Origin: Sphingomonas lacunae
GTDB lineage: Bacteria > Pseudomonadota > Alphaproteobacteria > Sphingomonadales > Sphingomonadaceae
Length of the DNA: 64,000 bases
Reading direction: 5' to 3'
NCBI RefSeq assembly: GCF_012979535.1
Contig: NZ_CP053015.1
Location: 124,001 to 188,000, forward strand
How positions within the stretch are numbered: position 1 is the stretch's first letter; every line of letters begins with the position of its first letter. The notes beneath the pieces were generated by a model. The model ran no database searches, was not told the origin of the DNA, and was given only the letters and a program-made list of their open reading frames with translations. Shown one piece after another: positions 1 to 64,000 of the stretch. The position numbers and the translations under genes were made by a program.

Positions 1-50
1 TGGGCTGACTGGAGTGAAGACGCTGCATCGTCGGGGCTGTTAGTCCGCCC

Positions 51-1211
51 TCAACGCGCGGGCAAGGTCTGTCCCAGCACACGCAGCACATTGTCGCCCA
101 TCGCCTTGGCAATCTCCTCATCGGTAAAGCCCTGGTCGATCAGCGCCTGGGTGATGAGCGCCATGCGGCTGACATCATAGCCCGCCGTCACCGCGCCGTC
201 GAAATCCGTGCCAAGACCGACATGATCGATGCCGACAAGATCGCGGATGTGGCGCATGGCGCGGGCGGTGTCCGCCGGCTCGGTGCCGCAGACCGCCGCA
301 TCCCACACGCCGACGCCGATAACGCCGCCGGTGCGGGCAACGCCGCGGATTTCCTCATCAGACAGGTTGCGGTTTTCGCGGCAGGTGGCCTGGACGCCGC
401 CATGGCTGGAGACGACCGGGCGGGTCGCCATCGCCAGCACTTCGGCGACACAGGCGTGGCTGCAATGGGCGATGTCAATCACCATGCCGCGCCGTTCCAT
501 CTCCCGCACGACACGGCGACCGAGCGGGGTCAGCCCACCCTTGCGCTCGCCGTGCATCGAGCCGGCGATCTGGTTGTCAAAGAAATGGGTGAGCCCCGCC
601 ATGCGCACACCGGCGCGGTAGAGGCGGTCGAGATTGGCGAAATCGCCTTCGAGATTGTGCAACCCCTCGACCGAGAAGAGCGCGCCGGTGGTCCGTTGCC
701 CCCGTGCGCGGGCAGCGACAAGCCGGGCCACATCGGCGCGGGTGCGGATGGCGATGATGTCGCCATTGCTCGCCGCCACCGCTGCATCCAGCTTTTGCCC
801 GTGAAACAGGGTGCGCTCCAGCGGTGAGAACCAGGTGCGGACCGGCTGCTGCTGCGCCATGACGAGCAGCCACAGCTGGTCATTGTCGGGGTTTGACTGA
901 TAGTTTTGTCCTCGCGGTGTCTGGCTGACCGAAGAGAAAACCTGCAGCGCGACATTGCCGGCCTGAAGGCGCAGCAGGTCGATATGACCGCGCGTGCTCG
1001 CCTCGAGCATATCGCGTTGCCACAGCAAGGTGTCACCATGCAGGTCAGCGATGGTAAGGCTGCGGTGCAACGCCTCGGCGCGGGGGGAGACGGTGGCCTT
1101 GGTGCCGACCACCTTGTTCATGCTGTTTTCGGCGATGCCGGGACCAAGGATCAGGAAGGCCGCAAGCGCGATGGCGACCAGCGCTCCTGTCCATGCTGCG
1201 ATCCTTTTCAT
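51..1211 (-). CDS. Membrane dipeptidase, peptidase family M19
   Basis: A 386-residue zinc dipeptidase of the M19 (renal dipeptidase) family, which hydrolyses dipeptides and often D-amino-acid-containing ones. Residues 5-25 form a hydrophobic signal or anchor segment, so the enzyme is probably periplasmic and membrane-attached. The HxD zinc motif is visible as H58-G59-D60, the bridging glutamate is E182 in SVEGLH, and later ligand histidines fit IAHCSH (about 249) and SSHGG (about 270). The start is ATG at 1211. It is the last gene of the leftward purE-purK-folA run, 28 bp after folA. The substrate cannot be told from sequence. Confidence 0.9.
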   Translation of the reverse strand: MKRIAAWTGALVAIALAAFLILGPGIAENSMNKVVGTKATVSPRAEALHRSLTIADLHGDTLLWQRDMLEASTRGHIDLLRLQAGNVALQVFSSVSQTPRGQNYQSNPDNDQLWLLVMAQQQPVRTWFSPLERTLFHGQKLDAAVAASNGDIIAIRTRADVARLVAARARGQRTTGALFSVEGLHNLEGDFANLDRLYRAGVRMAGLTHFFDNQIAGSMHGERKGGLTPLGRRVVREMERRGMVIDIAHCSHACVAEVLAMATRPVVSSHGGVQATCRENRNLSDEEIRGVARTGGVIGVGVWDAAVCGTEPADTARAMRHIRDLVGIDHVGLGTDFDGAVTAGYDVSRMALITQALIDQGFTDEEIAKAMGDNVLRVLGQTLPAR

Positions 1212-1239
1212 TCCGGCCCTCCCCTGCCCAGATTGATGG

Positions 1240-1734
1240 CTATTGCCTGCCCCGTTTCAGCGTGACGAAATCAAACGCCGGCCGCCCATCCACCGCCGGG
1301 TGAGCGATGCGGGCAACCTCTTCCCAGTCAGCCGGATCAGGGGCGTCGACAAAGGTGTCGCCATCCGGTTCGGCATGGACTTCAGTCAGTTCGATACGGT
1401 CGGCCAGCGGCAGAAACTGCGCCCAGATTTCCGCGCCGCCGATCACGCAGACGTGAGGCGCGTTGGCCAGCGCCAGTGCCTGCTCAACACTGGTGGCGGG
1501 CTCCGCCCCTTCGGCTGACCAGTCGGCATCGCGGGTCAGGACGATATGGCGCCGTCCCTCCAAAAGGCCGGGAAGCGAATCAAACGTCTTGCGACCCATC
1601 ACCATCGGTCGGCCCATGGTAATTTGCTTGAAGTGCCGCAAATCATCCGGCAACCGCCAGGGCAAGCGCCCATCCCGGCCGATCACGCCATTGTCCGCGC
1701 GGGCAAGGACAAGGATGATCTCGGGATGGTTCAT
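1240..1734 (-). CDS. folA: Dihydrofolate reductase
   Basis: DHFR reduces dihydrofolate to tetrahydrofolate with NADPH in the cytoplasm. The 164-residue protein has the usual length and motifs: an N-terminal strand ending in GVIG, the LPW-x-LPxDL substrate loop, the MGRKTFDSLP cofactor segment and the VIGGAEIWAQFLP block. I chose ATG at 1734 over the upstream in-frame codon at 1761 because it forms an ATGA overlap with the purK stop (1731-1733) and begins directly at the family N-terminus. The overlap implies translational coupling to purK, a sensible purine and one-carbon pairing. Confidence 0.95.
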   Translation of the reverse strand: MNHPEIILVLARADNGVIGRDGRLPWRLPDDLRHFKQITMGRPMVMGRKTFDSLPGLLEGRRHIVLTRDADWSAEGAEPATSVEQALALANAPHVCVIGGAEIWAQFLPLADRIELTEVHAEPDGDTFVDAPDPADWEEVARIAHPAVDGRPAFDFVTLKRGRQ

Positions 1735-2828
1735 GCCGCCCCCGAGCCTTGGCTGACCCATGTGGCGTGGCCCATCTTTCGCCCTGCCCGGCCATGCCCC
1801 TTGCCATAAAGGTGCAGGCGACAGGTCTTGTCAGACAGGAAATGCTGCCACCGGTCGACATCAGCACCGATGATATTGTGCATTTCGACACTGGCGCCAG
1901 TCAGAGTGGTAGCGCCCAGCGGCAGGCCGCATATCGCGCGGATATGATTTTCGAACTGGCTGGTGACCGCCCCTTCGATGGTCCAGTGGCCGCTGTTGTG
2001 GACGCGCGGCGCCATTTCGTTGAACAGCGGGCCGTCGGCCGTGGCAAAAAATTCACAGGCCAAGACCCCGACATAATCCAGCGCATCGGCGATGCGCAGG
2101 GCATGACCCACCGCTGCCTCGGCATGACGGGCGATCTCCGGCCGGGCCGGCACAAGGCTGCGCGACAGGATTCCGTCGGCGTGGATATTCTCCGGGCAGT
2201 TCCAGAAAACCGTCTCGCCATGGGTTGAACGCGCCAGAATGACCGAAAACTCGCCGTCGAACCTGACCATGCGTTCGAGCACGGCACGACCATGGCCGAT
2301 GCTTTCCCACGCCGCCATGCCCAGCGTCGGGTCGGTGATCCGCGCCTGACCCTTGCCGTCATAGCCTTCGGTCGCGGTCTTGAGGATGGCGGGCGAACCG
2401 ATGCTGGCGAGGGCGGCATTGAGGTCCGCCTCGCTGCGGACTTCGGCGAAATCGGCGACCGGCACGCCGAGATCGCGGGCAAAGCTTTTTTCGGCCACCC
2501 GGTCCTGCGCCACCGACAGCGCCTTGGCCGACGGGAAGCAGGCCCGATGCGGCTGCAAAAAGCGCACAGCATCCACCGGGACATTCTCAAACTCATAGGT
2601 GATGACCGAACAGCCATTGGCAAATCCTGCCAGAGCCATTTCGTCGTCATAGGCGGCTATGGTGCTGGCGCTTGCCACCTCATGCGCCACGCCGTCAGCC
2701 TCTGGAGCAAATATGTGGGTGCGATAGCCGATTTGCGCAGCAGCGACAGCCAGCATCCGGCCCAACTGGCCGCCACCCATGATGCCGACAACCGAACCCG
2801 GCGGCAAAGGCCCCTTGCTGTCAGGCAT
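1731..2828 (-). CDS. purK: 5-(carboxyamino)imidazole ribonucleotide synthase, ATP-grasp
   Basis: PurK uses ATP and bicarbonate to make N5-CAIR from AIR in de novo purine synthesis. The 365-residue protein opens with the GIMGGGQLGRML Rossmann-like motif of PurK and continues through an ATP-grasp core, including the TATEGYDGKGQ loop, and FNEMAPRVHNSGHWT near the C-terminus. The reading frame also offers a TTG at 2831. The ATG at 2828 is preferred because it overlaps the purE stop as TGATG. It sits between purE and folA in a tightly coupled operon. Confidence 0.96.
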   Translation of the reverse strand: MPDSKGPLPPGSVVGIMGGGQLGRMLAVAAAQIGYRTHIFAPEADGVAHEVASASTIAAYDDEMALAGFANGCSVITYEFENVPVDAVRFLQPHRACFPSAKALSVAQDRVAEKSFARDLGVPVADFAEVRSEADLNAALASIGSPAILKTATEGYDGKGQARITDPTLGMAAWESIGHGRAVLERMVRFDGEFSVILARSTHGETVFWNCPENIHADGILSRSLVPARPEIARHAEAAVGHALRIADALDYVGVLACEFFATADGPLFNEMAPRVHNSGHWTIEGAVTSQFENHIRAICGLPLGATTLTGASVEMHNIIGADVDRWQHFLSDKTCRLHLYGKGHGRAGRKMGHATWVSQGSGAA

Positions 2829-3322
2829 CAACCTTCCGCTCCCTCAGGCCGTTCGGTCACTGCTGCGGTGCGGATTGCCCGCCAGCCGTCGAGCCGTGCC
2901 GCCAGCGCAGCATCCTGATTGGCAAGGATCGCTGCCGCCATCAGGCCGGCGTTGGTCGCCCCTGCCTTGCCAATCGCCAGCGTGCCGACCGGGATGCCCG
3001 CCGGCATCTGGACAATCGACAGCAGCGAATCCATGCCGGAAAGGGCAGCGGACTGCACTGGCACGCCCAAAACTGGCAGGCGGGTCATCGAAGCGATCAT
3101 CCCTGGCAAATGCGCCGCGCCACCGGCCCCGGCGATAATCACGCTGAAACCCGCGTCGACCGCGCCATGGGCAAAATCATAGAGCCGCTGTGGTGTTCGG
3201 TGCGCCGAAACGATGCGCACGTCGGTGCCAACCTCCAGCTCCGCCAGAACATCCACAGCATGGCGCATAGTGTCCCAATCGGTCTGGCTGCCCATCACAA
3301 TGGCGACTGGCCGGCTACTCAT
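2828..3322 (-). CDS. purE: N5-CAIR mutase
   Basis: Class I PurE converts N5-CAIR to CAIR, the step after PurK. The protein starts [16 protein letters not shown] and has SAHRTP, the [11 protein letters not shown] loop and the VPVQS segment typical of the octameric enzyme. The open frame extends upstream to 3439, but those 39 residues do not resemble PurE, so I place the start at ATG 3322, giving 164 residues. It is the first gene of the leftward purE-purK-folA-dipeptidase operon. Its promoter should lie within 3323-3499, a divergent gap shared with the GGDEF gene. Confidence 0.96.
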
Positions 3323-3499
3323 GCAAAATGCGCCCCTGATTGACGGCCCCACTAATGAACCGCTGTCCGGTCGATAGCCGGATGCACGGCGATGGGCAAT
3401 GATTGGCTCAAATCCCATCGTCATGACCGCTTTATCCACGGAATTTTAAGGTCCTGAGGGCTAAAAGTCCGGCTCATTCCATGGGGATCAGCCCAGTTC

Positions 3500-4108
3500 A
3501 TGCGTCATGACATTCCGGCAAATGGCGAGCCATTGACATCGACCGCCCTGGGCGACGCGGATGAACAGGTGCTGCGCGCGGAAATTGCCCGTTTGCAAAG
3601 GGAAAACAGGGCATTGACCATCGCGTTGGCCGAAATGGAGCGGGTGGCGGAACGCGATATGCTGACCCCGCTGTTCAACCGGCGCTATTTCCTGTCAGCC
3701 CTGCACCAGCGCATTGCCCGAACCGAACGCTTTGGCGACCGCATTGCCTTGGTGTACGTGGATGTCGACAATCTCAAGCAGATCAACGACACGCACGGTC
3801 ACGGCGCCGGGGACTTTGCCCTGATCGAAATTGCCGCACGGCTGGCCGCCGCCATGCGCCCCTGCGACGTGCTGGCCCGGATCGGTGGAGACGAATTCGG
3901 CATATTGCTGGATCATGTGAGCCAAATTGAAGCGGCCGGAAAAATGCGCCGCCTCAAAGCTATAATCGAAGATGAGCCCTGCCATTACGAAGGGCAGGCC
4001 ATGCAGCTGGGGGCTGCCTTTGGTCTGGCCATGATCACTCCCGGCCAATCGGCCGAGGATCTGGTCGGCCGTGCTGACGCGGCCATGTATCGCAACAAGC
4101 GTGGCTGA
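3500..4108 (+). CDS. Small GGDEF-domain diguanylate cyclase
   Basis: A 202-residue cytosolic protein that should condense two GTP to c-di-GMP. A short N-terminal alpha-helical stretch rich in Glu and Arg (about 20-50) probably forms a coiled coil for dimerisation. It leads into one GGDEF domain with the intact signature GGDEF at 129-133. An RxxD inhibitory I-site (R120 to D123) lies exactly five residues before it, so product inhibition is expected. There is no sensor domain, so the input is unknown. It diverges from purE and converges on pal. Confidence 0.9.
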   Translation: MRHDIPANGEPLTSTALGDADEQVLRAEIARLQRENRALTIALAEMERVAERDMLTPLFNRRYFLSALHQRIARTERFGDRIALVYVDVDNLKQINDTHGHGAGDFALIEIAARLAAAMRPCDVLARIGGDEFGILLDHVSQIEAAGKMRRLKAIIEDEPCHYEGQAMQLGAAFGLAMITPGQSAEDLVGRADAAMYRNKRG

Positions 4109-4184
4109 AACCGGGCGCCCTGCATGATCAGGCCAGCGGAGCTGCCCGATTGTACCGGACGGCCCCGCCAACCTGACCGGATGA

Positions 4185-4706
4185 TCAGCGCTGGATGGTC
4201 ACGGTTACAGCGCGACGATTCTGAGCCCAGCTGGATTCGTCTGATCCCAACGCAATCGGCCGTTCCTTGCCATAGGACACCACCATGATCCGCGACGGAT
4301 CAACACCCAGTGAAGCGAGATAGTTGCGGGCAGCATTGGCCCGACGCTCACCCAGAGCGAGGTTGTAATCGCGCGTGCCGCGTTCGTCGGCATGGCCTTC
4401 GATGGTCACGCGGACCGAGGGATATTGCGCCAGCCAGCGCGCCTGGCTGGCCAGCACGGCCTGATCAGCGGCATCGATGTTGAACCGGTCCGTATCAAAA
4501 TAGACGGTATTGCTCTCGATCGAGCGGACAAAGTCAGCCTCGCTGCCCGGGATGATGGCGTTGCCGACATTGCTGTCGGCGTTGCCGCTATTGTAGGTCG
4601 CCCCATCCGGTGCGTCGGGCAACACTTCCGGAGCACGGTTGCTGGTGCATCCCGCTACTGCGACGGCCATGGTGGCGGAGAGCGCCAGATACTTCATAGT
4701 CCGCAT
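4185..4706 (-). CDS. pal: Peptidoglycan-associated lipoprotein Pal
   Basis: Outer-membrane lipoprotein that binds peptidoglycan through a C-terminal OmpA-like domain and is positioned by Tol during division. The signal peptide ends in a lipobox (VAGC) with the lipidated Cys at residue 20. The OmpA domain carries the GHADERGTRDYN...RR motif. The open frame reaches 4751, but ATG 4706 has an AAGGAG ribosome site at good spacing and gives a compact 173-residue lipoprotein. It is the last gene of the tol run. CpoB (YbgF), which often follows Pal, is not here. Confidence 0.96.
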   Translation of the reverse strand: MRTMKYLALSATMAVAVAGCTSNRAPEVLPDAPDGATYNSGNADSNVGNAIIPGSEADFVRSIESNTVYFDTDRFNIDAADQAVLASQARWLAQYPSVRVTIEGHADERGTRDYNLALGERRANAARNYLASLGVDPSRIMVVSYGKERPIALGSDESSWAQNRRAVTVTIQR

Positions 4707-4788
4707 GTTCATTCTCCTTCTGGTCATTGTCTCGGTCAGTGCAGGTGCCACAGCTCACCTTGATGCTGATGGTGGCATTGAAACAGAC

Positions 4789-6177
4789 TTACGGCAACAC
4801 AGGCCCCCAGGCCGGGTCTGAACCGTCAACCGGCGTCGGCACGCGACGAAGATTCACTCCGGTCAGATCAACCTGGAAAATCTGGCTGGTACCGCTGCGC
4901 CCTTGGGTCGTACGGAAAAACTGGATGACGCGGCCATTGGGTGCCCATGTCGGCGCCTCATCCTGCCAACTGTCGGTCAACAAGCGTTCGCCGCCGCCCG
5001 ATGGCGACATGATGCCGATGCGGAAATTCCCGGATATGCGGGTAAAGGCGATCAGGTCACCGCGCGGGCTCCATTCGGGCGTCGCATACCGTCCGCCGCC
5101 AAAGCTTATGCGCCGCTGGTCCGACCCGTCAGCATTCATCACATAGATTTGCTGGGCACCCGACCGGTCGCTTTCAAAAACGATGCGAGTACCATCTGGC
5201 GAATAGCTTCCGCCCACGTCAATGCCGGGGCTATCGGTCAAACGGCGCGGTGTGCCCCCCTCGGCCGGGATGCGGTAAATGTCGGTATTGCCGGCAACCG
5301 CCATCGAAAACAGCAGGAAGCGTCCGTCAGGCGACCAGCGGGGGGCAAAGGTGGCATTGGGACTTTCAAACACTGTCCGCTGCTGTCCGCTGGCCACGTC
5401 ATAGACCTGCACGCGCACCCGGTTGCCCAAATAGGATACATAGGCGATGCGGTTGTAATCCGGAGAAAAACGCGGGGTCAGCGCGATCGCTTGGCCGTTG
5501 GTGATGAAACGGTGGTTGGCACCATCCGAATCCATGATCGCCAACCGCTTGACGCGGGCATCCTTGGGACCGGTCTCGGCTATATAGGCAATGCGGCTGT
5601 CAAAGAAGGGCGCTTCACCCGACAGGCGCGAATAAATGGCGTCGGCACAACGGTGCGCCGCCCGGCGCCAATCGCGCGGCTGGACAACAAAGCCATTGCG
5701 CGCCAGCTCACTGCCGAGGGCCATGTCATAGAGGTAACAGCCAACCGTCAGGTTTCCCGCAGCGTCGGCCCGGACAAAACCATGCACCAGATTGTCAGCA
5801 CCTGTGCCGCGCCAGCTGGCAAATTGCGGCGCAGTCACTTCGCTCATCGCAATGGCCCGCAGTCCACCGGGGCCGCGCGGCGCGTAGAGGCCGGACCGTT
5901 CAAGGTCAGCGGCAATGACTTCGGCAATCTGCTGGCCCAGAGCGGCGGTGCTTCCCGCGGCGGTGTTGACGCTTTCAGGTGTGGCCAGCGCCGTGATGAC
6001 GACGGATGTGCGTTCCTGCACGAGATCACCGGTCACCGTTTCTCGCGGCGGCGCTTGCGGAGCGGCGGTCACCGGTGCGGCGGGTGCTCCGGCCGGTGGC
6101 GCTGCCGCCGGCTGGGCCTGCGCTGTCCCGCTGGCCGCGATCAGCGCCAATATCGCCATGGTCCTGAACCGCATCAT
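4789..6177 (-). CDS. tolB: Tol-Pal periplasmic beta-propeller protein TolB
   Basis: Periplasmic partner of Pal. A signal peptide ending near AQA is followed by a Pro/Ala-rich linker, the TolB N-terminal domain and a C-terminal six-bladed propeller with repeated SPDG, WSPDGR and RIVFESDRSG blocks. The listed frame begins at a GTG (6186). ATG 6177 is better placed behind an AGAGG ribosome site and gives 462 residues. It lies just after tolA (stop at 6183) and 82 bp before pal. Confidence 0.96.
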   Translation of the reverse strand: MMRFRTMAILALIAASGTAQAQPAAAPPAGAPAAPVTAAPQAPPRETVTGDLVQERTSVVITALATPESVNTAAGSTAALGQQIAEVIAADLERSGLYAPRGPGGLRAIAMSEVTAPQFASWRGTGADNLVHGFVRADAAGNLTVGCYLYDMALGSELARNGFVVQPRDWRRAAHRCADAIYSRLSGEAPFFDSRIAYIAETGPKDARVKRLAIMDSDGANHRFITNGQAIALTPRFSPDYNRIAYVSYLGNRVRVQVYDVASGQQRTVFESPNATFAPRWSPDGRFLLFSMAVAGNTDIYRIPAEGGTPRRLTDSPGIDVGGSYSPDGTRIVFESDRSGAQQIYVMNADGSDQRRISFGGGRYATPEWSPRGDLIAFTRISGNFRIGIMSPSGGGERLLTDSWQDEAPTWAPNGRVIQFFRTTQGRSGTSQIFQVDLTGVNLRRVPTPVDGSDPAWGPVLP

Positions 6178-6182
6178 CGCAA

Positions 6183-7130
6183 TCACCTCTTTTCAAATTC
6201 CAGCGTATATTCCTGCCAATAGCTATAATGTTCGCGTGGCAGGTTGAAGGGGGCGGCGACTTCGATCGCGCGCCGGGCGCATTCCTCGAACCGGGGGACT
6301 TGCAACCGGTTGCTGTCATTGACGCCGTTCGTCGACAGGCGGACGATCCGGTCCAATCCGCCCGATTCCGTCAGGCGGAACACGATGGTGGTCCGCAACT
6401 GGTCAACGTCCAGACCGGACACCCTGCAACTGTTCCATGGCGCGCGCACCTCGCCATTGATGCTGACCCGAATGTCGGCGCGAACCTGTGCAGCGCTTGC
6501 AGTCGCTGGAGCGGCTGTGCCTCTGGCATTGCGGTCCGCGTCACGGGCCAGACCGGCCATCACACCATCCAGCGCACCTGTCGGTCGTGGATCATTGGCC
6601 GGGCGCGTGGCCCTGCCCTGGCCCTGTGCCGTGGTCGGTCGCGGTTGGGGCCGCGTGTTGCTGGCACTTTGAGTGGGCCGCTGCTCCGGGGTCTGTCGTG
6701 GCCGGTCAGGTGCCGGCTGCGCGCGCTCCGGTCGCGGCCGGTCGGCACGATCTGGCGTTGGCCTTGGCCGTTCGCGCACCGGCTCAGGGCGGGGACGCTG
6801 GCGCTCGACACGCGGGGTAGGCTCGGCGCGCGGCGGCGTCACAACCTTGGGCGGGTCAGGCCGTCGAACCGGGACAGGATCGGCAACCGGAGGCGGTGTG
6901 TCGATGGTCCGGCTGTCAGGCTCACCCAGTCGCGCTGCCGGTGCCTCGCTCGCCGGCGCGGGCGATGTGCTGACCGGCGCGGTTTCGGCTATGATTTCCA
7001 CCTGCATCGGCGGATTGGCGAAGCGCGGGTCCTTCCAATGCAGAAAACTGAACGACAGAAGGATGAACAGGGCGAGGTGCGCGACGATGGCCACGCCCAG
7101 TCCCCATGCCTCTGCCCTGTTGATCACCAT
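6183..7130 (-). CDS. tolA: TolA-type energy transducer
   Basis: Inner-membrane protein that links the TolQR motor to TolB and Pal. One N-terminal transmembrane helix (about residues 10-31) is followed by a long Pro/Arg/Glu-rich periplasmic spacer (about 65-190). The C-terminal globular domain (about 215-315) resembles the TonB/TolA C-terminal fold and contains VSINGEVRAPWNSC. The low-complexity spacer is proline-rich rather than the lysine/alanine helix of E. coli TolA, which is common in alphaproteobacteria. Assignment rests largely on its place between tolR and tolB. Confidence 0.9.
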   Translation of the reverse strand: MVINRAEAWGLGVAIVAHLALFILLSFSFLHWKDPRFANPPMQVEIIAETAPVSTSPAPASEAPAARLGEPDSRTIDTPPPVADPVPVRRPDPPKVVTPPRAEPTPRVERQRPRPEPVRERPRPTPDRADRPRPERAQPAPDRPRQTPEQRPTQSASNTRPQPRPTTAQGQGRATRPANDPRPTGALDGVMAGLARDADRNARGTAAPATASAAQVRADIRVSINGEVRAPWNSCRVSGLDVDQLRTTIVFRLTESGGLDRIVRLSTNGVNDSNRLQVPRFEECARRAIEVAAPFNLPREHYSYWQEYTLEFEKR

Positions 7131-7139
7131 AGTTATGGC

Positions 7140-7604
7140 CTAGTTTTCATTAGCTGAACCGGTGGTGACCAAGGACACACGGTTAAGACCGGCGGCATTG
7201 AGTTCGCCCATCACCCGCATGACAAAGCCATAATCAACCGAGCGGTCGCCGCGCACCATGATGGCCTGTGGATTGCGGGCATCCTGCACCGCGGCAATCG
7301 CCGTCAGCTTAGCGGGCAACTCGGCCATGGTCACCGGTTTGTCATCGATGAACAATTCATCGGCGCTTCGGATGCTGATCTGGACCGGCGGCTTTTGCGG
7401 CTGGTCGAGCGGCTTCGCATTGGTTTCGGGCAAATCAAGCGGCACACCGCTGGTCAGCAGCGGCGCTGTCACCATGAAGATAATCAACAGAACCAGCATC
7501 ACATCGACAAAGGGTGTGACGTTAATTTCCGACATGGGCGTGCCACGACTGCGCCCCCGCATACCGCGCCCGCGCTTGCCAGGCGAGTTGAGACCCATGG
7601 CCAT
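7140..7604 (-). CDS. tolR: TolR, ExbD-family proton channel subunit
   Basis: Stator-type subunit that uses the proton motive force with TolQ. It has a short basic cytoplasmic N-terminus, one transmembrane helix with the motif INVTPFVDVMLVLLIIFMV including the proton-carrying Asp34, and a periplasmic ExbD domain. The frame is open to 7688, but the upstream part translates a palindromic DNA repeat (PLPQAG twice) and is not TolR-like. ATG 7604 is therefore taken as start, giving 154 residues. Confidence 0.94.
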   Translation of the reverse strand: MAMGLNSPGKRGRGMRGRSRGTPMSEINVTPFVDVMLVLLIIFMVTAPLLTSGVPLDLPETNAKPLDQPQKPPVQISIRSADELFIDDKPVTMAELPAKLTAIAAVQDARNPQAIMVRGDRSVDYGFVMRVMGELNAAGLNRVSLVTTGSANEN

Positions 7605-7614
7605 TACATCTGCT

Positions 7615-7664
7615 CCCGCTTGCGGGAGGGGAAAGGACAAAGACTGTCCCGCTTGCGGGAGGGG
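7615..7664. repeat. Two copies of a 17-bp palindromic repeat between tolQ and tolR
   Basis: The 17-mer CCCGCTTGCGGGAGGGG occurs at 7615-7631 and again at 7648-7664. Each copy contains the hairpin CCCGC-TT-GCGGG. This resembles the short REP-like palindromes scattered through sphingomonad intergenic regions. It sits in the tolQ-tolR spacer and could affect mRNA stability or the relative expression of the two genes. Confidence 0.8.
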
Positions 7665-7677
7665 ATGGCCGGAAACC

Positions 7678-8373
7678 TCACGCGTCACGCTCCAGTTCGC
7701 GGCTCAGCATGGCGTGGAACCCGTCGGAAAAGCGAAGCAGGCGGGATTCGATCTTGCCGAGCATATAGGTGAAGCGGTTGTAGGCGATGACCGCCGGGAT
7801 GGCGGCGAACAGGCCGATAGCGGTGGCGAACAGTGCTTCGGCAATACCCGGCGCCACCACGGCCAAGCTGGAATTGCCCGCGCTGGCGATGCCGGAAAAG
7901 CTGCGCATGATGCCCCAGACTGTGCCAAAAAGGCCGACAAAGGGGGCAACCGAACCGATGGTCGCCAGCGTGTTGAGCCTCTCCCCCAGCCGATCCATTT
8001 CCATGCCGATAGCGCTGTCGAGCGCTGCGGCAATCCGTTCGCGCACACCGGCCCGGTCAACCACTGGCCGCGCGGTCGAGCGCCGCCATTCACCAAGGCC
8101 AGCATTGAGGATACGGGCGCTGGGACTGTCAGTGCGCGCGGCATCGGCGCTGAACCGGTCGACATCGCTGGCACGCCAGAAATCGCGTTCAAATGCTTCG
8201 GCATCCTTGCGGATGCGCGACAGGCGCCGGCCGTTGCCGATGATGATCATCCAGGTCCAGATGCTGGCCAACAACAGCCCGATCATCACTGATTTGACGA
8301 TAAAGTCCGCCTGAAGAAATAGCGCCAGCGGCGACATGCTGGCTGGATCAAGCGAAATGCTCGGAAAATTCAT
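7678..8373 (-). CDS. tolQ: TolQ, ExbB/MotA-family proton channel protein
   Basis: Inner-membrane motor subunit with three predicted transmembrane segments: about 28-45, then a pair around 140-160 and 175-200. It has the conserved TIGSVAPFVGLFGTVWGIM block and the AEALFATAIGLFAAIPAVIAYN segment. The length of 231 residues is normal. The ATG at 8373 overlaps the ybgC stop (8370-8372) as ATGA, giving the ybgC-tolQ coupling seen in many proteobacteria. Confidence 0.96.
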   Translation of the reverse strand: MNFPSISLDPASMSPLALFLQADFIVKSVMIGLLLASIWTWMIIIGNGRRLSRIRKDAEAFERDFWRASDVDRFSADAARTDSPSARILNAGLGEWRRSTARPVVDRAGVRERIAAALDSAIGMEMDRLGERLNTLATIGSVAPFVGLFGTVWGIMRSFSGIASAGNSSLAVVAPGIAEALFATAIGLFAAIPAVIAYNRFTYMLGKIESRLLRFSDGFHAMLSRELERDA

Positions 8374-8852
8374 AGGGTCTCGTCCATTCCGGGTCGGCTG
8401 GCATTCATGATGGCACGGAAACGCTCTGCCCAGCCTTCTGGCTGGCGGCGCGCGCGCCCTTCGGGTGAAACAAATGCGGCGGTGACCTGACCCTCGGTCA
8501 GCACATCGTCACCACGCCTTATACTCTGGCCAATCTGAACACTGGCCCCTCGTACCGCAATCATATGGCTTTCAACCAGCAATTCATCGTCGAGCCGGGC
8601 CGGCAGGCGATATTTGATGGCAAGGTCGGTAACCGCCCAAGCCCCCTCGCCCGCCTCGTTCGCGCTGCGCTGGTCAATCTCCGCCAGACGCAGCATGTCC
8701 GAACGGGCCCTTTCCATGTAGCGCAGGTAATTGGCGTGATAGACGACACCCGACAGGTCGGTGTCCTCAAAATAGATGCGCACCGGGAAAAGGTGCAAAG
8801 GCCCGTGAAACAGGCCGGATGGTGCAGGCGGTATGCGTGGGGCGGAGGTCAC
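8370..8852 (-). CDS. ybgC: YbgC-family acyl-CoA thioesterase (tol-pal associated)
   Basis: A 160-residue hotdog-fold thioesterase. The active-site region YFEDTDLSGVVYHANYLRYMERAR matches the YbgC/4HBT pattern with the catalytic Asp in EDTD. YbgC enzymes hydrolyse short- or long-chain acyl-CoA at the inner face of the membrane and are linked with phospholipid enzymes. It is the first gene of the tol cluster and is coupled to tolQ. Confidence 0.93.
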   Translation of the reverse strand: MTSAPRIPPAPSGLFHGPLHLFPVRIYFEDTDLSGVVYHANYLRYMERARSDMLRLAEIDQRSANEAGEGAWAVTDLAIKYRLPARLDDELLVESHMIAVRGASVQIGQSIRRGDDVLTEGQVTAAFVSPEGRARRQPEGWAERFRAIMNASRPGMDETL

Positions 8853-8949
8853 CGCACCTGCATAGACGAGCCCGGAGTCGCGCGCAAAGGTTGGTTGGCG
8901 GAAAATGGAGACGAGTTGAGGCTGTTGCGCGACCGAACCGACCGACGGC

Positions 8950-9969
8950 CTATTCGAACAGTCCGTCCTGCGTGCCCGCCGGTGGGGTCAGGCCCAGATG
9001 CTTCCAGGCAAGGCCGTTGAGGCAGCGCCCCCGCGCCGTCCGGGCCACCAACCCCAGCTGGATGAGGTAGGGCTCAATCACCTCCTCGATCGTGTCGCGC
9101 GGTTCGGAGAGGCCGGCAGCCAGCGTTTCGACACCGACCGGCCCGCCGCGATAAATGTCGGCGATCATGCTCAGGTAACGCCGGTCCATCGCATCAAGGC
9201 CGAGACTGTCGACCTCAAGCCGGTTGAGCGCGCTGTCCGCCGCCCCGGCGTCAACCACATCATGACCCGCCGCATGGGCAAAATCGCGGACCCGGCGCAG
9301 CAAACGCCCGGCGATGCGCGGCGTCCCGCGTGAGCGCCGCGCGACTTCACGCGCACCATCAGGCGCCAACGGCAGGCCGAGCAGACCAGCCGCCCGCGTC
9401 ACCACCTGCTCCAGCTCCTCGACGGTATAGAAATTGAGCCGCACCGGAATGCCGAACCGGTCGCGCAGCGGTGTCGTCAACAGCCCTTGCCGCGTCGTCG
9501 CGCCGACCAGCGTAAAGCGCGGCAGGTCGATCCGGATCGAACGGGCCGACGGCCCCTCGCCGATCATGATGTCGAGTGCCCGGTCCTCCATCGCCGGATA
9601 GAGCACTTCCTCGACCGCTGGTGCGAGCCGGTGGATTTCGTCGATGAAGAGGACGTCGCCATCCTCCAGATTGGTCAGCAGCGCGGCGAGATCGCCCGAT
9701 TTGGCGATCACCGGGCCCGATGTGGCGCGGAACCCCACACCCATCTCCCGCGCCATAATCTGTGCCAGCGTCGTCTTGCCAAGACCGGGCGGGCCAAAGA
9801 ACAACACATGGTCGAGCGCCTCACCCCGCGCTTTGGCCGCGGCAATGAACACGCGCAAATTCTCCCGCGCTGCCGCCTGCCCGACAAATTCGTCAAGCGT
9901 CTTGGGCCGCAGCGCGGCATCGGCGTCCTCTGGGGTGCGTTGCGCGGTCAGAAGGGGGTTTTCGGTCAC
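8950..9969 (-). CDS. ruvB: Holliday junction branch migration ATPase RuvB
   Basis: AAA+ motor of the RuvAB complex. The 339-residue protein shows [12 protein letters not shown] at the N-terminus, Walker [12 protein letters not shown], Walker [10 protein letters not shown], sensor 1 VGATTR, the arginine-finger region and the C-terminal winged helix with [14 protein letters not shown]. Its ATG overlaps the ruvA stop as ATGA. The operon order is yebC-ruvC-ruvA-ruvB, followed by ybgC. Confidence 0.98.
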
Positions 9970-10574
9970 TTCGCGGCCTTCCTAAGCGCCAGCCGCACGA
10001 GCGCGTCAAGGCTGGCACCCGGCCCCAATTCGGCGTCTGCCGCACCCACCGCCGCGCTCGCCTCCGCCGGTTTGAAGCCAAGGCTCGACAGCGCTGCCAG
10101 AGCGTCAGCGAGAATGCCGCCCGCCGGCTCGTTGAGATTGACCCCGCCGATGCCCAGCGCGCCGGTCGCCACGCTACCCGCCTTGTCTTTCAGCTCATTG
10201 CAGATCCGTTGGGCCAGCTTCGGCCCGACGCCATTGGCACGGGCGATGCTGGCGGAGTCCGCCGAGGCAATGGCCCGCTGTATCTCTGCCGGATCGAGCG
10301 CCGAGAGGATCGCCAGCGCCACCTTGCCGCCGACACCCTGCACGCTGGTGAGCAGGCGGAACCAGTCGCGCTCCTCCGCCGAGGCAAAGCCGATCAGCCG
10401 CAGGAAATCCTCCCCAACCAGCATTTCGGTATGCACCGTGACATGGTCGCCGACGATGCCGATAGCCGAGAGGGTCCGGGCCGACGCCTCGACCAGATAG
10501 CCGACGCCATTGACGTCGATCACGGCGTGCCCCGCGCCCCAGCTGTCGAGCTTTCCGGTAAGTTTCGCAATCAT
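9966..10574 (-). CDS. ruvA: Holliday junction-binding protein RuvA
   Basis: Tetrameric junction-binding partner of RuvB. The protein begins [15 protein letters not shown], has the OB-fold domain, helix-hairpin-helix motifs ([13 protein letters not shown] and [18 protein letters not shown]) and a C-terminal RuvB-binding domain. The open frame extends to 10613, but the family N-terminus matches ATG 10574 exactly, giving 202 residues. Confidence 0.97.
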
Positions 10575-10613
10575 GCCGCCAGATGTAGCGACGGCGGAAT
10601 GAAAAGGGAACAA

Positions 10614-11159
10614 CTATCCGTGGTGGGCGTGGGTGATCGCGACGGCGAGCGCGTCTCCCGCGTCAGGCCCCGCAAGCTTCAACCCCGGCAGCAGCGTTCG
10701 CAGCATCGCCTGCACCTGTTCCTTTGACGCGCGACCAGTGCCAACCGTGCTCTTTTTGACCAGCGTCGCCGCATATTCGGTGATCGGCACGCCGGCAGCC
10801 GCCGCCGCGACAAGCGCCGCCCCACGCGCCTGCCCCAGCTTCAGGGTCGATTGCGCATTCTTATTGACGAACACTTCCTCGATGGCGACCGCGCCGGGCT
10901 TGATCGTGTCGATCACCCGGCGCAGGCCATCGGCAATGATCAGCAGGCGGGCTGCCAGCGGAGCAGCCGGGTCGGTATCGATCTGGCCATTGTCGATGTG
11001 GCTGAGCCGGTTGCCTTCACGAACGATGGCACCCCAGCCCGTGCTGCCCAGCCCCGGATCAAGGCCGAGGATGACGATCGGCGCCCGGCGCGCCAGCATG
11101 GCCGCCTCGCGCTCCGCGCGGGAAAGCTGTCCCTTGCCGAACAGCCCCAGCAAGCTCAT
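10614..11159 (-). CDS. ruvC: Holliday junction resolvase RuvC
   Basis: Endonuclease that resolves junctions processed by RuvAB. It has the catalytic N-terminal [13 protein letters not shown], the acidic VAIEEVF block and the [16 protein letters not shown]-terminal motif. The first 20 residues before VILGLDPG are longer than in most RuvC proteins, so ATG 11099 is a possible alternative start. I keep 11159 because it overlaps the yebC stop as ATGA, which suggests coupling. Confidence 0.95.
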
Positions 11160-11902
11160 CCCAGCTTTTCCATAATCGCGTCGGGGATTTCATAATTGCC
11201 CCAGACGGTCTGCACATCATCATCATCGTCGAGCGTGTCGATCAGCTTGAACAATGTTTGTGCGGTCGATTCATCGCCCACCTCGCTTTTCAGCGTCGGA
11301 CGCCAGGCCAGCTTGACGCCATCAGCCTCACCCAGCTTGGCTTCGAGCGCCTTGGCCACCGGGTGGAGATTGTCGACGCTGGTCCAGATGTCGTGACCGT
11401 CCTCGGTCGACTCGACATCGTCCGCGCCGGCATCCAGTGCCGCCTCGAACACCGTGTCGGCATCACCCGCCGTGGCTGGATAGCTGATCAGGCCCAGCCG
11501 GTCGAAACCATGGCTGACGCTGCCCGATGTGCCGAGGTTGCCGCCATTCTTTGCAAAGGCGGTACGGACGTTGGTTGCGGTGCGGTTGCGGTTGTCGGTC
11601 AGCGCCTCGACGATCAAAGAAACGCCACCGGGGCCATAACCCTCATAGCGGATTTCCTCATAATTATCGCCTTCGCCGCCGGCCGCCTTGTCAATGGCGC
11701 GCTGGATATTGTCCTTGGGCATCGACTGAGCCTTGGCCGCGTTGACCGCGGCGCGCAGACGGGCGTTGGCGTCCGGATCAGGCAGGCCCATCTTGGCCGC
11801 AACGGTGATTTCGCGGCTCAGCTTGGAAAACAGCGCGCTGCGCTTTTTGTCCTGCGCACCCTTGCGGTGCATGATGTTCTTGAATTTGGAATGGCCTGCC
11901 AT
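11156..11902 (-). CDS. yebC: YebC/PmpR-family protein (TACO1 homologue)
   Basis: A 248-residue protein starting [21 protein letters not shown], the hallmark of the family. YebC and TACO1 homologues bind DNA or ribosomes, and one branch helps translate proline-rich stretches. It carries all three conserved domains, with the middle segment [23 protein letters not shown]. It heads the leftward run through ruvCAB and tol-pal. Confidence 0.95.
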
Positions 11903-11999
11903 GGGTCGACTTCACATCATCGCTGTCAAAGGGATTGAGGCCGCGCCCTAGCCGAGCACGGCCCCATCGGGCAAGTTTTGTTGCGCTCCGCGCCGCTGG

Positions 12000-12266
12000 T
12001 CAGACGAGGCCGATCGCCGTCTTGTAGGTGTCGATCAGCATTTCCATTTCCTGACGCTCGTTCGGCGCCATCTTCCTCAACTTGAGCACCTGGCGCATGA
12101 TCTTGGCGTCATAACCCTGCGCCTTGGCTTCGGCGAACGTATCCCGGATGTCATCCGCAATGCCCTTCTTTTCCTCTTCCAGGCGCTCAATGCGCTCGAA
12201 GAACAAGCGCAGCTGGTTGTCGGTGGCCTGGACGTCCTGGTCCTGTTCGGGGGCGGTGGTCGCCAT
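12000..12266 (-). CDS. gapR: GapR-like nucleoid protein (DUF2312/UPF0335)
   Basis: An 88-residue protein of the DUF2312 family, whose Caulobacter member GapR is a nucleoid-associated protein that binds overtwisted, AT-rich DNA ahead of replication and transcription. The core is a coiled coil (about 17-45, LRLFFERIERLEEEKKG) followed by a basic dimerisation segment with LKLRKMAPNERQEME. It is a single-gene unit with a divergent gap of about 185 bp to pyruvate kinase. Family membership is clear; the DNA-binding role is by homology. Confidence 0.9.
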   Translation of the reverse strand: MATTAPEQDQDVQATDNQLRLFFERIERLEEEKKGIADDIRDTFAEAKAQGYDAKIMRQVLKLRKMAPNERQEMEMLIDTYKTAIGLV

Positions 12267-12452
12267 GAGTGACTATCCTTGATGAAACAGTGAAGTGAAT
12301 CGCGAAGCGGCGCCCTTAGCCTGTTGGGGCCATGATCGCCAAGCACAGAAGGGACCGCTGACCGGTGCAAGGAATAGCTATGCCATGACGCACAGCGGCT
12401 TGCCATGATTCGCTGTCTGCGCCATGCGCTGGTTACGCACGAAACCAGATAA

Positions 12453-13937
12453 GTGAGCATCGCCTTGGCGAACAAGATTGTTGCACCGCGAGACCGCAAG
12501 GTCCGCATTCTCGCCACCCTTGGCCCCGCCAGCAGCGGTGTGGAGATGATCCGCGCGCTGATGATCGCCGGTGCCGACGCCTTCCGCCTCAACATGAGCC
12601 ATGGCGACCATGCCGTCCACGCCGCAAACATAGCCGCCATCCGTGGTCTCGAGAAAGAGCTGGGACGGCCAACGACCATCCTTGCCGACTTGCAGGGGCC
12701 AAAACTGCGTGTAGGCCAATTCGCCAACCCGCCAGTGATGCTGGAAAAGGGCCAGACCTTCATCCTCGACAGCAATCCGGAGCCGGGCGATTCCACCCGC
12801 GTCCACCTGCCTCACCCGGAAATTCTGGCAGGCATGGAACGCGGCGCGCGGCTCCTGATAGATGATGGCAAGCTCGTGCTGCGGGCCATAGCCTGCCACA
12901 CCGGCCATGTCGTTACCGTGGTCGAGGTCGGAGGCGCGATTTCGGACCGCAAGGGCGTCAACCTGCCGGACGTCGTCATTCCGCTCGCCGCGCTGACCGA
13001 CAAGGACCGGCGAGACCTCGCTTTTGCCCTCGACCATCATGTCGACTGGATTGCGCTGTCCTTTGTCCAGCGGCCGGAGGATGTCGCGGAAGCCCGCACC
13101 CTGATCAAGGGAAGGGCTGGCGTGCTGGCCAAGCTGGAAAAGCCACAGGCGCTGGCCCGGCTGGAGGAAGTGCTGGAAATCGCGGACGCCTGCATGGTGG
13201 CCCGCGGTGATCTGGGTGTCGAGTTGCCGCCCGAGGCCGTGCCGCCTGCACAAAAGCGCATCGTTGCCACTGCCCGCGCCATGGGCAAGCCGGTGATTGT
13301 CGCAACCCAGATGCTCGAATCGATGATCACCTCACCCTCACCCACTCGCGCCGAGGTGTCCGATGTGGCGACCGCCGTCTATGACGGTGCCGATGCCGTG
13401 ATGCTTTCAGCCGAAACCGCCGCTGGTGCCTGGCCGGTCGAGGCGGTCGAAATCATGGACCGTATTGCCCAGTCGGTCGAAAGCGATCCCACCTATCATG
13501 CCCGCGTCCAATTCACCGAGACAAAGGCCGACGCGACGACCGCCGACGCACTGGCGGAAGCCGCCGGTGATGTGACCCGAACAGTGGGTGCGGATGCGAT
13601 TATCTGCTTTACCGGAACAGGTTCGACTGCCCGGCGAGTCTCTCGCGAGCGGCCGACCGTTCCCATTCTCGTGCTGACGCCAAAGCTGGACGCAGCCCGC
13701 CGAATGGGCCTGTTGTGGGGCTCCCATGCCGTGCATACCCGCGACATCGGCAGCTTTGAAGAGATGATCGCGAAGGGCAAACGCATGGCGCTGCGCCATG
13801 GCATGGGCAAGGCGGGATCAAAGCTGTTGATGATGGCCGGCGTCCCTTTTGGCACCCCTGGATCAACCAATGTGCTGCATGTCGCCACACTGACTGGCGA
13901 GGAGCTAAAGGGGTATAGGGGTTCATCGGACAGTTGA
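12453..13937 (+). CDS. pyk: Pyruvate kinase
   Basis: Last enzyme of lower glycolysis and the Entner-Doudoroff route, making ATP and pyruvate from phosphoenolpyruvate. The 494-residue protein has RKVRILATLGPAS, FRLNMSHG, LADLQGPKLRVG, the catalytic-lysine region LAKLEKPQAL and MVARGDLGVELPPE, plus the full C-terminal domain. The start is GTG at 12453 (MSIALANK). The thioesterase gene begins 4 bp after it, so they are probably co-transcribed. Confidence 0.97.
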   Translation: MSIALANKIVAPRDRKVRILATLGPASSGVEMIRALMIAGADAFRLNMSHGDHAVHAANIAAIRGLEKELGRPTTILADLQGPKLRVGQFANPPVMLEKGQTFILDSNPEPGDSTRVHLPHPEILAGMERGARLLIDDGKLVLRAIACHTGHVVTVVEVGGAISDRKGVNLPDVVIPLAALTDKDRRDLAFALDHHVDWIALSFVQRPEDVAEARTLIKGRAGVLAKLEKPQALARLEEVLEIADACMVARGDLGVELPPEAVPPAQKRIVATARAMGKPVIVATQMLESMITSPSPTRAEVSDVATAVYDGADAVMLSAETAAGAWPVEAVEIMDRIAQSVESDPTYHARVQFTETKADATTADALAEAAGDVTRTVGADAIICFTGTGSTARRVSRERPTVPILVLTPKLDAARRMGLLWGSHAVHTRDIGSFEEMIAKGKRMALRHGMGKAGSKLLMMAGVPFGTPGSTNVLHVATLTGEELKGYRGSSDS

Positions 13938-13941
13938 TGCC

Positions 13942-14349
13942 ATGATCGCCATTCCGCCCCACGCCTTCACCCTCCCGTTTACCGCACGGCGAGAGCACAT
14001 TGACGAGCTGGGCCATGTCAACAATGCGGTTTGGGTGCAATGGATCCAGACGGCAGCAACCAGCCATTGGGAGGCCCGGGCGAGCGAAACGGACAAGGAC
14101 AGCTTGATCTGGGTCGTGGTGCGGCATGAAATTGACTACCACCGTCCCCTGCTCGAGGCGCAGACTGCCACGGCCCACACATGGGTGGCAGACAGTGCCA
14201 AGGGCGCGAAGTTCGACCGCAATGTCGCCTTTGTTGACGCGGACGGCAACCGGCTGGTGACCGCGCTGACCACCTGGGCCCTGATTGACAAGGCGAACGG
14301 GCGGCCGATGCGGGTGCCGGCCGATCTGGTTGCCCGCTTCAACGGGTAG
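13942..14349 (+). CDS. Acyl-CoA thioesterase, 4HBT hotdog family
   Basis: A 135-residue single hotdog-domain protein with HIDELGHVNNAVWVQWIQ, which matches the active-site helix of 4-hydroxybenzoyl-CoA and FadM-like thioesterases. The substrate is unknown. It starts 4 bp downstream of pyk, which suggests co-transcription. Its stop lies 11 bp inside the converging hydrolase gene. Confidence 0.85.
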   Translation: MIAIPPHAFTLPFTARREHIDELGHVNNAVWVQWIQTAATSHWEARASETDKDSLIWVVVRHEIDYHRPLLEAQTATAHTWVADSAKGAKFDRNVAFVDADGNRLVTALTTWALIDKANGRPMRVPADLVARFNG

Positions 14350-15043
14350 GGACGGCTGCCTCGGCCTCGACCAGACAATCAATCACCGCATCGATGCTTT
14401 CCTGCGCATAGGCAAAGCCCATATGGCCACAGGCCAGTTCGACCGCGCGGTCGCTCTCATGCGGCTGACCATGGGCACAGGCGGGTGCGACAACCCCGTC
14501 CCGCGCTGACCACAAGGCAAAGGTCGGCACCTGCGGTCGCGGTTTGTCGCTGAAGGTTATCGGCGGATTGTCGACCGAATGGCCAGCGATGATGCGGTAG
14601 AGCCGCCAGGCATGGTTGGCACGCCGCGATCCGGAAAAGGGCGATCCCATCGTCACCACGCTGGCTACGGTATCGGGATGGTGCTTGGCATATTCCCGAG
14701 CCATCACGCCGCCCAGGCTCCAGCCGACCAGATGCACAGCCCTGCCTTCGCGCTCGGCGATGTCGCTCACCCGGGCATGGATACGCTCCAGCGTGTCCGC
14801 CTTTGCCCCGGTGTTCGCGCCCATGCCCCAACCCCGCGCCCGGAAACCGGCGGCCCTGAGATTGCGCCGCATCTGCGCCATCGACAGGTCACCGGCGCAA
14901 AATCCGGGGAGCGTCATCACTGGCGCATTGCCGCCGACCAACTCGCGCTCCATCACGCTTGGCCGTGTCCTTGCGCGCAGCCAGTCAGACAGGACACGGC
15001 CCTCGGCCAGCAACAGACGCAGGGGAGGTGGTCGGTCAGTCAT
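14339..15043 (-). CDS. Alpha/beta hydrolase (lipase/acyltransferase-like)
   Basis: A 234-residue alpha/beta hydrolase with the nucleophile elbow GWSLGG (Ser109) and the oxyanion region MTLPGFCAGD. A late acidic residue (SARDGVV) and a histidine (ACGHMGFA) complete a plausible triad. There is no signal peptide. The open frame extends to 15145, but the upstream part is low-complexity, so ATG 15043 (MTDRPPPLRLL) is preferred. The substrate is unknown; the fold resembles triacylglycerol lipases and PHA-type esterases. Confidence 0.8.
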   Translation of the reverse strand: MTDRPPPLRLLLAEGRVLSDWLRARTRPSVMERELVGGNAPVMTLPGFCAGDLSMAQMRRNLRAAGFRARGWGMGANTGAKADTLERIHARVSDIAEREGRAVHLVGWSLGGVMAREYAKHHPDTVASVVTMGSPFSGSRRANHAWRLYRIIAGHSVDNPPITFSDKPRPQVPTFALWSARDGVVAPACAHGQPHESDRAVELACGHMGFAYAQESIDAVIDCLVEAEAAVPTR

Positions 15044-15086
15044 TGCGGATATATGGGTCAAGCCGACCGGCTGGACAAGCCAACCG

Positions 15087-16157
15087 CTAGAGCTGGTGCC
15101 CTGTCCGGTCGCGCTTGGTGGCGAGGTAGCGTTCGTTGTGGACATTGGTCGGCAGGGCCAGCGGCAGGCGCTCGATCACCCGCACCCCCTCCTTCTCCAG
15201 CCGCGCCACCTTTTCGGGATTGTTGGTCATCAACCGCACCGCATCAACGCCGAGCAGGCTCAGCATCCGCGCTGCGATGCCGAAATCACGGGCTTCAACC
15301 GGAAAGCCGAGCCGCGTGTTGGCGTCGACCGTATCAAACCCCTGATCCTGCAACTGATAGGCGCGCAACTTGTTGATCAGGCCAATGCCCCGCCCTTCCT
15401 GCCTGAGGTAGAGAAGGATGCCCCATGGAGCGCCAGCAATGTCGTGCAGCGCGGCGTGCAGTTGCGGGCCGCAATCGCATTTGAGGCTGCCCAGCACATC
15501 GCCGGTCAGGCATTCGCTGTGAAGCCGCACCACTGGCGGGCTGCTGTCACGCTGGCCGAGAATCAGCGCGACATGTTCGCGCGGGTCCTCGCGGCTGCGA
15601 TAGGCGACCAATTCGCCGCTCTCGCTTGCTTCCACGGGCAGGCGGGCGCGCGCCGCGATCGTCAGTCGTAAAGGGTCGGCATAGTCGGCAATCGCCGTCA
15701 CACTCGTTTCCGCCTCAACCGGCGCAGCGTTGTCATCACTGACAAACCAGGCCGGCAACACACCGGCATGGCGCGCCAATACTATTGCAGCGGCGGCGGC
15801 ATCCTCAACACCCAGAGGATCGGTGCGGAACGGTCCCTTCATCGGGTTGGCGAGGTCCAGCGCGGGATCGGCAATCGCCATGCCTCGGGCTGCGGTCCGG
15901 TCGCTGCCCAGCGCAATGCGCACAGGGCCGGGCGAGGCCGCCGCCAGTTGGTTGGTCAGTTTGAGCGTCGCCGCCCGCTCCCCGGAAATCAGCAGAGCAT
16001 CAGGCGAAAACCCCGCCAGCACCGCATCGGTCGCGCTTTCCACCGGCAACAGCCGCAGCGCGCCCGCCGCGCCCGCCACGCGCACCGGCCAGCCACGCCG
16101 CAGCGCGTCAATCGCCCGCGCCGCACTGCGCGTATCATGGGCGCCGTCACCGCTCAA
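15087..16157 (-). CDS. ribA: GTP cyclohydrolase II with N-terminal GTP_CH_N-like domain
   Basis: Riboflavin-pathway enzyme that opens GTP to the diaminopyrimidinone. The C-terminal 200 residues are classical RibA: RLHSECLTGDVLGSLKCDCG with the three zinc cysteines, LRQEGRGIGL, and the MTNNPEK loop. The N-terminal 150 or so residues are not a working RibB (DHBP synthase) and fit the accessory N-terminal domain found in alphaproteobacterial RibA. An ATG exists at 16214, but it would overlap xth by 61 bp. The TTG at 16157 overlaps the xth stop as TTGA and gives 356 residues, so I prefer it with moderate certainty. The stop is secure. Confidence 0.88.
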   Translation of the reverse strand: MSGDGAHDTRSAARAIDALRRGWPVRVAGAAGALRLLPVESATDAVLAGFSPDALLISGERAATLKLTNQLAAASPGPVRIALGSDRTAARGMAIADPALDLANPMKGPFRTDPLGVEDAAAAAIVLARHAGVLPAWFVSDDNAAPVEAETSVTAIADYADPLRLTIAARARLPVEASESGELVAYRSREDPREHVALILGQRDSSPPVVRLHSECLTGDVLGSLKCDCGPQLHAALHDIAGAPWGILLYLRQEGRGIGLINKLRAYQLQDQGFDTVDANTRLGFPVEARDFGIAARMLSLLGVDAVRLMTNNPEKVARLEKEGVRVIERLPLALPTNVHNERYLATKRDRTGHQL

Positions 16158-16948
16158 AAATGAAACTCCGTCACCAGCGGGATGTGGTCCGAGGGCTTGC
16201 CCCAGTCGCGGCACTGTTCATGTACCCGGTGCCCCTTGGCAGCCGGGGCCACATCGGGGGTGGCCCACATATGGTCCAGCCGCCTTCCCCTGTCGGACTT
16301 GCGCCAATCCTGCGCGCGGTAGCTCCACCAGGTGTACAGCCGCTCCGGCGCCTTGATGAAGGTCCGGCCCAAATCGGTCCAGTTGGCTGCCGCCTGCAAC
16401 CGGCCCAGCGTTTCCACCTCGATCGGCGTATGGCTGACAACATCGAGCAGCGCCTTGTGGCTCCACACGTCGCATTCCAGCGGGGCGATGTTGAAGTCAC
16501 CGACGAGGATGGTGGGATGCTCCAGCGTACCCGACCAGTCGATCATGCGACCGAGGAAGTCGAGCTTTTGCCCGAACTTGGGGTTCTTGTCCCGGTCGGG
16601 TATATCGCCGCCCGCCGGGATATAGACATTTTCGAGCCGCACCCCGTTGGGCAGGGCGACGCCCAGATGCCGCGCCTCGCCATTGGCCTGCCAGTCAAAG
16701 CGGTTGTCACGGGCCATCGGCACCTTGCTGACGATGGCGACGCCATGGTGCATCTTTTGCCCGTTGACGATGATATGGTCATAGCCCCGGCTGGCGAAGA
16801 GTTCGTGCGGGAACAGTTCGTCAACCACCTTGGTCTCTTGCAGGCACAGGATGTCGGGCGCTTCCTCATCGAGGAACTGACCGACAATATCGGCACGGGC
16901 ACGGACGCTGTTGATGTTCCAGGAGGCAATGCGCAGGGGCGAGGTCAT
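16154..16948 (-). CDS. xth: Exodeoxyribonuclease III
   Basis: A 264-residue AP endonuclease and 3'-5' exonuclease for base excision repair. It has the EEP-superfamily motifs: SWNINSVRAR, LCLQETK (metal-binding Glu), YDHIIVNGQK, LVGDFNIAPLECD and the C-terminal catalytic SDHIPLV. It is the first gene of a leftward xth-ribA-hydrolase run. A strong hairpin terminator lies about 120 bp upstream. Confidence 0.95.
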   Translation of the reverse strand: MTSPLRIASWNINSVRARADIVGQFLDEEAPDILCLQETKVVDELFPHELFASRGYDHIIVNGQKMHHGVAIVSKVPMARDNRFDWQANGEARHLGVALPNGVRLENVYIPAGGDIPDRDKNPKFGQKLDFLGRMIDWSGTLEHPTILVGDFNIAPLECDVWSHKALLDVVSHTPIEVETLGRLQAAANWTDLGRTFIKAPERLYTWWSYRAQDWRKSDRGRRLDHMWATPDVAPAAKGHRVHEQCRDWGKPSDHIPLVTEFHF

Positions 16949-17067
16949 TGGCGTCGCTTAACCACGCAAACCTCCCAACGCAAACCAAAGTCTTTGCGCG
17001 ATACCCGGCCGCTTCGGCTTGCCGACGGGAAAGGCTACCCGCTGATGGCGAAAAAAAGGCCACAAAA

Positions 17068-17100
17068 AACCCCCGCTCCAGGGGCGGCGGAGCGGGGGTT
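17068..17100 (-). terminator. Rho-independent terminator oriented leftward
   Basis: AACCCCCGCTCC at 17068-17079 pairs perfectly with GGAGCGGGGGTT at 17089-17100 around a 9-base loop. On the minus strand the hairpin is followed by a run of T (the A run at 17064-17069 on the plus strand). It would end leftward transcription from the ftsK-lolA side before xth, but it lies 264 bp beyond the lolA stop. Confidence 0.85.
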
Positions 17101-17363
17101 CAAAATGTCGCTCGTCACGCATTTTGACGCGAGGCAGCGAGCACTGGCCTGATCAACAGGGGGGAACATCAAGCCAAGCTGTCAGTGCCGCCTCATTCGC
17201 CCTGATACTGTCCAAATCTGTCGCGCAGATGAACGAAGCTGAACGAATCGGCCACCTGTGCGACGAACCGTTGCGGCCAAGCGATCATGCGACCAGGCGC
17301 AACAAACGGCACGGATACTGGCAATTTCCAGCCGAATCGCCCGCCCGCCGTGGACCCGGTCCA
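17101..17363. other. Stretch without a supported gene between lolA and its distal terminator
   Basis: Together with 16949-17067, this is a gap of about 415 bp. I see only short, unsupported reading frames here. The spacing between the lolA stop and the terminator at 17068 leaves room for a long 3' untranslated region or a small RNA. Nothing in the sequence decides between these. Confidence 0.4.
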
Positions 17364-18041
17364 TCAGCGACCCCGCGTGGTCTGCCTCGGGTCACGCCAT
17401 CGGAACATATTGTCGGCCACAGGGACATTGTACCGCTGGTTGCTGAGGCGGATCGACGTCCGCTGGTTCTGCGCGTCGAGGGCCACCCAGCCATAAAGCT
17501 TGAGCCCCGCCGGACTGGCGGCGTCGCGGATGAACACCATGGTGATCATGCCATATTCGGGCCGCGACGGGTCGCGAACCTCGACGCTGATGGTGTTGCG
17601 GTCGCCCGTATCGATCAACCGGCCATAACGGACCAGATTGGCCTCCGGGTCTATCAGCACAGACAGCGGCGAATTGCGGATCGGCCAACGTTGCACCTGC
17701 CGCACTTCATAATCGATCAGCGTCAGCGACCGGCCATCGGCGACAATCAGCAGCGGATTGCCCGGCGCATATTGGAAACGGATGCGGCCCGGCTGGCGCA
17801 AGGTCAGGCGTCCGTTCTGCACCTGCCCCGACCGGTCCGACTGGCTGAAATCAGCCACCAGACTGGTCATCGCACTCAAATGCTGTTGCACCCGCAACAG
17901 GTCCCCGGTCAGGGCTGGCGTGGCCCGCGGTGCCGTGCGCGTCTGGGCGGCGAGCGGCTGTGCCAGCGGCAAGGTGGCAAAGGCGCCCAAACCCAGCGCG
18001 CCGGTAAGCAACAATGCGACAGTCTTGGTCAGTCGGGACAT
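17364..18041 (-). CDS. lolA: LolA-family outer-membrane lipoprotein carrier
   Basis: Periplasmic chaperone that ferries lipoproteins from LolCDE to the outer membrane. The 225-residue precursor has a Sec signal peptide ending about residue 33 (PLAAQ), then the LolA half-barrel fold with SLVADFSQSDRSGQVQNGRLTLRQPGRIRFQY. The LolA identity is clear from that block; a sub-branch such as an LolA paralogue cannot be excluded. It lies downstream of ftsK on the same strand, 109 bp away. Confidence 0.88.
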   Translation of the reverse strand: MSRLTKTVALLLTGALGLGAFATLPLAQPLAAQTRTAPRATPALTGDLLRVQQHLSAMTSLVADFSQSDRSGQVQNGRLTLRQPGRIRFQYAPGNPLLIVADGRSLTLIDYEVRQVQRWPIRNSPLSVLIDPEANLVRYGRLIDTGDRNTISVEVRDPSRPEYGMITMVFIRDAASPAGLKLYGWVALDAQNQRTSIRLSNQRYNVPVADNMFRWRDPRQTTRGR

Positions 18042-18150
18042 CGGATCAATCGGCTTTCATCTGAAACAGGGGGCGGACATTGCACCGCCGGATGCCGGTC
18101 TGCGCCATGCGGCTTGAATGCGCGCTGAACCCGGCTGGCTGGTCGCTCGG

Positions 18151-20514
18151 TCAATCATCCTCGCCGCCGCGCCGCCTCGGTTTGCCGCTGCGATCGACCA
18201 GAACATCGCGGCGACCCAGATGGTTGGCGGAACTGATAATGCCGTCAGCTTCCATCCGGTCTATATGTCGTGCCGCTGTATTGTAGCCGATACGCAAGGC
18301 ACGCTGGACGCTGGAGATGGAAGCACGCTGGCTGTCGATCACCACCTGACAGGCCTGGGCATATTGGCGGTCCTCGGCACTGTCGCTGATCGACTCACCT
18401 TCATAGATATAGTCGCCGCCTTCCGCCGGTTCCTCGGTCACCGCCTCGACATAGGTGGGTTGGCCCTGTGCGCGCCAATGGTCGGCGACCATCCGCACCT
18501 CGTCATCGGAAACGAAGGGTCCGTGGATGCGGATCGGTTGCTTGCCGCCTGCCATGTACAGCATGTCGCCCTTGCCGAGCAGTTGCTCTGCCCCCTGCTC
18601 GCCCAAAATGGTCCGGCTGTCGATCTTGCTGGTGACGTGAAAGGAAATGCGCGTCGGCAGATTGGCCTTGATCACACCTGTGATGACATCGACCGACGGC
18701 CGCTGTGTCGCGAGGATCAGGTGAATGCCCGCAGCACGCGCCTTTTGCGCGATGCGCTGGATCAGCACCTCGACTTCCTTGCCAGCCGTGATCATCAGGT
18801 CGGCCAGTTCGTCGACCACCACGACAATCTGCGGCATCGGCTCGAAGTCGAGATTTTCCTCCTCATAGATCGGCCGCCCGGTTTCGGGGTCAAAGCCGGT
18901 TTGCACCTGCCGCCGCAGCGACTTGCCCGCCGCTTTGGCAGCGCGAACCTTTTCATTGAAGCTGGCGAGGTTGCGCACCGACAGATTGGCCATCATGCGA
19001 TAGCGGTCTTCCATCTGCTCCACCGCCCATTTCAGTGCACGGATCGCCTTGGCTGGTTCGGTGACCACCGGCGCGAGCAGATGCGGTATCCCGTCATAGA
19101 CGCTGAGTTCCAGCATCTTGGGATCGATCAGGATCATCCGGCACTGGTCGGGGGTCAACCGATAGAGCAGCGACAGGATCATGCCATTGAGACCGACCGA
19201 CTTGCCCGAACCTGTCGTGCCCGCAATCAGCAGGTGCGGCATAGGCGCCAGATCAGCGATCACCGGATCGCCAAAGATGTTCTTGCCCAGCACGATGGGC
19301 AATTGCCCCTGTTGCGACTGGAATGCGTCGCTGGCGATCAGCTGGTGCAACACCACCGGTTCGGTCTTGGCATTCGGCAATTCGATGCCGATCACCGTGC
19401 GGCCAGGGATGGGGGCGATGCGCGCAGAAAGGGCGGACATGTTCCGGGCAATGTCATCGGCCAGATTGCTGACCCGGCTGGCCTTGGTGCCCGGTGCGGG
19501 TTCCAGTTCATACATGGTGACGACTGGTCCCTGGCGCACTGCCTTGACCGATCCCTTGACCTGGAAGTCCTCCAGCACCGATTCCAGCAACCGGGCGTTG
19601 CGTTCCAGCGCACCCTTGTCGATCGCGGTGCCACTGCGTTCAGGCGCCGGGCTCAAAAGGTCGAGCGGCGGCAGCGAACTGTCCGCGAACATGTCGGCCT
19701 GTTGCGGGGAAATGCGCCGGGTACCAGCGACCGGTGCCGGAGCCGCATCGACAATTTCCGGCGCCGGGCGATTATCGGGCACGACCGGGCGACGCGGGCC
19801 GCCAGCGGTTGTCGCGGTTTGCGGGCGAAAGACGTCGTCTTCCTCGTCAAATGTGTCGGGCTCGACTCCCCCACCCTTTGCCGATTGCAACCGTTCTGCG
19901 CCGCGGCGCAGCAACAGCCCGGTCAGCGCCGCCAGCGGCCCCGCCAGCGACAGGCTGCGCAGCCACAGCGACAATCCGCCCAAACCCAGTATCAGGAATA
20001 GCGACCAGCGCACCAGCCGGGCGACAGACTCTGTGCTGTTTGCAAGCAGGGAGTCGAGCGGTTGCTCAACCAGCAGGCCGATCAGGCCGCCCATTCCAGC
20101 CGTCAGGTCCCGGCCTGGCGTATTTTCATAAGCTGCCAAAGCAATTGCCACCAACAGCATGCCGATCAGGCCGACACTCAGCCGGCGTGGCTTTTCATGA
20201 TGGTCAACCCCGGCAATCAGCCGCCAGCCCAGGCGCGCCACCATTGGCACCAGCATCCAAGCCGCCCACCCGGCCGTCAGCAACAACAGGCTAGCCATCC
20301 ATGCACCGGGACGGCCGATCCAGTTGGCAGCAGGTCCGCCCGCTGCGGTGGTCAGGCTGGGGTCGCTCGAACTGTAACTGGCCAGCGCCAACAACATGAT
20401 CAGCGCCATCAGGCACAGCGCGCCGCCAATGATCACATGGCTCGACCGCACCAATGTGGAGCGAAAGAATCCGTCCCATTCATGGGCCGGCCGGGTCGGG
20501 CTGCGGGTTGCCAT
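18151..20514 (-). CDS. ftsK: DNA translocase FtsK
   Basis: A 787-residue septum-anchored motor that moves chromosome ends at division. The N-terminus has four transmembrane helices (about 25-200), followed by a short linker and the RecA-like motor with Walker A GTTGSGKSVG. The DNA-reading gamma winged helix is at the C-terminus (SISSVQRALRIGYNTAARHIDRMEADGI). It diverges from the ubiH-like gene, and lolA follows downstream. Confidence 0.97.
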   Translation of the reverse strand: MATRSPTRPAHEWDGFFRSTLVRSSHVIIGGALCLMALIMLLALASYSSSDPSLTTAAGGPAANWIGRPGAWMASLLLLTAGWAAWMLVPMVARLGWRLIAGVDHHEKPRRLSVGLIGMLLVAIALAAYENTPGRDLTAGMGGLIGLLVEQPLDSLLANSTESVARLVRWSLFLILGLGGLSLWLRSLSLAGPLAALTGLLLRRGAERLQSAKGGGVEPDTFDEEDDVFRPQTATTAGGPRRPVVPDNRPAPEIVDAAPAPVAGTRRISPQQADMFADSSLPPLDLLSPAPERSGTAIDKGALERNARLLESVLEDFQVKGSVKAVRQGPVVTMYELEPAPGTKASRVSNLADDIARNMSALSARIAPIPGRTVIGIELPNAKTEPVVLHQLIASDAFQSQQGQLPIVLGKNIFGDPVIADLAPMPHLLIAGTTGSGKSVGLNGMILSLLYRLTPDQCRMILIDPKMLELSVYDGIPHLLAPVVTEPAKAIRALKWAVEQMEDRYRMMANLSVRNLASFNEKVRAAKAAGKSLRRQVQTGFDPETGRPIYEEENLDFEPMPQIVVVVDELADLMITAGKEVEVLIQRIAQKARAAGIHLILATQRPSVDVITGVIKANLPTRISFHVTSKIDSRTILGEQGAEQLLGKGDMLYMAGGKQPIRIHGPFVSDDEVRMVADHWRAQGQPTYVEAVTEEPAEGGDYIYEGESISDSAEDRQYAQACQVVIDSQRASISSVQRALRIGYNTAARHIDRMEADGIISSANHLGRRDVLVDRSGKPRRRGGEDD

Positions 20515-20674
20515 TCAAAGCTGCCTTGTCACTGTCCGGAACTGTCGGCGACCTCGTGCCGCCCATTCCCTGCACTATGCCCGCGCGCTGGACTCGCCGT
20601 CAAGCAATGGCGTGTTTCGCATTGGCAGCAGACGACCCGACGCGTAGAGGAGGCGGCATAACAGGAGTCGTCCG

Positions 20675-21940
20675 ATGCCGGTTGAACCCGCTCTCCCTTT
20701 GACCCAGTCCGCGCCACGCCACGCTCACGCCGACGTGCTGATTTCAGGCGGCGGCCTTGTGGGCCACAGCCTTGCCCTCGCCCTGGCGGCACATGGCCTG
20801 ACCAGCATTGTCGTTGATCCGGCAGACCCGGCCAAAACCCTGGCCGCCGAATTTGATGGTCGCGCGTCGGCTATTGCCAGCGGGGCATGGAAAATGATGG
20901 AGGCTATCGGCCTCGCTCCCCGGCTTGAGGGACATGGCTGTCCGATTGAGCGCATCTGGGTTTCCGACGGGCTCAAGCCCGGTGAGCTGGATTTCGCTGT
21001 TCCCGAAGGCGACGGTTTTCTTGGCATCATGTTCGAAAACCGACGGATGCGGACGGCGTTGGCCGAAGCAGCGTCGGACCATGCGCTGATAGACAATCGC
21101 GCCCCTGTCACCACCGCCAGCATCAACCGGGACGACCATGGGGCCACCCTGACGCTGACCGACGGCAGCATTCTGACCGCACCCTTGCTCGCGGTGTGTG
21201 AAGGCCGCCGCTCCTCGACACGCGATGCGGAACGGATGATGATGGCGCAATGGTCCTATCATCATGGCGCCATGGTCGGCGCCATTGCCCATGAACACAG
21301 CCATGAGAACGTCGCCTACGAGATCTTCTATCCGGAGGGACCCTTTGCACTGCTGCCGCTCAACGACCTGCCGGATGGCCGTCATCGCTGCGCTTTTGTC
21401 TGGAGCGTCGGGGAAAAGGAGGCGCCCGCTTTCATGAAGCTTGGTCCGCGCGGGTACAAGGCGGAGATGATGAAGCGCATGGGCGGCATATTGGGCGACA
21501 TAGAGGAAATCGCGCCCCGCAGCGTCTATCCGCTTGGTTTCCAGCATAGCGCAAAGATGGTGGCCCAGCGCATGGCCTTGGTCGGGGACAGCGCGCATGG
21601 CATTCACCCCATCGCCGGCCAGGGCTTCAACCTGGGCCTGCGCGACGTTGCCACCCTCGCCGAAGTGCTGGTCGATGCGGCCCGGTTGGGCCTTGATCTC
21701 GGCGATGCTCAGGTGCTCGAACGCTATGAACGCTGGCGCAGCCTCGACAATCTGGCGGTTGCAGCGGCTACCGATGGCCTGACACGCCTGTTCGGCATTC
21801 CGGGCAAGGCCGCCAGTGCCGTCCGCCGCTTCGGCCTCGCCGGGGTCCAGCGCAGCAATCTCGCCAAACAATTCTTCATGGCCGAAGCGCGCGGGGAGAC
21901 CGGCGACCTGCCCAAATTGCTCGCCGGCATGACCGTTTGA
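20675..21940 (+). CDS. UbiH/UbiF/VisC/COQ6-family FAD monooxygenase
   Basis: A 421-residue flavoprotein hydroxylase expected to act on a ubiquinone precursor ring. It has the N-terminal FAD GxGxxG-type motif GGGLVGHSLALAL, and the family signature GDSAHGIHPIAGQGFNLGLRD near residue 305-325. The start at 20675 follows an AGGAG ribosome site. Which ring carbon it hydroxylates (UbiH, UbiF, UbiI or a broader UbiL/UbiM-type activity) cannot be decided from sequence. Confidence 0.9.
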   Translation: MPVEPALPLTQSAPRHAHADVLISGGGLVGHSLALALAAHGLTSIVVDPADPAKTLAAEFDGRASAIASGAWKMMEAIGLAPRLEGHGCPIERIWVSDGLKPGELDFAVPEGDGFLGIMFENRRMRTALAEAASDHALIDNRAPVTTASINRDDHGATLTLTDGSILTAPLLAVCEGRRSSTRDAERMMMAQWSYHHGAMVGAIAHEHSHENVAYEIFYPEGPFALLPLNDLPDGRHRCAFVWSVGEKEAPAFMKLGPRGYKAEMMKRMGGILGDIEEIAPRSVYPLGFQHSAKMVAQRMALVGDSAHGIHPIAGQGFNLGLRDVATLAEVLVDAARLGLDLGDAQVLERYERWRSLDNLAVAAATDGLTRLFGIPGKAASAVRRFGLAGVQRSNLAKQFFMAEARGETGDLPKLLAGMTV

Positions 21941-22061
21941 CCAAAACCTGCCGGCCCATGCCGGTAAATGCTGAAAATCATTTTGGAACAATGATTTATT
22001 CGATATTTCCGGGACCATTGCACAGCCTTGCAAAGCCCGCTTATCCGCTCTAGCTGGCCCT

Positions 22062-23339
22062 CTACCCGGCGCGAGGCACTTGCTCGCGGCGCAGCGCAAT
22101 ACCCATGATGAGCAGCGCCGGCCAAGTCAGATAGGTCAGCACCTCCATATTCTCTCCGAAACTATAGAGAGCATAAACCAGGATCATCGACAGGCCGACC
22201 CGGCCAATGTCGCGCGTTACCGCCACGCGAAAGGTCACGAACAAAGTGACAGCCATGGGTATGGCAAAGGCCAACAAGCCGGCCAGTCCCTTGACGAAAA
22301 GCAGGCCATACCAGCTGTGGTGGCTGCCGATCGGCATATATTCGACCAGATGCGGTCCGCGTTCGACAACCCCATGGCCGAACCAATAGGCTTCATTCTC
22401 CCACCGTTCGATGGCAATCCGGCCCAAAGTCTCTCGCACCCGCGTTGAATCCGCACGGGCCCCGGCGAAATCCGCCTGAACCTGATTGGCAAGGTCAATC
22501 AGCGCAGGGGCGAACCACGCAGCCAGCAATATCGCTGGTGCGGCGACGAACCACACCCAGGCCTTTGACAATTTGGAAACAGCCCAAGACATCGGCCATA
22601 CCAGCAACAACGCGACCAAGGCCAATCGCGACTGTGACAACAGCCCGACAAGCAGTCCGGCAGAGACGCCCCAAGCCTTCCACCTGGGGTCCTTTTCCTC
22701 AAGCGCGCACAACAGATATATAACAGCCATCATCCCGGCTGCGGGCGACCATGGGGCAAAAAACTGCCAGCGCGGCGTCCCGACACCCGGTTCAAGGGTA
22801 TAGAGTATCACGGCGAAATATTCGTCGCCCGATCCCCCAACCACCTTCAGCGGCGAAACCCAAAGTTTGGAAGGCAAACCGGCAAAGGGGGCGACAAGAA
22901 AGATCGGCAGGATCAAGATCGTCTGTTTGCCCAACCGACAGATAGCCCGGTAAATCACTTCAGCCCGTATGCACAGGCACGCGCCTGCCAGCGGATACAA
23001 CGCAATCAGCGCCCAGCCTTTGGCCCAGCCAACACTGGATTTGATGGTCGGCCCGGTGCCAAGAGAGAAATTTCGGTGCCCGATCCACAAGATGATCAGC
23101 ATCGCCACCATACCGATCAGCCATACCAGGATCGGCCAGCTGATCGGCACCGGCCGTTCCCGGACAGGCAGAACATCTCCGAAGAAATAGGCCCGGGCCA
23201 CCAGCGCAGCCAAGATCCAGCCGAGAACCGGGCCAAGAATGTATAGCCCCCCGACAAGATACAGCCACCAGGTCGACGTGATCGCAAAGACGATCAGGCG
23301 TTCGGGAAGAATTTCCGGATCAGCGGCTGACGCAGCCAT
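22062..23339 (-). CDS. Polysaccharide polymerase/O-antigen ligase-like membrane protein (Wzy-like)
   Basis: A 425-residue integral membrane protein with about ten to twelve hydrophobic segments and one large periplasmic loop (about 270-330). That loop carries the RVRETLGRIAIERW and GHGVVERGPH...GSHHSWYG elements seen in O-antigen ligase and polymerase families. It overlaps the end of the upstream chain-length gene by 46 bp. As third gene of a Wza-Wzc-Wzy set it most likely polymerises an exported polysaccharide. Sequence conservation in this family is low, so polymerase versus ligase is open. Confidence 0.75.
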   Translation of the reverse strand: MAASAADPEILPERLIVFAITSTWWLYLVGGLYILGPVLGWILAALVARAYFFGDVLPVRERPVPISWPILVWLIGMVAMLIILWIGHRNFSLGTGPTIKSSVGWAKGWALIALYPLAGACLCIRAEVIYRAICRLGKQTILILPIFLVAPFAGLPSKLWVSPLKVVGGSGDEYFAVILYTLEPGVGTPRWQFFAPWSPAAGMMAVIYLLCALEEKDPRWKAWGVSAGLLVGLLSQSRLALVALLLVWPMSWAVSKLSKAWVWFVAAPAILLAAWFAPALIDLANQVQADFAGARADSTRVRETLGRIAIERWENEAYWFGHGVVERGPHLVEYMPIGSHHSWYGLLFVKGLAGLLAFAIPMAVTLFVTFRVAVTRDIGRVGLSMILVYALYSFGENMEVLTYLTWPALLIMGIALRREQVPRAG

Positions 23340-24706
23340 GTCAGAAGGAATCCCATGATGATGAGGATGGTGGCCGCTGTGGCTCCAGCGATCGCAATCA
23401 CCGTGGACGGGCTGGATGGGCCGCGCGGTAGCGATGGTTCTTCCAGCGTCTGGACCAGCGGATAGGACGCGAACGGATCCTGCTTGTTGGTGTCGACGCG
23501 CGCCAGCGCCGAGGAAAACACGGCTTCGGCGATTCGATGGTCGCGGGTCAAGTCAGCCAGCTCGGCTGCTTGGGTAACCAGCAAACCTGCCCTGCCCTGT
23601 TGCTGGGCAAGGTCTCCCCGAATTTCCCGAAGGGCCGCCGAAGTCCCTGCCCGCCGAATGTCTGCGGCAATCATGCCTTCGATGAGCGATGATCGTCCGT
23701 CCGAGACCGAAAGGTCCACCATGCGCAGCAATTGCTCGTCGCCAAGCCCCGTCAGCTCACGGCCTCGGCGGGCTAGCGCGGTGCGAAGCGTGTCGCGCTC
23801 GGCTTGCACCTGCGCCAGGTCGCCATGCCCCTCGCCCAGCGTAGCGGACTTCTGCTCCGCATCGGCGTCCAAAGCGGCATAGCGTTCCACCAGCCGTTGG
23901 AACATCGGGTCTGAACGCAACCGCAATGTGTTGTTACCCAGCGCAGTCCCGGCATTCAAAGCCGAGGAAAATCTAGAACTCTCGGCACTTTGTTGCCGCA
24001 AGGTCGTTCGCACTTCCCGTTCGCGATCGCGCAGGGAGTCTATCGCTGAGATGCGATTGTTGAACTGCTCCACAGACACCATGCCATGCTGCGCCTGAAA
24101 GGCGAGCAATGCCCGTTCGGTCTCCCGCACCTTGGCTTCCAGTTCCTGCAAATGCCGCGTATCGGCCTGTTCGCGCTTGGCGGCTTCATCCGCGCGAAGC
24201 CTGTCCAACTGCGTGAGAAAGGCTTGGCGCAGCGCGGTTGCTCGGCGTTGCGCCTGTTGGGGAGAGGCTCCAGCAATATCGATCTGGATCAGGTTGGTCT
24301 GATCGGTCAGCTCGACCTTTGGCCCAGGAAAAGCGTCCTCATTTTCCTTGAGTATCCGAGCGCTTTGACGAAGCGTGATGTCTGCCATCAGCAACCGCTT
24401 GTAATTCTCGGTCGGGCTTAGTGTCGTCGAGGAAAAGGCAGAAGCTGCCGAAGACTGGGCTTGGCCAATGCTCTCGACGTTCAACGTGCTGCCGGCGCCC
24501 GACCCAGGCAGGATCAGCGTAAAATGGCTGGTGTAACTTCGCGGAGCGAGCACAAGATAGGCCCCTGTAGCGGTCCACACCGCGATCAGCGCCGGTGCCA
24601 TGGCAACTACATAGCGCTTGTAACGGCCCGGAGAAGGCAGACCATCGCGAATGTACGTCCAGATGCGCAGCAGCCGCCGAGGCTTGGCGATCACTTCATG
24701 CCTCAT
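23294..24706 (-). CDS. Polysaccharide co-polymerase, Wzz/GumC-like, without kinase domain
   Basis: A 470-residue inner-membrane protein. One transmembrane helix lies near residues 33-53 and another near 435-458. Between them is a long periplasmic alpha-helical coiled-coil region (about 165-410, heptad-rich, with Arg/Glu/Gln). It ends just after the second helix with RQPLIRKFFPN and has no C-terminal Walker-type tyrosine kinase. This is the architecture of chain-length regulators that bridge to Wza-type channels. It starts 6 bp after the Wza-like gene stop. Confidence 0.85.
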   Translation of the reverse strand: MRHEVIAKPRRLLRIWTYIRDGLPSPGRYKRYVVAMAPALIAVWTATGAYLVLAPRSYTSHFTLILPGSGAGSTLNVESIGQAQSSAASAFSSTTLSPTENYKRLLMADITLRQSARILKENEDAFPGPKVELTDQTNLIQIDIAGASPQQAQRRATALRQAFLTQLDRLRADEAAKREQADTRHLQELEAKVRETERALLAFQAQHGMVSVEQFNNRISAIDSLRDREREVRTTLRQQSAESSRFSSALNAGTALGNNTLRLRSDPMFQRLVERYAALDADAEQKSATLGEGHGDLAQVQAERDTLRTALARRGRELTGLGDEQLLRMVDLSVSDGRSSLIEGMIAADIRRAGTSAALREIRGDLAQQQGRAGLLVTQAAELADLTRDHRIAEAVFSSALARVDTNKQDPFASYPLVQTLEEPSLPRGPSSPSTVIAIAGATAATILIIMGFLLTWLRQPLIRKFFPNA

Positions 24707-24711
24707 GGCTC

Positions 24712-25917
24712 TCAGTCCTTTACGCTGTTGAAAAGGACATACGGCGTGACAGAGGCGCTAACGGTGCTGATAACCTCACGCAGGTTCATTGCCATGCTGT
24801 CATAGCAGACGATGGAATCGCCAGGCATCAGATACGGGTCGTAGGCATCCCTGTCCGACCCGCGAACCAATCGTTCGACCGACCGGGAAATCACCACTGA
24901 CTGACCGGTAACCGGATTGCGCGAGATCAGGACTGCCGAACGCCCCGCGTTCATCGCTGACCCGCCAACACAGTTTGCCGAGACCAGTCCCTGCAAAAAC
25001 CGGGTTCCATATGGCAGGCTGGTCGATTCCGAGCCGATGGCGGAAGCACCATTACCCTGAGCCGGCCCCGAAAGATTGGACATGAATACACGGATCCCGG
25101 GAATGGTGATTGAAGAAGGCCGCACAAGTTCCGGCTGAAGGCATCCGACACTGCCGACGATGATCCTGTCGCCGGTCGCAAGAGCAACATCACTGACAGT
25201 GGTGCCATCAAGCGCACCGCGCATGTCCACACGCGCCCATTGACCGCCACGGATCAGCACAACGTCACTGATCGAAGCGTCCGGTCTGACACCGCCCGCT
25301 GCGCGCAATGCCGTGGAGAGCGTCCGGTTGACATTCAGATCACCCGAGGCAGGGTTGGCCACCATCATGGATCTGGTGTCGGCCTGCCGTTCCCCAACAC
25401 GGGCAATGCCACTGCCAAAGACAGCGCCGGTTACAGGAATAGGCAATCCAGCTTGTTCGACATGCTGCAGACGAATATTGCCAGTCACCGCCCTGACAAT
25501 GCCACGGTTCAGCAGCTCAGCCCGCAAGTCCCGCTCCAAAGCATCAACGGTCTTCCCGGCAGCCCTGACACGAATGCCTCCTGCCAACTCCATCATGCCG
25601 TTGCCCGAAACAATGTAACTGCCAGTGTATCGGGCAGTGTCGCCGGCGATAGTCAGTTGCAGCCTGTCCCCCTCCGCAACACTGTTCACCGCATTTGTCA
25701 GCGAATGCACTGGCACTTCCTGCAAACCGGCAACCTCCGCCGGAACGGGAGCGACCTGGCATTGAGGTGTCTCTGGCCTAAAACGCGCCTGCTGTTCCCG
25801 AGCATAGAGGCTACCCGGTGCATTGCGGGGTGTCTCCATCGTTGCACAGCCCGAGAGGAGCATAGCTGGTATCAGTATTGCCACCAACGCGGCTTTCGGC
25901 ATGAATGCGGTCATCAT
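24712..25917 (-). CDS. Polysaccharide export outer-membrane lipoprotein (Wza-like)
   Basis: A 401-residue lipoprotein with the lipobox LLSGCA (Cys at about 24). A Poly_export domain (VAEGDRLQLTIAGDTARYTGSYIVSGNGMMELAG, about 80-115) is followed by SLBB-like repeats (VTGAVFGSG...). It forms the outer-membrane channel for polysaccharide. An AGAGGA ribosome site precedes two consecutive ATG codons, and the second (25914) has slightly better spacing. It is the first gene of the leftward export operon, 36 bp downstream of the predicted sigma-54 start site. Confidence 0.9.
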   Translation of the reverse strand: MMTAFMPKAALVAILIPAMLLSGCATMETPRNAPGSLYAREQQARFRPETPQCQVAPVPAEVAGLQEVPVHSLTNAVNSVAEGDRLQLTIAGDTARYTGSYIVSGNGMMELAGGIRVRAAGKTVDALERDLRAELLNRGIVRAVTGNIRLQHVEQAGLPIPVTGAVFGSGIARVGERQADTRSMMVANPASGDLNVNRTLSTALRAAGGVRPDASISDVVLIRGGQWARVDMRGALDGTTVSDVALATGDRIIVGSVGCLQPELVRPSSITIPGIRVFMSNLSGPAQGNGASAIGSESTSLPYGTRFLQGLVSANCVGGSAMNAGRSAVLISRNPVTGQSVVISRSVERLVRGSDRDAYDPYLMPGDSIVCYDSMAMNLREVISTVSASVTPYVLFNSVKD

Positions 25918-25963
25918 CGGTCCTCTGGCAACAGCAATGACTGTCGCGTTCCGGCATCAGGTC

Positions 25964-25981
25964 AGCAATCGCCGTGCCAGA
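25964..25981 (-). promoter_or_regulatory. Sigma-54 (-24/-12) promoter for the polysaccharide export operon
   Basis: Read on the minus strand, the sequence is CTGGCACGGCGATTGCT, against the consensus TTGGCACG-N4-TTGCT. Only the first base deviates. The GG (25978-25977) and GC (25966-25965) lie exactly 12 bp apart, as RpoN requires. Predicted transcription start is about 25953, some 36 bp before the Wza-like start codon. Confidence 0.85.
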
Positions 25982-26010
25982 TGCGGACAAATGCCGGGAC
26001 AACGTTGTTT

Positions 26011-26106
26011 TTTCGCAAAATGCACCACCATTCCGGACCGTCCGTTTGCGTTTTGCAAAGGAATTGAATGGCAGAATGCAAACGCTCAGCGTTGCAATTC
26101 GCAAAT
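26011..26106. promoter_or_regulatory. Candidate enhancer (upstream activating) sites between the divergent sigma-54 promoters
   Basis: Several TTTGC/GCAAA half-sites cluster here: TTTCGCAAAATGCA at 26011-26024, TTTGCGTTTTGCAAA at 26045-26059, and CGCAAAT at 26100-26106. A near-palindrome, TGCAAACGCTCAGCGTTGCA, lies at 26077-26096. The dyad centre is about 87 bp upstream of the rightward start and about 134 bp upstream of the leftward one. These are normal distances for an NtrC-type activator. Assignment to the adjacent response regulator is inference. Confidence 0.55.
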
Positions 26107-26146
26107 GGGGCATGACCGAAGTGGCCTGAAAGGGCGTTTTCGCATT

Positions 26147-26163
26147 TTGGCATGACGATTGCG
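26147..26163 (+). promoter_or_regulatory. Sigma-54 (-24/-12) promoter for the H-NOX/response-regulator operon
   Basis: TTGGCATGACGATTGCG matches the RpoN consensus TTGGCACG-N4-TTGCW, with the GG (26149-26150) and GC (26161-26162) 12 bp apart. The predicted start is about 26174, leaving a 5' leader of roughly 69 bases before the H-NOX ATG. Confidence 0.85.
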
Positions 26164-26242
26164 TGGAGGGTTGAGACAGGGAGTCGAGCCAGATCCGATC
26201 TCCAGAGTCATGTCGGGCGATGGCCACTAAGAGGTAACAGGA

Positions 26243-26794
26243 ATGAAGGGTATCATATTTGCCGAGCTGGTCCGCTTCATGGAAGAGACCCAATCGGCAG
26301 CTTTTGCAGACTCTGTCATTCGCGCTGCGGACATCCCCTCCGACGGGGCATACGGTGCGGCGAACAACTATCCCTCGAGTGAGGCGCTCAAACTGGTCGC
26401 CACTGCCTCGGAACACTCCGGCGTTCCCCAAGACGAACTATGTGTCTTATTTGGCCACTATCTCTTTCGTCGCTTCACTCTTCTCTATTCCTATCTCATT
26501 GAGGCCTATGAGACAGCCGAAGACTTGCTGATGCACATTGGCTCGCACATCCATGCCGACGTCTGCGTGCTGTATCCTGATGCCCGTCCGCCACAAGTGA
26601 GCCTGGTCAAGCTTTCAGACCAGACAATCGTGACCTATAGTTCCTATCGCCCGATGGCGATGATCGCACTCGGTTTGGTTCAGCAGTGCATGGTGCACTT
26701 CGGTGATCCCAGACAGGTGACGTGCGAAGTCACCAATAAAGGTCGTCAGGCAACCTTCGTGCTGGTGGAACCCGACCAGGAGGCAGCAGCGTGA
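26243..26794 (+). CDS. H-NOX (haem NO/O2-binding) sensor protein
   Basis: A 183-residue stand-alone H-NOX domain. The N-terminus MKGIIFAELVRFME is typical. The haem-propionate motif YxSxR is present as Y132-S134-R136, and H104 aligns with the proximal haem ligand (seven residues before the conserved YP of YPDARPP). Such proteins bind NO, and sometimes O2, through b-type haem and signal to a partner protein encoded nearby. Usual partners are histidine kinases or GGDEF/EAL proteins. Here the only partner is the downstream sigma-54 response regulator, which overlaps by 4 bp (ATGA-like coupling, GTG start). Confidence 0.92.
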   Translation: MKGIIFAELVRFMEETQSAAFADSVIRAADIPSDGAYGAANNYPSSEALKLVATASEHSGVPQDELCVLFGHYLFRRFTLLYSYLIEAYETAEDLLMHIGSHIHADVCVLYPDARPPQVSLVKLSDQTIVTYSSYRPMAMIALGLVQQCMVHFGDPRQVTCEVTNKGRQATFVLVEPDQEAAA

Positions 26795-28242
26795 CCCACG
26801 GCACTATTCTGGTTGTCGAGGATATAGCCTCTCTTGCCATGGCCTACGCAGCGCAGCTTGAGAGCGCCGGCTATGCTTGTGTGATAGCCGATTCAGGCGC
26901 AGCCGCAATCGCCGAACTGGACCGTCATGGCGACCGGATCAAAGGCATATTGCTCGACCTGCAACTCCCCGACACCGACGGCCTGGAATTGTTGCAGACC
27001 AATGGCGGCATTACATCGCGATGGCCGGTTGTCGTTGCAACAGCCGACGGTTCGATCAACCGCGCAATTGAAGCCATGCGTCTGGGTGCCTTTGATTTTC
27101 TGGTAAAGCCACTCGCTCCACAACGGCTGATAACTATCATGCGCAGCGCTGTGCAGCCGTTGGAGGCGCTCGCAACCCCTGCCCGAACACCGGTTCGCGC
27201 CGCTACCACCAACGGATTCATGGGCTTTGTCGGGATGTCGCCGCCAATGCTCGGCGTTTATCGCCAGATCGAAAATGTGGCACGAAGTCGCGCCACCGTC
27301 TTCATCACGGGCGAAAGCGGCACCGGCAAGGAAGTGTGCGCCGAGGCCATCCACAAGGCGAGCCCCCGGGGCGGAAAACCGTTCATTGCCATCAATTGCG
27401 GCGCCATCCCCGAAGACTTGCTGGAATCCGAATTGTTTGGCCATCTGAAAGGCAGTTTCACCGGCGCTGTCAGTGACCGGATCGGCGCCGTCCAAGCGGC
27501 TCAGGGCGGAACCCTGTTCCTCGACGAGATTTGCGAAATGGAGTTGAGATTGCAGGTCAAGCTGCTCCGTTTCCTGCAAACCGGGACCGTGCAAAGGGTC
27601 GGCTCCAACCGGACGGAGGATGTCGACGTGCGCATCATATGCGCCACCAACCGCGACCCGGAAGCGGAAGTCGCTGCGGGCCGGTTCCGCGAAGATCTGT
27701 ATTACCGGCTCGCTGTTGTGCCGATCGAACTGCCGCCACTGCGTGCAAGGGGACATGACATTGAACTGATTGCCAACACCTTCCTGCAACGCTTTGGCAA
27801 GGAAGAGGGCAAGAATTTCGACCGAATTACGCCGGAGTTCGCTCGGGGCCTCGCCAGTCACAAATGGCCGGGAAATGTCCGTGAACTGCAGAATCTGATC
27901 AGGCGGGCAGCCGTCATGTTTGAGGGCCCCGCTTTGCCCGAGGAAGCGCTGCCACGTATGGCGAGGCTGCCCCGTGAAAGCGCCGCCTTGTCGGCGGAGC
28001 CGGTTACCGGCCAAAGCCCCGCCTGCAAGGACCCAGCCGCTCCGGTTGCACCTTTGGCGACGGATGATTTGGCCGGGTTGCTGCGCGGTATGACCCTTGA
28101 TGACATCGAGCGATTGGTCGTTGAAACAGCGATCACAGACGCTGGAGGCAGCCTGCCGGCGGCGGCCCGCGCGCTGGGTGTCAGCCCGTCGACGCTGTAC
28201 CGCAAGCGCGAACGTTGGATCGAACAAGGGCTCGCCAGCTGA
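26791..28242 (+). CDS. Sigma-54-dependent response regulator (NtrC family)
   Basis: A 483-residue activator. The receiver domain (1-115) is intact: acidic pair E10-D11, phosphoacceptor D56, T84 and K106. The AAA+ domain has Walker A GESGTGKE (174-181), the sigma-54 contact loop as GSFTGA (221-226, usually GAFTGA), and Walker B TLFLDEI (241-247). A Fis-type helix-turn-helix closes the protein (about 440-475). The start is GTG, overlapping the H-NOX stop. No cognate histidine kinase is encoded in the window. The flanking -24/-12 promoters suggest that it controls its own operon and the polysaccharide genes. Confidence 0.93.
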   Translation: MTHGTILVVEDIASLAMAYAAQLESAGYACVIADSGAAAIAELDRHGDRIKGILLDLQLPDTDGLELLQTNGGITSRWPVVVATADGSINRAIEAMRLGAFDFLVKPLAPQRLITIMRSAVQPLEALATPARTPVRAATTNGFMGFVGMSPPMLGVYRQIENVARSRATVFITGESGTGKEVCAEAIHKASPRGGKPFIAINCGAIPEDLLESELFGHLKGSFTGAVSDRIGAVQAAQGGTLFLDEICEMELRLQVKLLRFLQTGTVQRVGSNRTEDVDVRIICATNRDPEAEVAAGRFREDLYYRLAVVPIELPPLRARGHDIELIANTFLQRFGKEEGKNFDRITPEFARGLASHKWPGNVRELQNLIRRAAVMFEGPALPEEALPRMARLPRESAALSAEPVTGQSPACKDPAAPVAPLATDDLAGLLRGMTLDDIERLVVETAITDAGGSLPAAARALGVSPSTLYRKRERWIEQGLAS

Positions 28243-28329
28243 CCGATACCCTCCCATCCTCCGCAGCTTGCCTGTCGCCCGGTCACGGCCCAAGAGATAA
28301 GCAGAAACAGATGTGACGAGGAGAATGGG

Positions 28330-29307
28330 ATGCGGGCGCTGGTCGTCTCCGAACTGGCTGCCGATTATGGCGGCACATGGGTGCAGGACATCCCTACCCC
28401 CAGGCCCGGCCTGGGCGAGGCTCTCGTCAGGGTAAGGGCCGCAGCGGTCAATTTCCCCGACCTGCTGATGACCCGGGGCGAATATCAGCTCAAGCCGCCG
28501 CTTCCCTTTGTTGCGGGTATGGAGTTTTCCGGGGAAGTTGCCGAAGTCGGCGAAGGATGCGACCGGTCGCTGATCGGCGAGGCGGTGCTGGGCGCCAACC
28601 GCATCGGCGCCATGGCAGAGTTTGCCCTGGTGCCCGCAGCCACCCTCAGGCCCAAGCCCGAACGCCTGAGCTGGGCGGAAGCCGCCGGATATCGAGCCGC
28701 CTATCTGACCGCATGGGTCAGTCTAGTGCGACGGGCGCAGGTGCAACCGGGCGAATGGGTGCTGGTGCACGGATCGGCGGGCGGGGTAGGCTTGGCCACC
28801 GTTGACCTTGCCAACCAGCTGGGCGCGCGGGTTATCGCGGCGGGCAGTTCGCCCGAAAAGCTGGCGAAAGTGCAGCAACTCTATGCTCCCGATGCAATTG
28901 TTGATGTGCGGCAGGGCTTTCGCGAACAGGTCAAGGCCATCACCGGCGGGGCGGGGGCAGATGTGATTTTTGACCCCGTGGGAGGGGATATTTTTGACGA
29001 GAGCACCCGCTGTATCGCCTTTGACGGGCGGTTGCTGGTCATCGGATTCACCAGCGGGCGGATTCCTTCGGTCAATGCCAACATCCCGCTGATCAAGGGC
29101 TTTTCGGTCATGGGCGTCAGGGCCGGGGAATATGGGCGGCAATTCCCCGAAAAGGGCGCGGAAAATCTGGCCATGGTCGATGCCATGGCGGCGGACGGGC
29201 GCATCCGGCCGCATGTCTCCGCCGCGCTGCCGCTGGACCAGTGGCGCGAGGGCTTTGACCTGCTGGCCAACCGTCAGGTGGTCGGCAAGGCGGTGCTGAT
29301 CCCCTGA
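28330..29307 (+). CDS. NADPH:quinone oxidoreductase, zinc-independent MDR family
   Basis: A 325-residue medium-chain dehydrogenase/reductase of the quinone reductase (QOR) type. It has the N-terminal GroES-like domain (VRVRAAAVNFPDLLMTRGEYQ), the nucleotide-binding VLVHGSAGGVGLATVDLANQLGARVIAA and no structural or catalytic zinc cysteine set. It probably reduces quinones or enoyl/enone substrates with NADPH. It stands 87 bp after the response regulator on the same strand and converges on the SDR gene; a functional link to either is not evident. Confidence 0.88.
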   Translation: MRALVVSELAADYGGTWVQDIPTPRPGLGEALVRVRAAAVNFPDLLMTRGEYQLKPPLPFVAGMEFSGEVAEVGEGCDRSLIGEAVLGANRIGAMAEFALVPAATLRPKPERLSWAEAAGYRAAYLTAWVSLVRRAQVQPGEWVLVHGSAGGVGLATVDLANQLGARVIAAGSSPEKLAKVQQLYAPDAIVDVRQGFREQVKAITGGAGADVIFDPVGGDIFDESTRCIAFDGRLLVIGFTSGRIPSVNANIPLIKGFSVMGVRAGEYGRQFPEKGAENLAMVDAMAADGRIRPHVSAALPLDQWREGFDLLANRQVVGKAVLIP

Positions 29308-29335
29308 GGGGCCCGCACCGCCCGGCAAAATAGCG

Positions 29336-30127
29336 TCAGCCCGACAAGCCTTTGGATGTATCCATGCGGCTGGCGTCACCCAATTGCGAGCCACCGTCGA
29401 CATCGAGGATGGTGCCGGTGACATAGCGGGCGGATTCGCTTGACAGGAACACTGCGGCCTCTGCGATTTCGTCAATTTCTCCCCAGCGTTTCAAGGGAAT
29501 GCGCTCAAAATGCTTGGCCCGGTCCGCCCCCTCGGGCGAGAGGCGAGCCATGCCCTCGGTCCCGGCGATCGGGCCAGGGGAAATGCCATTGACCCGCACA
29601 TTGGGCCCCCATTCCATCGCCAGAACACGGACAAGCTGGTTGATGCCGGCCTTGGCCGCACAGGCATGGGCCTGCATCGCCATCGGATTGACTGCCTGTC
29701 CGGCGGTGATGGCGATCAGTGAGGCATTGTCGTTGAGCAGGTCATGACATCCGCGGAAAACATTGAAGGTGCCGTTGAGGTCGATATCGACCACGGTGCG
29801 AAAGGCGTTGGCCGACATGCCGAGCGCGGGCGCGAGAAAATTGCCGGCGGCGCCGGATACGACCACGTCCATTTTGCCAAAAGTCTCGACAATATGTTCC
29901 ATCGACGCGCGGATCGCGCCGTAATCCCGCACGTCCGAGGACAGGCCAATGGCGCCATGACCGATCTCGGCAGCGGCATTGGCGGCCTTTTCAGGATTGC
30001 GGCCAACGACGGCGACCTTGGCACCCAGCTCGGCGAAACGCTTGGCGATGCCGAGATTGATCCCGCTGGTGCCGCCCGCGACAAACACCACCTTGCCGTC
30101 GAACAGGCCGTCCCTGAATGCACTCAT
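29336..30127 (-). CDS. SDR oxidoreductase resembling 2,4-dienoyl-CoA reductase (DECR2 type)
   Basis: A 263-residue short-chain dehydrogenase with the cofactor motif FVAGGTSGINLGIA near residue 15. The classical YxxxK is absent: the lysine sits in QAHACAAKAG with no tyrosine four residues before it. Together with NGISPGPIAGTEGMARLSP this matches peroxisomal 2,4-dienoyl-CoA reductase, which uses a different triad. It would help beta-oxidation of unsaturated fatty acids. ATG 30127 is chosen behind a GGGAGAAG ribosome site; the frame is open to 30223. Confidence 0.85.
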   Translation of the reverse strand: MSAFRDGLFDGKVVFVAGGTSGINLGIAKRFAELGAKVAVVGRNPEKAANAAAEIGHGAIGLSSDVRDYGAIRASMEHIVETFGKMDVVVSGAAGNFLAPALGMSANAFRTVVDIDLNGTFNVFRGCHDLLNDNASLIAITAGQAVNPMAMQAHACAAKAGINQLVRVLAMEWGPNVRVNGISPGPIAGTEGMARLSPEGADRAKHFERIPLKRWGEIDEIAEAAVFLSSESARYVTGTILDVDGGSQLGDASRMDTSKGLSG

Positions 30128-30421
30128 CAATCTTCTCCCTGTAGCTCGTTCGGGCAGAGGGCTGTCACCGCAAAGCGGGAAAAGCAAGCTGACAGTTGCT
30201 GCGGGGCAAGCGACGAGTCGCACGGTCGCACAACAAGCCCCTGCGCGGCGGGAGACAAAAGGCCAGTCAGCATGGAAAAACGGTTGACACTGGTTGACAC
30301 TCCAGAGGGGGGATTCAACGGCCGCCTGCGGGTTTCAGGGCGGTTTTTCGAGTGTGGTGTAAACTTAATACAGCAATACAATGAAGGCTGCTTTGTTGCC
30401 TTGGCCGTGTCGCCGGTCGTC

Positions 30422-30504
30422 GCCCCGGACCTGATCCGGGGCAGCCATCGTGTGGACGCAGCGTTGGTGTGTTGACGGCAGCGGGCCCGGATCAGGTCCG
30501 GGCC
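30422..30504. repeat. Pair of inverted-repeat hairpins (CCGGA-type dispersed repeat)
   Basis: GCCCCGGA at 30422-30429 pairs with TCCGGGGC at 30435-30442. A second hairpin, GGCCCGGA at 30484-30491 with TCCGGGCC at 30497-30504, has the loop in the opposite orientation (CCTGA versus TCAGG). The two units are therefore themselves an inverted pair. This type of element is common between genes in alphaproteobacteria. Confidence 0.75.
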
Positions 30505-30537
30505 GACGGCTGCTGGAGGGCTGGATACCCCCAACCA

Positions 30538-30630
30538 GTCATTGCGAGGAGCGGAGCGACGCGGCAATCTAGACTGGGCGTCCACCGTCCTGGATTGCTT
30601 CGCCCGGCCAGAGGCCAGACTCGCAATGAC
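30538..30630. repeat. Long bipartite inverted repeat, dispersed CATTGCGAG element
   Basis: Outer arms GTCATTGCGAG (30538-30548) and CTCGCAATGAC (30620-30630) are perfect complements. Inner arms GCAATC (30564-30569) and GATTGC (30593-30598) also pair. The arrangement looks like a small non-coding palindromic element of MITE or REP type, without any transposase. Another short inverted repeat, CTCCCC/GGGGAG, follows at 30651-30675. Confidence 0.75.
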
Positions 30631-30878
30631 GGGGGAGTATGAGCCGTCGTCTCCCCTCGCCCGCTTCAGGGGGAGAGGGAGGGAGGGTCTCACACTTGAG
30701 CCCGTGTAGGAAAGCTGAATTTGATCCATCTTTTCCCGATGGCCGGCAATGGCGCAATTGAGACCGAAAGGTCTCCAACAACGCCCCCGAAAGCTGATGA
30801 TTGAAGAGTTGCCGAGATCCATGTTTCCCATGGGAACGGACATGGAAGACGCGGCCCACCGCTGCTCCACCAAGCTGA

Positions 30879-31715
30879 TCACAGAATATACTGATCCCCT
30901 GCCGCCCTGATGGTGATGTCGCCGATGCTGACGCCGAGCGGCTGGTTGATCGCGTAGAGTATGGCGTCGGCGATATGCTCTGGCGCGAGGGCGGCGTAGG
31001 TGATGTTGGCGGGGTCGAGCTTTTCGGGCGGGTAGGCGCCCTGTGGCAGCTTTTCGGCGAGTTCGGCGAATTCGGGCATGTTTTGCGCCATGATGCCGAC
31101 GATGGCGGCGGGGTTGATGACGCCGCTGCCGAGGTTGGTGCCGGGGACGCCGGTCGGCTTGATGATCGTCACCTTGATCTTGCCGCGCGTGTCGACGCGG
31201 AAGCTTTCGGAGAAATAGTTCACCGCCGCCTTGGTCGCGCCATAGACTGCCGAGCCGAGGACGGGGTGGTTGCCGTAGATGGACGAGAGGTTGATGACAT
31301 GGCCGTGGCCCTGCGCGATCATCTGGTCATGCACGGCGACGCAGCCGTTGACCACGCCCTTGAAATTGATGTCGATGCACTGGTGCCATTTGTCGAGGGC
31401 GATGGCGTGATCAGCCATCAGTGCGAGCGGCATGGTGCCGGCATTGTTGACCATCACATCAATCGCACCATAGGCGGCGACCGCTGCGGCGGCGAGGGCG
31501 CGCATCCGGTCGATCTGTGTGACGTCGACGGCGATGGCCTGGGCGGTGCCTCCACTCGCACGGATGGCGGCGGCGACGGCTTCGGCGGCGTCGAGGTTGA
31601 TGTCGCCCAGCGTGACCTTGGCGCCCGCCGCCGCGGCTTTCTCAGCGACCAACTTGCCAAAGCCGCTGCCCGCACCGGTGATGATGATGCTCTTGCCATA
31701 GATATGATCGGTCAT
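30879..31715 (-). CDS. Short-chain dehydrogenase/reductase, classical SDR
   Basis: A 278-residue SDR with TGxxxGxG ([17 protein letters not shown]), NNAGTMP, catalytic Ser in NLSSIYG and YGATK (YxxxK). The substrate is unknown; the closest feel is of general NAD(P)-dependent alcohol or ketone dehydrogenases used in aromatic or lipid catabolism. The open frame reaches 31892, but the SDR N-terminus starts at ATG 31715 ([10 protein letters not shown]). Confidence 0.85.
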
Positions 31716-31873
31716 GCGCGCTCTCCCCTGTTTGGCGGGAGTGGAGCGGAAGGGCCGGGATTTTGCAACTGGCGGGAATGGGGGTGGCAGCCAGGACCAA
31801 TGGAGGCGGCTTGAGTTCCTCCGCCACTGTCCCGATAGGGGAAGAGCGACAGAGGATGGAAGGCAACGAGAGA

Positions 31874-32689
31874 ATGCGTGGCGCACCTGCACAGGGCTGG
31901 CCCATGGGTCCGGACGGTCCGGTCATTCCTCCGGAAACCTTGTTACTGGCCTATGCCAATGGCCTGTTCCCGATGGCCGACAGCGCGACCGACGAGGAGA
32001 TTTACTGGGTCGAGCCGCGCATCCGGGCGATCTTGCCGCTGGATGGTTTTCACCTGTCCCGCTCGCTGGCCAAGACAGTAAGGCGCGACCGGTTCCGGGT
32101 GACCCGCGACACCGCCTTTGAGCGGGTGATGGCGCTGTGCGCCGAAGCGGCGGAAGGGCGCGAGGACACGTGGATCAACCCGCTGATCAAGCGCAGCTAT
32201 GCCGGCCTGTTCCGCATCGGCCACGCCCACAGCATCGAGTGCTGGGAGGGCGAGGCGCTGGTCGGTGGTCTCTATGGTGTGTCGCTGGGCCGCGCCTTTT
32301 TCGGGGAATCCATGTTCTCCCGCCGGACCGACGCATCAAAGGTGGCGCTGGCACATCTGGTGGCGCGGCTCAGGGTGGGCGGGTTTGACCTGCTCGATTG
32401 CCAGTTCATGACCAGCCACCTCGCAAGTCTCGGCGCGGTGGAGATTCCGCAAGCCGACTATCTTGACCTGCTTTACCGGTCGGCAGCGGGGGCGGTCTCC
32501 GCCGGAGCACTCTCGTCAGCCGGTGAGTCGGCAGCGGGCTCTGGCGCGGCGGCAGGAACATCGGCAGCGGGCGACTGGGCCTCGCTCGATGGCCTGGGCG
32601 CGGCCGGACGATCCGACGGAGCTGGCTCGTCCCGAATCTCCACCTCGCCCGGCCAACTCATCGTGCAGCTTCTGACGAAAACGTCATAG
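31874..32689 (+). CDS. aat: Leucyl/phenylalanyl-tRNA-protein transferase
   Basis: Adds Leu or Phe to N-terminal Arg or Lys, making substrates for ClpS/ClpAP. The conserved [42 protein letters not shown] and [16 protein letters not shown] blocks are all present. After the normal C-terminus (about [10 protein letters not shown]) there is an unusual Ala/Ser/Gly-rich tail of about 70 residues. Its coding DNA lies antisense over the 3' end of the converging DUF2155 gene. ATG 31874 is preferred; ATG 31856 is possible. Confidence 0.93.
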
Positions 32690-33171
32690 ATCGGGTGCTG
32701 GACGATATTGCGGTCGGGCCGTTCCTTGAACAGCCAGCCGGAAAAGACGCGGCGCCATTCATCCTGGCCATAATCAAGCACGATCAGCTGGACGAAGGCA
32801 CCGGTTTCCGGCGGGGATTCCCACTGGGCCGTCCGTTCGCAGGCGCGCAGGCGAATAACGGCGCGGCCTACGCGGATGCTTTCGCCGGGCTTGAGCGTGA
32901 TGTCACGAACCAGCCCGTTGCGCTTGTTGAGGAGACCGAGGACGGCGACCCGTTCGGCCATGGGCGTGACGCCGGCGAGCGGATCTGACCCGTCAGCGGC
33001 AACACGCTGTTTCGGCAGCGGGCGGGCGTCAGCCGGCGGCGGGGGCGGTTCGTCCGCCTGGCGGTTGCAGGCAGCGAGCGTCAGACACAAGAGGGCTGTG
33101 GCCGATGCAGCGGCGAGCCGTAAGCCCAATTGCGGGACGCGGCGCCTGATCACGCGGCGTCGGGCGTCCAA
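32473..33171 (-). CDS. DUF2155-domain lipoprotein-like protein
   Basis: A 232-residue protein of the alphaproteobacterial DUF2155 family, function unknown. It has a basic N-terminus, a hydrophobic signal ending in LTLAACN (possible lipobox), and the family core [23 protein letters not shown]...[28 protein letters not shown] Pro/Ala-rich tail of about 50 residues overlaps the aat tail antisense by 217 bp. It overlaps the upstream NDUFA12 gene by 22 bp, so the two are probably co-translated. Confidence 0.88.
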
Positions 33172-33533
33172 GCCTGATAATCGCCCGAAGCGGGCGCACG
33201 CTTGCCGCCGCGCTCCAGCGAGCCGGCCGGACGATAGGCGGCCACGGTACCGGTAAGATTGGGCGTCGGCTCTGCCTGCCAGTCCCGCACCGGGGGCAGC
33301 GAGTCAGGCAGGTCTTCATGCGTGTGGTGCAACCAGCCATGCCATTCCGGCGGAACCCGGCTGGCATCGTTTGAGCCCTGGTATATCACCCAGCGGCGCG
33401 AGCCGTCGCGCGACGCGAAATAGCGGTTGCCGAGCGAATCCTCGCCGACCTTTGTGCCCTTGCGCGCGCTAAAGAGCAAAGTGCCAATGGTGGCACCGTC
33501 CCACCAGGTGAAGATTTTCGACAAGATACCCAT
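33150..33533 (-). CDS. NDUFA12-family complex I accessory subunit
   Basis: A 127-residue protein of the NDUFA12 family, an accessory subunit of respiratory complex I found in alphaproteobacteria and mitochondria. It begins MGILSKIFTWWDGATIGTLLFSARKG and continues VGEDSLGNRYFASRDGSRRWVIY and PPEWHGWLHH, the family signature. ATG 33533 is taken as start; the frame is open to 33569. The DUF2155 gene follows directly. Confidence 0.93.
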   Translation of the reverse strand: MGILSKIFTWWDGATIGTLLFSARKGTKVGEDSLGNRYFASRDGSRRWVIYQGSNDASRVPPEWHGWLHHTHEDLPDSLPPVRDWQAEPTPNLTGTVAAYRPAGSLERGGKRAPASGDYQAWTPDAA

Positions 33534-33599
33534 GGCGAGCCGCTTACCCCCGAGCGCGCGCCGGGGCAAGGCGCAACCGCAGCATTGATGGAACCGGCG

Positions 33600-34079
33600 T
33601 CACGGCTTTTCCCAACGGACAATGGCGCTTTCATCCAGGCCGAGGCGGGCAGCCGACCCACCGGCCAGTTCGAGCACCGCAGCGACTTCACCGCCGCTCA
33701 CAATCGGTTCCAGCGATTCGGGCGGAGTGTTTTCCGCAATACGGTCAATGCTGCCGTCGGCGCGGATGAACAGCAGATCGAGCGGGATCAACGTATCCTT
33801 CATCCAGAAGGAGGCGGCTTTGGGCGGATCAAAGGGGAAAATCATGCCCCTGTCCGGCGCGAGCGAGGTGCGCATCATCAGGCCGCGCTGCTGTTCAGCC
33901 GTTGTCGCCGCCACCTCAACCGTGAAGCGATGGGTCTGGCTGCCTTGCTGGATCGTCAATGGAACGAGACGCAGGCCGGATTCGGCCACCGGACCATCCG
34001 CACCCGCTCCGGAACAGCCACCAAGGCCGAGCGCGGCACCGGCCAGGAGCAAGGCGAAAAAGCGGGAAGCTGAAGTCAT
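33600..34079 (-). CDS. DUF192 family lipoprotein
   Basis: A 159-residue DUF192 protein with a signal peptide and a lipobox (LGGC). The core RFTVEVAATTAEQQRGLMMRTSLAPDRGMIFPF...SFWMKDTLIPLDLLFI is diagnostic. The function of the family is unknown. ATG 34079 (MTSASRFFALLL) is preferred over the 34160 extension, which lacks a signal peptide at its start. It lies just upstream of NDUFA12 on the same strand. Confidence 0.9.
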   Translation of the reverse strand: MTSASRFFALLLAGAALGLGGCSGAGADGPVAESGLRLVPLTIQQGSQTHRFTVEVAATTAEQQRGLMMRTSLAPDRGMIFPFDPPKAASFWMKDTLIPLDLLFIRADGSIDRIAENTPPESLEPIVSGGEVAAVLELAGGSAARLGLDESAIVRWEKP

Positions 34080-34156
34080 GCGTGGCGGTCCTGTACCCGG
34101 CCGGAAACGGTCACCACCGTCATAGGCCAGAGTGGCAGGCGAAGTGAAGGGGGCGC

Positions 34157-34693
34157 TCACCCCTCGTCGAGCAGCGACACATCTGCTCCTGGTGCCATAT
34201 CGAGGACGCGGCGGGAGAGACGGTGATCATGACCGGCACGCAGGAAAGCAGCCAGCATCTTTTGCCTTTTGGCGGGGTCCTGCTCAATCTCGGACGCATA
34301 GGGACCCCATCGGCGGCGTTCAGCGAGGCGCAGGGCGGCCATGATTCGGTTGGCGTCGACCAGTTCATCGGCAGCGATCCGATCAGGTTCCGCGATACCA
34401 GCCTGGTAAATGGCGGCATCCACCCGCCGCTTTCCATACCCCCGTCGGGTCAGTGAACGCGCCTTGATCTCGGCAAAGGCGGCGTCGTTGACATAGCCGT
34501 AGCCGACCATGCTGGTGACCAGGCGTTCGACATCGGGCGGCCCCTCCCCTTCCCAGCCGCGCTCGGCAAGCTTGCGAGTGAGGTAGCGAGTCAGCTTGGC
34601 GCGGCTGGTGGCAAAACGGCTGACATAAGCCAGCGCCAGTTCGCTGAGCGATTCAGCCGTCAAAGGGCGGGCTTTGCGTTCGGTCCGCGACAT
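34157..34693 (-). CDS. recX: RecX family regulator of RecA
   Basis: A 178-residue RecX-like protein that would inhibit RecA filaments. It shows the tandem three-helix repeats: LAYVSRFATSRAKLTRYLTRKLAERGW, then GYVNDAAFAEIKARSLTRRGYGKRRVDAAIYQAGI, and a third repeat with RRRWGPYA. The frame continues far upstream to 35116, but only the part from ATG 34693 is RecX-like. recA is not nearby. Confidence 0.85.
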   Translation of the reverse strand: MSRTERKARPLTAESLSELALAYVSRFATSRAKLTRYLTRKLAERGWEGEGPPDVERLVTSMVGYGYVNDAAFAEIKARSLTRRGYGKRRVDAAIYQAGIAEPDRIAADELVDANRIMAALRLAERRRWGPYASEIEQDPAKRQKMLAAFLRAGHDHRLSRRVLDMAPGADVSLLDEG

Positions 34694-34867
34694 CGCCCCA
34701 CTAATGCCACAGTCAGGCCGGAATTTGAACGCCACTGGCGCGCAAGGCAGGCTCACGCTATTGAGGCCTCGATCAGGCCAAAGCCAGGGAACGCAGCGCG
34801 TGGATCCGACCAGCCCCAACAAGGCAAGGGCGGCAGTCTGCGACAGAAGATTCGAAGGAGCGCACGG

Positions 34868-36637
34868 GTGGCCAATCCGTCCGACGAGATGACAATCAAC
34901 ACGCCGGCAACGACGGAGTTGCAACCAACAGCAACCGATGACGCGCTGCCACGCCGTTTTGCTGACTTTACCACCATGGGCGAGGCGCTGGATTATGCGG
35001 CACAGGGAGAGCGCGGCCTGAACTTCCACGATCCCCGCGGCAAGCTGGCTCGTCCCTATCCCTATCGCGAGATGCGCGAGGACGCGCTCGCCATGGCCTA
35101 TCGCCTGATCGCCCATGGCATCAAGCCCGGCGACCGGATCGCGCTGGTGGCGGAAACGAGCCCGGAGTTCGCCGCACTATTTTTTGGCACCATCTATGCC
35201 GGGGCCTGGCCCGTCCCCTTGCCTTTGCCGACCAGCTTTGGCGGACGCGGCGCTTATGTCGACCAATTAGCAGTGCAGCTCTCCAGCTGCGCGCCGAACA
35301 TCCTTTTCTACCCGCCGGAAATTGCCGAGATGGGCGCCGACGCCGCTTCGGCCCAATCGGTCGAAGGCATTGCCTGGGATGACTTCATCGCCCGCCCGGC
35401 GACACCGGTCGCCCTGCCAAAGGCGAAAAGCGATGACATTGCCTATTTGCAGTATAGCAGTGGATCTACCCGCTTTCCGCACGGTGTGGCCGTGACCCAC
35501 CATGCGCTGTTGAACAATCTGGCAGCGCATTCGCACGGCATGCATGTGCAGCCGGGTGATCGCTGTGTTTCTTGGCTGCCCTGGTATCATGACATGGGCC
35601 TTGTCGGCTGCCTCCTCTCGCCGGTCGCCAACCAGGTGTCTGCCGACTATCTCAAGACAGAGGATTTCGCCCGTCGCCCGCTGGCCTGGCTGGACCTGAT
35701 CAGTCGCAACAAGGGGACCACCCTCTCCTATTCGCCGACCTTTGGCTATGAAATCTGCGCGCGCCGCGTGTCCAGCCAGACCCATGCGTCCGAACGGTTC
35801 GATCTGTCACGCTGGCGCGTGGCGGGCAATGGCGCGGACATGATTCGCCCCGATGTGATGCAGCGTTTTGTCGACACCTTCAGTGAAGCCGGTTTCAGCG
35901 CCAAGGCGTTCCTGCCGAGCTACGGCCTTGCCGAAGCGACGCTGGCGGTTTCGATAATGCCGCCGGGTGAGGGCATCGTTGTCGAACTGGTCGAAGAAAC
36001 CGAATTGTCGGGTGGCGACAGTCAGGGTGATCGGCCACAGCGGTTCCGCGCCATTGTCAATTGCGGCAAGGCCGCCCGCGACATGACCATCGAAATCCGC
36101 GACGAAGACGGCAATATCCTGCCCGATCGGCAAATCGGCAAGGTTTGGTGCACGGGTCCCAGCCTGATGGTCGGCTATTTCCGCGATGAAGAGGCTACCA
36201 AGGCATGTATGGCCGATGGCTGGCTCGACACGGGCGACATGGGATATCTGTCCGACGGCTATATTTACATCGTCGGTCGCGCCAAGGACATGATCATCAT
36301 CAATGGCAAGAACCATTGGCCGCAAGACATTGAATGGGCGGTGGAACAACTGCCGGGTTTCAAGTCGGGAGACATTGCCGCCTTTGCGATAACCACAAGT
36401 GGTGGCGAAGAAACCCCTGCCGTTCTGGTCCAGTGCCGCACCAGCGACACCAGCGAGCGGCAGCGTTTGCACAATGAAATCCGCGAACGGGTGCGATCGA
36501 TCACAGGGATGAACTGCATTGTCGAACTGGTCCCGCCACGGACATTGCCGCGCACCAGTTCAGGCAAGCTCAGCCGATCCAAGGCGCGCAGCCTGTATCT
36601 TTCAGGTGAAATCCAGCCCTATGAGCTGGCGGCCTGA
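34868..36637 (+). CDS. Fatty acyl-AMP ligase (FAAL), AMP-binding superfamily
   Basis: A 589-residue adenylate-forming enzyme expected to activate a fatty acid as acyl-AMP and pass it to an acyl carrier protein. It has YLQYSSGSTRFPHGVAVTH (P-loop), WLPWYHDMGLVG, the YGLAEATLAVS block, WLDTGDMGYLSDGYIYIVGRAKDMIIINGKNHWPQDIEWAVE, and the catalytic lysine in LPRTSSGKLSRSK. The HDMGLVG and NHWPQDIE signatures are those of FAALs rather than CoA ligases. The start is GTG behind GAAGGAG. No ACP or polyketide gene is adjacent, so the acceptor is unknown. Confidence 0.87.
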   Translation: MANPSDEMTINTPATTELQPTATDDALPRRFADFTTMGEALDYAAQGERGLNFHDPRGKLARPYPYREMREDALAMAYRLIAHGIKPGDRIALVAETSPEFAALFFGTIYAGAWPVPLPLPTSFGGRGAYVDQLAVQLSSCAPNILFYPPEIAEMGADAASAQSVEGIAWDDFIARPATPVALPKAKSDDIAYLQYSSGSTRFPHGVAVTHHALLNNLAAHSHGMHVQPGDRCVSWLPWYHDMGLVGCLLSPVANQVSADYLKTEDFARRPLAWLDLISRNKGTTLSYSPTFGYEICARRVSSQTHASERFDLSRWRVAGNGADMIRPDVMQRFVDTFSEAGFSAKAFLPSYGLAEATLAVSIMPPGEGIVVELVEETELSGGDSQGDRPQRFRAIVNCGKAARDMTIEIRDEDGNILPDRQIGKVWCTGPSLMVGYFRDEEATKACMADGWLDTGDMGYLSDGYIYIVGRAKDMIIINGKNHWPQDIEWAVEQLPGFKSGDIAAFAITTSGGEETPAVLVQCRTSDTSERQRLHNEIRERVRSITGMNCIVELVPPRTLPRTSSGKLSRSKARSLYLSGEIQPYELAA

Positions 36638-36752
36638 CGAGGGAACCGCCACCAACCCTGTTTCGATGCCGCCAAGGACAGATGGACAATGTGGCGGAAT
36701 GCGCCGGAAATTTTTGGCAGGGGCCATCCGATAATAACCAAACAATAACCGG

Positions 36753-39125
36753 ATGACCGCTAAGGCTCGTCGCATGACCGGGCCGCAAAGCGACATTCAC
36801 GACAGTGCAACAGTACCGTTGAAAACGGTGTTGCTGGGCGGCGATCTGCCCGGATTGGAAATGTCGGCCCTTCGCGCCCAGCAGATTGATGCGGTGCGCG
36901 GGCGTACCATCATCCAACTGCTTTCGATATTGGTTGGGGGCGTCGCGATTGGCTTGGACAATCTCAACCGCCAGCCCTTGTGGATGGTCGGAGGCTATGT
37001 AGCCGCTGTTGCTCTGGTTTGCGGATTGCGCTTCTTCATGCGTGAATCCCGTCGCAATGCCTGGATCTATGGCGCCCAAGGCGGGACCAAGCGGGAAATA
37101 GCTCTGGGTCTGGTGACTGCGCTGGTTTTGACCGCCCCATTGCTCTTCTTTGCTTGGAGTGGCGACCGCGATGCCACAGAGAATGCGTGGATCATCCTCG
37201 CCGGCATGATGGCAGTCTATGGCTTTGCGACATTGGAAGTGCCCATCCTGTATGCAGCAGTGATGCCGGCAGTAGGTGTCATTTCAGCTCTTGCGCTGAC
37301 ACTTGTTGGCAACCCCACGGGGGCAATAGCCGTCCTTGCCTTTACCTTCATTGGCCTCGGTGCCATCATCAAACATGGTCATGATTTCATCCGTTACGAG
37401 CTTGTCGGCCGACGAGCCGAGGAACAGACCGAAACGGTCAGCCTTTTGCTGCGCGAATTTGAGGACGCAGGTTCCGACTGGCTTTGGCAGGTCGATGCCA
37501 ATCGCCGGATAACCAAGGCTTCGCCGCGCTTTGCCCATGCAGTCGGTCGTGACCCGAGCGAGCTGGAAGGTCTCAGCATTCTCCAGTTGCTCGCAGGCGA
37601 GCACTGGAGCACCGGCAAATTTCCGCCGGCACTGCATGATCTGGCCAATCGCCTGAACCGCAAGGAGAGCTTTGCCAGTCTGCTGGTGCCGGTGGCGCTC
37701 GACGAGCGCACCCGCTGGTGGGAACTGTCGGCATCTCCGAGCTATGATTCATCGGGCGTGTTCATTGGCTTCCGCGGGGTCGGTTCAGACGTCACCGAAC
37801 AGCGCGCCTCGGCAGATCGCATCGCCCATCTGGCCCGCTTTGACGCTTTGACCGGTTTGCCCAACCGCCTGTATCTGAACGAAACGCTCGCTGGCGCCCT
37901 GGAACAGGCTGCGGCATGGCGCCGGCGTTGCGCTTTCATCATGATCGACCTCGACCGCTTCAAGGCGGTGAATGATACGCTGGGCCATCCTATTGGTGAC
38001 AGGCTGCTGGCTCAGGTGGCAGCGCGGATGAAACAATTCGGCACCGAATCGGTCATTGCCGGCCGACTGGGCGGTGACGAATTTGGTGTGGTCCTGCGCG
38101 AGATTGACGGCGTCGATACGGTAGAACGCCTTGGTCAACGCATCATCGACGTAGTGTCGCGCCCATATGAAATCGACCAGCATACACTCTATGTGGGGGC
38201 CAGCCTGGGTTATGCGGTGGGGCCGCGTGATGGAGCCACCGTCGAAGCTCTGACGCGCAATGCTGACTTGGCCCTGTACCGGTCCAAGGATCAGGGCGGC
38301 GGCGTGATCAACAGTTACGAGCCGACACTCCATGACCAGGCCCGTGAACGCCGCGAAATCGAAATCGAACTGCGTTCTGCCTTGGGCCGCGACGAATTCA
38401 TGGTGCATTATCAACCGGTGGTCCATTCGGACGGACGGGTTGACGGGTTCGAGGCACTGTTGCGCTGGAACAGCAAGAAGCTGGGCCCTGTCTCGCCGGT
38501 GAAATTCATCCCGGTCGCGGAAGATACGCGTTTGATTGGGCCCATTGGCGAATGGGTTTTACAGACAGCCTGCCACGAGGCGGCGCGTTGGCCATCAAAT
38601 ACCAAGGTTGCAGTCAATGTATCCGCCGAGCAGCTTAGCTCTCCGGGATTTGTCGCCAGCGTGATGAAAGCCCTGGCCCACAGCGGCATTGCGCCAAACC
38701 GGCTGGAACTGGAAGTTACCGAAAGTGTGTTCCTGCGCGAAGTTTCCGGCGCAATGGCAACACTAGATCAGGTGCGGGCGCTGGGCGTGAAGCTGGTGCT
38801 CGACGATTTTGGCACTGGATATTCATCGCTGGGTTACCTGCGAATGGGCCAGTTTTCGACGATCAAGGTCGACCGCAGTTTCGTTCAGGGTGCCCTCAAG
38901 GGCGCGCGGGAATCCATCGCCATCGTCCGCGCGGTGGTTGCGTTGGCAGACAGCCTGGAAATGTCGACGACTGCAGAAGGCGTCGAAAATCAGGAAGAGG
39001 CAGATGCCATCGTCGCCTTGGGCTGCAAGAAATTGCAGGGCTATCACTTCGGGCGGCCCATGTCAGCCGAAGATGCCTTTGCCATCTTTGATGGCGGCGC
39101 ACGACGCATTGCCGTTGGCGGCTGA
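36753..39125 (+). CDS. Membrane MASE-like/PAS/GGDEF/EAL c-di-GMP protein
   Basis: A 790-residue protein. Residues 50-215 hold about five to six transmembrane helices forming an integral sensor. A PAS-like domain (about 225-345) is followed by a GGDEF domain with intact GGDEF (RLGGDEFGVVL) and an EAL domain with FEALLRW, the NVSAEQL segment and the loop DDFGTGYSSLGYL. No RxxD I-site precedes GGDEF. The EAL catalytic motifs appear complete, so it is likely a phosphodiesterase, perhaps bifunctional. ATG 36753 or 36774 could be the start. Confidence 0.9.
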   Translation: MTAKARRMTGPQSDIHDSATVPLKTVLLGGDLPGLEMSALRAQQIDAVRGRTIIQLLSILVGGVAIGLDNLNRQPLWMVGGYVAAVALVCGLRFFMRESRRNAWIYGAQGGTKREIALGLVTALVLTAPLLFFAWSGDRDATENAWIILAGMMAVYGFATLEVPILYAAVMPAVGVISALALTLVGNPTGAIAVLAFTFIGLGAIIKHGHDFIRYELVGRRAEEQTETVSLLLREFEDAGSDWLWQVDANRRITKASPRFAHAVGRDPSELEGLSILQLLAGEHWSTGKFPPALHDLANRLNRKESFASLLVPVALDERTRWWELSASPSYDSSGVFIGFRGVGSDVTEQRASADRIAHLARFDALTGLPNRLYLNETLAGALEQAAAWRRRCAFIMIDLDRFKAVNDTLGHPIGDRLLAQVAARMKQFGTESVIAGRLGGDEFGVVLREIDGVDTVERLGQRIIDVVSRPYEIDQHTLYVGASLGYAVGPRDGATVEALTRNADLALYRSKDQGGGVINSYEPTLHDQARERREIEIELRSALGRDEFMVHYQPVVHSDGRVDGFEALLRWNSKKLGPVSPVKFIPVAEDTRLIGPIGEWVLQTACHEAARWPSNTKVAVNVSAEQLSSPGFVASVMKALAHSGIAPNRLELEVTESVFLREVSGAMATLDQVRALGVKLVLDDFGTGYSSLGYLRMGQFSTIKVDRSFVQGALKGARESIAIVRAVVALADSLEMSTTAEGVENQEEADAIVALGCKKLQGYHFGRPMSAEDAFAIFDGGARRIAVGG

Positions 39126-39370
39126 TCAACGGGAGAGCGGTCGGACAGCACCGCGATTCGCGGCTGTTCACTGAGGCTCTCACGGTTCATCGACGCCAAG
39201 GCTCGGCTCATCCTGAGGCTGCAAATAGCAGCAGTGGACTTCACTCAACTCAACCCCTGACTCCCACCGTCTGCCGAATGTGTCGGCAACGAAACTTGTC
39301 GCGACCGATCCGTTCAGGCACGCATCCTGCCACCAAGCTTCTCTATTTCTGACCGGGGGGGTCGCGCACA

Positions 39371-39937
39371 ATGATGGCTCAGATTCGCATCGCAATCGCG
39401 GCGCTTGTCCTTGCTGCAACGCTGATCACTAGCGCCCCGGCGGTTGCCTCTGCCTATCTGCAATGTGCGCCTTTTGCCCGTATGGAATCGGGCATCCAGC
39501 TTTTCGGTAACGCCCGCGACTGGTGGGGTCAGGCCGCTGGCCGTTATGAGCGCGGCAATGCTCCGCGTGTCGGTGCCGTGATGGCCTTTGCCCCTACCCG
39601 CGCTATGCCGATTGGCCATGTCGCTGTGGTCAGCCAGATCGTCTCTGACCGGGAACTGCGGATCGCCCACGCCAATTGGTCGCCGATCAACGGTCGTCGT
39701 GGTCAGATCGAGCGGAATGTCCGGGTCGTTGATGTTTCGGCCAACAATGACTGGTCGCAGGTCCGCGTCTGGTACGCGCCGATTGGTGATTTGGGGTTGC
39801 GTGCCAATCCGGTCACCGGGTTCATCTATCCGGGTGCGGGCACCCAGGACAGCTTTGGCGGCGACACCAGCATTGCCGCGATCACGCCTGACAGCGATGG
39901 CACTCTGGCCCGGATCGTTGCCAGCGTCGGCAACTGA
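39371..39937 (+). CDS. Secreted CHAP-domain cysteine amidase/peptidase
   Basis: A 188-residue exported protein with a signal peptide ending about residue 27 (AVASA). The CHAP-type active site is visible as Cys in LQCAPFAR, His in IGHVAVV and a polar residue in HANW. CHAP domains cut peptidoglycan cross-links or peptides. The C-terminus carries a Gly/Asp-rich tail. Substrate and target (own wall remodelling versus secreted lysin) are not known. A strong terminator follows. Confidence 0.82.
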   Translation: MMAQIRIAIAALVLAATLITSAPAVASAYLQCAPFARMESGIQLFGNARDWWGQAAGRYERGNAPRVGAVMAFAPTRAMPIGHVAVVSQIVSDRELRIAHANWSPINGRRGQIERNVRVVDVSANNDWSQVRVWYAPIGDLGLRANPVTGFIYPGAGTQDSFGGDTSIAAITPDSDGTLARIVASVGN

Positions 39938-39977
39938 TCTGCCTCTGACTCGCTAAGGGCAATCATGTCAGGTGAAT

Positions 39978-40015
39978 AAAAAACCCGCCGGCCTGAAATG
40001 GGCAGCGGGTTTTTT
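39978..40015. terminator. Bidirectional rho-independent terminator
   Basis: AAAAAACCCGC at 39978-39988 pairs with GCGGGTTTTTT at 40005-40015 around a 16-base spacer that can extend the stem. A T run follows on both strands, so it can serve both the CHAP gene (rightward) and the converging DUF3297 gene (leftward). Confidence 0.92.
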
Positions 40016-40042
40016 GTTGACCGGCGTCATGGGCGAAGCGGA

Positions 40043-40357
40043 TCAGTCCTTGGCAGATGCCGTCTCTTCACTTGCTTCAGGCGCCGGATCGCCATCGGAG
40101 GCGGCAGCGCCGGGTTCGCCGACATCTTCGAACCAGGCTTCAAGCGGGCCGGTCATCTTGATGGTCATTGGCTGACCGAAACGGTCGCGCGACTTGCCGG
40201 CAGCAACGCGGATCCATCCTTCCGACAGGCAATATTCCTCGACGTCATGACGGATCTTGCCCTTGAACCGGATGCCGATACCACGATTGAGCAGTTCTCC
40301 ACCAAAATGCGGGCTGCGCGGATTGACCGAAAGCCGGTCGGGAGGTGTGTCGCTCAT
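40043..40357 (-). CDS. DUF3297 family protein
   Basis: A 104-residue protein with the family pattern MSDTPPDRLSVNPRSPHFGGELL, GIRFKGKIRHDVEEYCLSEGWIRVAAGK and FGQPMTIKMTGPLEAWFED, then a short acidic Ala/Glu tail. The function is unknown. It lies between the terminator and DUF805 and probably has its own transcript. Confidence 0.9.
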   Translation of the reverse strand: MSDTPPDRLSVNPRSPHFGGELLNRGIGIRFKGKIRHDVEEYCLSEGWIRVAAGKSRDRFGQPMTIKMTGPLEAWFEDVGEPGAAASDGDPAPEASEETASAKD

Positions 40358-40439
40358 TGGGTGTCTCCTTGTTGCGGCAAGCCCTTGCCCGGGGCGCCGG
40401 CAAAATCAAGCATCGAAATGGCCGGTCCGGCCAACACGA

Positions 40440-41093
40440 TCAGGCGAACACCTCTCCCAGCCCCCGCCCCTTGGGATCAGGGCCATATTGATTGGGGCCC
40501 GGGGTGCCGTCGATACACATCAAGACGATCCGGGCCACCCAGCCCAGACCAATGAACAAATCACCCAGCACGAACGCGAAAAAAAGCCAGCCAGTCAAAT
40601 TCTGATCATGCAGGCGCCGCACCACCACCGCAATGTTGGGGATGAAACTGACCACCACCCATATCGCCAAAAGGGCCAATCCCACCCAGAGACCCGCAGA
40701 CGGGGTGGCTCCCGGAACATCATTGATCCATGCACTCCACGGCATGGCGACAAGGATCAATGCTGCACAGATGATCCAGACAATCCAGTTGAGCAGATAG
40801 AACATCCAATATTCCTGCCGCCGGGAACGACCGGAGAAATCGGCATAACGTTTGAACGGCAGGAGCATCCATTGGAAGGTAGAGAGGTTGGCCGGTCGCG
40901 CCTGCTGATCGGCGGCACCATAGGGTTGACCATAGGCGATATTGGCTGTGGCTGGAGCAACCGGCGAGGGTGCCGTGGATGCCGCCGACTGCTGTCCAAA
41001 TGCCCCCGCCTTTGGCAATGCCTTGCCGCAGGATGGGCAAAAGGTGTCGGACGAGGCCGTCGGCGAGCCACATTGGCTGCAATAGGTTGCCAT
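40440..41093 (-). CDS. Zinc-ribbon plus DUF805 membrane protein
   Basis: A 217-residue protein. The N-terminus is a zinc ribbon (CSQCG...CPSCG, Cys at about 5, 8, 19 and 22). A Pro/Ala/Gln-rich linker leads to a DUF805 domain with four predicted transmembrane helices and the signature FSGRSRRQEYWMFYLL...VVRRLHDQNLTGW. DUF805 proteins are common small inner-membrane proteins without a defined role. Confidence 0.88.
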   Translation of the reverse strand: MATYCSQCGSPTASSDTFCPSCGKALPKAGAFGQQSAASTAPSPVAPATANIAYGQPYGAADQQARPANLSTFQWMLLPFKRYADFSGRSRRQEYWMFYLLNWIVWIICAALILVAMPWSAWINDVPGATPSAGLWVGLALLAIWVVVSFIPNIAVVVRRLHDQNLTGWLFFAFVLGDLFIGLGWVARIVLMCIDGTPGPNQYGPDPKGRGLGEVFA

Positions 41094-41165
41094 TCAGATG
41101 CTCCCCCGAAATCCCTGTTCGCGACCAAGTTTAGCCGCATTGCATAGTGTGACAATCCTGATGAA

Positions 41166-41196
41166 CCGGATGAACCGTGCAACGCGGTTCATCCGG
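41166..41196 (-). terminator. 12-bp perfect hairpin downstream of the aminopeptidase gene
   Basis: CCGGATGAACCG at 41166-41177 pairs exactly with CGGTTCATCCGG at 41185-41196 around a 7-base loop. A partial extra copy of the left arm (GATGAACCG) precedes it. It lies about 10 bp after the leftward aminopeptidase stop. There is no T run, so it may be a stabilising hairpin or a Rho-assisted end. Confidence 0.55.
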
Positions 41197-41206
41197 TCAC
41201 AGCTCC

Positions 41207-42811
41207 CTAGGGAGCAGGCCTCTCCGCCGGGCGCCAATCCCGGACGAATCGGTCAAGCAGTCGCACCGAATAAGCGGTGGAGCCGCCGGGACGAGTATCA
41301 GACGCCCCTGCCCAAGCGACATTCGCAATGTCGAGATGCGCCCAAGGCGTCTCGCGGCGAATGAACTCGCCAATAAAGTGCGCACCTGCGCCGGCACCCG
41401 GAGACCCATCCCCTCCGCCGTTGCGGATATCCGCATAGTTGGAACTGGTATCGCCCGCATAGCTGGCGTGCAGCGGCAGGCGCCACAATGGTTCGCCTAC
41501 GGCCATGCCGGCGGCAAGCAACTGATCAGCAAGCGCATCCTGTCGGCTGAACAGACCGGCGAAATCATCACCCAGAGCGGTACGGATGGCGCCGGTCAGC
41601 GTAGCGACATCGACGATGGCGGATGGTCGCATGGTCGCATCGGCATAGGATACGGCATCAGCCAGGACCAGACGCCCCTCAGCATCAGTGCTGTCAATCT
41701 CGATGGTCATGCCATTATAGGCAGTGAGCACATCACCGGGACGGATCGAGCGACCATCCGGCATGTTTTCGGCCAATGCGGCGATCGCGATGACATCAAC
41801 CGGCGCACGGCTGCCCGCGAGGCTCAGAACGGCGCCAACGACACTGGCTGCACCAGACATGTCCATGCGCATGTTGCCCATGCCGGAAGATGGTTTGATC
41901 GAAATACCGCCGGTATCAAAGGTGATCCCCTTGCCGGCCAGCACAAGGGGGCCACCTTCAGGAGCACCCTGCCCACGATAGCGGACAATCATCATGCGTG
42001 GCGGGCGTTCCGAACCGCGGCCGACGCCGAGGATGGCGCCCATGCCCAGCCGCTCCATGGCTGGCACGTCGAGAACCTCGATCGAGACGCCCGGAAGCCC
42101 TTCGAACGCGGCACGCGCGCGCGCAACGAAGCTTTCGGGGTAAACGGCATTGGCGGGTTCATTGGAGATGGTGCGGGTCCAAGCCATCGCGCGGACCAAC
42201 GCCTGCCCGCGTGCCTGCCAAAGCCCATTGGCGGCCGCAGGATCATCAGCGACGATGCTAATTGGTCCGGCGCCGGATTCTGAACGGTTGCGGGTCTGGA
42301 ACAGGTCGGAGCGATACTGGCCAAGGCCAAAACCGATGGCCATTTCTCCAACAAGGTCGGCCGCCATGCCCGGAACGGCCAAGGTAATCGGACCATTTTC
42401 CGACTGAAGTGCACGGGCGATCACAATGCCAAGCTGTTGCGCGTCGGCCGCCGTTGGCTCGGCGGAGCGGCCGACCAACAATATCTGTTCCCAAGCGCCG
42501 ATGCCGCGCAGCGACAGGCGGCCATTCGCCGGGAAGGTGAAGCGTGCGGCGCTGACGGCGCGGGTAACCGCGGCGCGATCCGCGTCAGCAAGGCCGGGCG
42601 CGGTGGCTATGCCGGCAGCATCAGCCAGCGGCAATACAAGCGTTCCCGCCGGTGCCGACGGTACTGAAGCGACAAAACCGAGATCGCGCTGAACCTGATC
42701 GTGCGCAACGGTGCGATTGACCTGTTGCGCGGCGACGGGCGCCGCCGTGACAACAAGCGCCGACGACGCGAGTGCGATGGCGAGATGTGAGCAAAGGCGG
42801 TGACGGATCAT
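41207..42811 (-). CDS. M17 leucyl aminopeptidase with signal peptide
   Basis: A 534-residue M17 metallopeptidase. The catalytic C-terminal domain has LAGKGITFDTGGISIKPSSGMGNMRMDM, STDAEGRLVLADAVSY and VATLTGAI, which contain the metal ligands and catalytic lysine and arginine. Unlike the cytosolic PepA, it begins with a clear Sec signal peptide (LAIALASSALVVTAAPVAAQ), so it is predicted periplasmic. ATG 42811 is the likely start; the frame opens at 42874. Confidence 0.9.
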   Translation of the reverse strand: MIRHRLCSHLAIALASSALVVTAAPVAAQQVNRTVAHDQVQRDLGFVASVPSAPAGTLVLPLADAAGIATAPGLADADRAAVTRAVSAARFTFPANGRLSLRGIGAWEQILLVGRSAEPTAADAQQLGIVIARALQSENGPITLAVPGMAADLVGEMAIGFGLGQYRSDLFQTRNRSESGAGPISIVADDPAAANGLWQARGQALVRAMAWTRTISNEPANAVYPESFVARARAAFEGLPGVSIEVLDVPAMERLGMGAILGVGRGSERPPRMMIVRYRGQGAPEGGPLVLAGKGITFDTGGISIKPSSGMGNMRMDMSGAASVVGAVLSLAGSRAPVDVIAIAALAENMPDGRSIRPGDVLTAYNGMTIEIDSTDAEGRLVLADAVSYADATMRPSAIVDVATLTGAIRTALGDDFAGLFSRQDALADQLLAAGMAVGEPLWRLPLHASYAGDTSSNYADIRNGGGDGSPGAGAGAHFIGEFIRRETPWAHLDIANVAWAGASDTRPGGSTAYSVRLLDRFVRDWRPAERPAP

Positions 42812-42904
42812 GGATACCCCTAAACAACAAGAACCAGCAGAGCCCCCACCCTGCGGCACTTGTTGCCAAGGCATCGCTGATGGTCAAGCCACCATCTGCG
42901 GCTG

Positions 42905-44722
42905 TCAGGCTTCGACCTTGCGCTTGTGGCGCTTGCGCTCATGCGGATCGAGGTGGATCTTGCGGATGCGGATGCTCTTTGGCGTCACTTCTACCATCTC
43001 GTCATCGTCGATATAGGCAATCGCCTGTTCGAGCGTGGCGCGGCGTGGCGGCGTCAGACGGATGGCGTCATCCTTCCCCGAGGCGCGAAAATTGGTCAGC
43101 TGCTTCGACTTGAGCGGATTGACCTCAAGGTCGTCGGGCTTGGCATTCTCACCGATGACCATGCCTTCATAGAGCGGCTCGCCGGGCTGAACGAACAGGA
43201 TGCCCCGCTCTTCAAGCGCGTTGAGCGCATAGGCGACAGCTTCGCCGGTGCCCATCGAGATCAGCACGCCATTCTGCCGCCCTTCGATCGGACCCTTATA
43301 GGGGCCGTACTTTTCGAACAGGCGGTTCATGATGCCGGTGCCGCGCGTGTCCGAGAGGAATTCGCCATGGTAACCGATCAGGCCGCGTGACGGAGCGGAG
43401 AAGCTGATGCGCGTCTTGCCGCCGCCCGAGGGACGCATATCGGTCATCTCGGCCTTGCGCAGGTTCATCTTTTCGATGACCGTTCCCGAGAATTCATCAT
43501 CAACGTCGATGACGACGGTTTCATAAGGCTCTGTGCGGCCGCCATTTTCATCCTGGTTGAACAGGACGCGCGGGCGGCTGATGCCGAGCTCAAAGCCTTC
43601 GCGACGCATCGTTTCGATGAGGACGCCAAGCTGAAGCTCACCACGACCGGCGACCTCGAAGCTATCCTTGTCGGCACTTTCGGTGACGCGGATGGCGACA
43701 TTGGTTTCCGCTTCGCGCATCAGGCGGTCACGGATCATGCGGCTGGTCACCTTGTCGCCTTCGCGGCCGGCGAAGGGCGAGTCATTGACGGCAAAGCGCA
43801 TAGCAAGCGTCGGCGGATCGATCGGCTGGGCGGCAATAGCTTCGGTCACGCCGGGTTCAGCGATAGTGTTGGCCACAGTAGCCGTTGTCAGGCCGGCGAG
43901 ACAGATGATGTCACCCGCCTTGGCTTCTTCAACCGGTACGCGATCAAGTCCGTTGAACGAGAAGAGTTTCGAGGCGCGACCCTGTTCGATGACCTTGCCG
44001 TCCATGTCGAGCGCGGTGATCGGCTGGTTTATTTTGACCCGGCCCGAGGCAACGCGACCGGTGAGGATGCGACCAAGGAAATTGTCGCGGTCAAGCAGCG
44101 TGACCAGCATCGAGAAGGGGGCTTCCACCTCGACATTGGGTTCGGGGACGTGGCGGACGATGGTTTCGAACAGCGGCGTTAGATTCCCGTCGCGCGCCTC
44201 AATATCCTCTGACGCGTAGCCATTGCGGCCCGACGCGTAGAGGATCGGAAAATCGAGCTGTTCGTCATTGGCGCCGAGGTTGAGGAAGAGTTCGAAACAT
44301 TCGTCGAGCACTTCGGCGGCGCGGGCGTCGCTGCGGTCGATCTTGTTGACGACGACGATGGGGCGCAGGCCCAGCGCCAGGGCCTTGCCGGTAACGAACT
44401 TGGTCTGCGGCATTGGCCCTTCGGCAGCGTCGACCAGCAGGATGACGCCATCGACCATCGACAGGATGCGTTCGACTTCGCCACCGAAGTCGGCGTGGCC
44501 CGGCGTGTCGACGATGTTGATGCGCGTGCCCTGCCATTCGACCGAGGTACATTTGGCGAGGATGGTGATCCCGCGTTCCTTTTCGAGGTCGTTCGAGTCC
44601 ATTGCCCGTTCTTCGACGCGCTGATTGTCGCGGAAGGTGCCGGACTGGCGGAAAAGCTGGTCAACGAGGGTCGTCTTGCCATGATCGACGTGCGCGATGA
44701 TGGCGATGTTGCGCAGGGACAT
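42905..44722 (-). CDS. typA: Ribosome-associated translational GTPase TypA/BipA
   Basis: A 605-residue EF-G-like GTPase that binds ribosomes under stress and assists 50S assembly. It has P-loop [10 protein letters not shown], switch [20 protein letters not shown], the EF-G domains and the BipA-specific C-terminus with [17 protein letters not shown]. The frame includes five extra codons from a TTG at 44737; ATG 44722 (MSLRNIAII) is the family start. Confidence 0.97.
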
Positions 44723-44857
44723 GCGGGGCCGTTTCAATTGTTCGGGAATAAGGAAGCCGCGCCCCTAGCGGCTTTTGTGCATCGCGGCAAGGACAGGGTT
44801 GCGGGCGCGGATAGAAGGCCAGCCAGAGTGGGTAAAAGGGGGTATGCAACTGCCCCC

Positions 44858-44886
44858 TTGGCGCGGGCGTTATGCTGTATTATACA
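44858..44886 (+). promoter_or_regulatory. Putative sigma-70-type promoter for telA
   Basis: TTGGCG (44858-44863) and TATACA (44881-44886) are separated by 17 bp. The predicted start is about 44893, some 79 bp before the telA ATG. A small hairpin, AAGGGGG (44836-44842) with CCCCCTT (44853-44859), touches the -35 region. Confidence 0.55.
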
Positions 44887-44971
44887 AACAAAACACCTAG
44901 GCATTGAATGGGAGCAAACCCGCCCCATCTGTGCTAACACAAGGTGCTTTGAACAGGATGGTGACCAGCCA

Positions 44972-46210
44972 ATGAGTGTCGAACCCGCCCAGACCCCCTC
45001 TGCAACCGCGACCGCGACCGATTTTGCCGAACCGGCAATCACGCTGGAGCCGCCCAAGCCAGTGCCGAGTGTTGCGCCGGAAAAGGCGGCAGGCCTGGTC
45101 AGCATATCGGATGAACAGCGCAGCAAACTGGAGGAGAAGGTCGACGGCTACATCGACGAGTTGCTCGCTGCCGACGCCAACAGCCCCGAGTTCGGCAAGA
45201 AGATCGACGAGATCACCAACATGGGCCGGGCCGAGATTGCCGCGGCTGCATCCCAAGCGAACCGCTTTCTAGACCGCCCTGCCCGCGCGCTGAACCGTGA
45301 CACGACGGTCGGCGCCGATCTGGTGGCGTTGCGCCAGCAGGTCGAAGACCTTGACCCTTCCCGCCAGGGGATGCTGAGCCAGAAAAAACTGTTCGGCCTG
45401 ATCCCCTATGGCGGGTCAATCCGCACCTATTTCGACAAATATGAGAGCGCACAAGGCCATATATCGGCGATCCTGAGCCGTATGGCCAATGGCAAGACCG
45501 AGCTGCTGAAGGACAATGGCGACATTGACATCGAGCGGCAGAATCTGTGGGCAGCGATGGGCCGGCTCGAACAGATGGTGCATATCGCCAAGACGCTCGA
45601 CGAACGGCTGGAAGCCAAAGCCAATGAAATCGAGGCCACCGACCCGGACAAGGCCAAGGCCATCCGCGAGAGCGCGCTCTTCTATGTGCGGCAGAGATCA
45701 CAGGACATTCTCACCCAGCTCGCGGTCAGTGTTCAGGGCTATCTGGCGCTTGATCTGGTCAAGAAGAACAATGTCGAGCTGATAAAGGGCGTCGATCGGG
45801 CCAGCACGACGACGGTGGGCGCGCTGCGCACGGCAGTGACCGTAGCCCAGGCGATGGCCAATCAGCGACTGGTGCTGGACCAGATCAGCGCGCTCAACAC
45901 AACGACCGCCAAGATCATCGATGCCACTGGCCAGATGTTGAAGGACAATACGGCACGGATCCATGAACAGGCCGCACAGTCGACCATCCCGATGGAAACG
46001 TTGCAGCGCGCGTTCCAGAATATCTATGACACGATGGATGCGGTCGACACGTTCAAGCTGAAGGCGCTCGACAGCATGAAGGTGACCATCACCACCCTGA
46101 CCGCCGAGGTCGAGAAATCGCGCGGCTATATCGCCCGTGCCGAGGGCCAGGCCCAGGCGCAGGCGCAACTGACCGGCAAGGGCAGTCCGCTGGCCGCACT
46201 GGACGACTGA
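44972..46210 (+). CDS. telA: TelA-family toxic anion resistance protein
   Basis: A 412-residue TelA protein, a family linked to tellurite and cell-envelope stress resistance in bacteria, with mechanism unresolved. It is mostly alpha-helical and soluble, with the characteristic LFGLIPYGGSIRTYFDKYESAQGHI and LAVSVQGYLALDLVKKNN segments. The frame extends upstream to 44495, but that part lies antisense to typA. ATG 44972 (MSVEPAQTPS) is the start. The next gene begins 36 bp after it. Confidence 0.9.
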   Translation: MSVEPAQTPSATATATDFAEPAITLEPPKPVPSVAPEKAAGLVSISDEQRSKLEEKVDGYIDELLAADANSPEFGKKIDEITNMGRAEIAAAASQANRFLDRPARALNRDTTVGADLVALRQQVEDLDPSRQGMLSQKKLFGLIPYGGSIRTYFDKYESAQGHISAILSRMANGKTELLKDNGDIDIERQNLWAAMGRLEQMVHIAKTLDERLEAKANEIEATDPDKAKAIRESALFYVRQRSQDILTQLAVSVQGYLALDLVKKNNVELIKGVDRASTTTVGALRTAVTVAQAMANQRLVLDQISALNTTTAKIIDATGQMLKDNTARIHEQAAQSTIPMETLQRAFQNIYDTMDAVDTFKLKALDSMKVTITTLTAEVEKSRGYIARAEGQAQAQAQLTGKGSPLAALDD

Positions 46211-46246
46211 CACGCCGAACGCTGAACCAAGGAGCGCCATCCCCCC

Positions 46247-46969
46247 ATGGCAAGCGAAGTAGACATCACGCTGGAAAAGGCCAATGCCACTCTCGACAGG
46301 GTGCGGGCCAGCCAGATGCGGCATGGCAATGGCTACGCCAGACGCCATGTCCGCCGGATGCAGCGCTTTGCGCTGATGCTGGTCGCTGGCATATTCGCCC
46401 TGTTCATCGGTGCGGGTGTGTTCAGTGCGATCGTGGCGCCGCTCGGCTTTTATGGAGTTATGCTGGTAGCATTGGGCGCGCTGGCCGTGGTGGTTCTGGC
46501 GGGCCTGTTCAGCCGCGACACACCGCTGAGGCCAGAGGCCATGGCGCAGGCGCCGTTGCCTGAACTGGCCGACCGGGCCAACCGATGGCTGGAGCAGCAA
46601 CGTCCCGCCTTGCCCGCCCCGGCCAAAAGCCTGGCCGATTCATTGGGCGAGCGCATTGCCGCACTGCAACCAACGATAGAGCGGCTGGGGGAAAATACAC
46701 CGGAAGCGGCCGAAGTGCGACGGCTGGTTTCGCAGGAGCTTCCCGAACTGATCTCGAGTTACCAGCGCGTGCCCAAGGCAATGCGAACGATCAACCGCAA
46801 TGGGCGGGTGGCAGAAATCGAACTGGTTGAGGGCATGCGTCTGCTCGACCGCGAGATTGACAGCATCGGCCGCACATTGGCCGAGACCGATATAGACAGG
46901 CTGGCCAGCCACAAACGCTATCTCGAATTGCGCTATGACAGCGGGCAGTCCGGGGAACGGGACGGCTGA
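46247..46969 (+). CDS. XpaC-like membrane partner of TelA
   Basis: A 240-residue protein with two transmembrane helices (about 41-62 and 69-88) and a C-terminal helical domain (about 140-235). It lies immediately downstream of telA, where XpaC (5-bromo-4-chloroindolyl phosphate hydrolysis family) genes are usually found. The helical tail with ELPELISSYQRVPKAMR fits that kind of protein. I call it XpaC-like by context and shape, not by a diagnostic motif. Confidence 0.65.
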   Translation: MASEVDITLEKANATLDRVRASQMRHGNGYARRHVRRMQRFALMLVAGIFALFIGAGVFSAIVAPLGFYGVMLVALGALAVVVLAGLFSRDTPLRPEAMAQAPLPELADRANRWLEQQRPALPAPAKSLADSLGERIAALQPTIERLGENTPEAAEVRRLVSQELPELISSYQRVPKAMRTINRNGRVAEIELVEGMRLLDREIDSIGRTLAETDIDRLASHKRYLELRYDSGQSGERDG

Positions 46970-46989
46970 CACGCCGGCGACAAGGGCAG

Positions 46990-47301
46990 CTATGCCTCTC
47001 CGTGGCAGGCTTCGCACAGGGCGTTGATAATGCGCTGCATCTTGCGATCGGTCAGGCTGTAGAAGCGGGTCTGCGCCTCCCCCCGGCAGCTGACGATACC
47101 CTGTTCGCGAAAGCGCGCGAGATGTTGTGAGACAGCCGATTGCGAGAGGCCGGACAGATCGGTGAGTTCCCCCACCGACACTTCGCGTTCATCCATCTGG
47201 CACAGCATCAGCAGCCGCTCGGGATGCGCCAACAGCTTGAGATAATCAGCCATTTCGCGCGAATCGCGCTTGAGAACAGAAAGGTCGGTCGGCTTGTTCA
47301 T
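46990..47301 (-). CDS. ArsR-family repressor, SqrR/BigR-like persulfide sensor
   Basis: A 103-residue winged-helix repressor with the helix-turn-helix LSGLSQSAVSQHLARFREQGIV. The cysteines that persulfide sensors use appear to be present: C34 in RLLMLC and C99 (with C96) near the C-terminus, about 65 residues apart, as in SqrR C41/C107 and BigR C42/C108. A further cysteine is C72. Metal-binding ArsR motifs (CxCxxC type) are lacking. It is the last gene of the rhodanese-MFP-RND-arsR operon, coupled by an ATGA overlap to the RND gene. Confidence 0.85.
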   Translation of the reverse strand: MNKPTDLSVLKRDSREMADYLKLLAHPERLLMLCQMDEREVSVGELTDLSGLSQSAVSQHLARFREQGIVSCRGEAQTRFYSLTDRKMQRIINALCEACHGEA

Positions 47302-50300
47302 GGAATGAGCTTACTTTCGCGGCCATCGTCCCGCAGGACGATATAGATTGCCGGGATAACCAGCACGGTGAGGATTGTCGAGGAGGCAAGTCCGAATAGC
47401 AGCGAGATAGCGAGCCCCTGGAAGATCGGATCTGTAAGGATTGTTGCGGCTCCGATCATCGCAGCGGCGGCAGTCAGCACAATGGGCTTGAAGCGGATCA
47501 TGCCGGCTTCGAGCAATGTATCCCGCAGCGGTTTGTCGGCGGCCTTGGCATGATTGATGAAATCGACAAGCAGGATTGAATTCCGCACGATGATACCGGC
47601 CAGAGCGATGAAACCGATCATCGAGGTCGCGGTGAATGGCGCGCCAAACAGCATGTGCCCGGCAACAATGCCGACCAGCGTGAGCGGGATCGGCGTCAAT
47701 ATGACCAGCGGTATGGTGAAATTGCGGAACTGACCGACAACGAGCACATAAATGGCCAGCAGGGCAACTATGAAGGCGGCCCCCATATCGCGGAATGTGA
47801 CCCAAGTGATTTCCCATTCGCCATCCCACAACAGGGTCGGCACCTGTTCATCCGAGGGCTGCCCGTTGAAGCGGACGACCGGCTTTGCCATTCCCTGCCC
47901 GGCCCAGTCGAATGACTCTATCGCATCATTGACGGCAAATATCCCGTAGACGGGGGCTTCATAATCCCCGGCCAATTCTGCCGTGACCATGTCGGCGGCA
48001 CGGCCATTGCGGCGGAACAGGACAGGGGAGCCCTGCTCCGTCGTAGCGGTTACCACCTCTCCCAACTGAACCAGCCGTCCGCCCGGTCCCATGCTGGCAA
48101 CCGGTGTTGCCGCCAGATCGGCGCTCCACGTCCGCTGGGACTGATCAAGTGCAATGCGGATCGGCAGCGGATCACGTCCATCGCCGCGGGGAGCATAGCC
48201 AATGGTCTGACCGCCCAACAGGACCCCGATACTGTCAAACAACTGCCTTTCGGACAGGCCATAGGCATCCATGCGCGGTCTGTCCGGCACCAGCCGCAAG
48301 CGCGGGCGGCTGACGCCGAAGCTGTTGTCGACATCAACGATATAGGGCACCGACCGGAACAGTTTCTCGACCTGTTCCGCCGTTCGGCGACGCGTGGTTT
48401 CATCCGGACCATAGATTTCAGCCAACATGGTTGCGAGCACCGGTGGCCCCGGTGGCGTTTCGACCACCTTGATCGAGCCCCCCGGCGGCATCGGCACCGA
48501 CCGGGCCAGCCGCTGGCGCAGGTCGAGGGCGATGGCGTGGCTTGACCGGTCGCGTTCATCCTTGGGCGCGAGAGTGATCATCAGATCGCCCATCTCAGGC
48601 CGGTTGCGAAGGAAGTAATGGCGGACCAGCCCGTTGAAGTTGAACGGAGCGGCCGTCCCGACATACACCTCCATCGCGCGGGCTTCGGGCAGTTGCCTGG
48701 CAACGGCTGCGGCGGCTTCCAGAGTGCGGCCGGTGGTTTCGAGTGCGGTGCCTTCGGGCATGTCGAGCACCAGTTGCACTTCCGACTTATTGTCGAATGG
48801 CAACAGTTTGACCGTCACGGCCTTGAAATAGAACATGGAGCAGGCGACCAGGGTGGCGACGCCGACGGCGATCAGGAAATTGCGCGCCGATTTACGGTCC
48901 CGGATGATGCGGTATGCCACCCGGCCATAGAGCGCCCCGAGCTTGCCGCCATTCGCGTCTTCCCCATGCGCCGACAGCACAGTGCGGGCAAAGCGGATCA
49001 TCAGCCAGGGTGCGATTATGACCGCGACGAAAAAGGAAAAGAGCATCGCCGCCGAAGCATTGATCGGAATGGGCGCCATATACGGTCCCATCAGGCCGGA
49101 TACGAACAGCATCGGCAACAGCGCGGCGACAACGGTCAATGTGGCAATGATGGTCGGGTTACCGACTTCGGCAACGGCATCGACCGCGGCGTCGATGCGA
49201 CTGCGCTGGCCATTGACCGTATCCGGCATAGCCCAGTGCCGGGCGATATTCTCAATCATGACGATGGCGTCATCGACAAGGATGCCAATGGAAAAGATCA
49301 GGGCGAACAGGCTGACCCTGTTGATGGTGAAGCCCATGATGTTCGATGCGAACATGGTCAGCAGGATCGTCGTCGGAATGACGATGGCGGTCACACCAGC
49401 TTCCCGCCAGCCAATGGCAAAGCCGATCAATATGACGATCGACACGGTCGCCAGGGCGAGGTGGAAGATCAGTTCATTGGCTTTTTCATTGGCGGATTCG
49501 CCGTAATTGCGGGTGACGCTGACAGTCACGCCGCGCGGGATGAGTGCGCCTTTGAGCTGCTCGACACGCTCAACCACCGCTTCGGATACATTGACCGCAT
49601 TGGCGCCGGGGCGCTTGGCTATGGCGATGCTGACGGCCGGTGCGTGATCCCAGCGGCCATTTGCGTCAAGAGCCCAACGCCACGCGCGCGACTGATCATC
49701 GGCTGGACCCTGTTCGATCGTGGCGACATCCCGCAGGTAAACAGGCTGGCCGCTGGTACTGGGGACCGTGACGGCGCCAAGGTCGGCAGCGCCACGCACA
49801 GTCTGGCCGGCGACAACCGATGTCGCCGTTCCGCCTTCGCGAATGGTGCCGAGCGGGAAGCTGCGGTTGGCCTGACCGGCGGCCTCGATCAAGGCACCGA
49901 GAGATACGCCGTGCAGGCTGAGTCGGGCCGTGTCGGGGATGATACGCAATTGTTCCTGTTGCCCACCGACCAGAAAGGTCAGCCCGACATCCTCAACCTT
50001 GGCGACTTCGGTCCGCAGGCGGGTGGCAAGCGCATGCAATGTCTGTTCATTCCACTGCCCCGGCGCACCGGCATCGGGCGTCAGGGTCAGGACGACAATC
50101 GGCACATCGCTGATGCCGCGCACGGTCAGCTGTGGCGGGGCGATTCCGACCGGCAGTTTGTCCATATTGGCCGACAGGCGTTCGTTGATGCGGATGGCGG
50201 CATCTTCGGGATCTGACCCGACGAGGAAACGGGCGGTGACCATGACGCCATCATCTTCCGCCTGGGTATAGACATGCTCCACGCCGTCGACGCTCTTGAC

Positions 50301-50555
50301 GATGGTTTCCAGCGGTTTGCCGACCAGTTCGACAGCGTCCGCAGCCGACAGGCCGGGCACGCCAACCATCAGGTCAACCATCGGTACGCTGATCTGTGGC
50401 TCTTCCTCACGCGGGATGGTCATGATGGCCAGCAATCCGACAAGGATCGCGGCGAGCAGCATCAACGGGGTGAGTGGCGACTGGATGGTCGCGCGGGTCA
50501 GCCTACCGGAAATACCCAGCTTGGCGCCGCTGTTGGCCGGTGCGCTTTCGTTCAT
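47298..50555 (-). CDS. RND efflux pump, inner-membrane permease
   Basis: A 1085-residue resistance-nodulation-division permease with twelve predicted transmembrane helices. The N-terminus has IPREEEPQISVPMVDLMVGVPGLSAADAVELVGKPLE, and the fourth-helix region has SIGILVDDAIVMIENI with the paired aspartates of the proton relay. It resembles hydrophobe/amphiphile (HAE1) pumps rather than a heavy-metal pump. Its ATG overlaps the MFP stop. The substrate is unknown; the sulfide context suggests sulfur species or oxidant-damaged compounds. Confidence 0.9.
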   Translation of the reverse strand: MNESAPANSGAKLGISGRLTRATIQSPLTPLMLLAAILVGLLAIMTIPREEEPQISVPMVDLMVGVPGLSAADAVELVGKPLETIVKSVDGVEHVYTQAEDDGVMVTARFLVGSDPEDAAIRINERLSANMDKLPVGIAPPQLTVRGISDVPIVVLTLTPDAGAPGQWNEQTLHALATRLRTEVAKVEDVGLTFLVGGQQEQLRIIPDTARLSLHGVSLGALIEAAGQANRSFPLGTIREGGTATSVVAGQTVRGAADLGAVTVPSTSGQPVYLRDVATIEQGPADDQSRAWRWALDANGRWDHAPAVSIAIAKRPGANAVNVSEAVVERVEQLKGALIPRGVTVSVTRNYGESANEKANELIFHLALATVSIVILIGFAIGWREAGVTAIVIPTTILLTMFASNIMGFTINRVSLFALIFSIGILVDDAIVMIENIARHWAMPDTVNGQRSRIDAAVDAVAEVGNPTIIATLTVVAALLPMLFVSGLMGPYMAPIPINASAAMLFSFFVAVIIAPWLMIRFARTVLSAHGEDANGGKLGALYGRVAYRIIRDRKSARNFLIAVGVATLVACSMFYFKAVTVKLLPFDNKSEVQLVLDMPEGTALETTGRTLEAAAAVARQLPEARAMEVYVGTAAPFNFNGLVRHYFLRNRPEMGDLMITLAPKDERDRSSHAIALDLRQRLARSVPMPPGGSIKVVETPPGPPVLATMLAEIYGPDETTRRRTAEQVEKLFRSVPYIVDVDNSFGVSRPRLRLVPDRPRMDAYGLSERQLFDSIGVLLGGQTIGYAPRGDGRDPLPIRIALDQSQRTWSADLAATPVASMGPGGRLVQLGEVVTATTEQGSPVLFRRNGRAADMVTAELAGDYEAPVYGIFAVNDAIESFDWAGQGMAKPVVRFNGQPSDEQVPTLLWDGEWEITWVTFRDMGAAFIVALLAIYVLVVGQFRNFTIPLVILTPIPLTLVGIVAGHMLFGAPFTATSMIGFIALAGIIVRNSILLVDFINHAKAADKPLRDTLLEAGMIRFKPIVLTAAAAMIGAATILTDPIFQGLAISLLFGLASSTILTVLVIPAIYIVLRDDGRESKLIP

Positions 50556-51604
50556 GACGCGGTCCGGACGGGACGGGTCGCCGCCAGCCTGTCTCCAGCC
50601 TTTACCCCCGCCAAAATTTCGACCTGATCCGCGCTGTCCCCCGGGGCGATCTGAACCGGGACTGAGGCGAGGCTGCGGTCGCGGCCGATGATCGAGACAT
50701 AATCGATGCCATAGCGCGTTTCGATGAAGCGGCGCGGCACGATGATTGCGGTCCGCTCGCCAGTGGCCACCCTCGCGGTGACACGGCGACCGACCATGGT
50801 GCTGCCAAGGCCGGGCATTTCGACATCCGCCGTCATCTGCCCGCCGGTTACGGCCGGATAGACACGGCTAACGGTGGAGCGGGGGGCCGGACTGCCTGCG
50901 ACAGCAAGACCGGACGCGACGACGGGCGTGCCCACGCGGACCCGGCCCATCAAGGTTTCCGGGAGTTCAAGCCGCAGCACCATGGCGCCCGATGTGATCG
51001 TCGCCACCGATGTGCCCGGCCCAACGGCCGAACCCGGCGGGATGGGGGCCATCAACACACGGCCACTGGACGGCGCGATAATCGCGCCCTGCCCGGCAAG
51101 CGCATTGACCGCTGATTGCTGCGCCCGCGCCGCCGCCACGCCGGCCCTGGCGGCACGGGCGACGGCTTCGGCCTGATCAAGCCGCGCCTGCGCATAGACG
51201 CCGTTGTCACGCAGGAAACGGATGCGGGCCAGTTCAGCCTCTGCCTGGGCGACCTGTGCCTGCGCGGCCGCGGCCTGTGCGCCATAGGCCGCCCCTTCGT
51301 AGCCGAGCCGGCTGTCGACCACCCGGCCGATCACCTGCCCGCGCTGGACCATATCCCCCTCTCTCACCGAGAGAGATTGGAGGATGCCGGGTATCCGCGC
51401 CCGCGCGTCAGCCATGTCGACACTGGTGACGAGCGCACCGACATCGGTCCAGTCCACTACCGTGCGGGGCTGAACCACAAACTGTTCGGCATTGGCGGGA
51501 AGCCGGGCCTCGCTGACCGGAGCCGCATCATCCGAACAGGCGGACAGAGCCAGCGGGAGGGTCAGCAACAGGCCGGACAGAATGAGGGAGCGCGGTGCCG
51601 GCAT
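50552..51604 (-). CDS. RND-pump periplasmic adaptor (membrane fusion protein)
   Basis: A 350-residue HlyD/AcrA-type adaptor. A lipobox (LSACS) makes it a likely lipoprotein. It has a biotinyl-lipoyl-like half (VREGDMVQRGQVIGRVV...IIAPSSGRVLM), an alpha-helical hairpin (about 120-185, Ala/Gln-rich) and beta-barrel domains. ATG 51604 lies behind AGGGG at the end of the rhodanese gene; the frame opens at 51691. It works with the adjoining RND permease and probably the TolC-like protein at 53683. Confidence 0.9.
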   Translation of the reverse strand: MPAPRSLILSGLLLTLPLALSACSDDAAPVSEARLPANAEQFVVQPRTVVDWTDVGALVTSVDMADARARIPGILQSLSVREGDMVQRGQVIGRVVDSRLGYEGAAYGAQAAAAQAQVAQAEAELARIRFLRDNGVYAQARLDQAEAVARAARAGVAAARAQQSAVNALAGQGAIIAPSSGRVLMAPIPPGSAVGPGTSVATITSGAMVLRLELPETLMGRVRVGTPVVASGLAVAGSPAPRSTVSRVYPAVTGGQMTADVEMPGLGSTMVGRRVTARVATGERTAIIVPRRFIETRYGIDYVSIIGRDRSLASVPVQIAPGDSADQVEILAGVKAGDRLAATRPVRTAS

Positions 51605-51608
51605 CGGA

Positions 51609-51947
51609 TCAACCCCTGACAATCGGCAGACCGGCGGAGCACCATGCCCCCATGCCACCGGCCAGATGGGTCGACACATCCGGCCGCGCATGCACCGCCT
51701 TGTCGAGTGCCATCGCCGACCGGCGCCCGGCAGCGCAGGTCAGAATGACCATCTTGCTCGCGGGCCGGGGCAAATGTGTTGGCTGAAAGGTGGACAGGGG
51801 CATCGACACCGCACCGGCAATGTGGCCAGCGGCAAATTCATCCGCTTCGCGCACGTCAACCAGCACAGCCTTGCCTGCCTGCAACAGCGCATTGAGCTCG
51901 CCCGGCCCCACCTCTGCGTGGCTGGATTTGCGGAACAGGTTGAACAT
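51609..51947 (-). CDS. Single-domain rhodanese
   Basis: A 112-residue sulfurtransferase with the active-site loop TCAAGRRS (Cys71) and the CxxGxR pattern of catalytically active rhodaneses. The beginning DVREADEFAAGHIAGAVSMPLS is typical. It probably moves sulfane sulfur from persulfide or polysulfide. It is the first gene of the leftward operon with the adaptor, RND and ArsR genes. Confidence 0.93.
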   Translation of the reverse strand: MFNLFRKSSHAEVGPGELNALLQAGKAVLVDVREADEFAAGHIAGAVSMPLSTFQPTHLPRPASKMVILTCAAGRRSAMALDKAVHARPDVSTHLAGGMGAWCSAGLPIVRG

Positions 51948-51971
51948 CGGTCGGACCTTCCTAGGAACGAT

Positions 51972-52025
51972 ATGTGAGACACATCTAAATCAACTATTGC
52001 TAATATGCCAATGATCTAATATTAA
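51972..52025. promoter_or_regulatory. Divergent control region of the sulfide cluster with CTAATAT sites
   Basis: Two direct CTAATAT copies (52000-52006 and 52016-52022) overlap both promoters. Leftward, TTGACT (minus strand, 52029-52024) and CATATT (52006-52001) are 17 bp apart. Rightward, TTGCTA (51997-52002) and TATTAA (52020-52025) are 17 bp apart. A small palindrome, ATGTGAGACACAT, lies at 51972-51984. The CTAATAT copies are candidate ArsR-type operators. Confidence 0.6.
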
Positions 52026-52180
52026 GTCAATGCCATTCGTTCTCCGGGATGCCGCTTCGGGTCGCAAACGAAGCGGAGCCGCTCCGGCACCAAAAGCCGC
52101 CATCAGCGTTGTTTTGGTGCCGGGGCGCAGGGGCACGGGCGGGTCGGTTCGACTCGCCAGATTGTGAGGGAGCAGGAACA

Positions 52181-53458
52181 GTGACAAAGCCGAAAATCAT
52201 CGTGCTGGGCGCCGGGCTGGGCGGAACGATTGCCGCATATGAAATCCGTGACGCGGTCAAGGATCGTGCCGAGGTCATGGTTGTCTGCGACCAGGAAGAT
52301 TATTGGTTTGTCCCATCAAACCCATGGGTTGCGGTGCGCTGGCGCGAGCCGGACGCCATCCGCGTCCATTTGCCCCCGGTAATGAAGAAAAAGGGCATCG
52401 GCTTTACCGCTGTCGGAGCCAAGCGGGTCCATCCGGCCGACAACCGCATTGAGTTGAATGATGGCACAAGCATCGCCTATGACTGGCTGGTCATCGCCAC
52501 CGGACCCCATCTGGCCTTTGATGAAATCCCGGGCTTTGGACCGGAAGCCAACACGGTATCGGTCTGTTCAACCCATCATGCCGCCCAAGCCGCCGAAGCA
52601 TTTGACCGATTTTGTCAAAATCCCGGTCCGATCGTCGTCGGCGCCGCGCAGGGCGCATCCTGTTACGGACCGGCCTATGAATTTGCCCTGATCCTCGACA
52701 CGGAGCTGAAGCGCCGCAAGATCCGCGACAGGGTGCCAATGACCTTTGTCACCGCCGAACCCTATATCGGGCACCTTGGCCTCGACGGGGTGGGCGACAC
52801 CAAGACCCTGCTCGAAAGCGAATTGCGCAACCGCCACATCAAATGGATCACCAATGCCCGCGTGAGCAGTTTCGAGCCGGGTCTGGCCCATGTCGAGGAA
52901 ATTGCCGATGACGGCAGCGTTAAAGCCAGACATGATCTGCCCTTTGGCTATTCCATGTTGCTGCCGGCGTTTCGCGGTGTCGACGCGGTGGCCGGCATAG
53001 ACGGACTGACCAACCCGCGCGGATTCATTCTCGCCGACAAGCACCAGCGCAATCCGACCTTTACCAACGTCTATTCCCTGGGGGTCTGTGTCGCCATTCC
53101 TCCGGTGGGTCCGACCCCGGTACCTGTCGGTGTTCCCAAGACCGGTTTCATGATCGAATCGATGGTCACCGCCATTGCCCACAATCTGGCCCTGGAAGTG
53201 GCTGGCCAACCGCCCGTGCATGAAGCGACCTGGAACGCCGTTTGTCTGGCAGATTTTGGCGACGGCGGCGTGGCCTTTGTTGCCCAGCCGCAAATTCCGC
53301 CGCGCAATGTCAATTGGTCGTCGAGCGGCAAATGGGTGCATCTGGCCAAGATCGGCTTTGAAAAATATTTCCTCCGCAAGGTGCGCAAGGGGGAGAGCGA
53401 ACCCTTTTACGAAAAGCTGGCCATGCATGCGCTCGGCATCCGCAAACTGCGTTTCTGA
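52181..53458 (+). CDS. sqr: Sulfide:quinone oxidoreductase
   Basis: A 425-residue FAD enzyme that oxidises sulfide at the membrane and passes electrons to quinone. It has the N-terminal FAD motif IIVLGAGLGGT and the three redox cysteines at C129 (VCST), C161 (GASCYGPAYEFA) and C303 (GVCVAIPP), the pattern known from Rhodobacter-type SQR (C127, C159, C353). The C-terminus has PKTGFMIESMV. The open frame reaches 52049, but GTG 52181 behind GGGAGC fits the family start. Confidence 0.95.
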   Translation: MTKPKIIVLGAGLGGTIAAYEIRDAVKDRAEVMVVCDQEDYWFVPSNPWVAVRWREPDAIRVHLPPVMKKKGIGFTAVGAKRVHPADNRIELNDGTSIAYDWLVIATGPHLAFDEIPGFGPEANTVSVCSTHHAAQAAEAFDRFCQNPGPIVVGAAQGASCYGPAYEFALILDTELKRRKIRDRVPMTFVTAEPYIGHLGLDGVGDTKTLLESELRNRHIKWITNARVSSFEPGLAHVEEIADDGSVKARHDLPFGYSMLLPAFRGVDAVAGIDGLTNPRGFILADKHQRNPTFTNVYSLGVCVAIPPVGPTPVPVGVPKTGFMIESMVTAIAHNLALEVAGQPPVHEATWNAVCLADFGDGGVAFVAQPQIPPRNVNWSSSGKWVHLAKIGFEKYFLRKVRKGESEPFYEKLAMHALGIRKLRF

Positions 53459-53482
53459 TCCATTATCAAAGGAGTGACACCC

Positions 53483-53686
53483 ATGACACTAGATCGTGCC
53501 GTGCTGATGTTCGCCGGCTGCGTGGTCTTGTTGAGCATCCTGCTGTCGGTCACCGTGCATCCGTATTGGATCGGACTGGCGATATTCGCCGGACTCAACA
53601 TGATTCAGGCATCCTTCACCGGATTTTGCCCCGCCGCGATGCTCTTCAAGCGGATGGGAATCCGCGAAGGCGTTGCGTTCAAGTGA
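53483..53686 (+). CDS. DUF2892 (YgaP-type) membrane protein
   Basis: A 67-residue protein with two transmembrane helices and the family motif GFCPAAMLFKRMG; DUF2892 proteins are often fused to or adjacent to rhodaneses. ATG 53483 has the AAAGGAG ribosome site at 8 bp; a GTG at 53474 lies directly on that site and is unlikely. Its stop overlaps the start of the TolC-like gene (GTGA). Confidence 0.9.
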   Translation: MTLDRAVLMFAGCVVLLSILLSVTVHPYWIGLAIFAGLNMIQASFTGFCPAAMLFKRMGIREGVAFK

Positions 53687-54936
53687 AACGCCTGTCCACC
53701 CTGCTTGCCGCACCGGTGCTGAGCCTGGCGGCACCGGTGGCCGCGCAGGACCTGCCAACCGCGCTGGCTGATGCCTATGCGCGATCGCCAGCGATGGATG
53801 CCGCGCGGGCGGATGCCGAGGCCGCGGAAGCCCGTGTGGCACAGGCGCGATCGTCAGCCCTGCCCAGCGCCAGAGTCGATGCGATGATCGGCGCGGGACG
53901 GATCGACCCCGGTGGTTTTTTTGGTCTGACGGCCGACGATGTAACGCCCCGGATTGCCCAGGTTACGGTCGAATATCCGCTGTTTACCGGAGGACGGACC
54001 ACCGCGGCGGTCGCCCAGGCCCGCAGCGGCGCCGATGCGGCGCGTGCCGGTCTGGACGGGACACGACGGCAACTAACGGTTGCGGTAGTTGCCGCCTATG
54101 CCGATGTGCTGACGGCCAGACAGTTGGTCGACAGCTATACCAGAATGGAAGGGGCCGTCGCCGAGATTGTGCGCGGGGCCCGGCTTCGCTTTCGTGTCGG
54201 TGACGCCGCCAGTACCGAACTGGCGCAAGCCGAAGCGCGGCTGGCGGAAGCCAGAGCCGGCCTGATCGCCGCTCAGGGACGCAAGGCCAGTGCCGAAGCA
54301 CAGCTGAACCGGTTGGTCGGCCATGAGGTCAGCGCCCTTGCCCCGTTGGGTGAGTTGCCTGCGGTTCCGGAAAGTCTGGTGGAGGCGATGGATAGCGCCC
54401 GTGCGCACAACGCCATGCGGGCCCAGGCGCAAAGCGGCATTGGCGCAGCCCGCGCCGGCGTACGGGGCGCCGAGGCCGCATCACGACCCAGCATCGGCAC
54501 CTTTGTCGAGGCCGGCCATGTACGTGACCAGTTTTTCCCCAATTATCGGGCCGACAGTATCACGATAGGCGCCCGCGCCCGCTGGACCTTTCTGGATCCC
54601 GGCGCATCCGCGAGGGTGCGTGAAGCGCGCGCGTCGTTGGCAGCCAGTGAAGCCCGCGCCCGAATGGCAGACGATGCCATCGAACAGGCGGTCATCGAGG
54701 CATGGCACGCGCTCGCCTCTGCCCGCGGCATGGTGGCTGCGAGTCGTGACGGGGTGACCGCGGCCAATGAAGCGTTGCGTGCTACCAGTCTAGAGGTCCG
54801 GGTCGGCATCAAGCCCCAGCTCGCCCAACTGGATGCCGAACGAGAGGCCATCGCCGCCGCAGCACGTCTGGCCGAGGCCGAAGGGCAGCTGCATGTGGCC
54901 GCAAGGCAGTTGCGCGCGCTGACAGGATTGGAATGA
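53683..54936 (+). CDS. TolC-family outer-membrane efflux channel
   Basis: A 417-residue TolC/OprM-type protein with a signal peptide (LLAAPVLSLAAPVAAQ), two long Ala/Arg-rich helical hairpins typical of the family and internal repeats. The frame is open from 53566, but GTG 53683 overlaps the DUF2892 stop as GTGA and starts with the signal peptide (MKRLSTLL). It is probably the outer channel of the RND pump encoded on the other strand. Confidence 0.88.
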   Translation: MKRLSTLLAAPVLSLAAPVAAQDLPTALADAYARSPAMDAARADAEAAEARVAQARSSALPSARVDAMIGAGRIDPGGFFGLTADDVTPRIAQVTVEYPLFTGGRTTAAVAQARSGADAARAGLDGTRRQLTVAVVAAYADVLTARQLVDSYTRMEGAVAEIVRGARLRFRVGDAASTELAQAEARLAEARAGLIAAQGRKASAEAQLNRLVGHEVSALAPLGELPAVPESLVEAMDSARAHNAMRAQAQSGIGAARAGVRGAEAASRPSIGTFVEAGHVRDQFFPNYRADSITIGARARWTFLDPGASARVREARASLAASEARARMADDAIEQAVIEAWHALASARGMVAASRDGVTAANEALRATSLEVRVGIKPQLAQLDAEREAIAAAARLAEAEGQLHVAARQLRALTGLE

Positions 54937-54977
54937 GCCAGGCGCGACAAGCCTATGGACATTCACGGACCGATCAT

Positions 54978-55015
54978 TATATTAGCGTTATCTGATATTG
55001 ATAGGTGTCTCACAT
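54978..55015 (+). promoter_or_regulatory. Control site before persulfide dioxygenase: ATATTAG-N6-CTGATAT
   Basis: ATATTAG (54979-54985) and CTGATAT (54992-54998) form an inverted repeat with a single mismatch and a 6-bp gap, overlapping a TATATT -10-like hexamer (54978-54983). GTGTCTCACAT (55005-55015) runs into the start codon. The same ATATTAGC and GTGTCTCACAT elements occur in the same order before the rhodanese gene. Likely operator for the ArsR-type repressor. Confidence 0.6.
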
Positions 55016-55937
55016 GACTGACCCGATCCTATTGCGAGCCATTGCCCAGATTGCCGAAGCCCGATCAACGGGCCGGGTACCCGTTGTGCGGAGCTTTTTT
55101 GACGAAGCGACCTTTACCGCCAGCCATGTCGTCCATGATCCGGTGAGCAAAAAGGCCGCGATCATCGACAGCGTGCTGGATTTTGACCAGGCATCCGGGC
55201 GGACGAGCCATGCGTCAGCCGATGCCATCATCGCCCATGTGCGTGAGGCCGGCCTGGATGTCGAATGGCAGATCGAAACCCATGCCCATGCCGATCATCT
55301 TTCCGCTGCACCCTATCTGATCGAGGTTTTGGGCGGCAAGCTGGTGATCGGCCGGGACATTACCACCGTTCAAACCGTGTTCGGCGGCATATTCAACGAG
55401 GATGCCCGCTTTGCGCGGGATGGTTCCCAATTTGACCAGCTGGTCGCTGATGGTGATCGGTTCACGCTCGGCAACATTGCCATCACCGTTCTGCACACAC
55501 CCGGCCATACCCCAGCCTGCATGAGCTGGCTGATCGGCGACGCGCTGTTTGTCGGCGACACATTGTTCATGCCTGATTATGGCACCGCGCGCGCCGACTT
55601 TCCCGGTGGCGATGCGCGCACATTATTCCGTTCCATCCGCCGGCTGCTGGCCCTGCCCCCGGAAACGCGCCTGTTCCTGTGCCATGATTACAAGGCGCCG
55701 GGTCGCGACACATTCGCGTGGGAAAGCAGCATCGGCGCCCAGCGTGAACAGAATATCCATGTCCATGACACGGTCGAAGAGGATGCTTTTGTCGCCATGC
55801 GCGAAGCCCGTGATGCGACATTGGGCATGCCTCGGCTGATCCTGCCATCCATCCAGGTCAACATGCGCGGTGGCCATTTTCCCGAACCGGAAGCCAATGG
55901 CACGCGCTATCTGAAGCTGCCGCTCGACATCCTTTGA
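55014..55937 (+). CDS. Persulfide dioxygenase-like metallo-beta-lactamase-fold protein (Blh/ETHE1 type)
   Basis: A 307-residue beta-lactamase-fold hydrolase. The metal motif HAHADH is at 90-95, with LHTPGHTPACM (about 160), VGDTLFM and LCHDY as further ligands. Proteins of this type oxidise glutathione persulfide to sulfite and sit in BigR-controlled operons. ATG 55014 is favoured; a GTG at 55005 is in frame. It lies 18 bp before the TauE exporter, so the sulfite formed could be exported. Confidence 0.9.
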   Translation: MTDPILLRAIAQIAEARSTGRVPVVRSFFDEATFTASHVVHDPVSKKAAIIDSVLDFDQASGRTSHASADAIIAHVREAGLDVEWQIETHAHADHLSAAPYLIEVLGGKLVIGRDITTVQTVFGGIFNEDARFARDGSQFDQLVADGDRFTLGNIAITVLHTPGHTPACMSWLIGDALFVGDTLFMPDYGTARADFPGGDARTLFRSIRRLLALPPETRLFLCHDYKAPGRDTFAWESSIGAQREQNIHVHDTVEEDAFVAMREARDATLGMPRLILPSIQVNMRGGHFPEPEANGTRYLKLPLDIL

Positions 55938-55955
55938 ACCCCGAAAGGCAGCAGC

Positions 55956-56750
55956 ATGGATATCAGCCAGATAGAGATGGTGCCGCTGATGCTGGGTGCG
56001 CTTAGCGGCATGATGGTAGGCTTCACCCTCGGGCTGGTAGGCGGCGGAGGATCGATCCTGGCCGTACCTCTGCTCGTCTATCTCGTAGGTGTGCCGCAGC
56101 CCCACATCGCCATTGGAACTGCGGCATTGGCGGTCGCCGCCAATGCTGCCATCGGGCTGGCCAACCATGCGCGGGCTGGCAATGTCCGCTGGCCCTGTGG
56201 TTTGACCTTTGCCGCAGCCGGCATCCTGGGCGCCTTTGGCGGGTCTATGGCGGGCAAGGCGATGAACGGTCATGCGCTGTTGCTGTTGTTCGCCCTGTTG
56301 ATGCTGGTCATCGCAACGCTGATGCTGCGCAAGCGCGGTAATGCGGGTGATCCGACAGTCCACATCAGCCGCGAGAATGCGCCAAGGCTGGTTGCCTATG
56401 GCGCCGGCAGCGGGGCGCTGAGCGGATTTTTCGGTATCGGTGGCGGGTTCCTGATCGTTCCCGGCCTGATCGCCGCAACCGGCATGCCGATGATCAATGC
56501 GGTTGGCACATCGCTGGTGGCGGTCACGGCATTCGGCCTGACCACCGCCATCAGCTATGCGGCGTCAGGTCTGGTGGACTGGCCATTGGCGATCATCTTC
56601 ATCATCGGTGGTGCCGCCGGCAGTGGCATGGGCATCGCAGCGGCACGCCGGCTGTCGGCGACCACTGGACGGCTGAACACCGTCTTTGCCCTGATGGTCA
56701 TCGGCATAGCGCTGTTCATGCTGTGGACGTCGGCGCGGGCGTTGCTGTGA
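55956..56750 (+). CDS. TauE/SafE family sulfite exporter
   Basis: A 264-residue permease with about eight transmembrane helices. The repeated glycine-rich motif (VGGGGSILAVPLLVYLVG and GIGGGFLIVPGLI) is characteristic of the family, which exports sulfite or related anions. Its position after persulfide dioxygenase supports sulfite as substrate. It ends 5 bp from the converging cydC gene. Confidence 0.9.
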   Translation: MDISQIEMVPLMLGALSGMMVGFTLGLVGGGGSILAVPLLVYLVGVPQPHIAIGTAALAVAANAAIGLANHARAGNVRWPCGLTFAAAGILGAFGGSMAGKAMNGHALLLLFALLMLVIATLMLRKRGNAGDPTVHISRENAPRLVAYGAGSGALSGFFGIGGGFLIVPGLIAATGMPMINAVGTSLVAVTAFGLTTAISYAASGLVDWPLAIIFIIGGAAGSGMGIAAARRLSATTGRLNTVFALMVIGIALFMLWTSARALL

Positions 56751-56754
56751 CCGG

Positions 56755-58338
56755 TCAATCCAGCGACAGCCGCTGATCACCCGCCAATGCCAGCATCGCA
56801 GGCCTGTGGCTGACCAGGACAAGCCCGGTCGCCGTGTCCGCCAGCCAGCGTTCAAGCTGGGTCACCAGCATGGCTTCAGTCGCGGCATCAAGGCCTTCGC
56901 TGGGTTCATCAAGCAACAGCCATGGCCTCCCGGCCAGCAAGGCACGAGCAAGGCCCAGCCTTTTGCGTTCTCCCCCTGACAAGCGGGCCCCATCTTCCCC
57001 CAGCCATGTGTCGAGCCCGTCGGGCAGCCTTTGCACAAGTTGGTCCAGACAGGCGGTGGCAAGTGCGGCTTCCATCTCTGTCCGATCGATACCGCTCCGC
57101 GCGAGCGCCAGATTGTCAGCAAGTGTGCCGGCAAGCATTGGCGCGTCCTGTGCCGCATAGGCGAAGGCCATCCGCCGCTGTGCGGGGGGCAGCAGCGACA
57201 GGGGGATGTCACCGATGCTGACGTCTATCATGCCAGCAGCTTCCAGTCCGACGAGGGAGCGGAGCAACCGGGTTTTGCCTGCCCCTGACCGGCCCGTGAT
57301 TGCCAGCCGCCCCCCCTGCGGCACAAGCACTGACCGGGCGCCTTGCCGGAATGCAAGGCCGGCTGAGTCCGGTACGACCGGGCCCGTGCCAGCAATTGCG
57401 CATGTGGTCAGCCGATCGAGGCGGGCCTGGGCTGCGGCGGTGCGCAGCCGCCCAACATCGAGCCTGACCAGTGTGCCCATCGCCTCCATCGCCGCGATCT
57501 GAGCCAAAAGGCCAAGCGCCAGCAGCGGCAAGGGTGCCGAGGCCAGAACGGCCATGAGCGCCACCGACACGGCAGACAGCGCGGCATGGATGACCATAAG
57601 CCAGCCTTCGGCCCTGGCTTCCGCGCGCCGGGCGGCATCGAGCGCGGTAGCGGCGTCGCTCACAGCGACATCAACCTGACCCACCAACCCATAGACGTGC
57701 ATGTCGATTGTGCCGGCCATCAATTCGTCAACCGTCCGCCGAAAATCAGCCCGGGCATCGGCCACGGCGCGCGCGTGTGCCGGCAGCCATCGCGATGCCA
57801 GATGCCGCCCGATCAAGAAACTCGCTGCCAGAGACAGAAGGGAAAGACAGGCGGCAAGCGGTCCAGCAAGCGCCGCCATAGCGACCGCCACGGAGACAAT
57901 CGCAAAGGCCGACGGTAAAATGGCCTTGCGCAAAATGGCTGTATCCAGCGCATCCACATCTCCGGTCAGGCCGGCCAGCAAATCCCCGCTGTCGCTGCGA
58001 AGCAAAAGCGCGGGCGGCGCGGCCAGCCAGCTGGCAAACAGGCCCGACCTGATGTCCGCAAGGCTGCGCACCACAGCCTGATGGCTGACATAACGTTCCC
58101 CATAACGCGCCAGCGTGCGGATGATCGCCAGCGCTCGGATCGCCGCACTGGGCAACAGATAGTTGAACGACGCGACCGCCGCGACACCCCCAAGACCGGC
58201 CAGAGCGGCACCGGTGAGGAACCAGCCTGAAATCGCAAGCAAAAGGATGGCGCTGGCGCTGGCCGCCATCGCCATGATCGCGGCCCGGCGGATCGTCCAG
58301 CGATGACGCCTTGCGGCCTGTTCGACCAGACCAGTCAC
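56755..58338 (-). CDS. cydC: ABC exporter subunit CydC for cytochrome bd assembly
   Basis: A 527-residue half-transporter with six transmembrane helices and a C-terminal ABC domain: Walker A GRSGAGKTRLL, signature LSGGERKRLGLARALL, Walker B WLLLDEPSEGLD. CydDC exports cysteine or glutathione to the periplasm and is needed to insert haem into cytochrome bd. The start overlaps the cydD stop by 4 bp (ATGA). Confidence 0.93.
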   Translation of the reverse strand: MTGLVEQAARRHRWTIRRAAIMAMAASASAILLLAISGWFLTGAALAGLGGVAAVASFNYLLPSAAIRALAIIRTLARYGERYVSHQAVVRSLADIRSGLFASWLAAPPALLLRSDSGDLLAGLTGDVDALDTAILRKAILPSAFAIVSVAVAMAALAGPLAACLSLLSLAASFLIGRHLASRWLPAHARAVADARADFRRTVDELMAGTIDMHVYGLVGQVDVAVSDAATALDAARRAEARAEGWLMVIHAALSAVSVALMAVLASAPLPLLALGLLAQIAAMEAMGTLVRLDVGRLRTAAAQARLDRLTTCAIAGTGPVVPDSAGLAFRQGARSVLVPQGGRLAITGRSGAGKTRLLRSLVGLEAAGMIDVSIGDIPLSLLPPAQRRMAFAYAAQDAPMLAGTLADNLALARSGIDRTEMEAALATACLDQLVQRLPDGLDTWLGEDGARLSGGERKRLGLARALLAGRPWLLLDEPSEGLDAATEAMLVTQLERWLADTATGLVLVSHRPAMLALAGDQRLSLD

Positions 58339-59930
58339 GGAAGCACCAGTTGCGAACGGCAGCGCGCCTTCAATGCCGGATCATGGGTTGCGGCGATGAT
58401 CATGCGGGTGCGGGCATGGTGGTGGATCTCGTCAAGCACGGCGGCAGCAGCATTGGCATCCAAATCCGCCGTAGGCTCATCAAGCAACAAAAGGGGCCGA
58501 TCGCTGAGCAGCGCCCTGGCAAGGCCGATGCGACGCCGTTCGCCTCCAGAAAGGCCGCTGCCGCGGGCATCGATCAGCATGTCGAGGCCGCCGCGCCGGG
58601 CGAGCAGGGGCGACAGGCCCAAACGTTCAAGCAGGCCGTTGACCCGATCATCCAGGTCCCTGCCGGGCCCGACCAGCAATGTGTCGCGCAAGCTGCCGGG
58701 AAGCAGCAATGTCCGTTGCCCGGCCCAGCCACAGGAAAGAGCAGCATCAGCGCAGGGCATGCCGTCCACGTTGATCGCACCCTGCGCGACTGGCGCCATG
58801 CCGACCAGCGCCGCGAGCAATGAGGATTTGCCTGAGCCGGACGGGCCGGTGATGAGATGCAGGCCCGTCCCGTCAAACCGGTGACTAACCGGACCGATCC
58901 CGGTTCCGTCCGCATAGACGACCCGCAGCCTGTCAAGTTCCACCCAGCCCGGCAAGAAACCGCTGTCAGCCACGACAGGGGCAGCCATCGCAGCGGCCGC
59001 GGTCCGTTCACGGTCGATATGATCCAGCGCGGCTTCCCCCTGCTGCTTGTCATGATAGGCGATGGCCAGCCGTCGCATCGACAGATAGACCTCTGGCGCC
59101 AGCGCCAGGGCAAACATGGCCTCCGTCAGGGTCAGCGTCTCAGGCGCGGCAAAGGGCAGCAGACCGAGCAGCGAGAAACCGCAATATACTGCCACCAGAG
59201 CCACCGCCAGCGCGGCGAAGAATTCAAGCACGGCACTGGACAGAAAGGCAAGCCGCAGGACCTGCAAGGTCCGTTCAGCCACTTCGCTGGCCGCGGCGTG
59301 CAGGTGGCGAACCAAACGGTCGTCCCGGGCATAAGCATAAATCAGCGGCAGATTGCGGACCCTGTCGCCAAAAAGGCTACCCATCCGTTCAAGGGCCAGT
59401 TGCTGCCTCCGGGTTTCCTCCGCTGCGGCCATACCCGCCAACGCCATCCCCACCGCAAAGGGGAGCAGCGTCGCCAGCATGATGGCCGCCGCAACCCAGC
59501 TGGCAAAGGCGACAGCCGCAATAACGATGAACGGCGCGACGGCCGCTACCGCGCGCAGCGGACGATAGGATGCCATGTACCCATCCAATGATTCGACGGC
59601 ATCCAGCAGGATATAGCCGTCTTCACCCCGCAATCCGCCGCGACGCGGTGCCGAGGCGACAAGAAGTGGAAGGAGACGCGAACGCAGTCCGTGCTTGATG
59701 CGTGCGGCACCTTTGAGACCAGACTGAACGGCCTGCATCACAAGGGCGCCACGGCCGATGGCCGCCATGACCATCATTGCCAGCGGGACAAGGCCGGCCG
59801 GCCCGTCCTGCCAACCGCCGATAAGAAGGGCGAGGCCGCAGGCGAAAATGACGGCAGCCATAGCGTCGAGCAACCAGTACAAAACTGCAACGTGGATTGC
59901 TTGATTTGAAAGACGAGGAGGCGCCTTCAT
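58335..59930 (-). CDS. cydD: ABC exporter subunit CydD for cytochrome bd assembly
   Basis: A 531-residue partner of CydC, with six transmembrane helices and an ABC domain having Walker A GPSGSGKSSLL, signature LSGGERRRIGLARALL and Walker B LLLLDEPTADLD. It is the first gene of the leftward cydDC unit, and its start codon is about 14 bp downstream of a CTAATAT motif. The cydABX genes diverge from it. Confidence 0.93.
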   Translation of the reverse strand: MKAPPRLSNQAIHVAVLYWLLDAMAAVIFACGLALLIGGWQDGPAGLVPLAMMVMAAIGRGALVMQAVQSGLKGAARIKHGLRSRLLPLLVASAPRRGGLRGEDGYILLDAVESLDGYMASYRPLRAVAAVAPFIVIAAVAFASWVAAAIMLATLLPFAVGMALAGMAAAEETRRQQLALERMGSLFGDRVRNLPLIYAYARDDRLVRHLHAAASEVAERTLQVLRLAFLSSAVLEFFAALAVALVAVYCGFSLLGLLPFAAPETLTLTEAMFALALAPEVYLSMRRLAIAYHDKQQGEAALDHIDRERTAAAAMAAPVVADSGFLPGWVELDRLRVVYADGTGIGPVSHRFDGTGLHLITGPSGSGKSSLLAALVGMAPVAQGAINVDGMPCADAALSCGWAGQRTLLLPGSLRDTLLVGPGRDLDDRVNGLLERLGLSPLLARRGGLDMLIDARGSGLSGGERRRIGLARALLSDRPLLLLDEPTADLDANAAAAVLDEIHHHARTRMIIAATHDPALKARCRSQLVLP

Positions 59931-59932
59931 AC

Positions 59933-59950
59933 TTGACTAAATCCTAATAT
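59933..59950. promoter_or_regulatory. CTAATAT motif in the cydD/cydA divergent region
   Basis: CTAATAT lies at 59944-59950 (ATATTAG read toward cydD), 14 bp from the cydD start codon, in a 108-bp region between divergent cydDC and cydABX. It matches the motif at the sqr/rhodanese and persulfide dioxygenase promoters. TTGACT at 59933-59938 is nearby. Role as ArsR operator is inferred. Confidence 0.5.
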
Positions 59951-60038
59951 ATTGTCATGCGATTAATCTCTATCCGGCATCGGCGCAATGCTCTGTTGAC
60001 CATTTGCGTCCTGCCCTCCGGTCTGGGGAGTCCGAGCC

Positions 60039-61619
60039 ATGGATATGGCTGTTGTCGAACTGTCGCGCCTGCAATTTGCGTTGACGGCCATGTACCACTT
60101 CCTTTTTGTCCCGCTGACGCTCGGCCTTTCCTTCATGCTGGTGATCATGGAGAGCATCTATGTCATCACCGACCGTGAAATATGGCGGACGATCACGCGT
60201 TTCTGGGCAAAACTGTTCGGCATCAATTTTGTGCTGGGGGTCGCGACCGGCCTTACCATGGAATTCCAGTTCGGCACCAACTGGGCCTATTATTCGCATT
60301 ATGTTGGCGACATTTTCGGAGCGCCCCTGGCAATCGAGGGCCTCATGGCCTTTTTTCTTGAAGCCACATTTGTCGGGTTGATGTTCTTTGGCTGGGACAA
60401 ATTGTCAAAGCGCGCCCACCTGCTCGTCACCTTCATGGTTGCGCTGGGTTCAAACCTGTCAGCGCTGTGGATTCTGATCGCCAATGGCTGGATGCAAAAC
60501 CCGGTCGGCGCCACATTCAATACCGACACGATGCGCATGGAAGTCACCGACTTTTACGCCGTCCTGTTCAATCCTGTGGCCCAGGCGAAATTCGTGCACA
60601 CGGTCAGCGCGGGTTATGTGACAGCGTCGGTTTTTGTTCTGGGTGTTTCAGCCTGGTATCTGTTGCGCGGTCGCTTTACCGCGTTGGCCAAACGATCGAT
60701 GACGGTGGCCGCTGCGTTCGGCCTGGCATCGTCCCTGTCGGTCGTCGTGCTGGGTGACGAATCCGGTTACGCCCTGACGGATCATCAGAAGATGAAACTG
60801 GCCGCGATTGAGGCAATGTGGGAGACCGAACCTGCCCCCGCCGGACTGACCCTGTTCGGCATCCCGTCAATGAAGGACCGGGAAACCAGCTATGAAGTAA
60901 AGCTGCCCTATGCTCTGGGCCTCATCTCGACCCGCAGTCTGTCGGGCGAGGTGACGGGTATCCATGAACTGGTGCTGCACGCCGAGGAACGCATTCGGCG
61001 CGGTATCATAGCCTATGACGCGTTGGAACGGCTCAAGGTGGATCACAATGACCTGACCGCCCGTGCCACCTTCGAACAGCATCGGGCCGATTTGGGCCAC
61101 GCCCTGCTGCTCAAGCGGCAGGTTGCCGACCCCCGCACCGCAACAGACCAGCAGATACTGACAGCCGCATGGGACAATGTGCCCAACGTCCCGGTGACAT
61201 TCTGGCTGTTCCGCTTCATGGCTGGCCTCGGCTTTTTCTTCATCGGATTTTTTGCGCTGGCCTTTGTCTTTGCAACCCAGCGGCGATTCAATGTCCGCTG
61301 GTTCCTGCGGACCGCCGTGCTGATCATTCCCCTGCCCTGGATTGCGGCGGAAATGGGCTGGGTGCTGGCCGAATATGGCCGGCAACCTTGGGCGATTGAA
61401 GGCGTGTTGCCGACCTTCCTCGGCACGTCCAGCCTTACCGTTGGTCAATTGTGGACAACGATCATCGGTTTCACACTGCTCTATGGCGGACTGGCCATCA
61501 TCGAAATCCGGCTGATGCTGGCCAGCATCCGCAAGGGCCCTGAAATTCCGTCGACCGGATCAGGCGCGGGCACCCCTTCACCTTCTGGCAGCGGCTATGC
61601 GCCGATCCCGGCTGAATAA
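60039..61619 (+). CDS. cydA: Cytochrome bd ubiquinol oxidase subunit I
   Basis: A 526-residue membrane subunit that carries haems b558, b595 and d and oxidises ubiquinol. It has the axial histidine at position 20 (TAMYHFLFVPLTLGLS), the second histidine in KFVHTVSAGY and the GWxxxExGRQPW motif (MGWVLAEYGRQPW). The long periplasmic Q-loop (about 250-380) marks the E. coli-like long-loop (L) subgroup. It heads cydA-cydB-cydX; cytochrome bd tolerates sulfide and NO. Confidence 0.96.
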   Translation: MDMAVVELSRLQFALTAMYHFLFVPLTLGLSFMLVIMESIYVITDREIWRTITRFWAKLFGINFVLGVATGLTMEFQFGTNWAYYSHYVGDIFGAPLAIEGLMAFFLEATFVGLMFFGWDKLSKRAHLLVTFMVALGSNLSALWILIANGWMQNPVGATFNTDTMRMEVTDFYAVLFNPVAQAKFVHTVSAGYVTASVFVLGVSAWYLLRGRFTALAKRSMTVAAAFGLASSLSVVVLGDESGYALTDHQKMKLAAIEAMWETEPAPAGLTLFGIPSMKDRETSYEVKLPYALGLISTRSLSGEVTGIHELVLHAEERIRRGIIAYDALERLKVDHNDLTARATFEQHRADLGHALLLKRQVADPRTATDQQILTAAWDNVPNVPVTFWLFRFMAGLGFFFIGFFALAFVFATQRRFNVRWFLRTAVLIIPLPWIAAEMGWVLAEYGRQPWAIEGVLPTFLGTSSLTVGQLWTTIIGFTLLYGGLAIIEIRLMLASIRKGPEIPSTGSGAGTPSPSGSGYAPIPAE

Positions 61620-61627
61620 GGAGCACC

Positions 61628-62779
61628 ATGATGGAACTCCCGCTCGACTATGAAACCCTGCGCCTCATCTGGTGGTTGCTGCTCGGTGTCCTGCTGATCG
61701 GCTTTGCCCTGACTGACGGTTATGATCTGGGTGTGGCGACGGTCATGCCTTTCATCGGCCGCACCGACGAGGAACGGCGGATGCTGATCAACAGTATCGC
61801 GCCGCACTGGGAAGGACATCAGGTCTGGTTCATCCTGGGTGGCGGGGCGATATTTGCCGCTTGGCCGTTCGTCTATGCCATCAGTTTTTCAGGCTTCTAT
61901 CTCGCCATGTTCCTGGTGCTGGCAGCATTGATCCTGCGCCCGGTGGCTTTCAAATATCGTTCCAAGCATGATGAGGCAGGCTGGCGAAGCCGGTGGGACT
62001 GGGCCCTGTTCATCGGCGGCATGGTGCCCGCGCTGGTCTTCGGCGTCGCTGTCGGCAACGTGTTGCAGGGCGCGCCGTTCCGCCTCGATAGTGATCTGCG
62101 TTCCTATTATGAAGGCGGTCTGATCGGTCTGTTCACGCCCTTTGCCTTGCTGACCGGCGCACTGTCGGTGGCGATGCTCGTCCTGCATGGCGCGGGCTGG
62201 CTGTCGCTGCGGATCGAGCGGGGCGCGGTGCTGGATCGCGCGCGGCGTTGGGCAATGATCTCCGCCGTTACTGCCATCCTGTTGTTCGCCATGGGCGGGC
62301 TGATGGTTGCATTTGGTACCATGGGCTTTCGCAGCGAAGGCCTGATCGACACTGGCGGCCCGTCCAACCCGCTGCGCAGCATGAGCGTTGCCGCGCCGGG
62401 TGCATGGCTGGACAATTATGGTCGCTATCCGTGGATGCTTCTGGCACCGGCGCTGGGCTTCATCGGCCCGGTGCTCGCCATCATCGCGCTCAAGTCGCGC
62501 AACGAGAAGCTGTTGTTCACCGGCTCTTCGCTGGCGGTGATCGGGATGATTGCAACGGTTGGCCTGTCGATGTTCCCGTTCATCCTGCCAAGTTCGATCG
62601 ACTCGCGATCAAGCCTGACGGTTTGGAACGCTTCGTCAAGCCACCTGACGCTGTTCATCATGCTGGTCGTCACCGCCGTGCTGCTGCCGCTCGTGCTGGC
62701 CTATACCGCCTGGGCGATGAAGGTGATGTTCGGGCGGATCACTTTGGCCGATGTTCGCAGCAATCCAGACTTTTACTGA
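61628..62779 (+). CDS. cydB: Cytochrome bd ubiquinol oxidase subunit II
   Basis: A 383-residue subunit with about eight to nine transmembrane helices, starting with TLRLIWWLLLGVLLIGFALTDGYDLGVATVMPF, a CydB signature, then SIAPHWEGHQVW. It begins 8 bp after cydA and ends 15 bp before cydX. Confidence 0.96.
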   Translation: MMELPLDYETLRLIWWLLLGVLLIGFALTDGYDLGVATVMPFIGRTDEERRMLINSIAPHWEGHQVWFILGGGAIFAAWPFVYAISFSGFYLAMFLVLAALILRPVAFKYRSKHDEAGWRSRWDWALFIGGMVPALVFGVAVGNVLQGAPFRLDSDLRSYYEGGLIGLFTPFALLTGALSVAMLVLHGAGWLSLRIERGAVLDRARRWAMISAVTAILLFAMGGLMVAFGTMGFRSEGLIDTGGPSNPLRSMSVAAPGAWLDNYGRYPWMLLAPALGFIGPVLAIIALKSRNEKLLFTGSSLAVIGMIATVGLSMFPFILPSSIDSRSSLTVWNASSSHLTLFIMLVVTAVLLPLVLAYTAWAMKVMFGRITLADVRSNPDFY

Positions 62780-62794
62780 TCCGGAGATTCAGCC

Positions 62795-62905
62795 ATGTGG
62801 TATTTCACCTGGGTACTCGGCCTTGGCCTCGCGGTCGCCTTCGGCATCCTCAATGGCGTATGGCACGAATTTCATTCGCCGGCCGATGATGACATCTCGC
62901 AATAA
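62795..62905 (+). CDS. cydX: Small cytochrome bd subunit CydX
   Basis: A 36-residue single-pass protein directly after cydB, with an ATG behind a weak GGAG at 62782-62785. It starts MWYFTWVLGLGLAVAF and continues with NGVWHE, the typical CydX pattern of one transmembrane helix followed by a short hydrophilic tail. CydX stabilises the CydAB complex and haem site. Confidence 0.9.
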   Translation: MWYFTWVLGLGLAVAFGILNGVWHEFHSPADDDISQ

Positions 62906-62932
62906 GATCTGCATTGGGCCCACCCTGTCGCC

Positions 62933-63799
62933 TCAGGCGCGGGCTGACACCAGCCAGACCTTTGCGCCCAGCTGGACACCGCCCTCTGGACTATGATGCC
63001 GGGCAAACAACTCCTCCAGATCGGCGCGGGCAGCGGCGTGCACGTCAGTTCCCGCCTGTTCCAGCGCCCGGCCGATAGCCAGTGACGCCAGGGCGAAATC
63101 GGCGGCTTCGGCAACGCTCAGCCCCTTGCCTCCAATCGCCTGCAGTCCCTCCCATGGGGTGATTTCGATCCCGGCAAAGCCGCCGCCGGTCAAAACCTCC
63201 CCAAGATAGTCGACATCCTCGAACGCAAAGGGTCCCGGTGTGCGGGGAACCGCCGGCGGAATGTCGATATGGCGGCGGGCCACACCCATCATTGCCATCA
63301 TCCAGGCATTGTCCCGCGGCGGTCCCCAGACCGCCAGATCAACGCGGCCGCCGGGCACCAACTGGGCCCGCAGGTTAGCGAAGGCCTGATGAGGTTCGGC
63401 AAAGAACATCGAACCAAAGCGGGAAAAAAGGCGACCAAAAGGTGCATCGGTCAATGTTGCTGTTGCCGCGTCGGCGCAGACAAAGCGCGCATTAGCCAGT
63501 CCGGCGGCATCGGCACGCTCGCGCGCATGGTTGATCAGGTCCGGCGAGATGTCGAGCCCGAGAGCGACGCCATCGTTGGCAACAGCACGGGCGATCGCCA
63601 GCGTGGTCGCCCCGCCGCCACAGCCAAGGTCGATCACCCGCTCACCCGGACGATAGGCGGCCTGGGCGAGCAATGCCTCACCCACAGGTGCAATCATCGC
63701 CTCGAACCGTTGCACATTGGCAAGCCAGCGCCGCCCCATTTCGCCTGACCAATCCTCCGCCGCCAGATGTTCGGCCTTGTTGGTCTGGTCTTCCGTCAT
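62933..63799 (-). CDS. Class I SAM-dependent methyltransferase
   Basis: A 288-residue protein with the SAM-binding motif I VIDLGCGGGATTLAIA (about 56-70) and the following ALGLDISPDLI acidic loop. The remainder resembles UbiE/MenG- or methyltransferase-11-type folds. The substrate is unknown. ATG 63799 (MTEDQTNKAEHL) is preferred over the 63880 extension. It converges on cydX. Confidence 0.85.
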   Translation of the reverse strand: MTEDQTNKAEHLAAEDWSGEMGRRWLANVQRFEAMIAPVGEALLAQAAYRPGERVIDLGCGGGATTLAIARAVANDGVALGLDISPDLINHARERADAAGLANARFVCADAATATLTDAPFGRLFSRFGSMFFAEPHQAFANLRAQLVPGGRVDLAVWGPPRDNAWMMAMMGVARRHIDIPPAVPRTPGPFAFEDVDYLGEVLTGGGFAGIEITPWEGLQAIGGKGLSVAEAADFALASLAIGRALEQAGTDVHAAARADLEELFARHHSPEGGVQLGAKVWLVSARA

Positions 63800-63957
63800 C
63801 GGGGCATCCTTTCCGGTCACCGGGCAAGCGCGCGGCAGTCGCCCGACCCTGATGTCCCTTGCCCGACCTGTCAACGCCACACCAGGTGTTCGGAGCGCAT
63901 GTGCCAGCGCCCGCCCTTCAGCGCCCCGATTGACCCGTGGGCGGCTATCGCCTTGCT

Positions 63958-64000
63958 TCAGAAGCGGAGCCGCACGCCCACCGTGCTGTCCCGCGGCGTG
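63958..64000 (-). CDS. C-terminal fragment of an outer-membrane beta-barrel protein (gene continues outside the window)
   Basis: Read on the minus strand from the window end, the last codons give STVGVRLRF followed by a TGA stop at 63960-63958. A C-terminal phenylalanine after alternating hydrophobic residues is the signature by which the BAM complex recognises outer-membrane proteins. A TonB-dependent receptor or porin is likely, but only about 14 residues are visible. Confidence 0.5.
   Translation of the reverse strand, partial: TPRDSTVGVRLRF

Follow-up and report, generated by a model that had tools for sequence, protein, structure and literature searches.

The question raised by this locus is how a haem-based sensor passes its signal to a transcriptional regulator when no histidine kinase is encoded beside them. 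The stretch analysed, referred to as the window, comprises 64 kb (G000:C1:124001-188000, G000 being the window genome) of a single 2.98 Mb contig. Within it, an H-NOX gene runs into the gene of a sigma-54 response regulator, and none of the 25 HATPase_c matches in the genome was found inside the window span, in agreement with the statement of a sequence-only reading that the window encodes no kinase. A phosphorelay of three proteins is considered the likely context, with the H-NOX as its sensor, the regulator as its output and a kinase that would be unlinked in the window genome. The features that bear on this reading are collected in Table 1.

Table 1. Features of the H-NOX/regulator locus and of the unlinked kinase (window positions, except for the kinase, which is given in contig coordinates)
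Feature	Position	Strand	Basis
EPS gene, polymerase/ligase-like (Wzy-like)	22062..23339	-	Conserved neighbour; name is our reading
EPS gene, chain-length-determinant-like (Wzz-like)	23294..24706	-	Conserved neighbour; name is our reading
EPS export gene (Wza-like)	24712..25917	-	Poly_export and SLBB_2 just under cut-off; conserved divergent neighbour
Putative sigma-54 promoter TGGCACGGCGATTGC, for the divergent EPS operon	25965..25979	-	Genome pattern match
LuxO-type palindrome TTGCGTTTTGCAA, putative enhancer site	26046..26058	+	Exact box
Weaker LuxO-type site TGGCAGAATGCAA, 1 mismatch	26069..26081	+	23 bp from both exact sites
LuxO-type palindrome TTGCAATTCGCAA, putative enhancer site	26092..26104	+	Exact box
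Putative sigma-54 promoter TGGCATGACGATTGC, for the H-NOX operon	26148..26162	+	Genome pattern match; conserved upstream of H-NOX
H-NOX (haem NO-binding sensor), 183 aa	26243..26794	+	Pfam HNOB, H104, YxSxR, 6bde
LuxO-like sigma-54 response regulator, 483 aa, GTG start	26791..28242	+	Pfam, NCBIfam LuxO model, 5ep0
Hybrid kinase P0003, 883 aa	C1:301417-304068		HisKA, HATPase, receiver, PAS_7, marginal HPt

The assignment of the sensor is supported by the following data. The HNOB domain scored 91.8 bits, above the curated Pfam cut-off of 25.5, and the best solved relative was 6bde (E 1.9e-21). Both the haem-ligand position H104 and the Y132-x-S134-x-R136 motif were intact. In an alignment of the H-NOX proteins of 29 relatives, classed by script as lying with a regulator and including L083 (a kinase between the two genes) and L113 (broken), H104 and Y132 were kept in 28 of the 29, with one gap each, and S134 and R136 in all 29. 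Position 141, counted from the YxSxR motif and presumably corresponding to the O2-binding Tyr of some H-NOX proteins, is Ile, which suggests selectivity for NO.

The start of the regulator overlaps the stop of the H-NOX by 4 bp, as GTGA, and its receiver, sigma-54 AAA+ and Fis-type HTH domains each scored above the Pfam cut-off, which confirmed the earlier description of an intact H-NOX overlapping a complete NtrC-type activator. The receiver residues E10, D56, T84 and K106 were the same in all 30 regulators aligned, that of the window among them; with the acidic residue, Asp, Thr and Lys of the receiver, the AAA+ domain and the Fis HTH, the protein is a sigma-54 (NtrC-type) response regulator. 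Its sigma-54-contacting loop reads GSFTGA, the usual form being GAFTGA. The best NCBIfam model was LuxO (NF041946, an equivalog model), and the best solved relative was the LuxO structure 5ep0 (E 3.9e-118); LuxO is the output of the H-NOX-HqsK-LuxU pathway of Vibrio harveyi and Vibrio parahaemolyticus. Filing the regulator as LuxO proper was rejected, as the model score of 514.3 bits is below the cut-off of 800. Among six other sigma-54 activators of the window genome, other models scored best for all six, and the four that were listed for the LuxO model reached 345 bits at most. Of the 11 HTH residues given as critical for LuxO in a passage of PMC11407668, the window regulator matched 7, and 28 of the 30 regulators scored, window included, matched 6 to 11, several of these residues being demanded by the anchor motif of the script itself.

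H-NOX genes were present in 47 of 298 genomes sampled from the family. The window genome carries a second one, beside a hybrid kinase at C1:34490-36350, while each of the other 46 genomes has a single H-NOX gene, that of G211 being in two pieces; these 46 genomes and the second H-NOX of the window genome supplied 47 loci for comparison. An intact regulator frame directly followed the H-NOX, overlapping or touching it, in 27 of the 47 as well as in the window, and because of this recurrence the pairing of H-NOX and regulator is not due to chance. Four further arrangements were seen: both genes broken in L113 (G211), a kinase between H-NOX and regulator in L083, H-NOX adjoining a kinase at a distance from the regulator in L102 and L109, and a decayed locus in L112 (G130). 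In the remaining loci of the 47, no regulator of the window type was found beside the H-NOX.

The surroundings of the pair are conserved as well. Of the 28 intact pairs, counting that of the window, 24 had a Wza-like homologue as divergent neighbour, and wzz-like and wzy-like homologues came next in nearly all of those 24 loci. The window's Wza-like protein scored 26.9 bits for Poly_export (cut-off 28) and 24.9 bits for SLBB_2 (cut-off 27); the Wzz-like and Wzy-like proteins gave no Pfam match. A scan of a named genome collection yielded 130 confirmed H-NOX relatives, the best 80 of which were examined (L190-L269), some of them from genomes already present in the family sample. The regulator directly followed the H-NOX in 54 of the first 60 (L190-L249), with a divergent Wza-like gene in 43 of those 54, and the pair was found in none of the last 20 (L250-L269). 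The genera among the best 80 included Sphingorhabdus, Erythrobacter, Altererythrobacter, Qipengyuania, Novosphingobium and Polymorphobacter, among others; Kushneria phyllosphaerae (L241) and a Salinisphaera MAG (L238) were also among them. The full layout is seen in L270 and L274, in which a kinase, then wecG, flippase and two glycosyltransferase genes, and then wzy-wzz-wza lie divergent from hnoX-regulator, so that the whole EPS cluster, the pair and the kinase fall within about 15 kb.

A degenerate box, TTGCRNNNYGCAA, was picked by eye on the window and from the known LuxO box, before it was tested on the relatives. It occurred in 21 exact copies in 24 wza/hnoX intergenic regions, two of them the window's, compared to an expectation of 0.31 and a maximum of 1 in 100 shuffles. 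Sites for sigma-54 were scored against the familiar -24/-12 consensus. Upstream of the H-NOX, all 24 loci had a site of at least 8/10 no more than 120 bp away, where 200 shuffles averaged 0.84 with a maximum of 4; facing wza, a score of 9/10 or better was reached in just 9 of the 24 (shuffle mean 0.57, maximum 3). The decayed locus L112, which was excluded from these 24-locus statistics, had neither a sigma-54 site of 8/10 nor an exact LuxO-type box. Many of the 21 exact boxes have the strict form of the LuxO enhancer box, given as TTGCAWWWTGCAA in passages of PMC10162802 and PMC11443567; the two exact boxes of the window are each one position off this form. Several loci carry the boxes in two or three copies at a spacing of about 22 bp. 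The boxes were rejected as informative on their own across the genome, where 19 exact sites were found compared to 9 for a reversed-pattern control, so that many would be due to chance. Within 3 kb of a TGGCAY-N5-TTGC site, exact boxes were found in the window genome only in the hnoX/wza intergenic region (81 and 56 bp). In the gap between wecG and the flippase gene of 18 genomes, counted with no shuffle control, a box with at most one mismatch was present in 13 and a sigma-54 site of at least 8/10 directed towards wecG in 13; the same gap in the window genome has one box with one mismatch and a 9/10 sigma-54 site.

A candidate for the missing kinase was found about 149 kb from the pair. P0003 is a hybrid kinase with HisKA (65.0 bits), HATPase (84.0 bits) and a marginal HPt (24.0 bits, cut-off 24.6), and with an N-terminal region that we read as coiled-coil-like. 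It was the top match in the window genome for all three of the H-NOX-linked kinases of L083, L109 and L102. It has the N-terminal region and the HisKA/HATPase domains of an H-NOX-partner kinase of the HnoK type and is not encoded next to the H-NOX, although its counterparts are adjacent in some relatives. A 72-position profile of the N-terminal region (residues 10-82) gave one match among the kinase loci of the window genome, at E 2.9e-23, the next being at 0.36; some of these 3.3-kb loci are cut at the kinase N terminus, and the whole-genome probe search likewise found one kinase. P0003 is flanked by genes for a WecG/sugar transferase, a flippase-like polysaccharide protein and a family-2 glycosyltransferase. 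Since these are homologues of the other half of the EPS cluster, the window genome appears to have split one cluster into two halves. The assignment of P0003 as the probable partner in the window genome thus rests on its relatives.

The sequence-only reading had proposed a survey of the pair with a count of co-occurring kinases, and the count was run on the 298 family genomes, using the first 205 residues of the kinase as probe (E<1e-7; 12 weak matches at E 9e-6 to 9e-4 were left out) and a regulator threshold of E<=1e-110. The kinase was found in 31 genomes, the window-type regulator in 32, and both in 30 (Fisher p 1e-37, with kinship ignored). The two genomes with a regulator and no probe-detected kinase were G082, which is 66% complete, and G204, which retains the EPS genes and the regulator and has neither H-NOX nor probe-detected kinase. 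The one kinase without an intact regulator was that of G130, where H-NOX and regulator have decayed. In 28 of the 30 genomes with both, the kinase lies no more than 13 kb from the H-NOX, either adjacent to it or separated from it by the EPS cluster; the two unlinked cases are G097, with the kinase on another contig, and the window genome. In G236 and G020 the H-NOX adjoins the kinase, with the EPS cluster between them and a solitary regulator. The claim that the regulator has no histidine kinase was accordingly an artefact of the window: it holds for these 64 kb only, and was rejected for the genome, in which P0003 lies elsewhere.

A sample of 396 genomes from the order, overlapping the family sample, extended these counts (kinase threshold E<=1e-6). 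The kinase was found in 29, all with the regulator, and a regulator homologue in 82, comprising 33 of the window's family and 49 of other families (44-58% identity). H-NOX was found in 12 of these 49 and not in the other 37, and since the regulator is present in those 37, this regulator type evidently works also without H-NOX. Four in-family genomes had the regulator and no probe-detected kinase (G439, G496, G508 and G558). A different hybrid kinase frame lies directly downstream of the regulator in G496 and G508; no H-NOX was found in G439 or G508, and G496 has two H-NOX genes, both on other contigs. G558 has the H-NOX/regulator pair and no partner kinase, by probe or in the surrounding 19 kb. 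It follows from G558 and G496 that the H-NOX does not track the kinase perfectly.

Twelve other-family genomes contain an H-NOX as well as the regulator homologue, and 11 of them were inspected, G302 being the exception. Eight have the order hnoX-kinase-regulator (G301, G313, G339, G352, G362, G335, G360 and G341) and three have rearranged forms, namely regulator-hnoX-kinase in G343, a divergent form, present twice, in G326 and a module beside wzy-wzz-wza in G318. The kinases of all 11 carry the N-terminal signature, with a profile E of 4e-7 or better. The 205-residue probe had missed the kinases of the other-family hnoX-kinase-regulator loci, which were found with the profile. Among the 20 most distant loci, searched with the profile in preselected kinase-like frames, 15 had an H-NOX-adjacent kinase that matched (E 3e-12 to 6e-7), matches were weaker in L250, L255 and L264, and the kinase-like frames of L265 and L268 gave no support. 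The distant loci that bear the signature include members of the Bacteroidota, Planctomycetota and Verrucomicrobia as well as Limnobacter, Micavibrio, Mameliella and Maliponia.

These data bear differently on three other explanations. The H-NOX could theoretically act directly on the regulator, at its receiver or AAA+ domain, with no kinase involved. The genes overlap or touch in 27 relatives, HATPase was undetected in 19 of the 20 Erythrobacter-type partner proteins described below, and no partner kinase was found for the pair of G558, as noted above. Direct action is nevertheless deemed decidedly unlikely, as E10, D56, T84 and K106 are invariant, as in a regulator that is phosphorylated, H-NOX and regulator are apart in G236 and G020 with the kinase on the H-NOX side, and another family has H-NOX-kinase-regulator operons. 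The sequence-only reading had allowed for both this direct route and a distant kinase. The latter gained good sequence support from the partner N terminus of P0003 and from the kinase in 30 of 32 regulator genomes, and the former is disfavoured. The linkage of the two genes, on which that reading depended, held in 27 of 47 other family loci and failed in G236 and G020, which weakens the direct route further.

A different cognate kinase, such as the hybrid kinase of the second H-NOX at C1:34490-36350, with cross-talk between two H-NOX systems, is also unlikely. That kinase directly adjoins an H-NOX in the window genome; it was rejected as the partner because it lacks the N-terminal signature, failing the profile at E<10, and it was outside the five best matches of the L083, L109 and L102 kinases, P0003 being first for all of them. 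Cross-talk would also have to contend with the single H-NOX gene of each of the other 46 family genomes. The remaining explanation is that H-NOX and regulator share an operon since both serve EPS control, and signal separately, the regulator being phosphorylated by other kinases. Such a separation would fit G204 and G508, which have regulator and EPS genes and no H-NOX, G508 with its different hybrid kinase directly downstream, and would fit the 37 of 49 other-family genomes. It would leave unexplained why a kinase with an H-NOX-partner N terminus accompanies the regulator in 30 of 32 genomes and why three-gene operons exist, and is regarded as highly improbable.

Under the three-protein phosphorelay that we favour, binding of NO to the H-NOX haem would alter the output of the kinase via the kinase N-terminal region. 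The kinase would phosphorylate D56 of the regulator, directly or through its receiver and HPt domains, and the phosphorylated regulator would bind the boxes and activate sigma-54 transcription of both the EPS genes and its own hnoX-regulator operon. The circuit probably controls the bacterial coat (EPS), and NO would thereby act as an on/off switch for the coat or biofilm matrix.

Vibrios already offer the parts and the logic of such a circuit. Among described systems, V. fischeri HnoX-HahK-(SypF/LuxU)-SypG-syp comes closest, judged by its description in passages of the cited papers. Passages of PMC12369376 describe V. fischeri HnoX-HahK-SypG and V. harveyi HnoX-HqsK-LuxU; HnoX inhibits HahK, NO inhibits biofilm formation in an HnoX-dependent manner, and SypG drives the syp polysaccharide locus (PMC12369376 and, in part, PMC10162802). 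The proposal that the locus would represent a new route from NO/O2 sensing to sigma-54 transcription does not hold as such, since an H-NOX-kinase-sigma-54 regulator pathway is already described there for V. fischeri (PMC12369376). In common with that account, the circuit proposed here runs from an H-NOX through a hybrid kinase under its control to a sigma-54 response regulator, by which a polysaccharide cluster is activated. Unlike the V. fischeri system, it is alphaproteobacterial and has hnoX in an operon with the regulator and not with the kinase (window and 27 relatives), and P0003 has a marginal HPt of its own, whereas HahK is described as relaying through SypF or LuxU. The V. harveyi / V. 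parahaemolyticus H-NOX-HqsK-LuxU-LuxO pathway is similar in the step from H-NOX to kinase (passages of PMC12369376) and in the box type TTGCAWWWTGCAA (passages of PMC10162802 and PMC11443567), and differs in that the present regulator is under the LuxO equivalog cut-off and its targets are apparently EPS genes.

Two other systems share fewer features. A passage of PMC8738867 lists, as partner of the Saccharophagus degradans H-NOX SDE_3557, the kinase SDE_3803, which is also listed for the H-NOX SDE_3804. The likeness is that the partner of one H-NOX is the kinase listed for another; unlike the window, that passage mentions no sigma-54 regulator or EPS cluster. Caulobacter crescentus H-NOX (CC2992)-HnoK (CC2993), from a passage of PMC10746521, is likewise an alphaproteobacterial H-NOX with a histidine kinase, but the two genes are adjacent, unlike the window, and no sigma-54 regulator is named there as a partner. 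Among the matches listed in open-access literature on H-NOX with sphingomonads, exopolysaccharide, LuxO or NtrC, none was recognised as dealing with this locus. New are the lineage, an EPS target with LuxO-type boxes, the placing of H-NOX in one operon with the regulator rather than with the kinase, and the partners without HATPase. A LuxO-type regulator with its boxes, familiar from quorum sensing and symbiosis in vibrios, is now found beside an NO-type sensor in Sphingomonadales. With the exopolysaccharide cluster named as the likely target, NO control of the sphingomonad biofilm matrix becomes directly testable. The case also illustrates that an unlinked kinase can be assigned from relatives when one genome has split a conserved cluster.

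The partner proteins themselves fall into two sets. Thirty were scanned, from 29 relatives and P0003, with that of G203, which has an in-frame TAG, left out. HATPase_c was undetected in 19 of the 30 and weak in one more (E 0.0013): it was found in 10 of 10 members of the set that includes P0003 versus 1 of 20, weakly, in an Erythrobacter-like set, which includes a protein from the decayed locus of G130 and three frames that are cut or nearly cut (L282, L283 and L292). These 20 had HisKA in 19, a receiver in 19 and HPt in 15, and HPt was found in 2 of the 10 HATPase-bearing partners. Proteins with no detected HATPase domain cannot be normal kinases, and H-NOX partners that are apparently kinase-dead are thus brought to light. 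In this set the H-NOX may act through a kinase-dead scaffold. More specifically, and as a tentative suggestion to which we give somewhat less than even weight, the H-NOX of the Erythrobacter-like half of the family would gate a phosphotransfer scaffold rather than a kinase, one that kept the N terminus, PAS, phospho-His, receiver and mostly the HPt and lost the ATPase, the intact kinase of the window genome being ancestral. The H-NOX would then steer the flow of phosphate, or dephosphorylation, between another kinase and the LuxO-like regulator. In a few of the 27 pair relatives the partner protein, too, is encoded in this operon, ahead of hnoX-regulator. In some operons (L206, L223, L224, L231, L233 and L237), an HATPase match was found in a second and larger upstream frame.

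The HATPase domain was undetected in 19 of the 20 H-NOX partner proteins of the Erythrobacter-like set (L282-L301, alignment A3). HisKA was kept in 19/20 of these proteins and the receiver in 19/20, while HPt was present in 15/20. In Novosphingobium (L243, L245, L246 and L248), a tandem of two H-NOX-like frames was observed ahead of the partner kinase.

At the regulator loci L344 (genome G496) and L347 (G508), the EPS cluster was still found beside the regulator, and a frame of 1154-1221 aa with a HATPase match was located immediately 3' of it. These downstream frames lacked the partner signature, and the input of the regulator appears to have been swapped. The H-NOX-regulator-EPS arrangement was also observed in gammaproteobacterial records, namely, Kushneria phyllosphaerae (L241) and a Salinisphaera MAG (L238), which may reflect transfer between lineages or, for the latter record, mis-binning.

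The S. lacunae genome encodes a second, divergent H-NOX (L001, L079), followed by a 435-aa hybrid kinase that was without the N-terminal partner signature. This pair is an H-NOX system separate from that of the window.

Coordinates of features in the S. lacunae genome
Feature	Coordinates	Remark
Sigma-54 response regulator	window 26791-28242	sigma-54-contacting loop at residues 221-226
AMP-binding (acyl-AMP ligase-like) protein	window 34868-36637	downstream; not assigned to the EPS system
Second H-NOX and hybrid kinase	G000:C1:34490-36350	outside the window

The loop of the window regulator reads GSFTGA, the usual form being GAFTGA.
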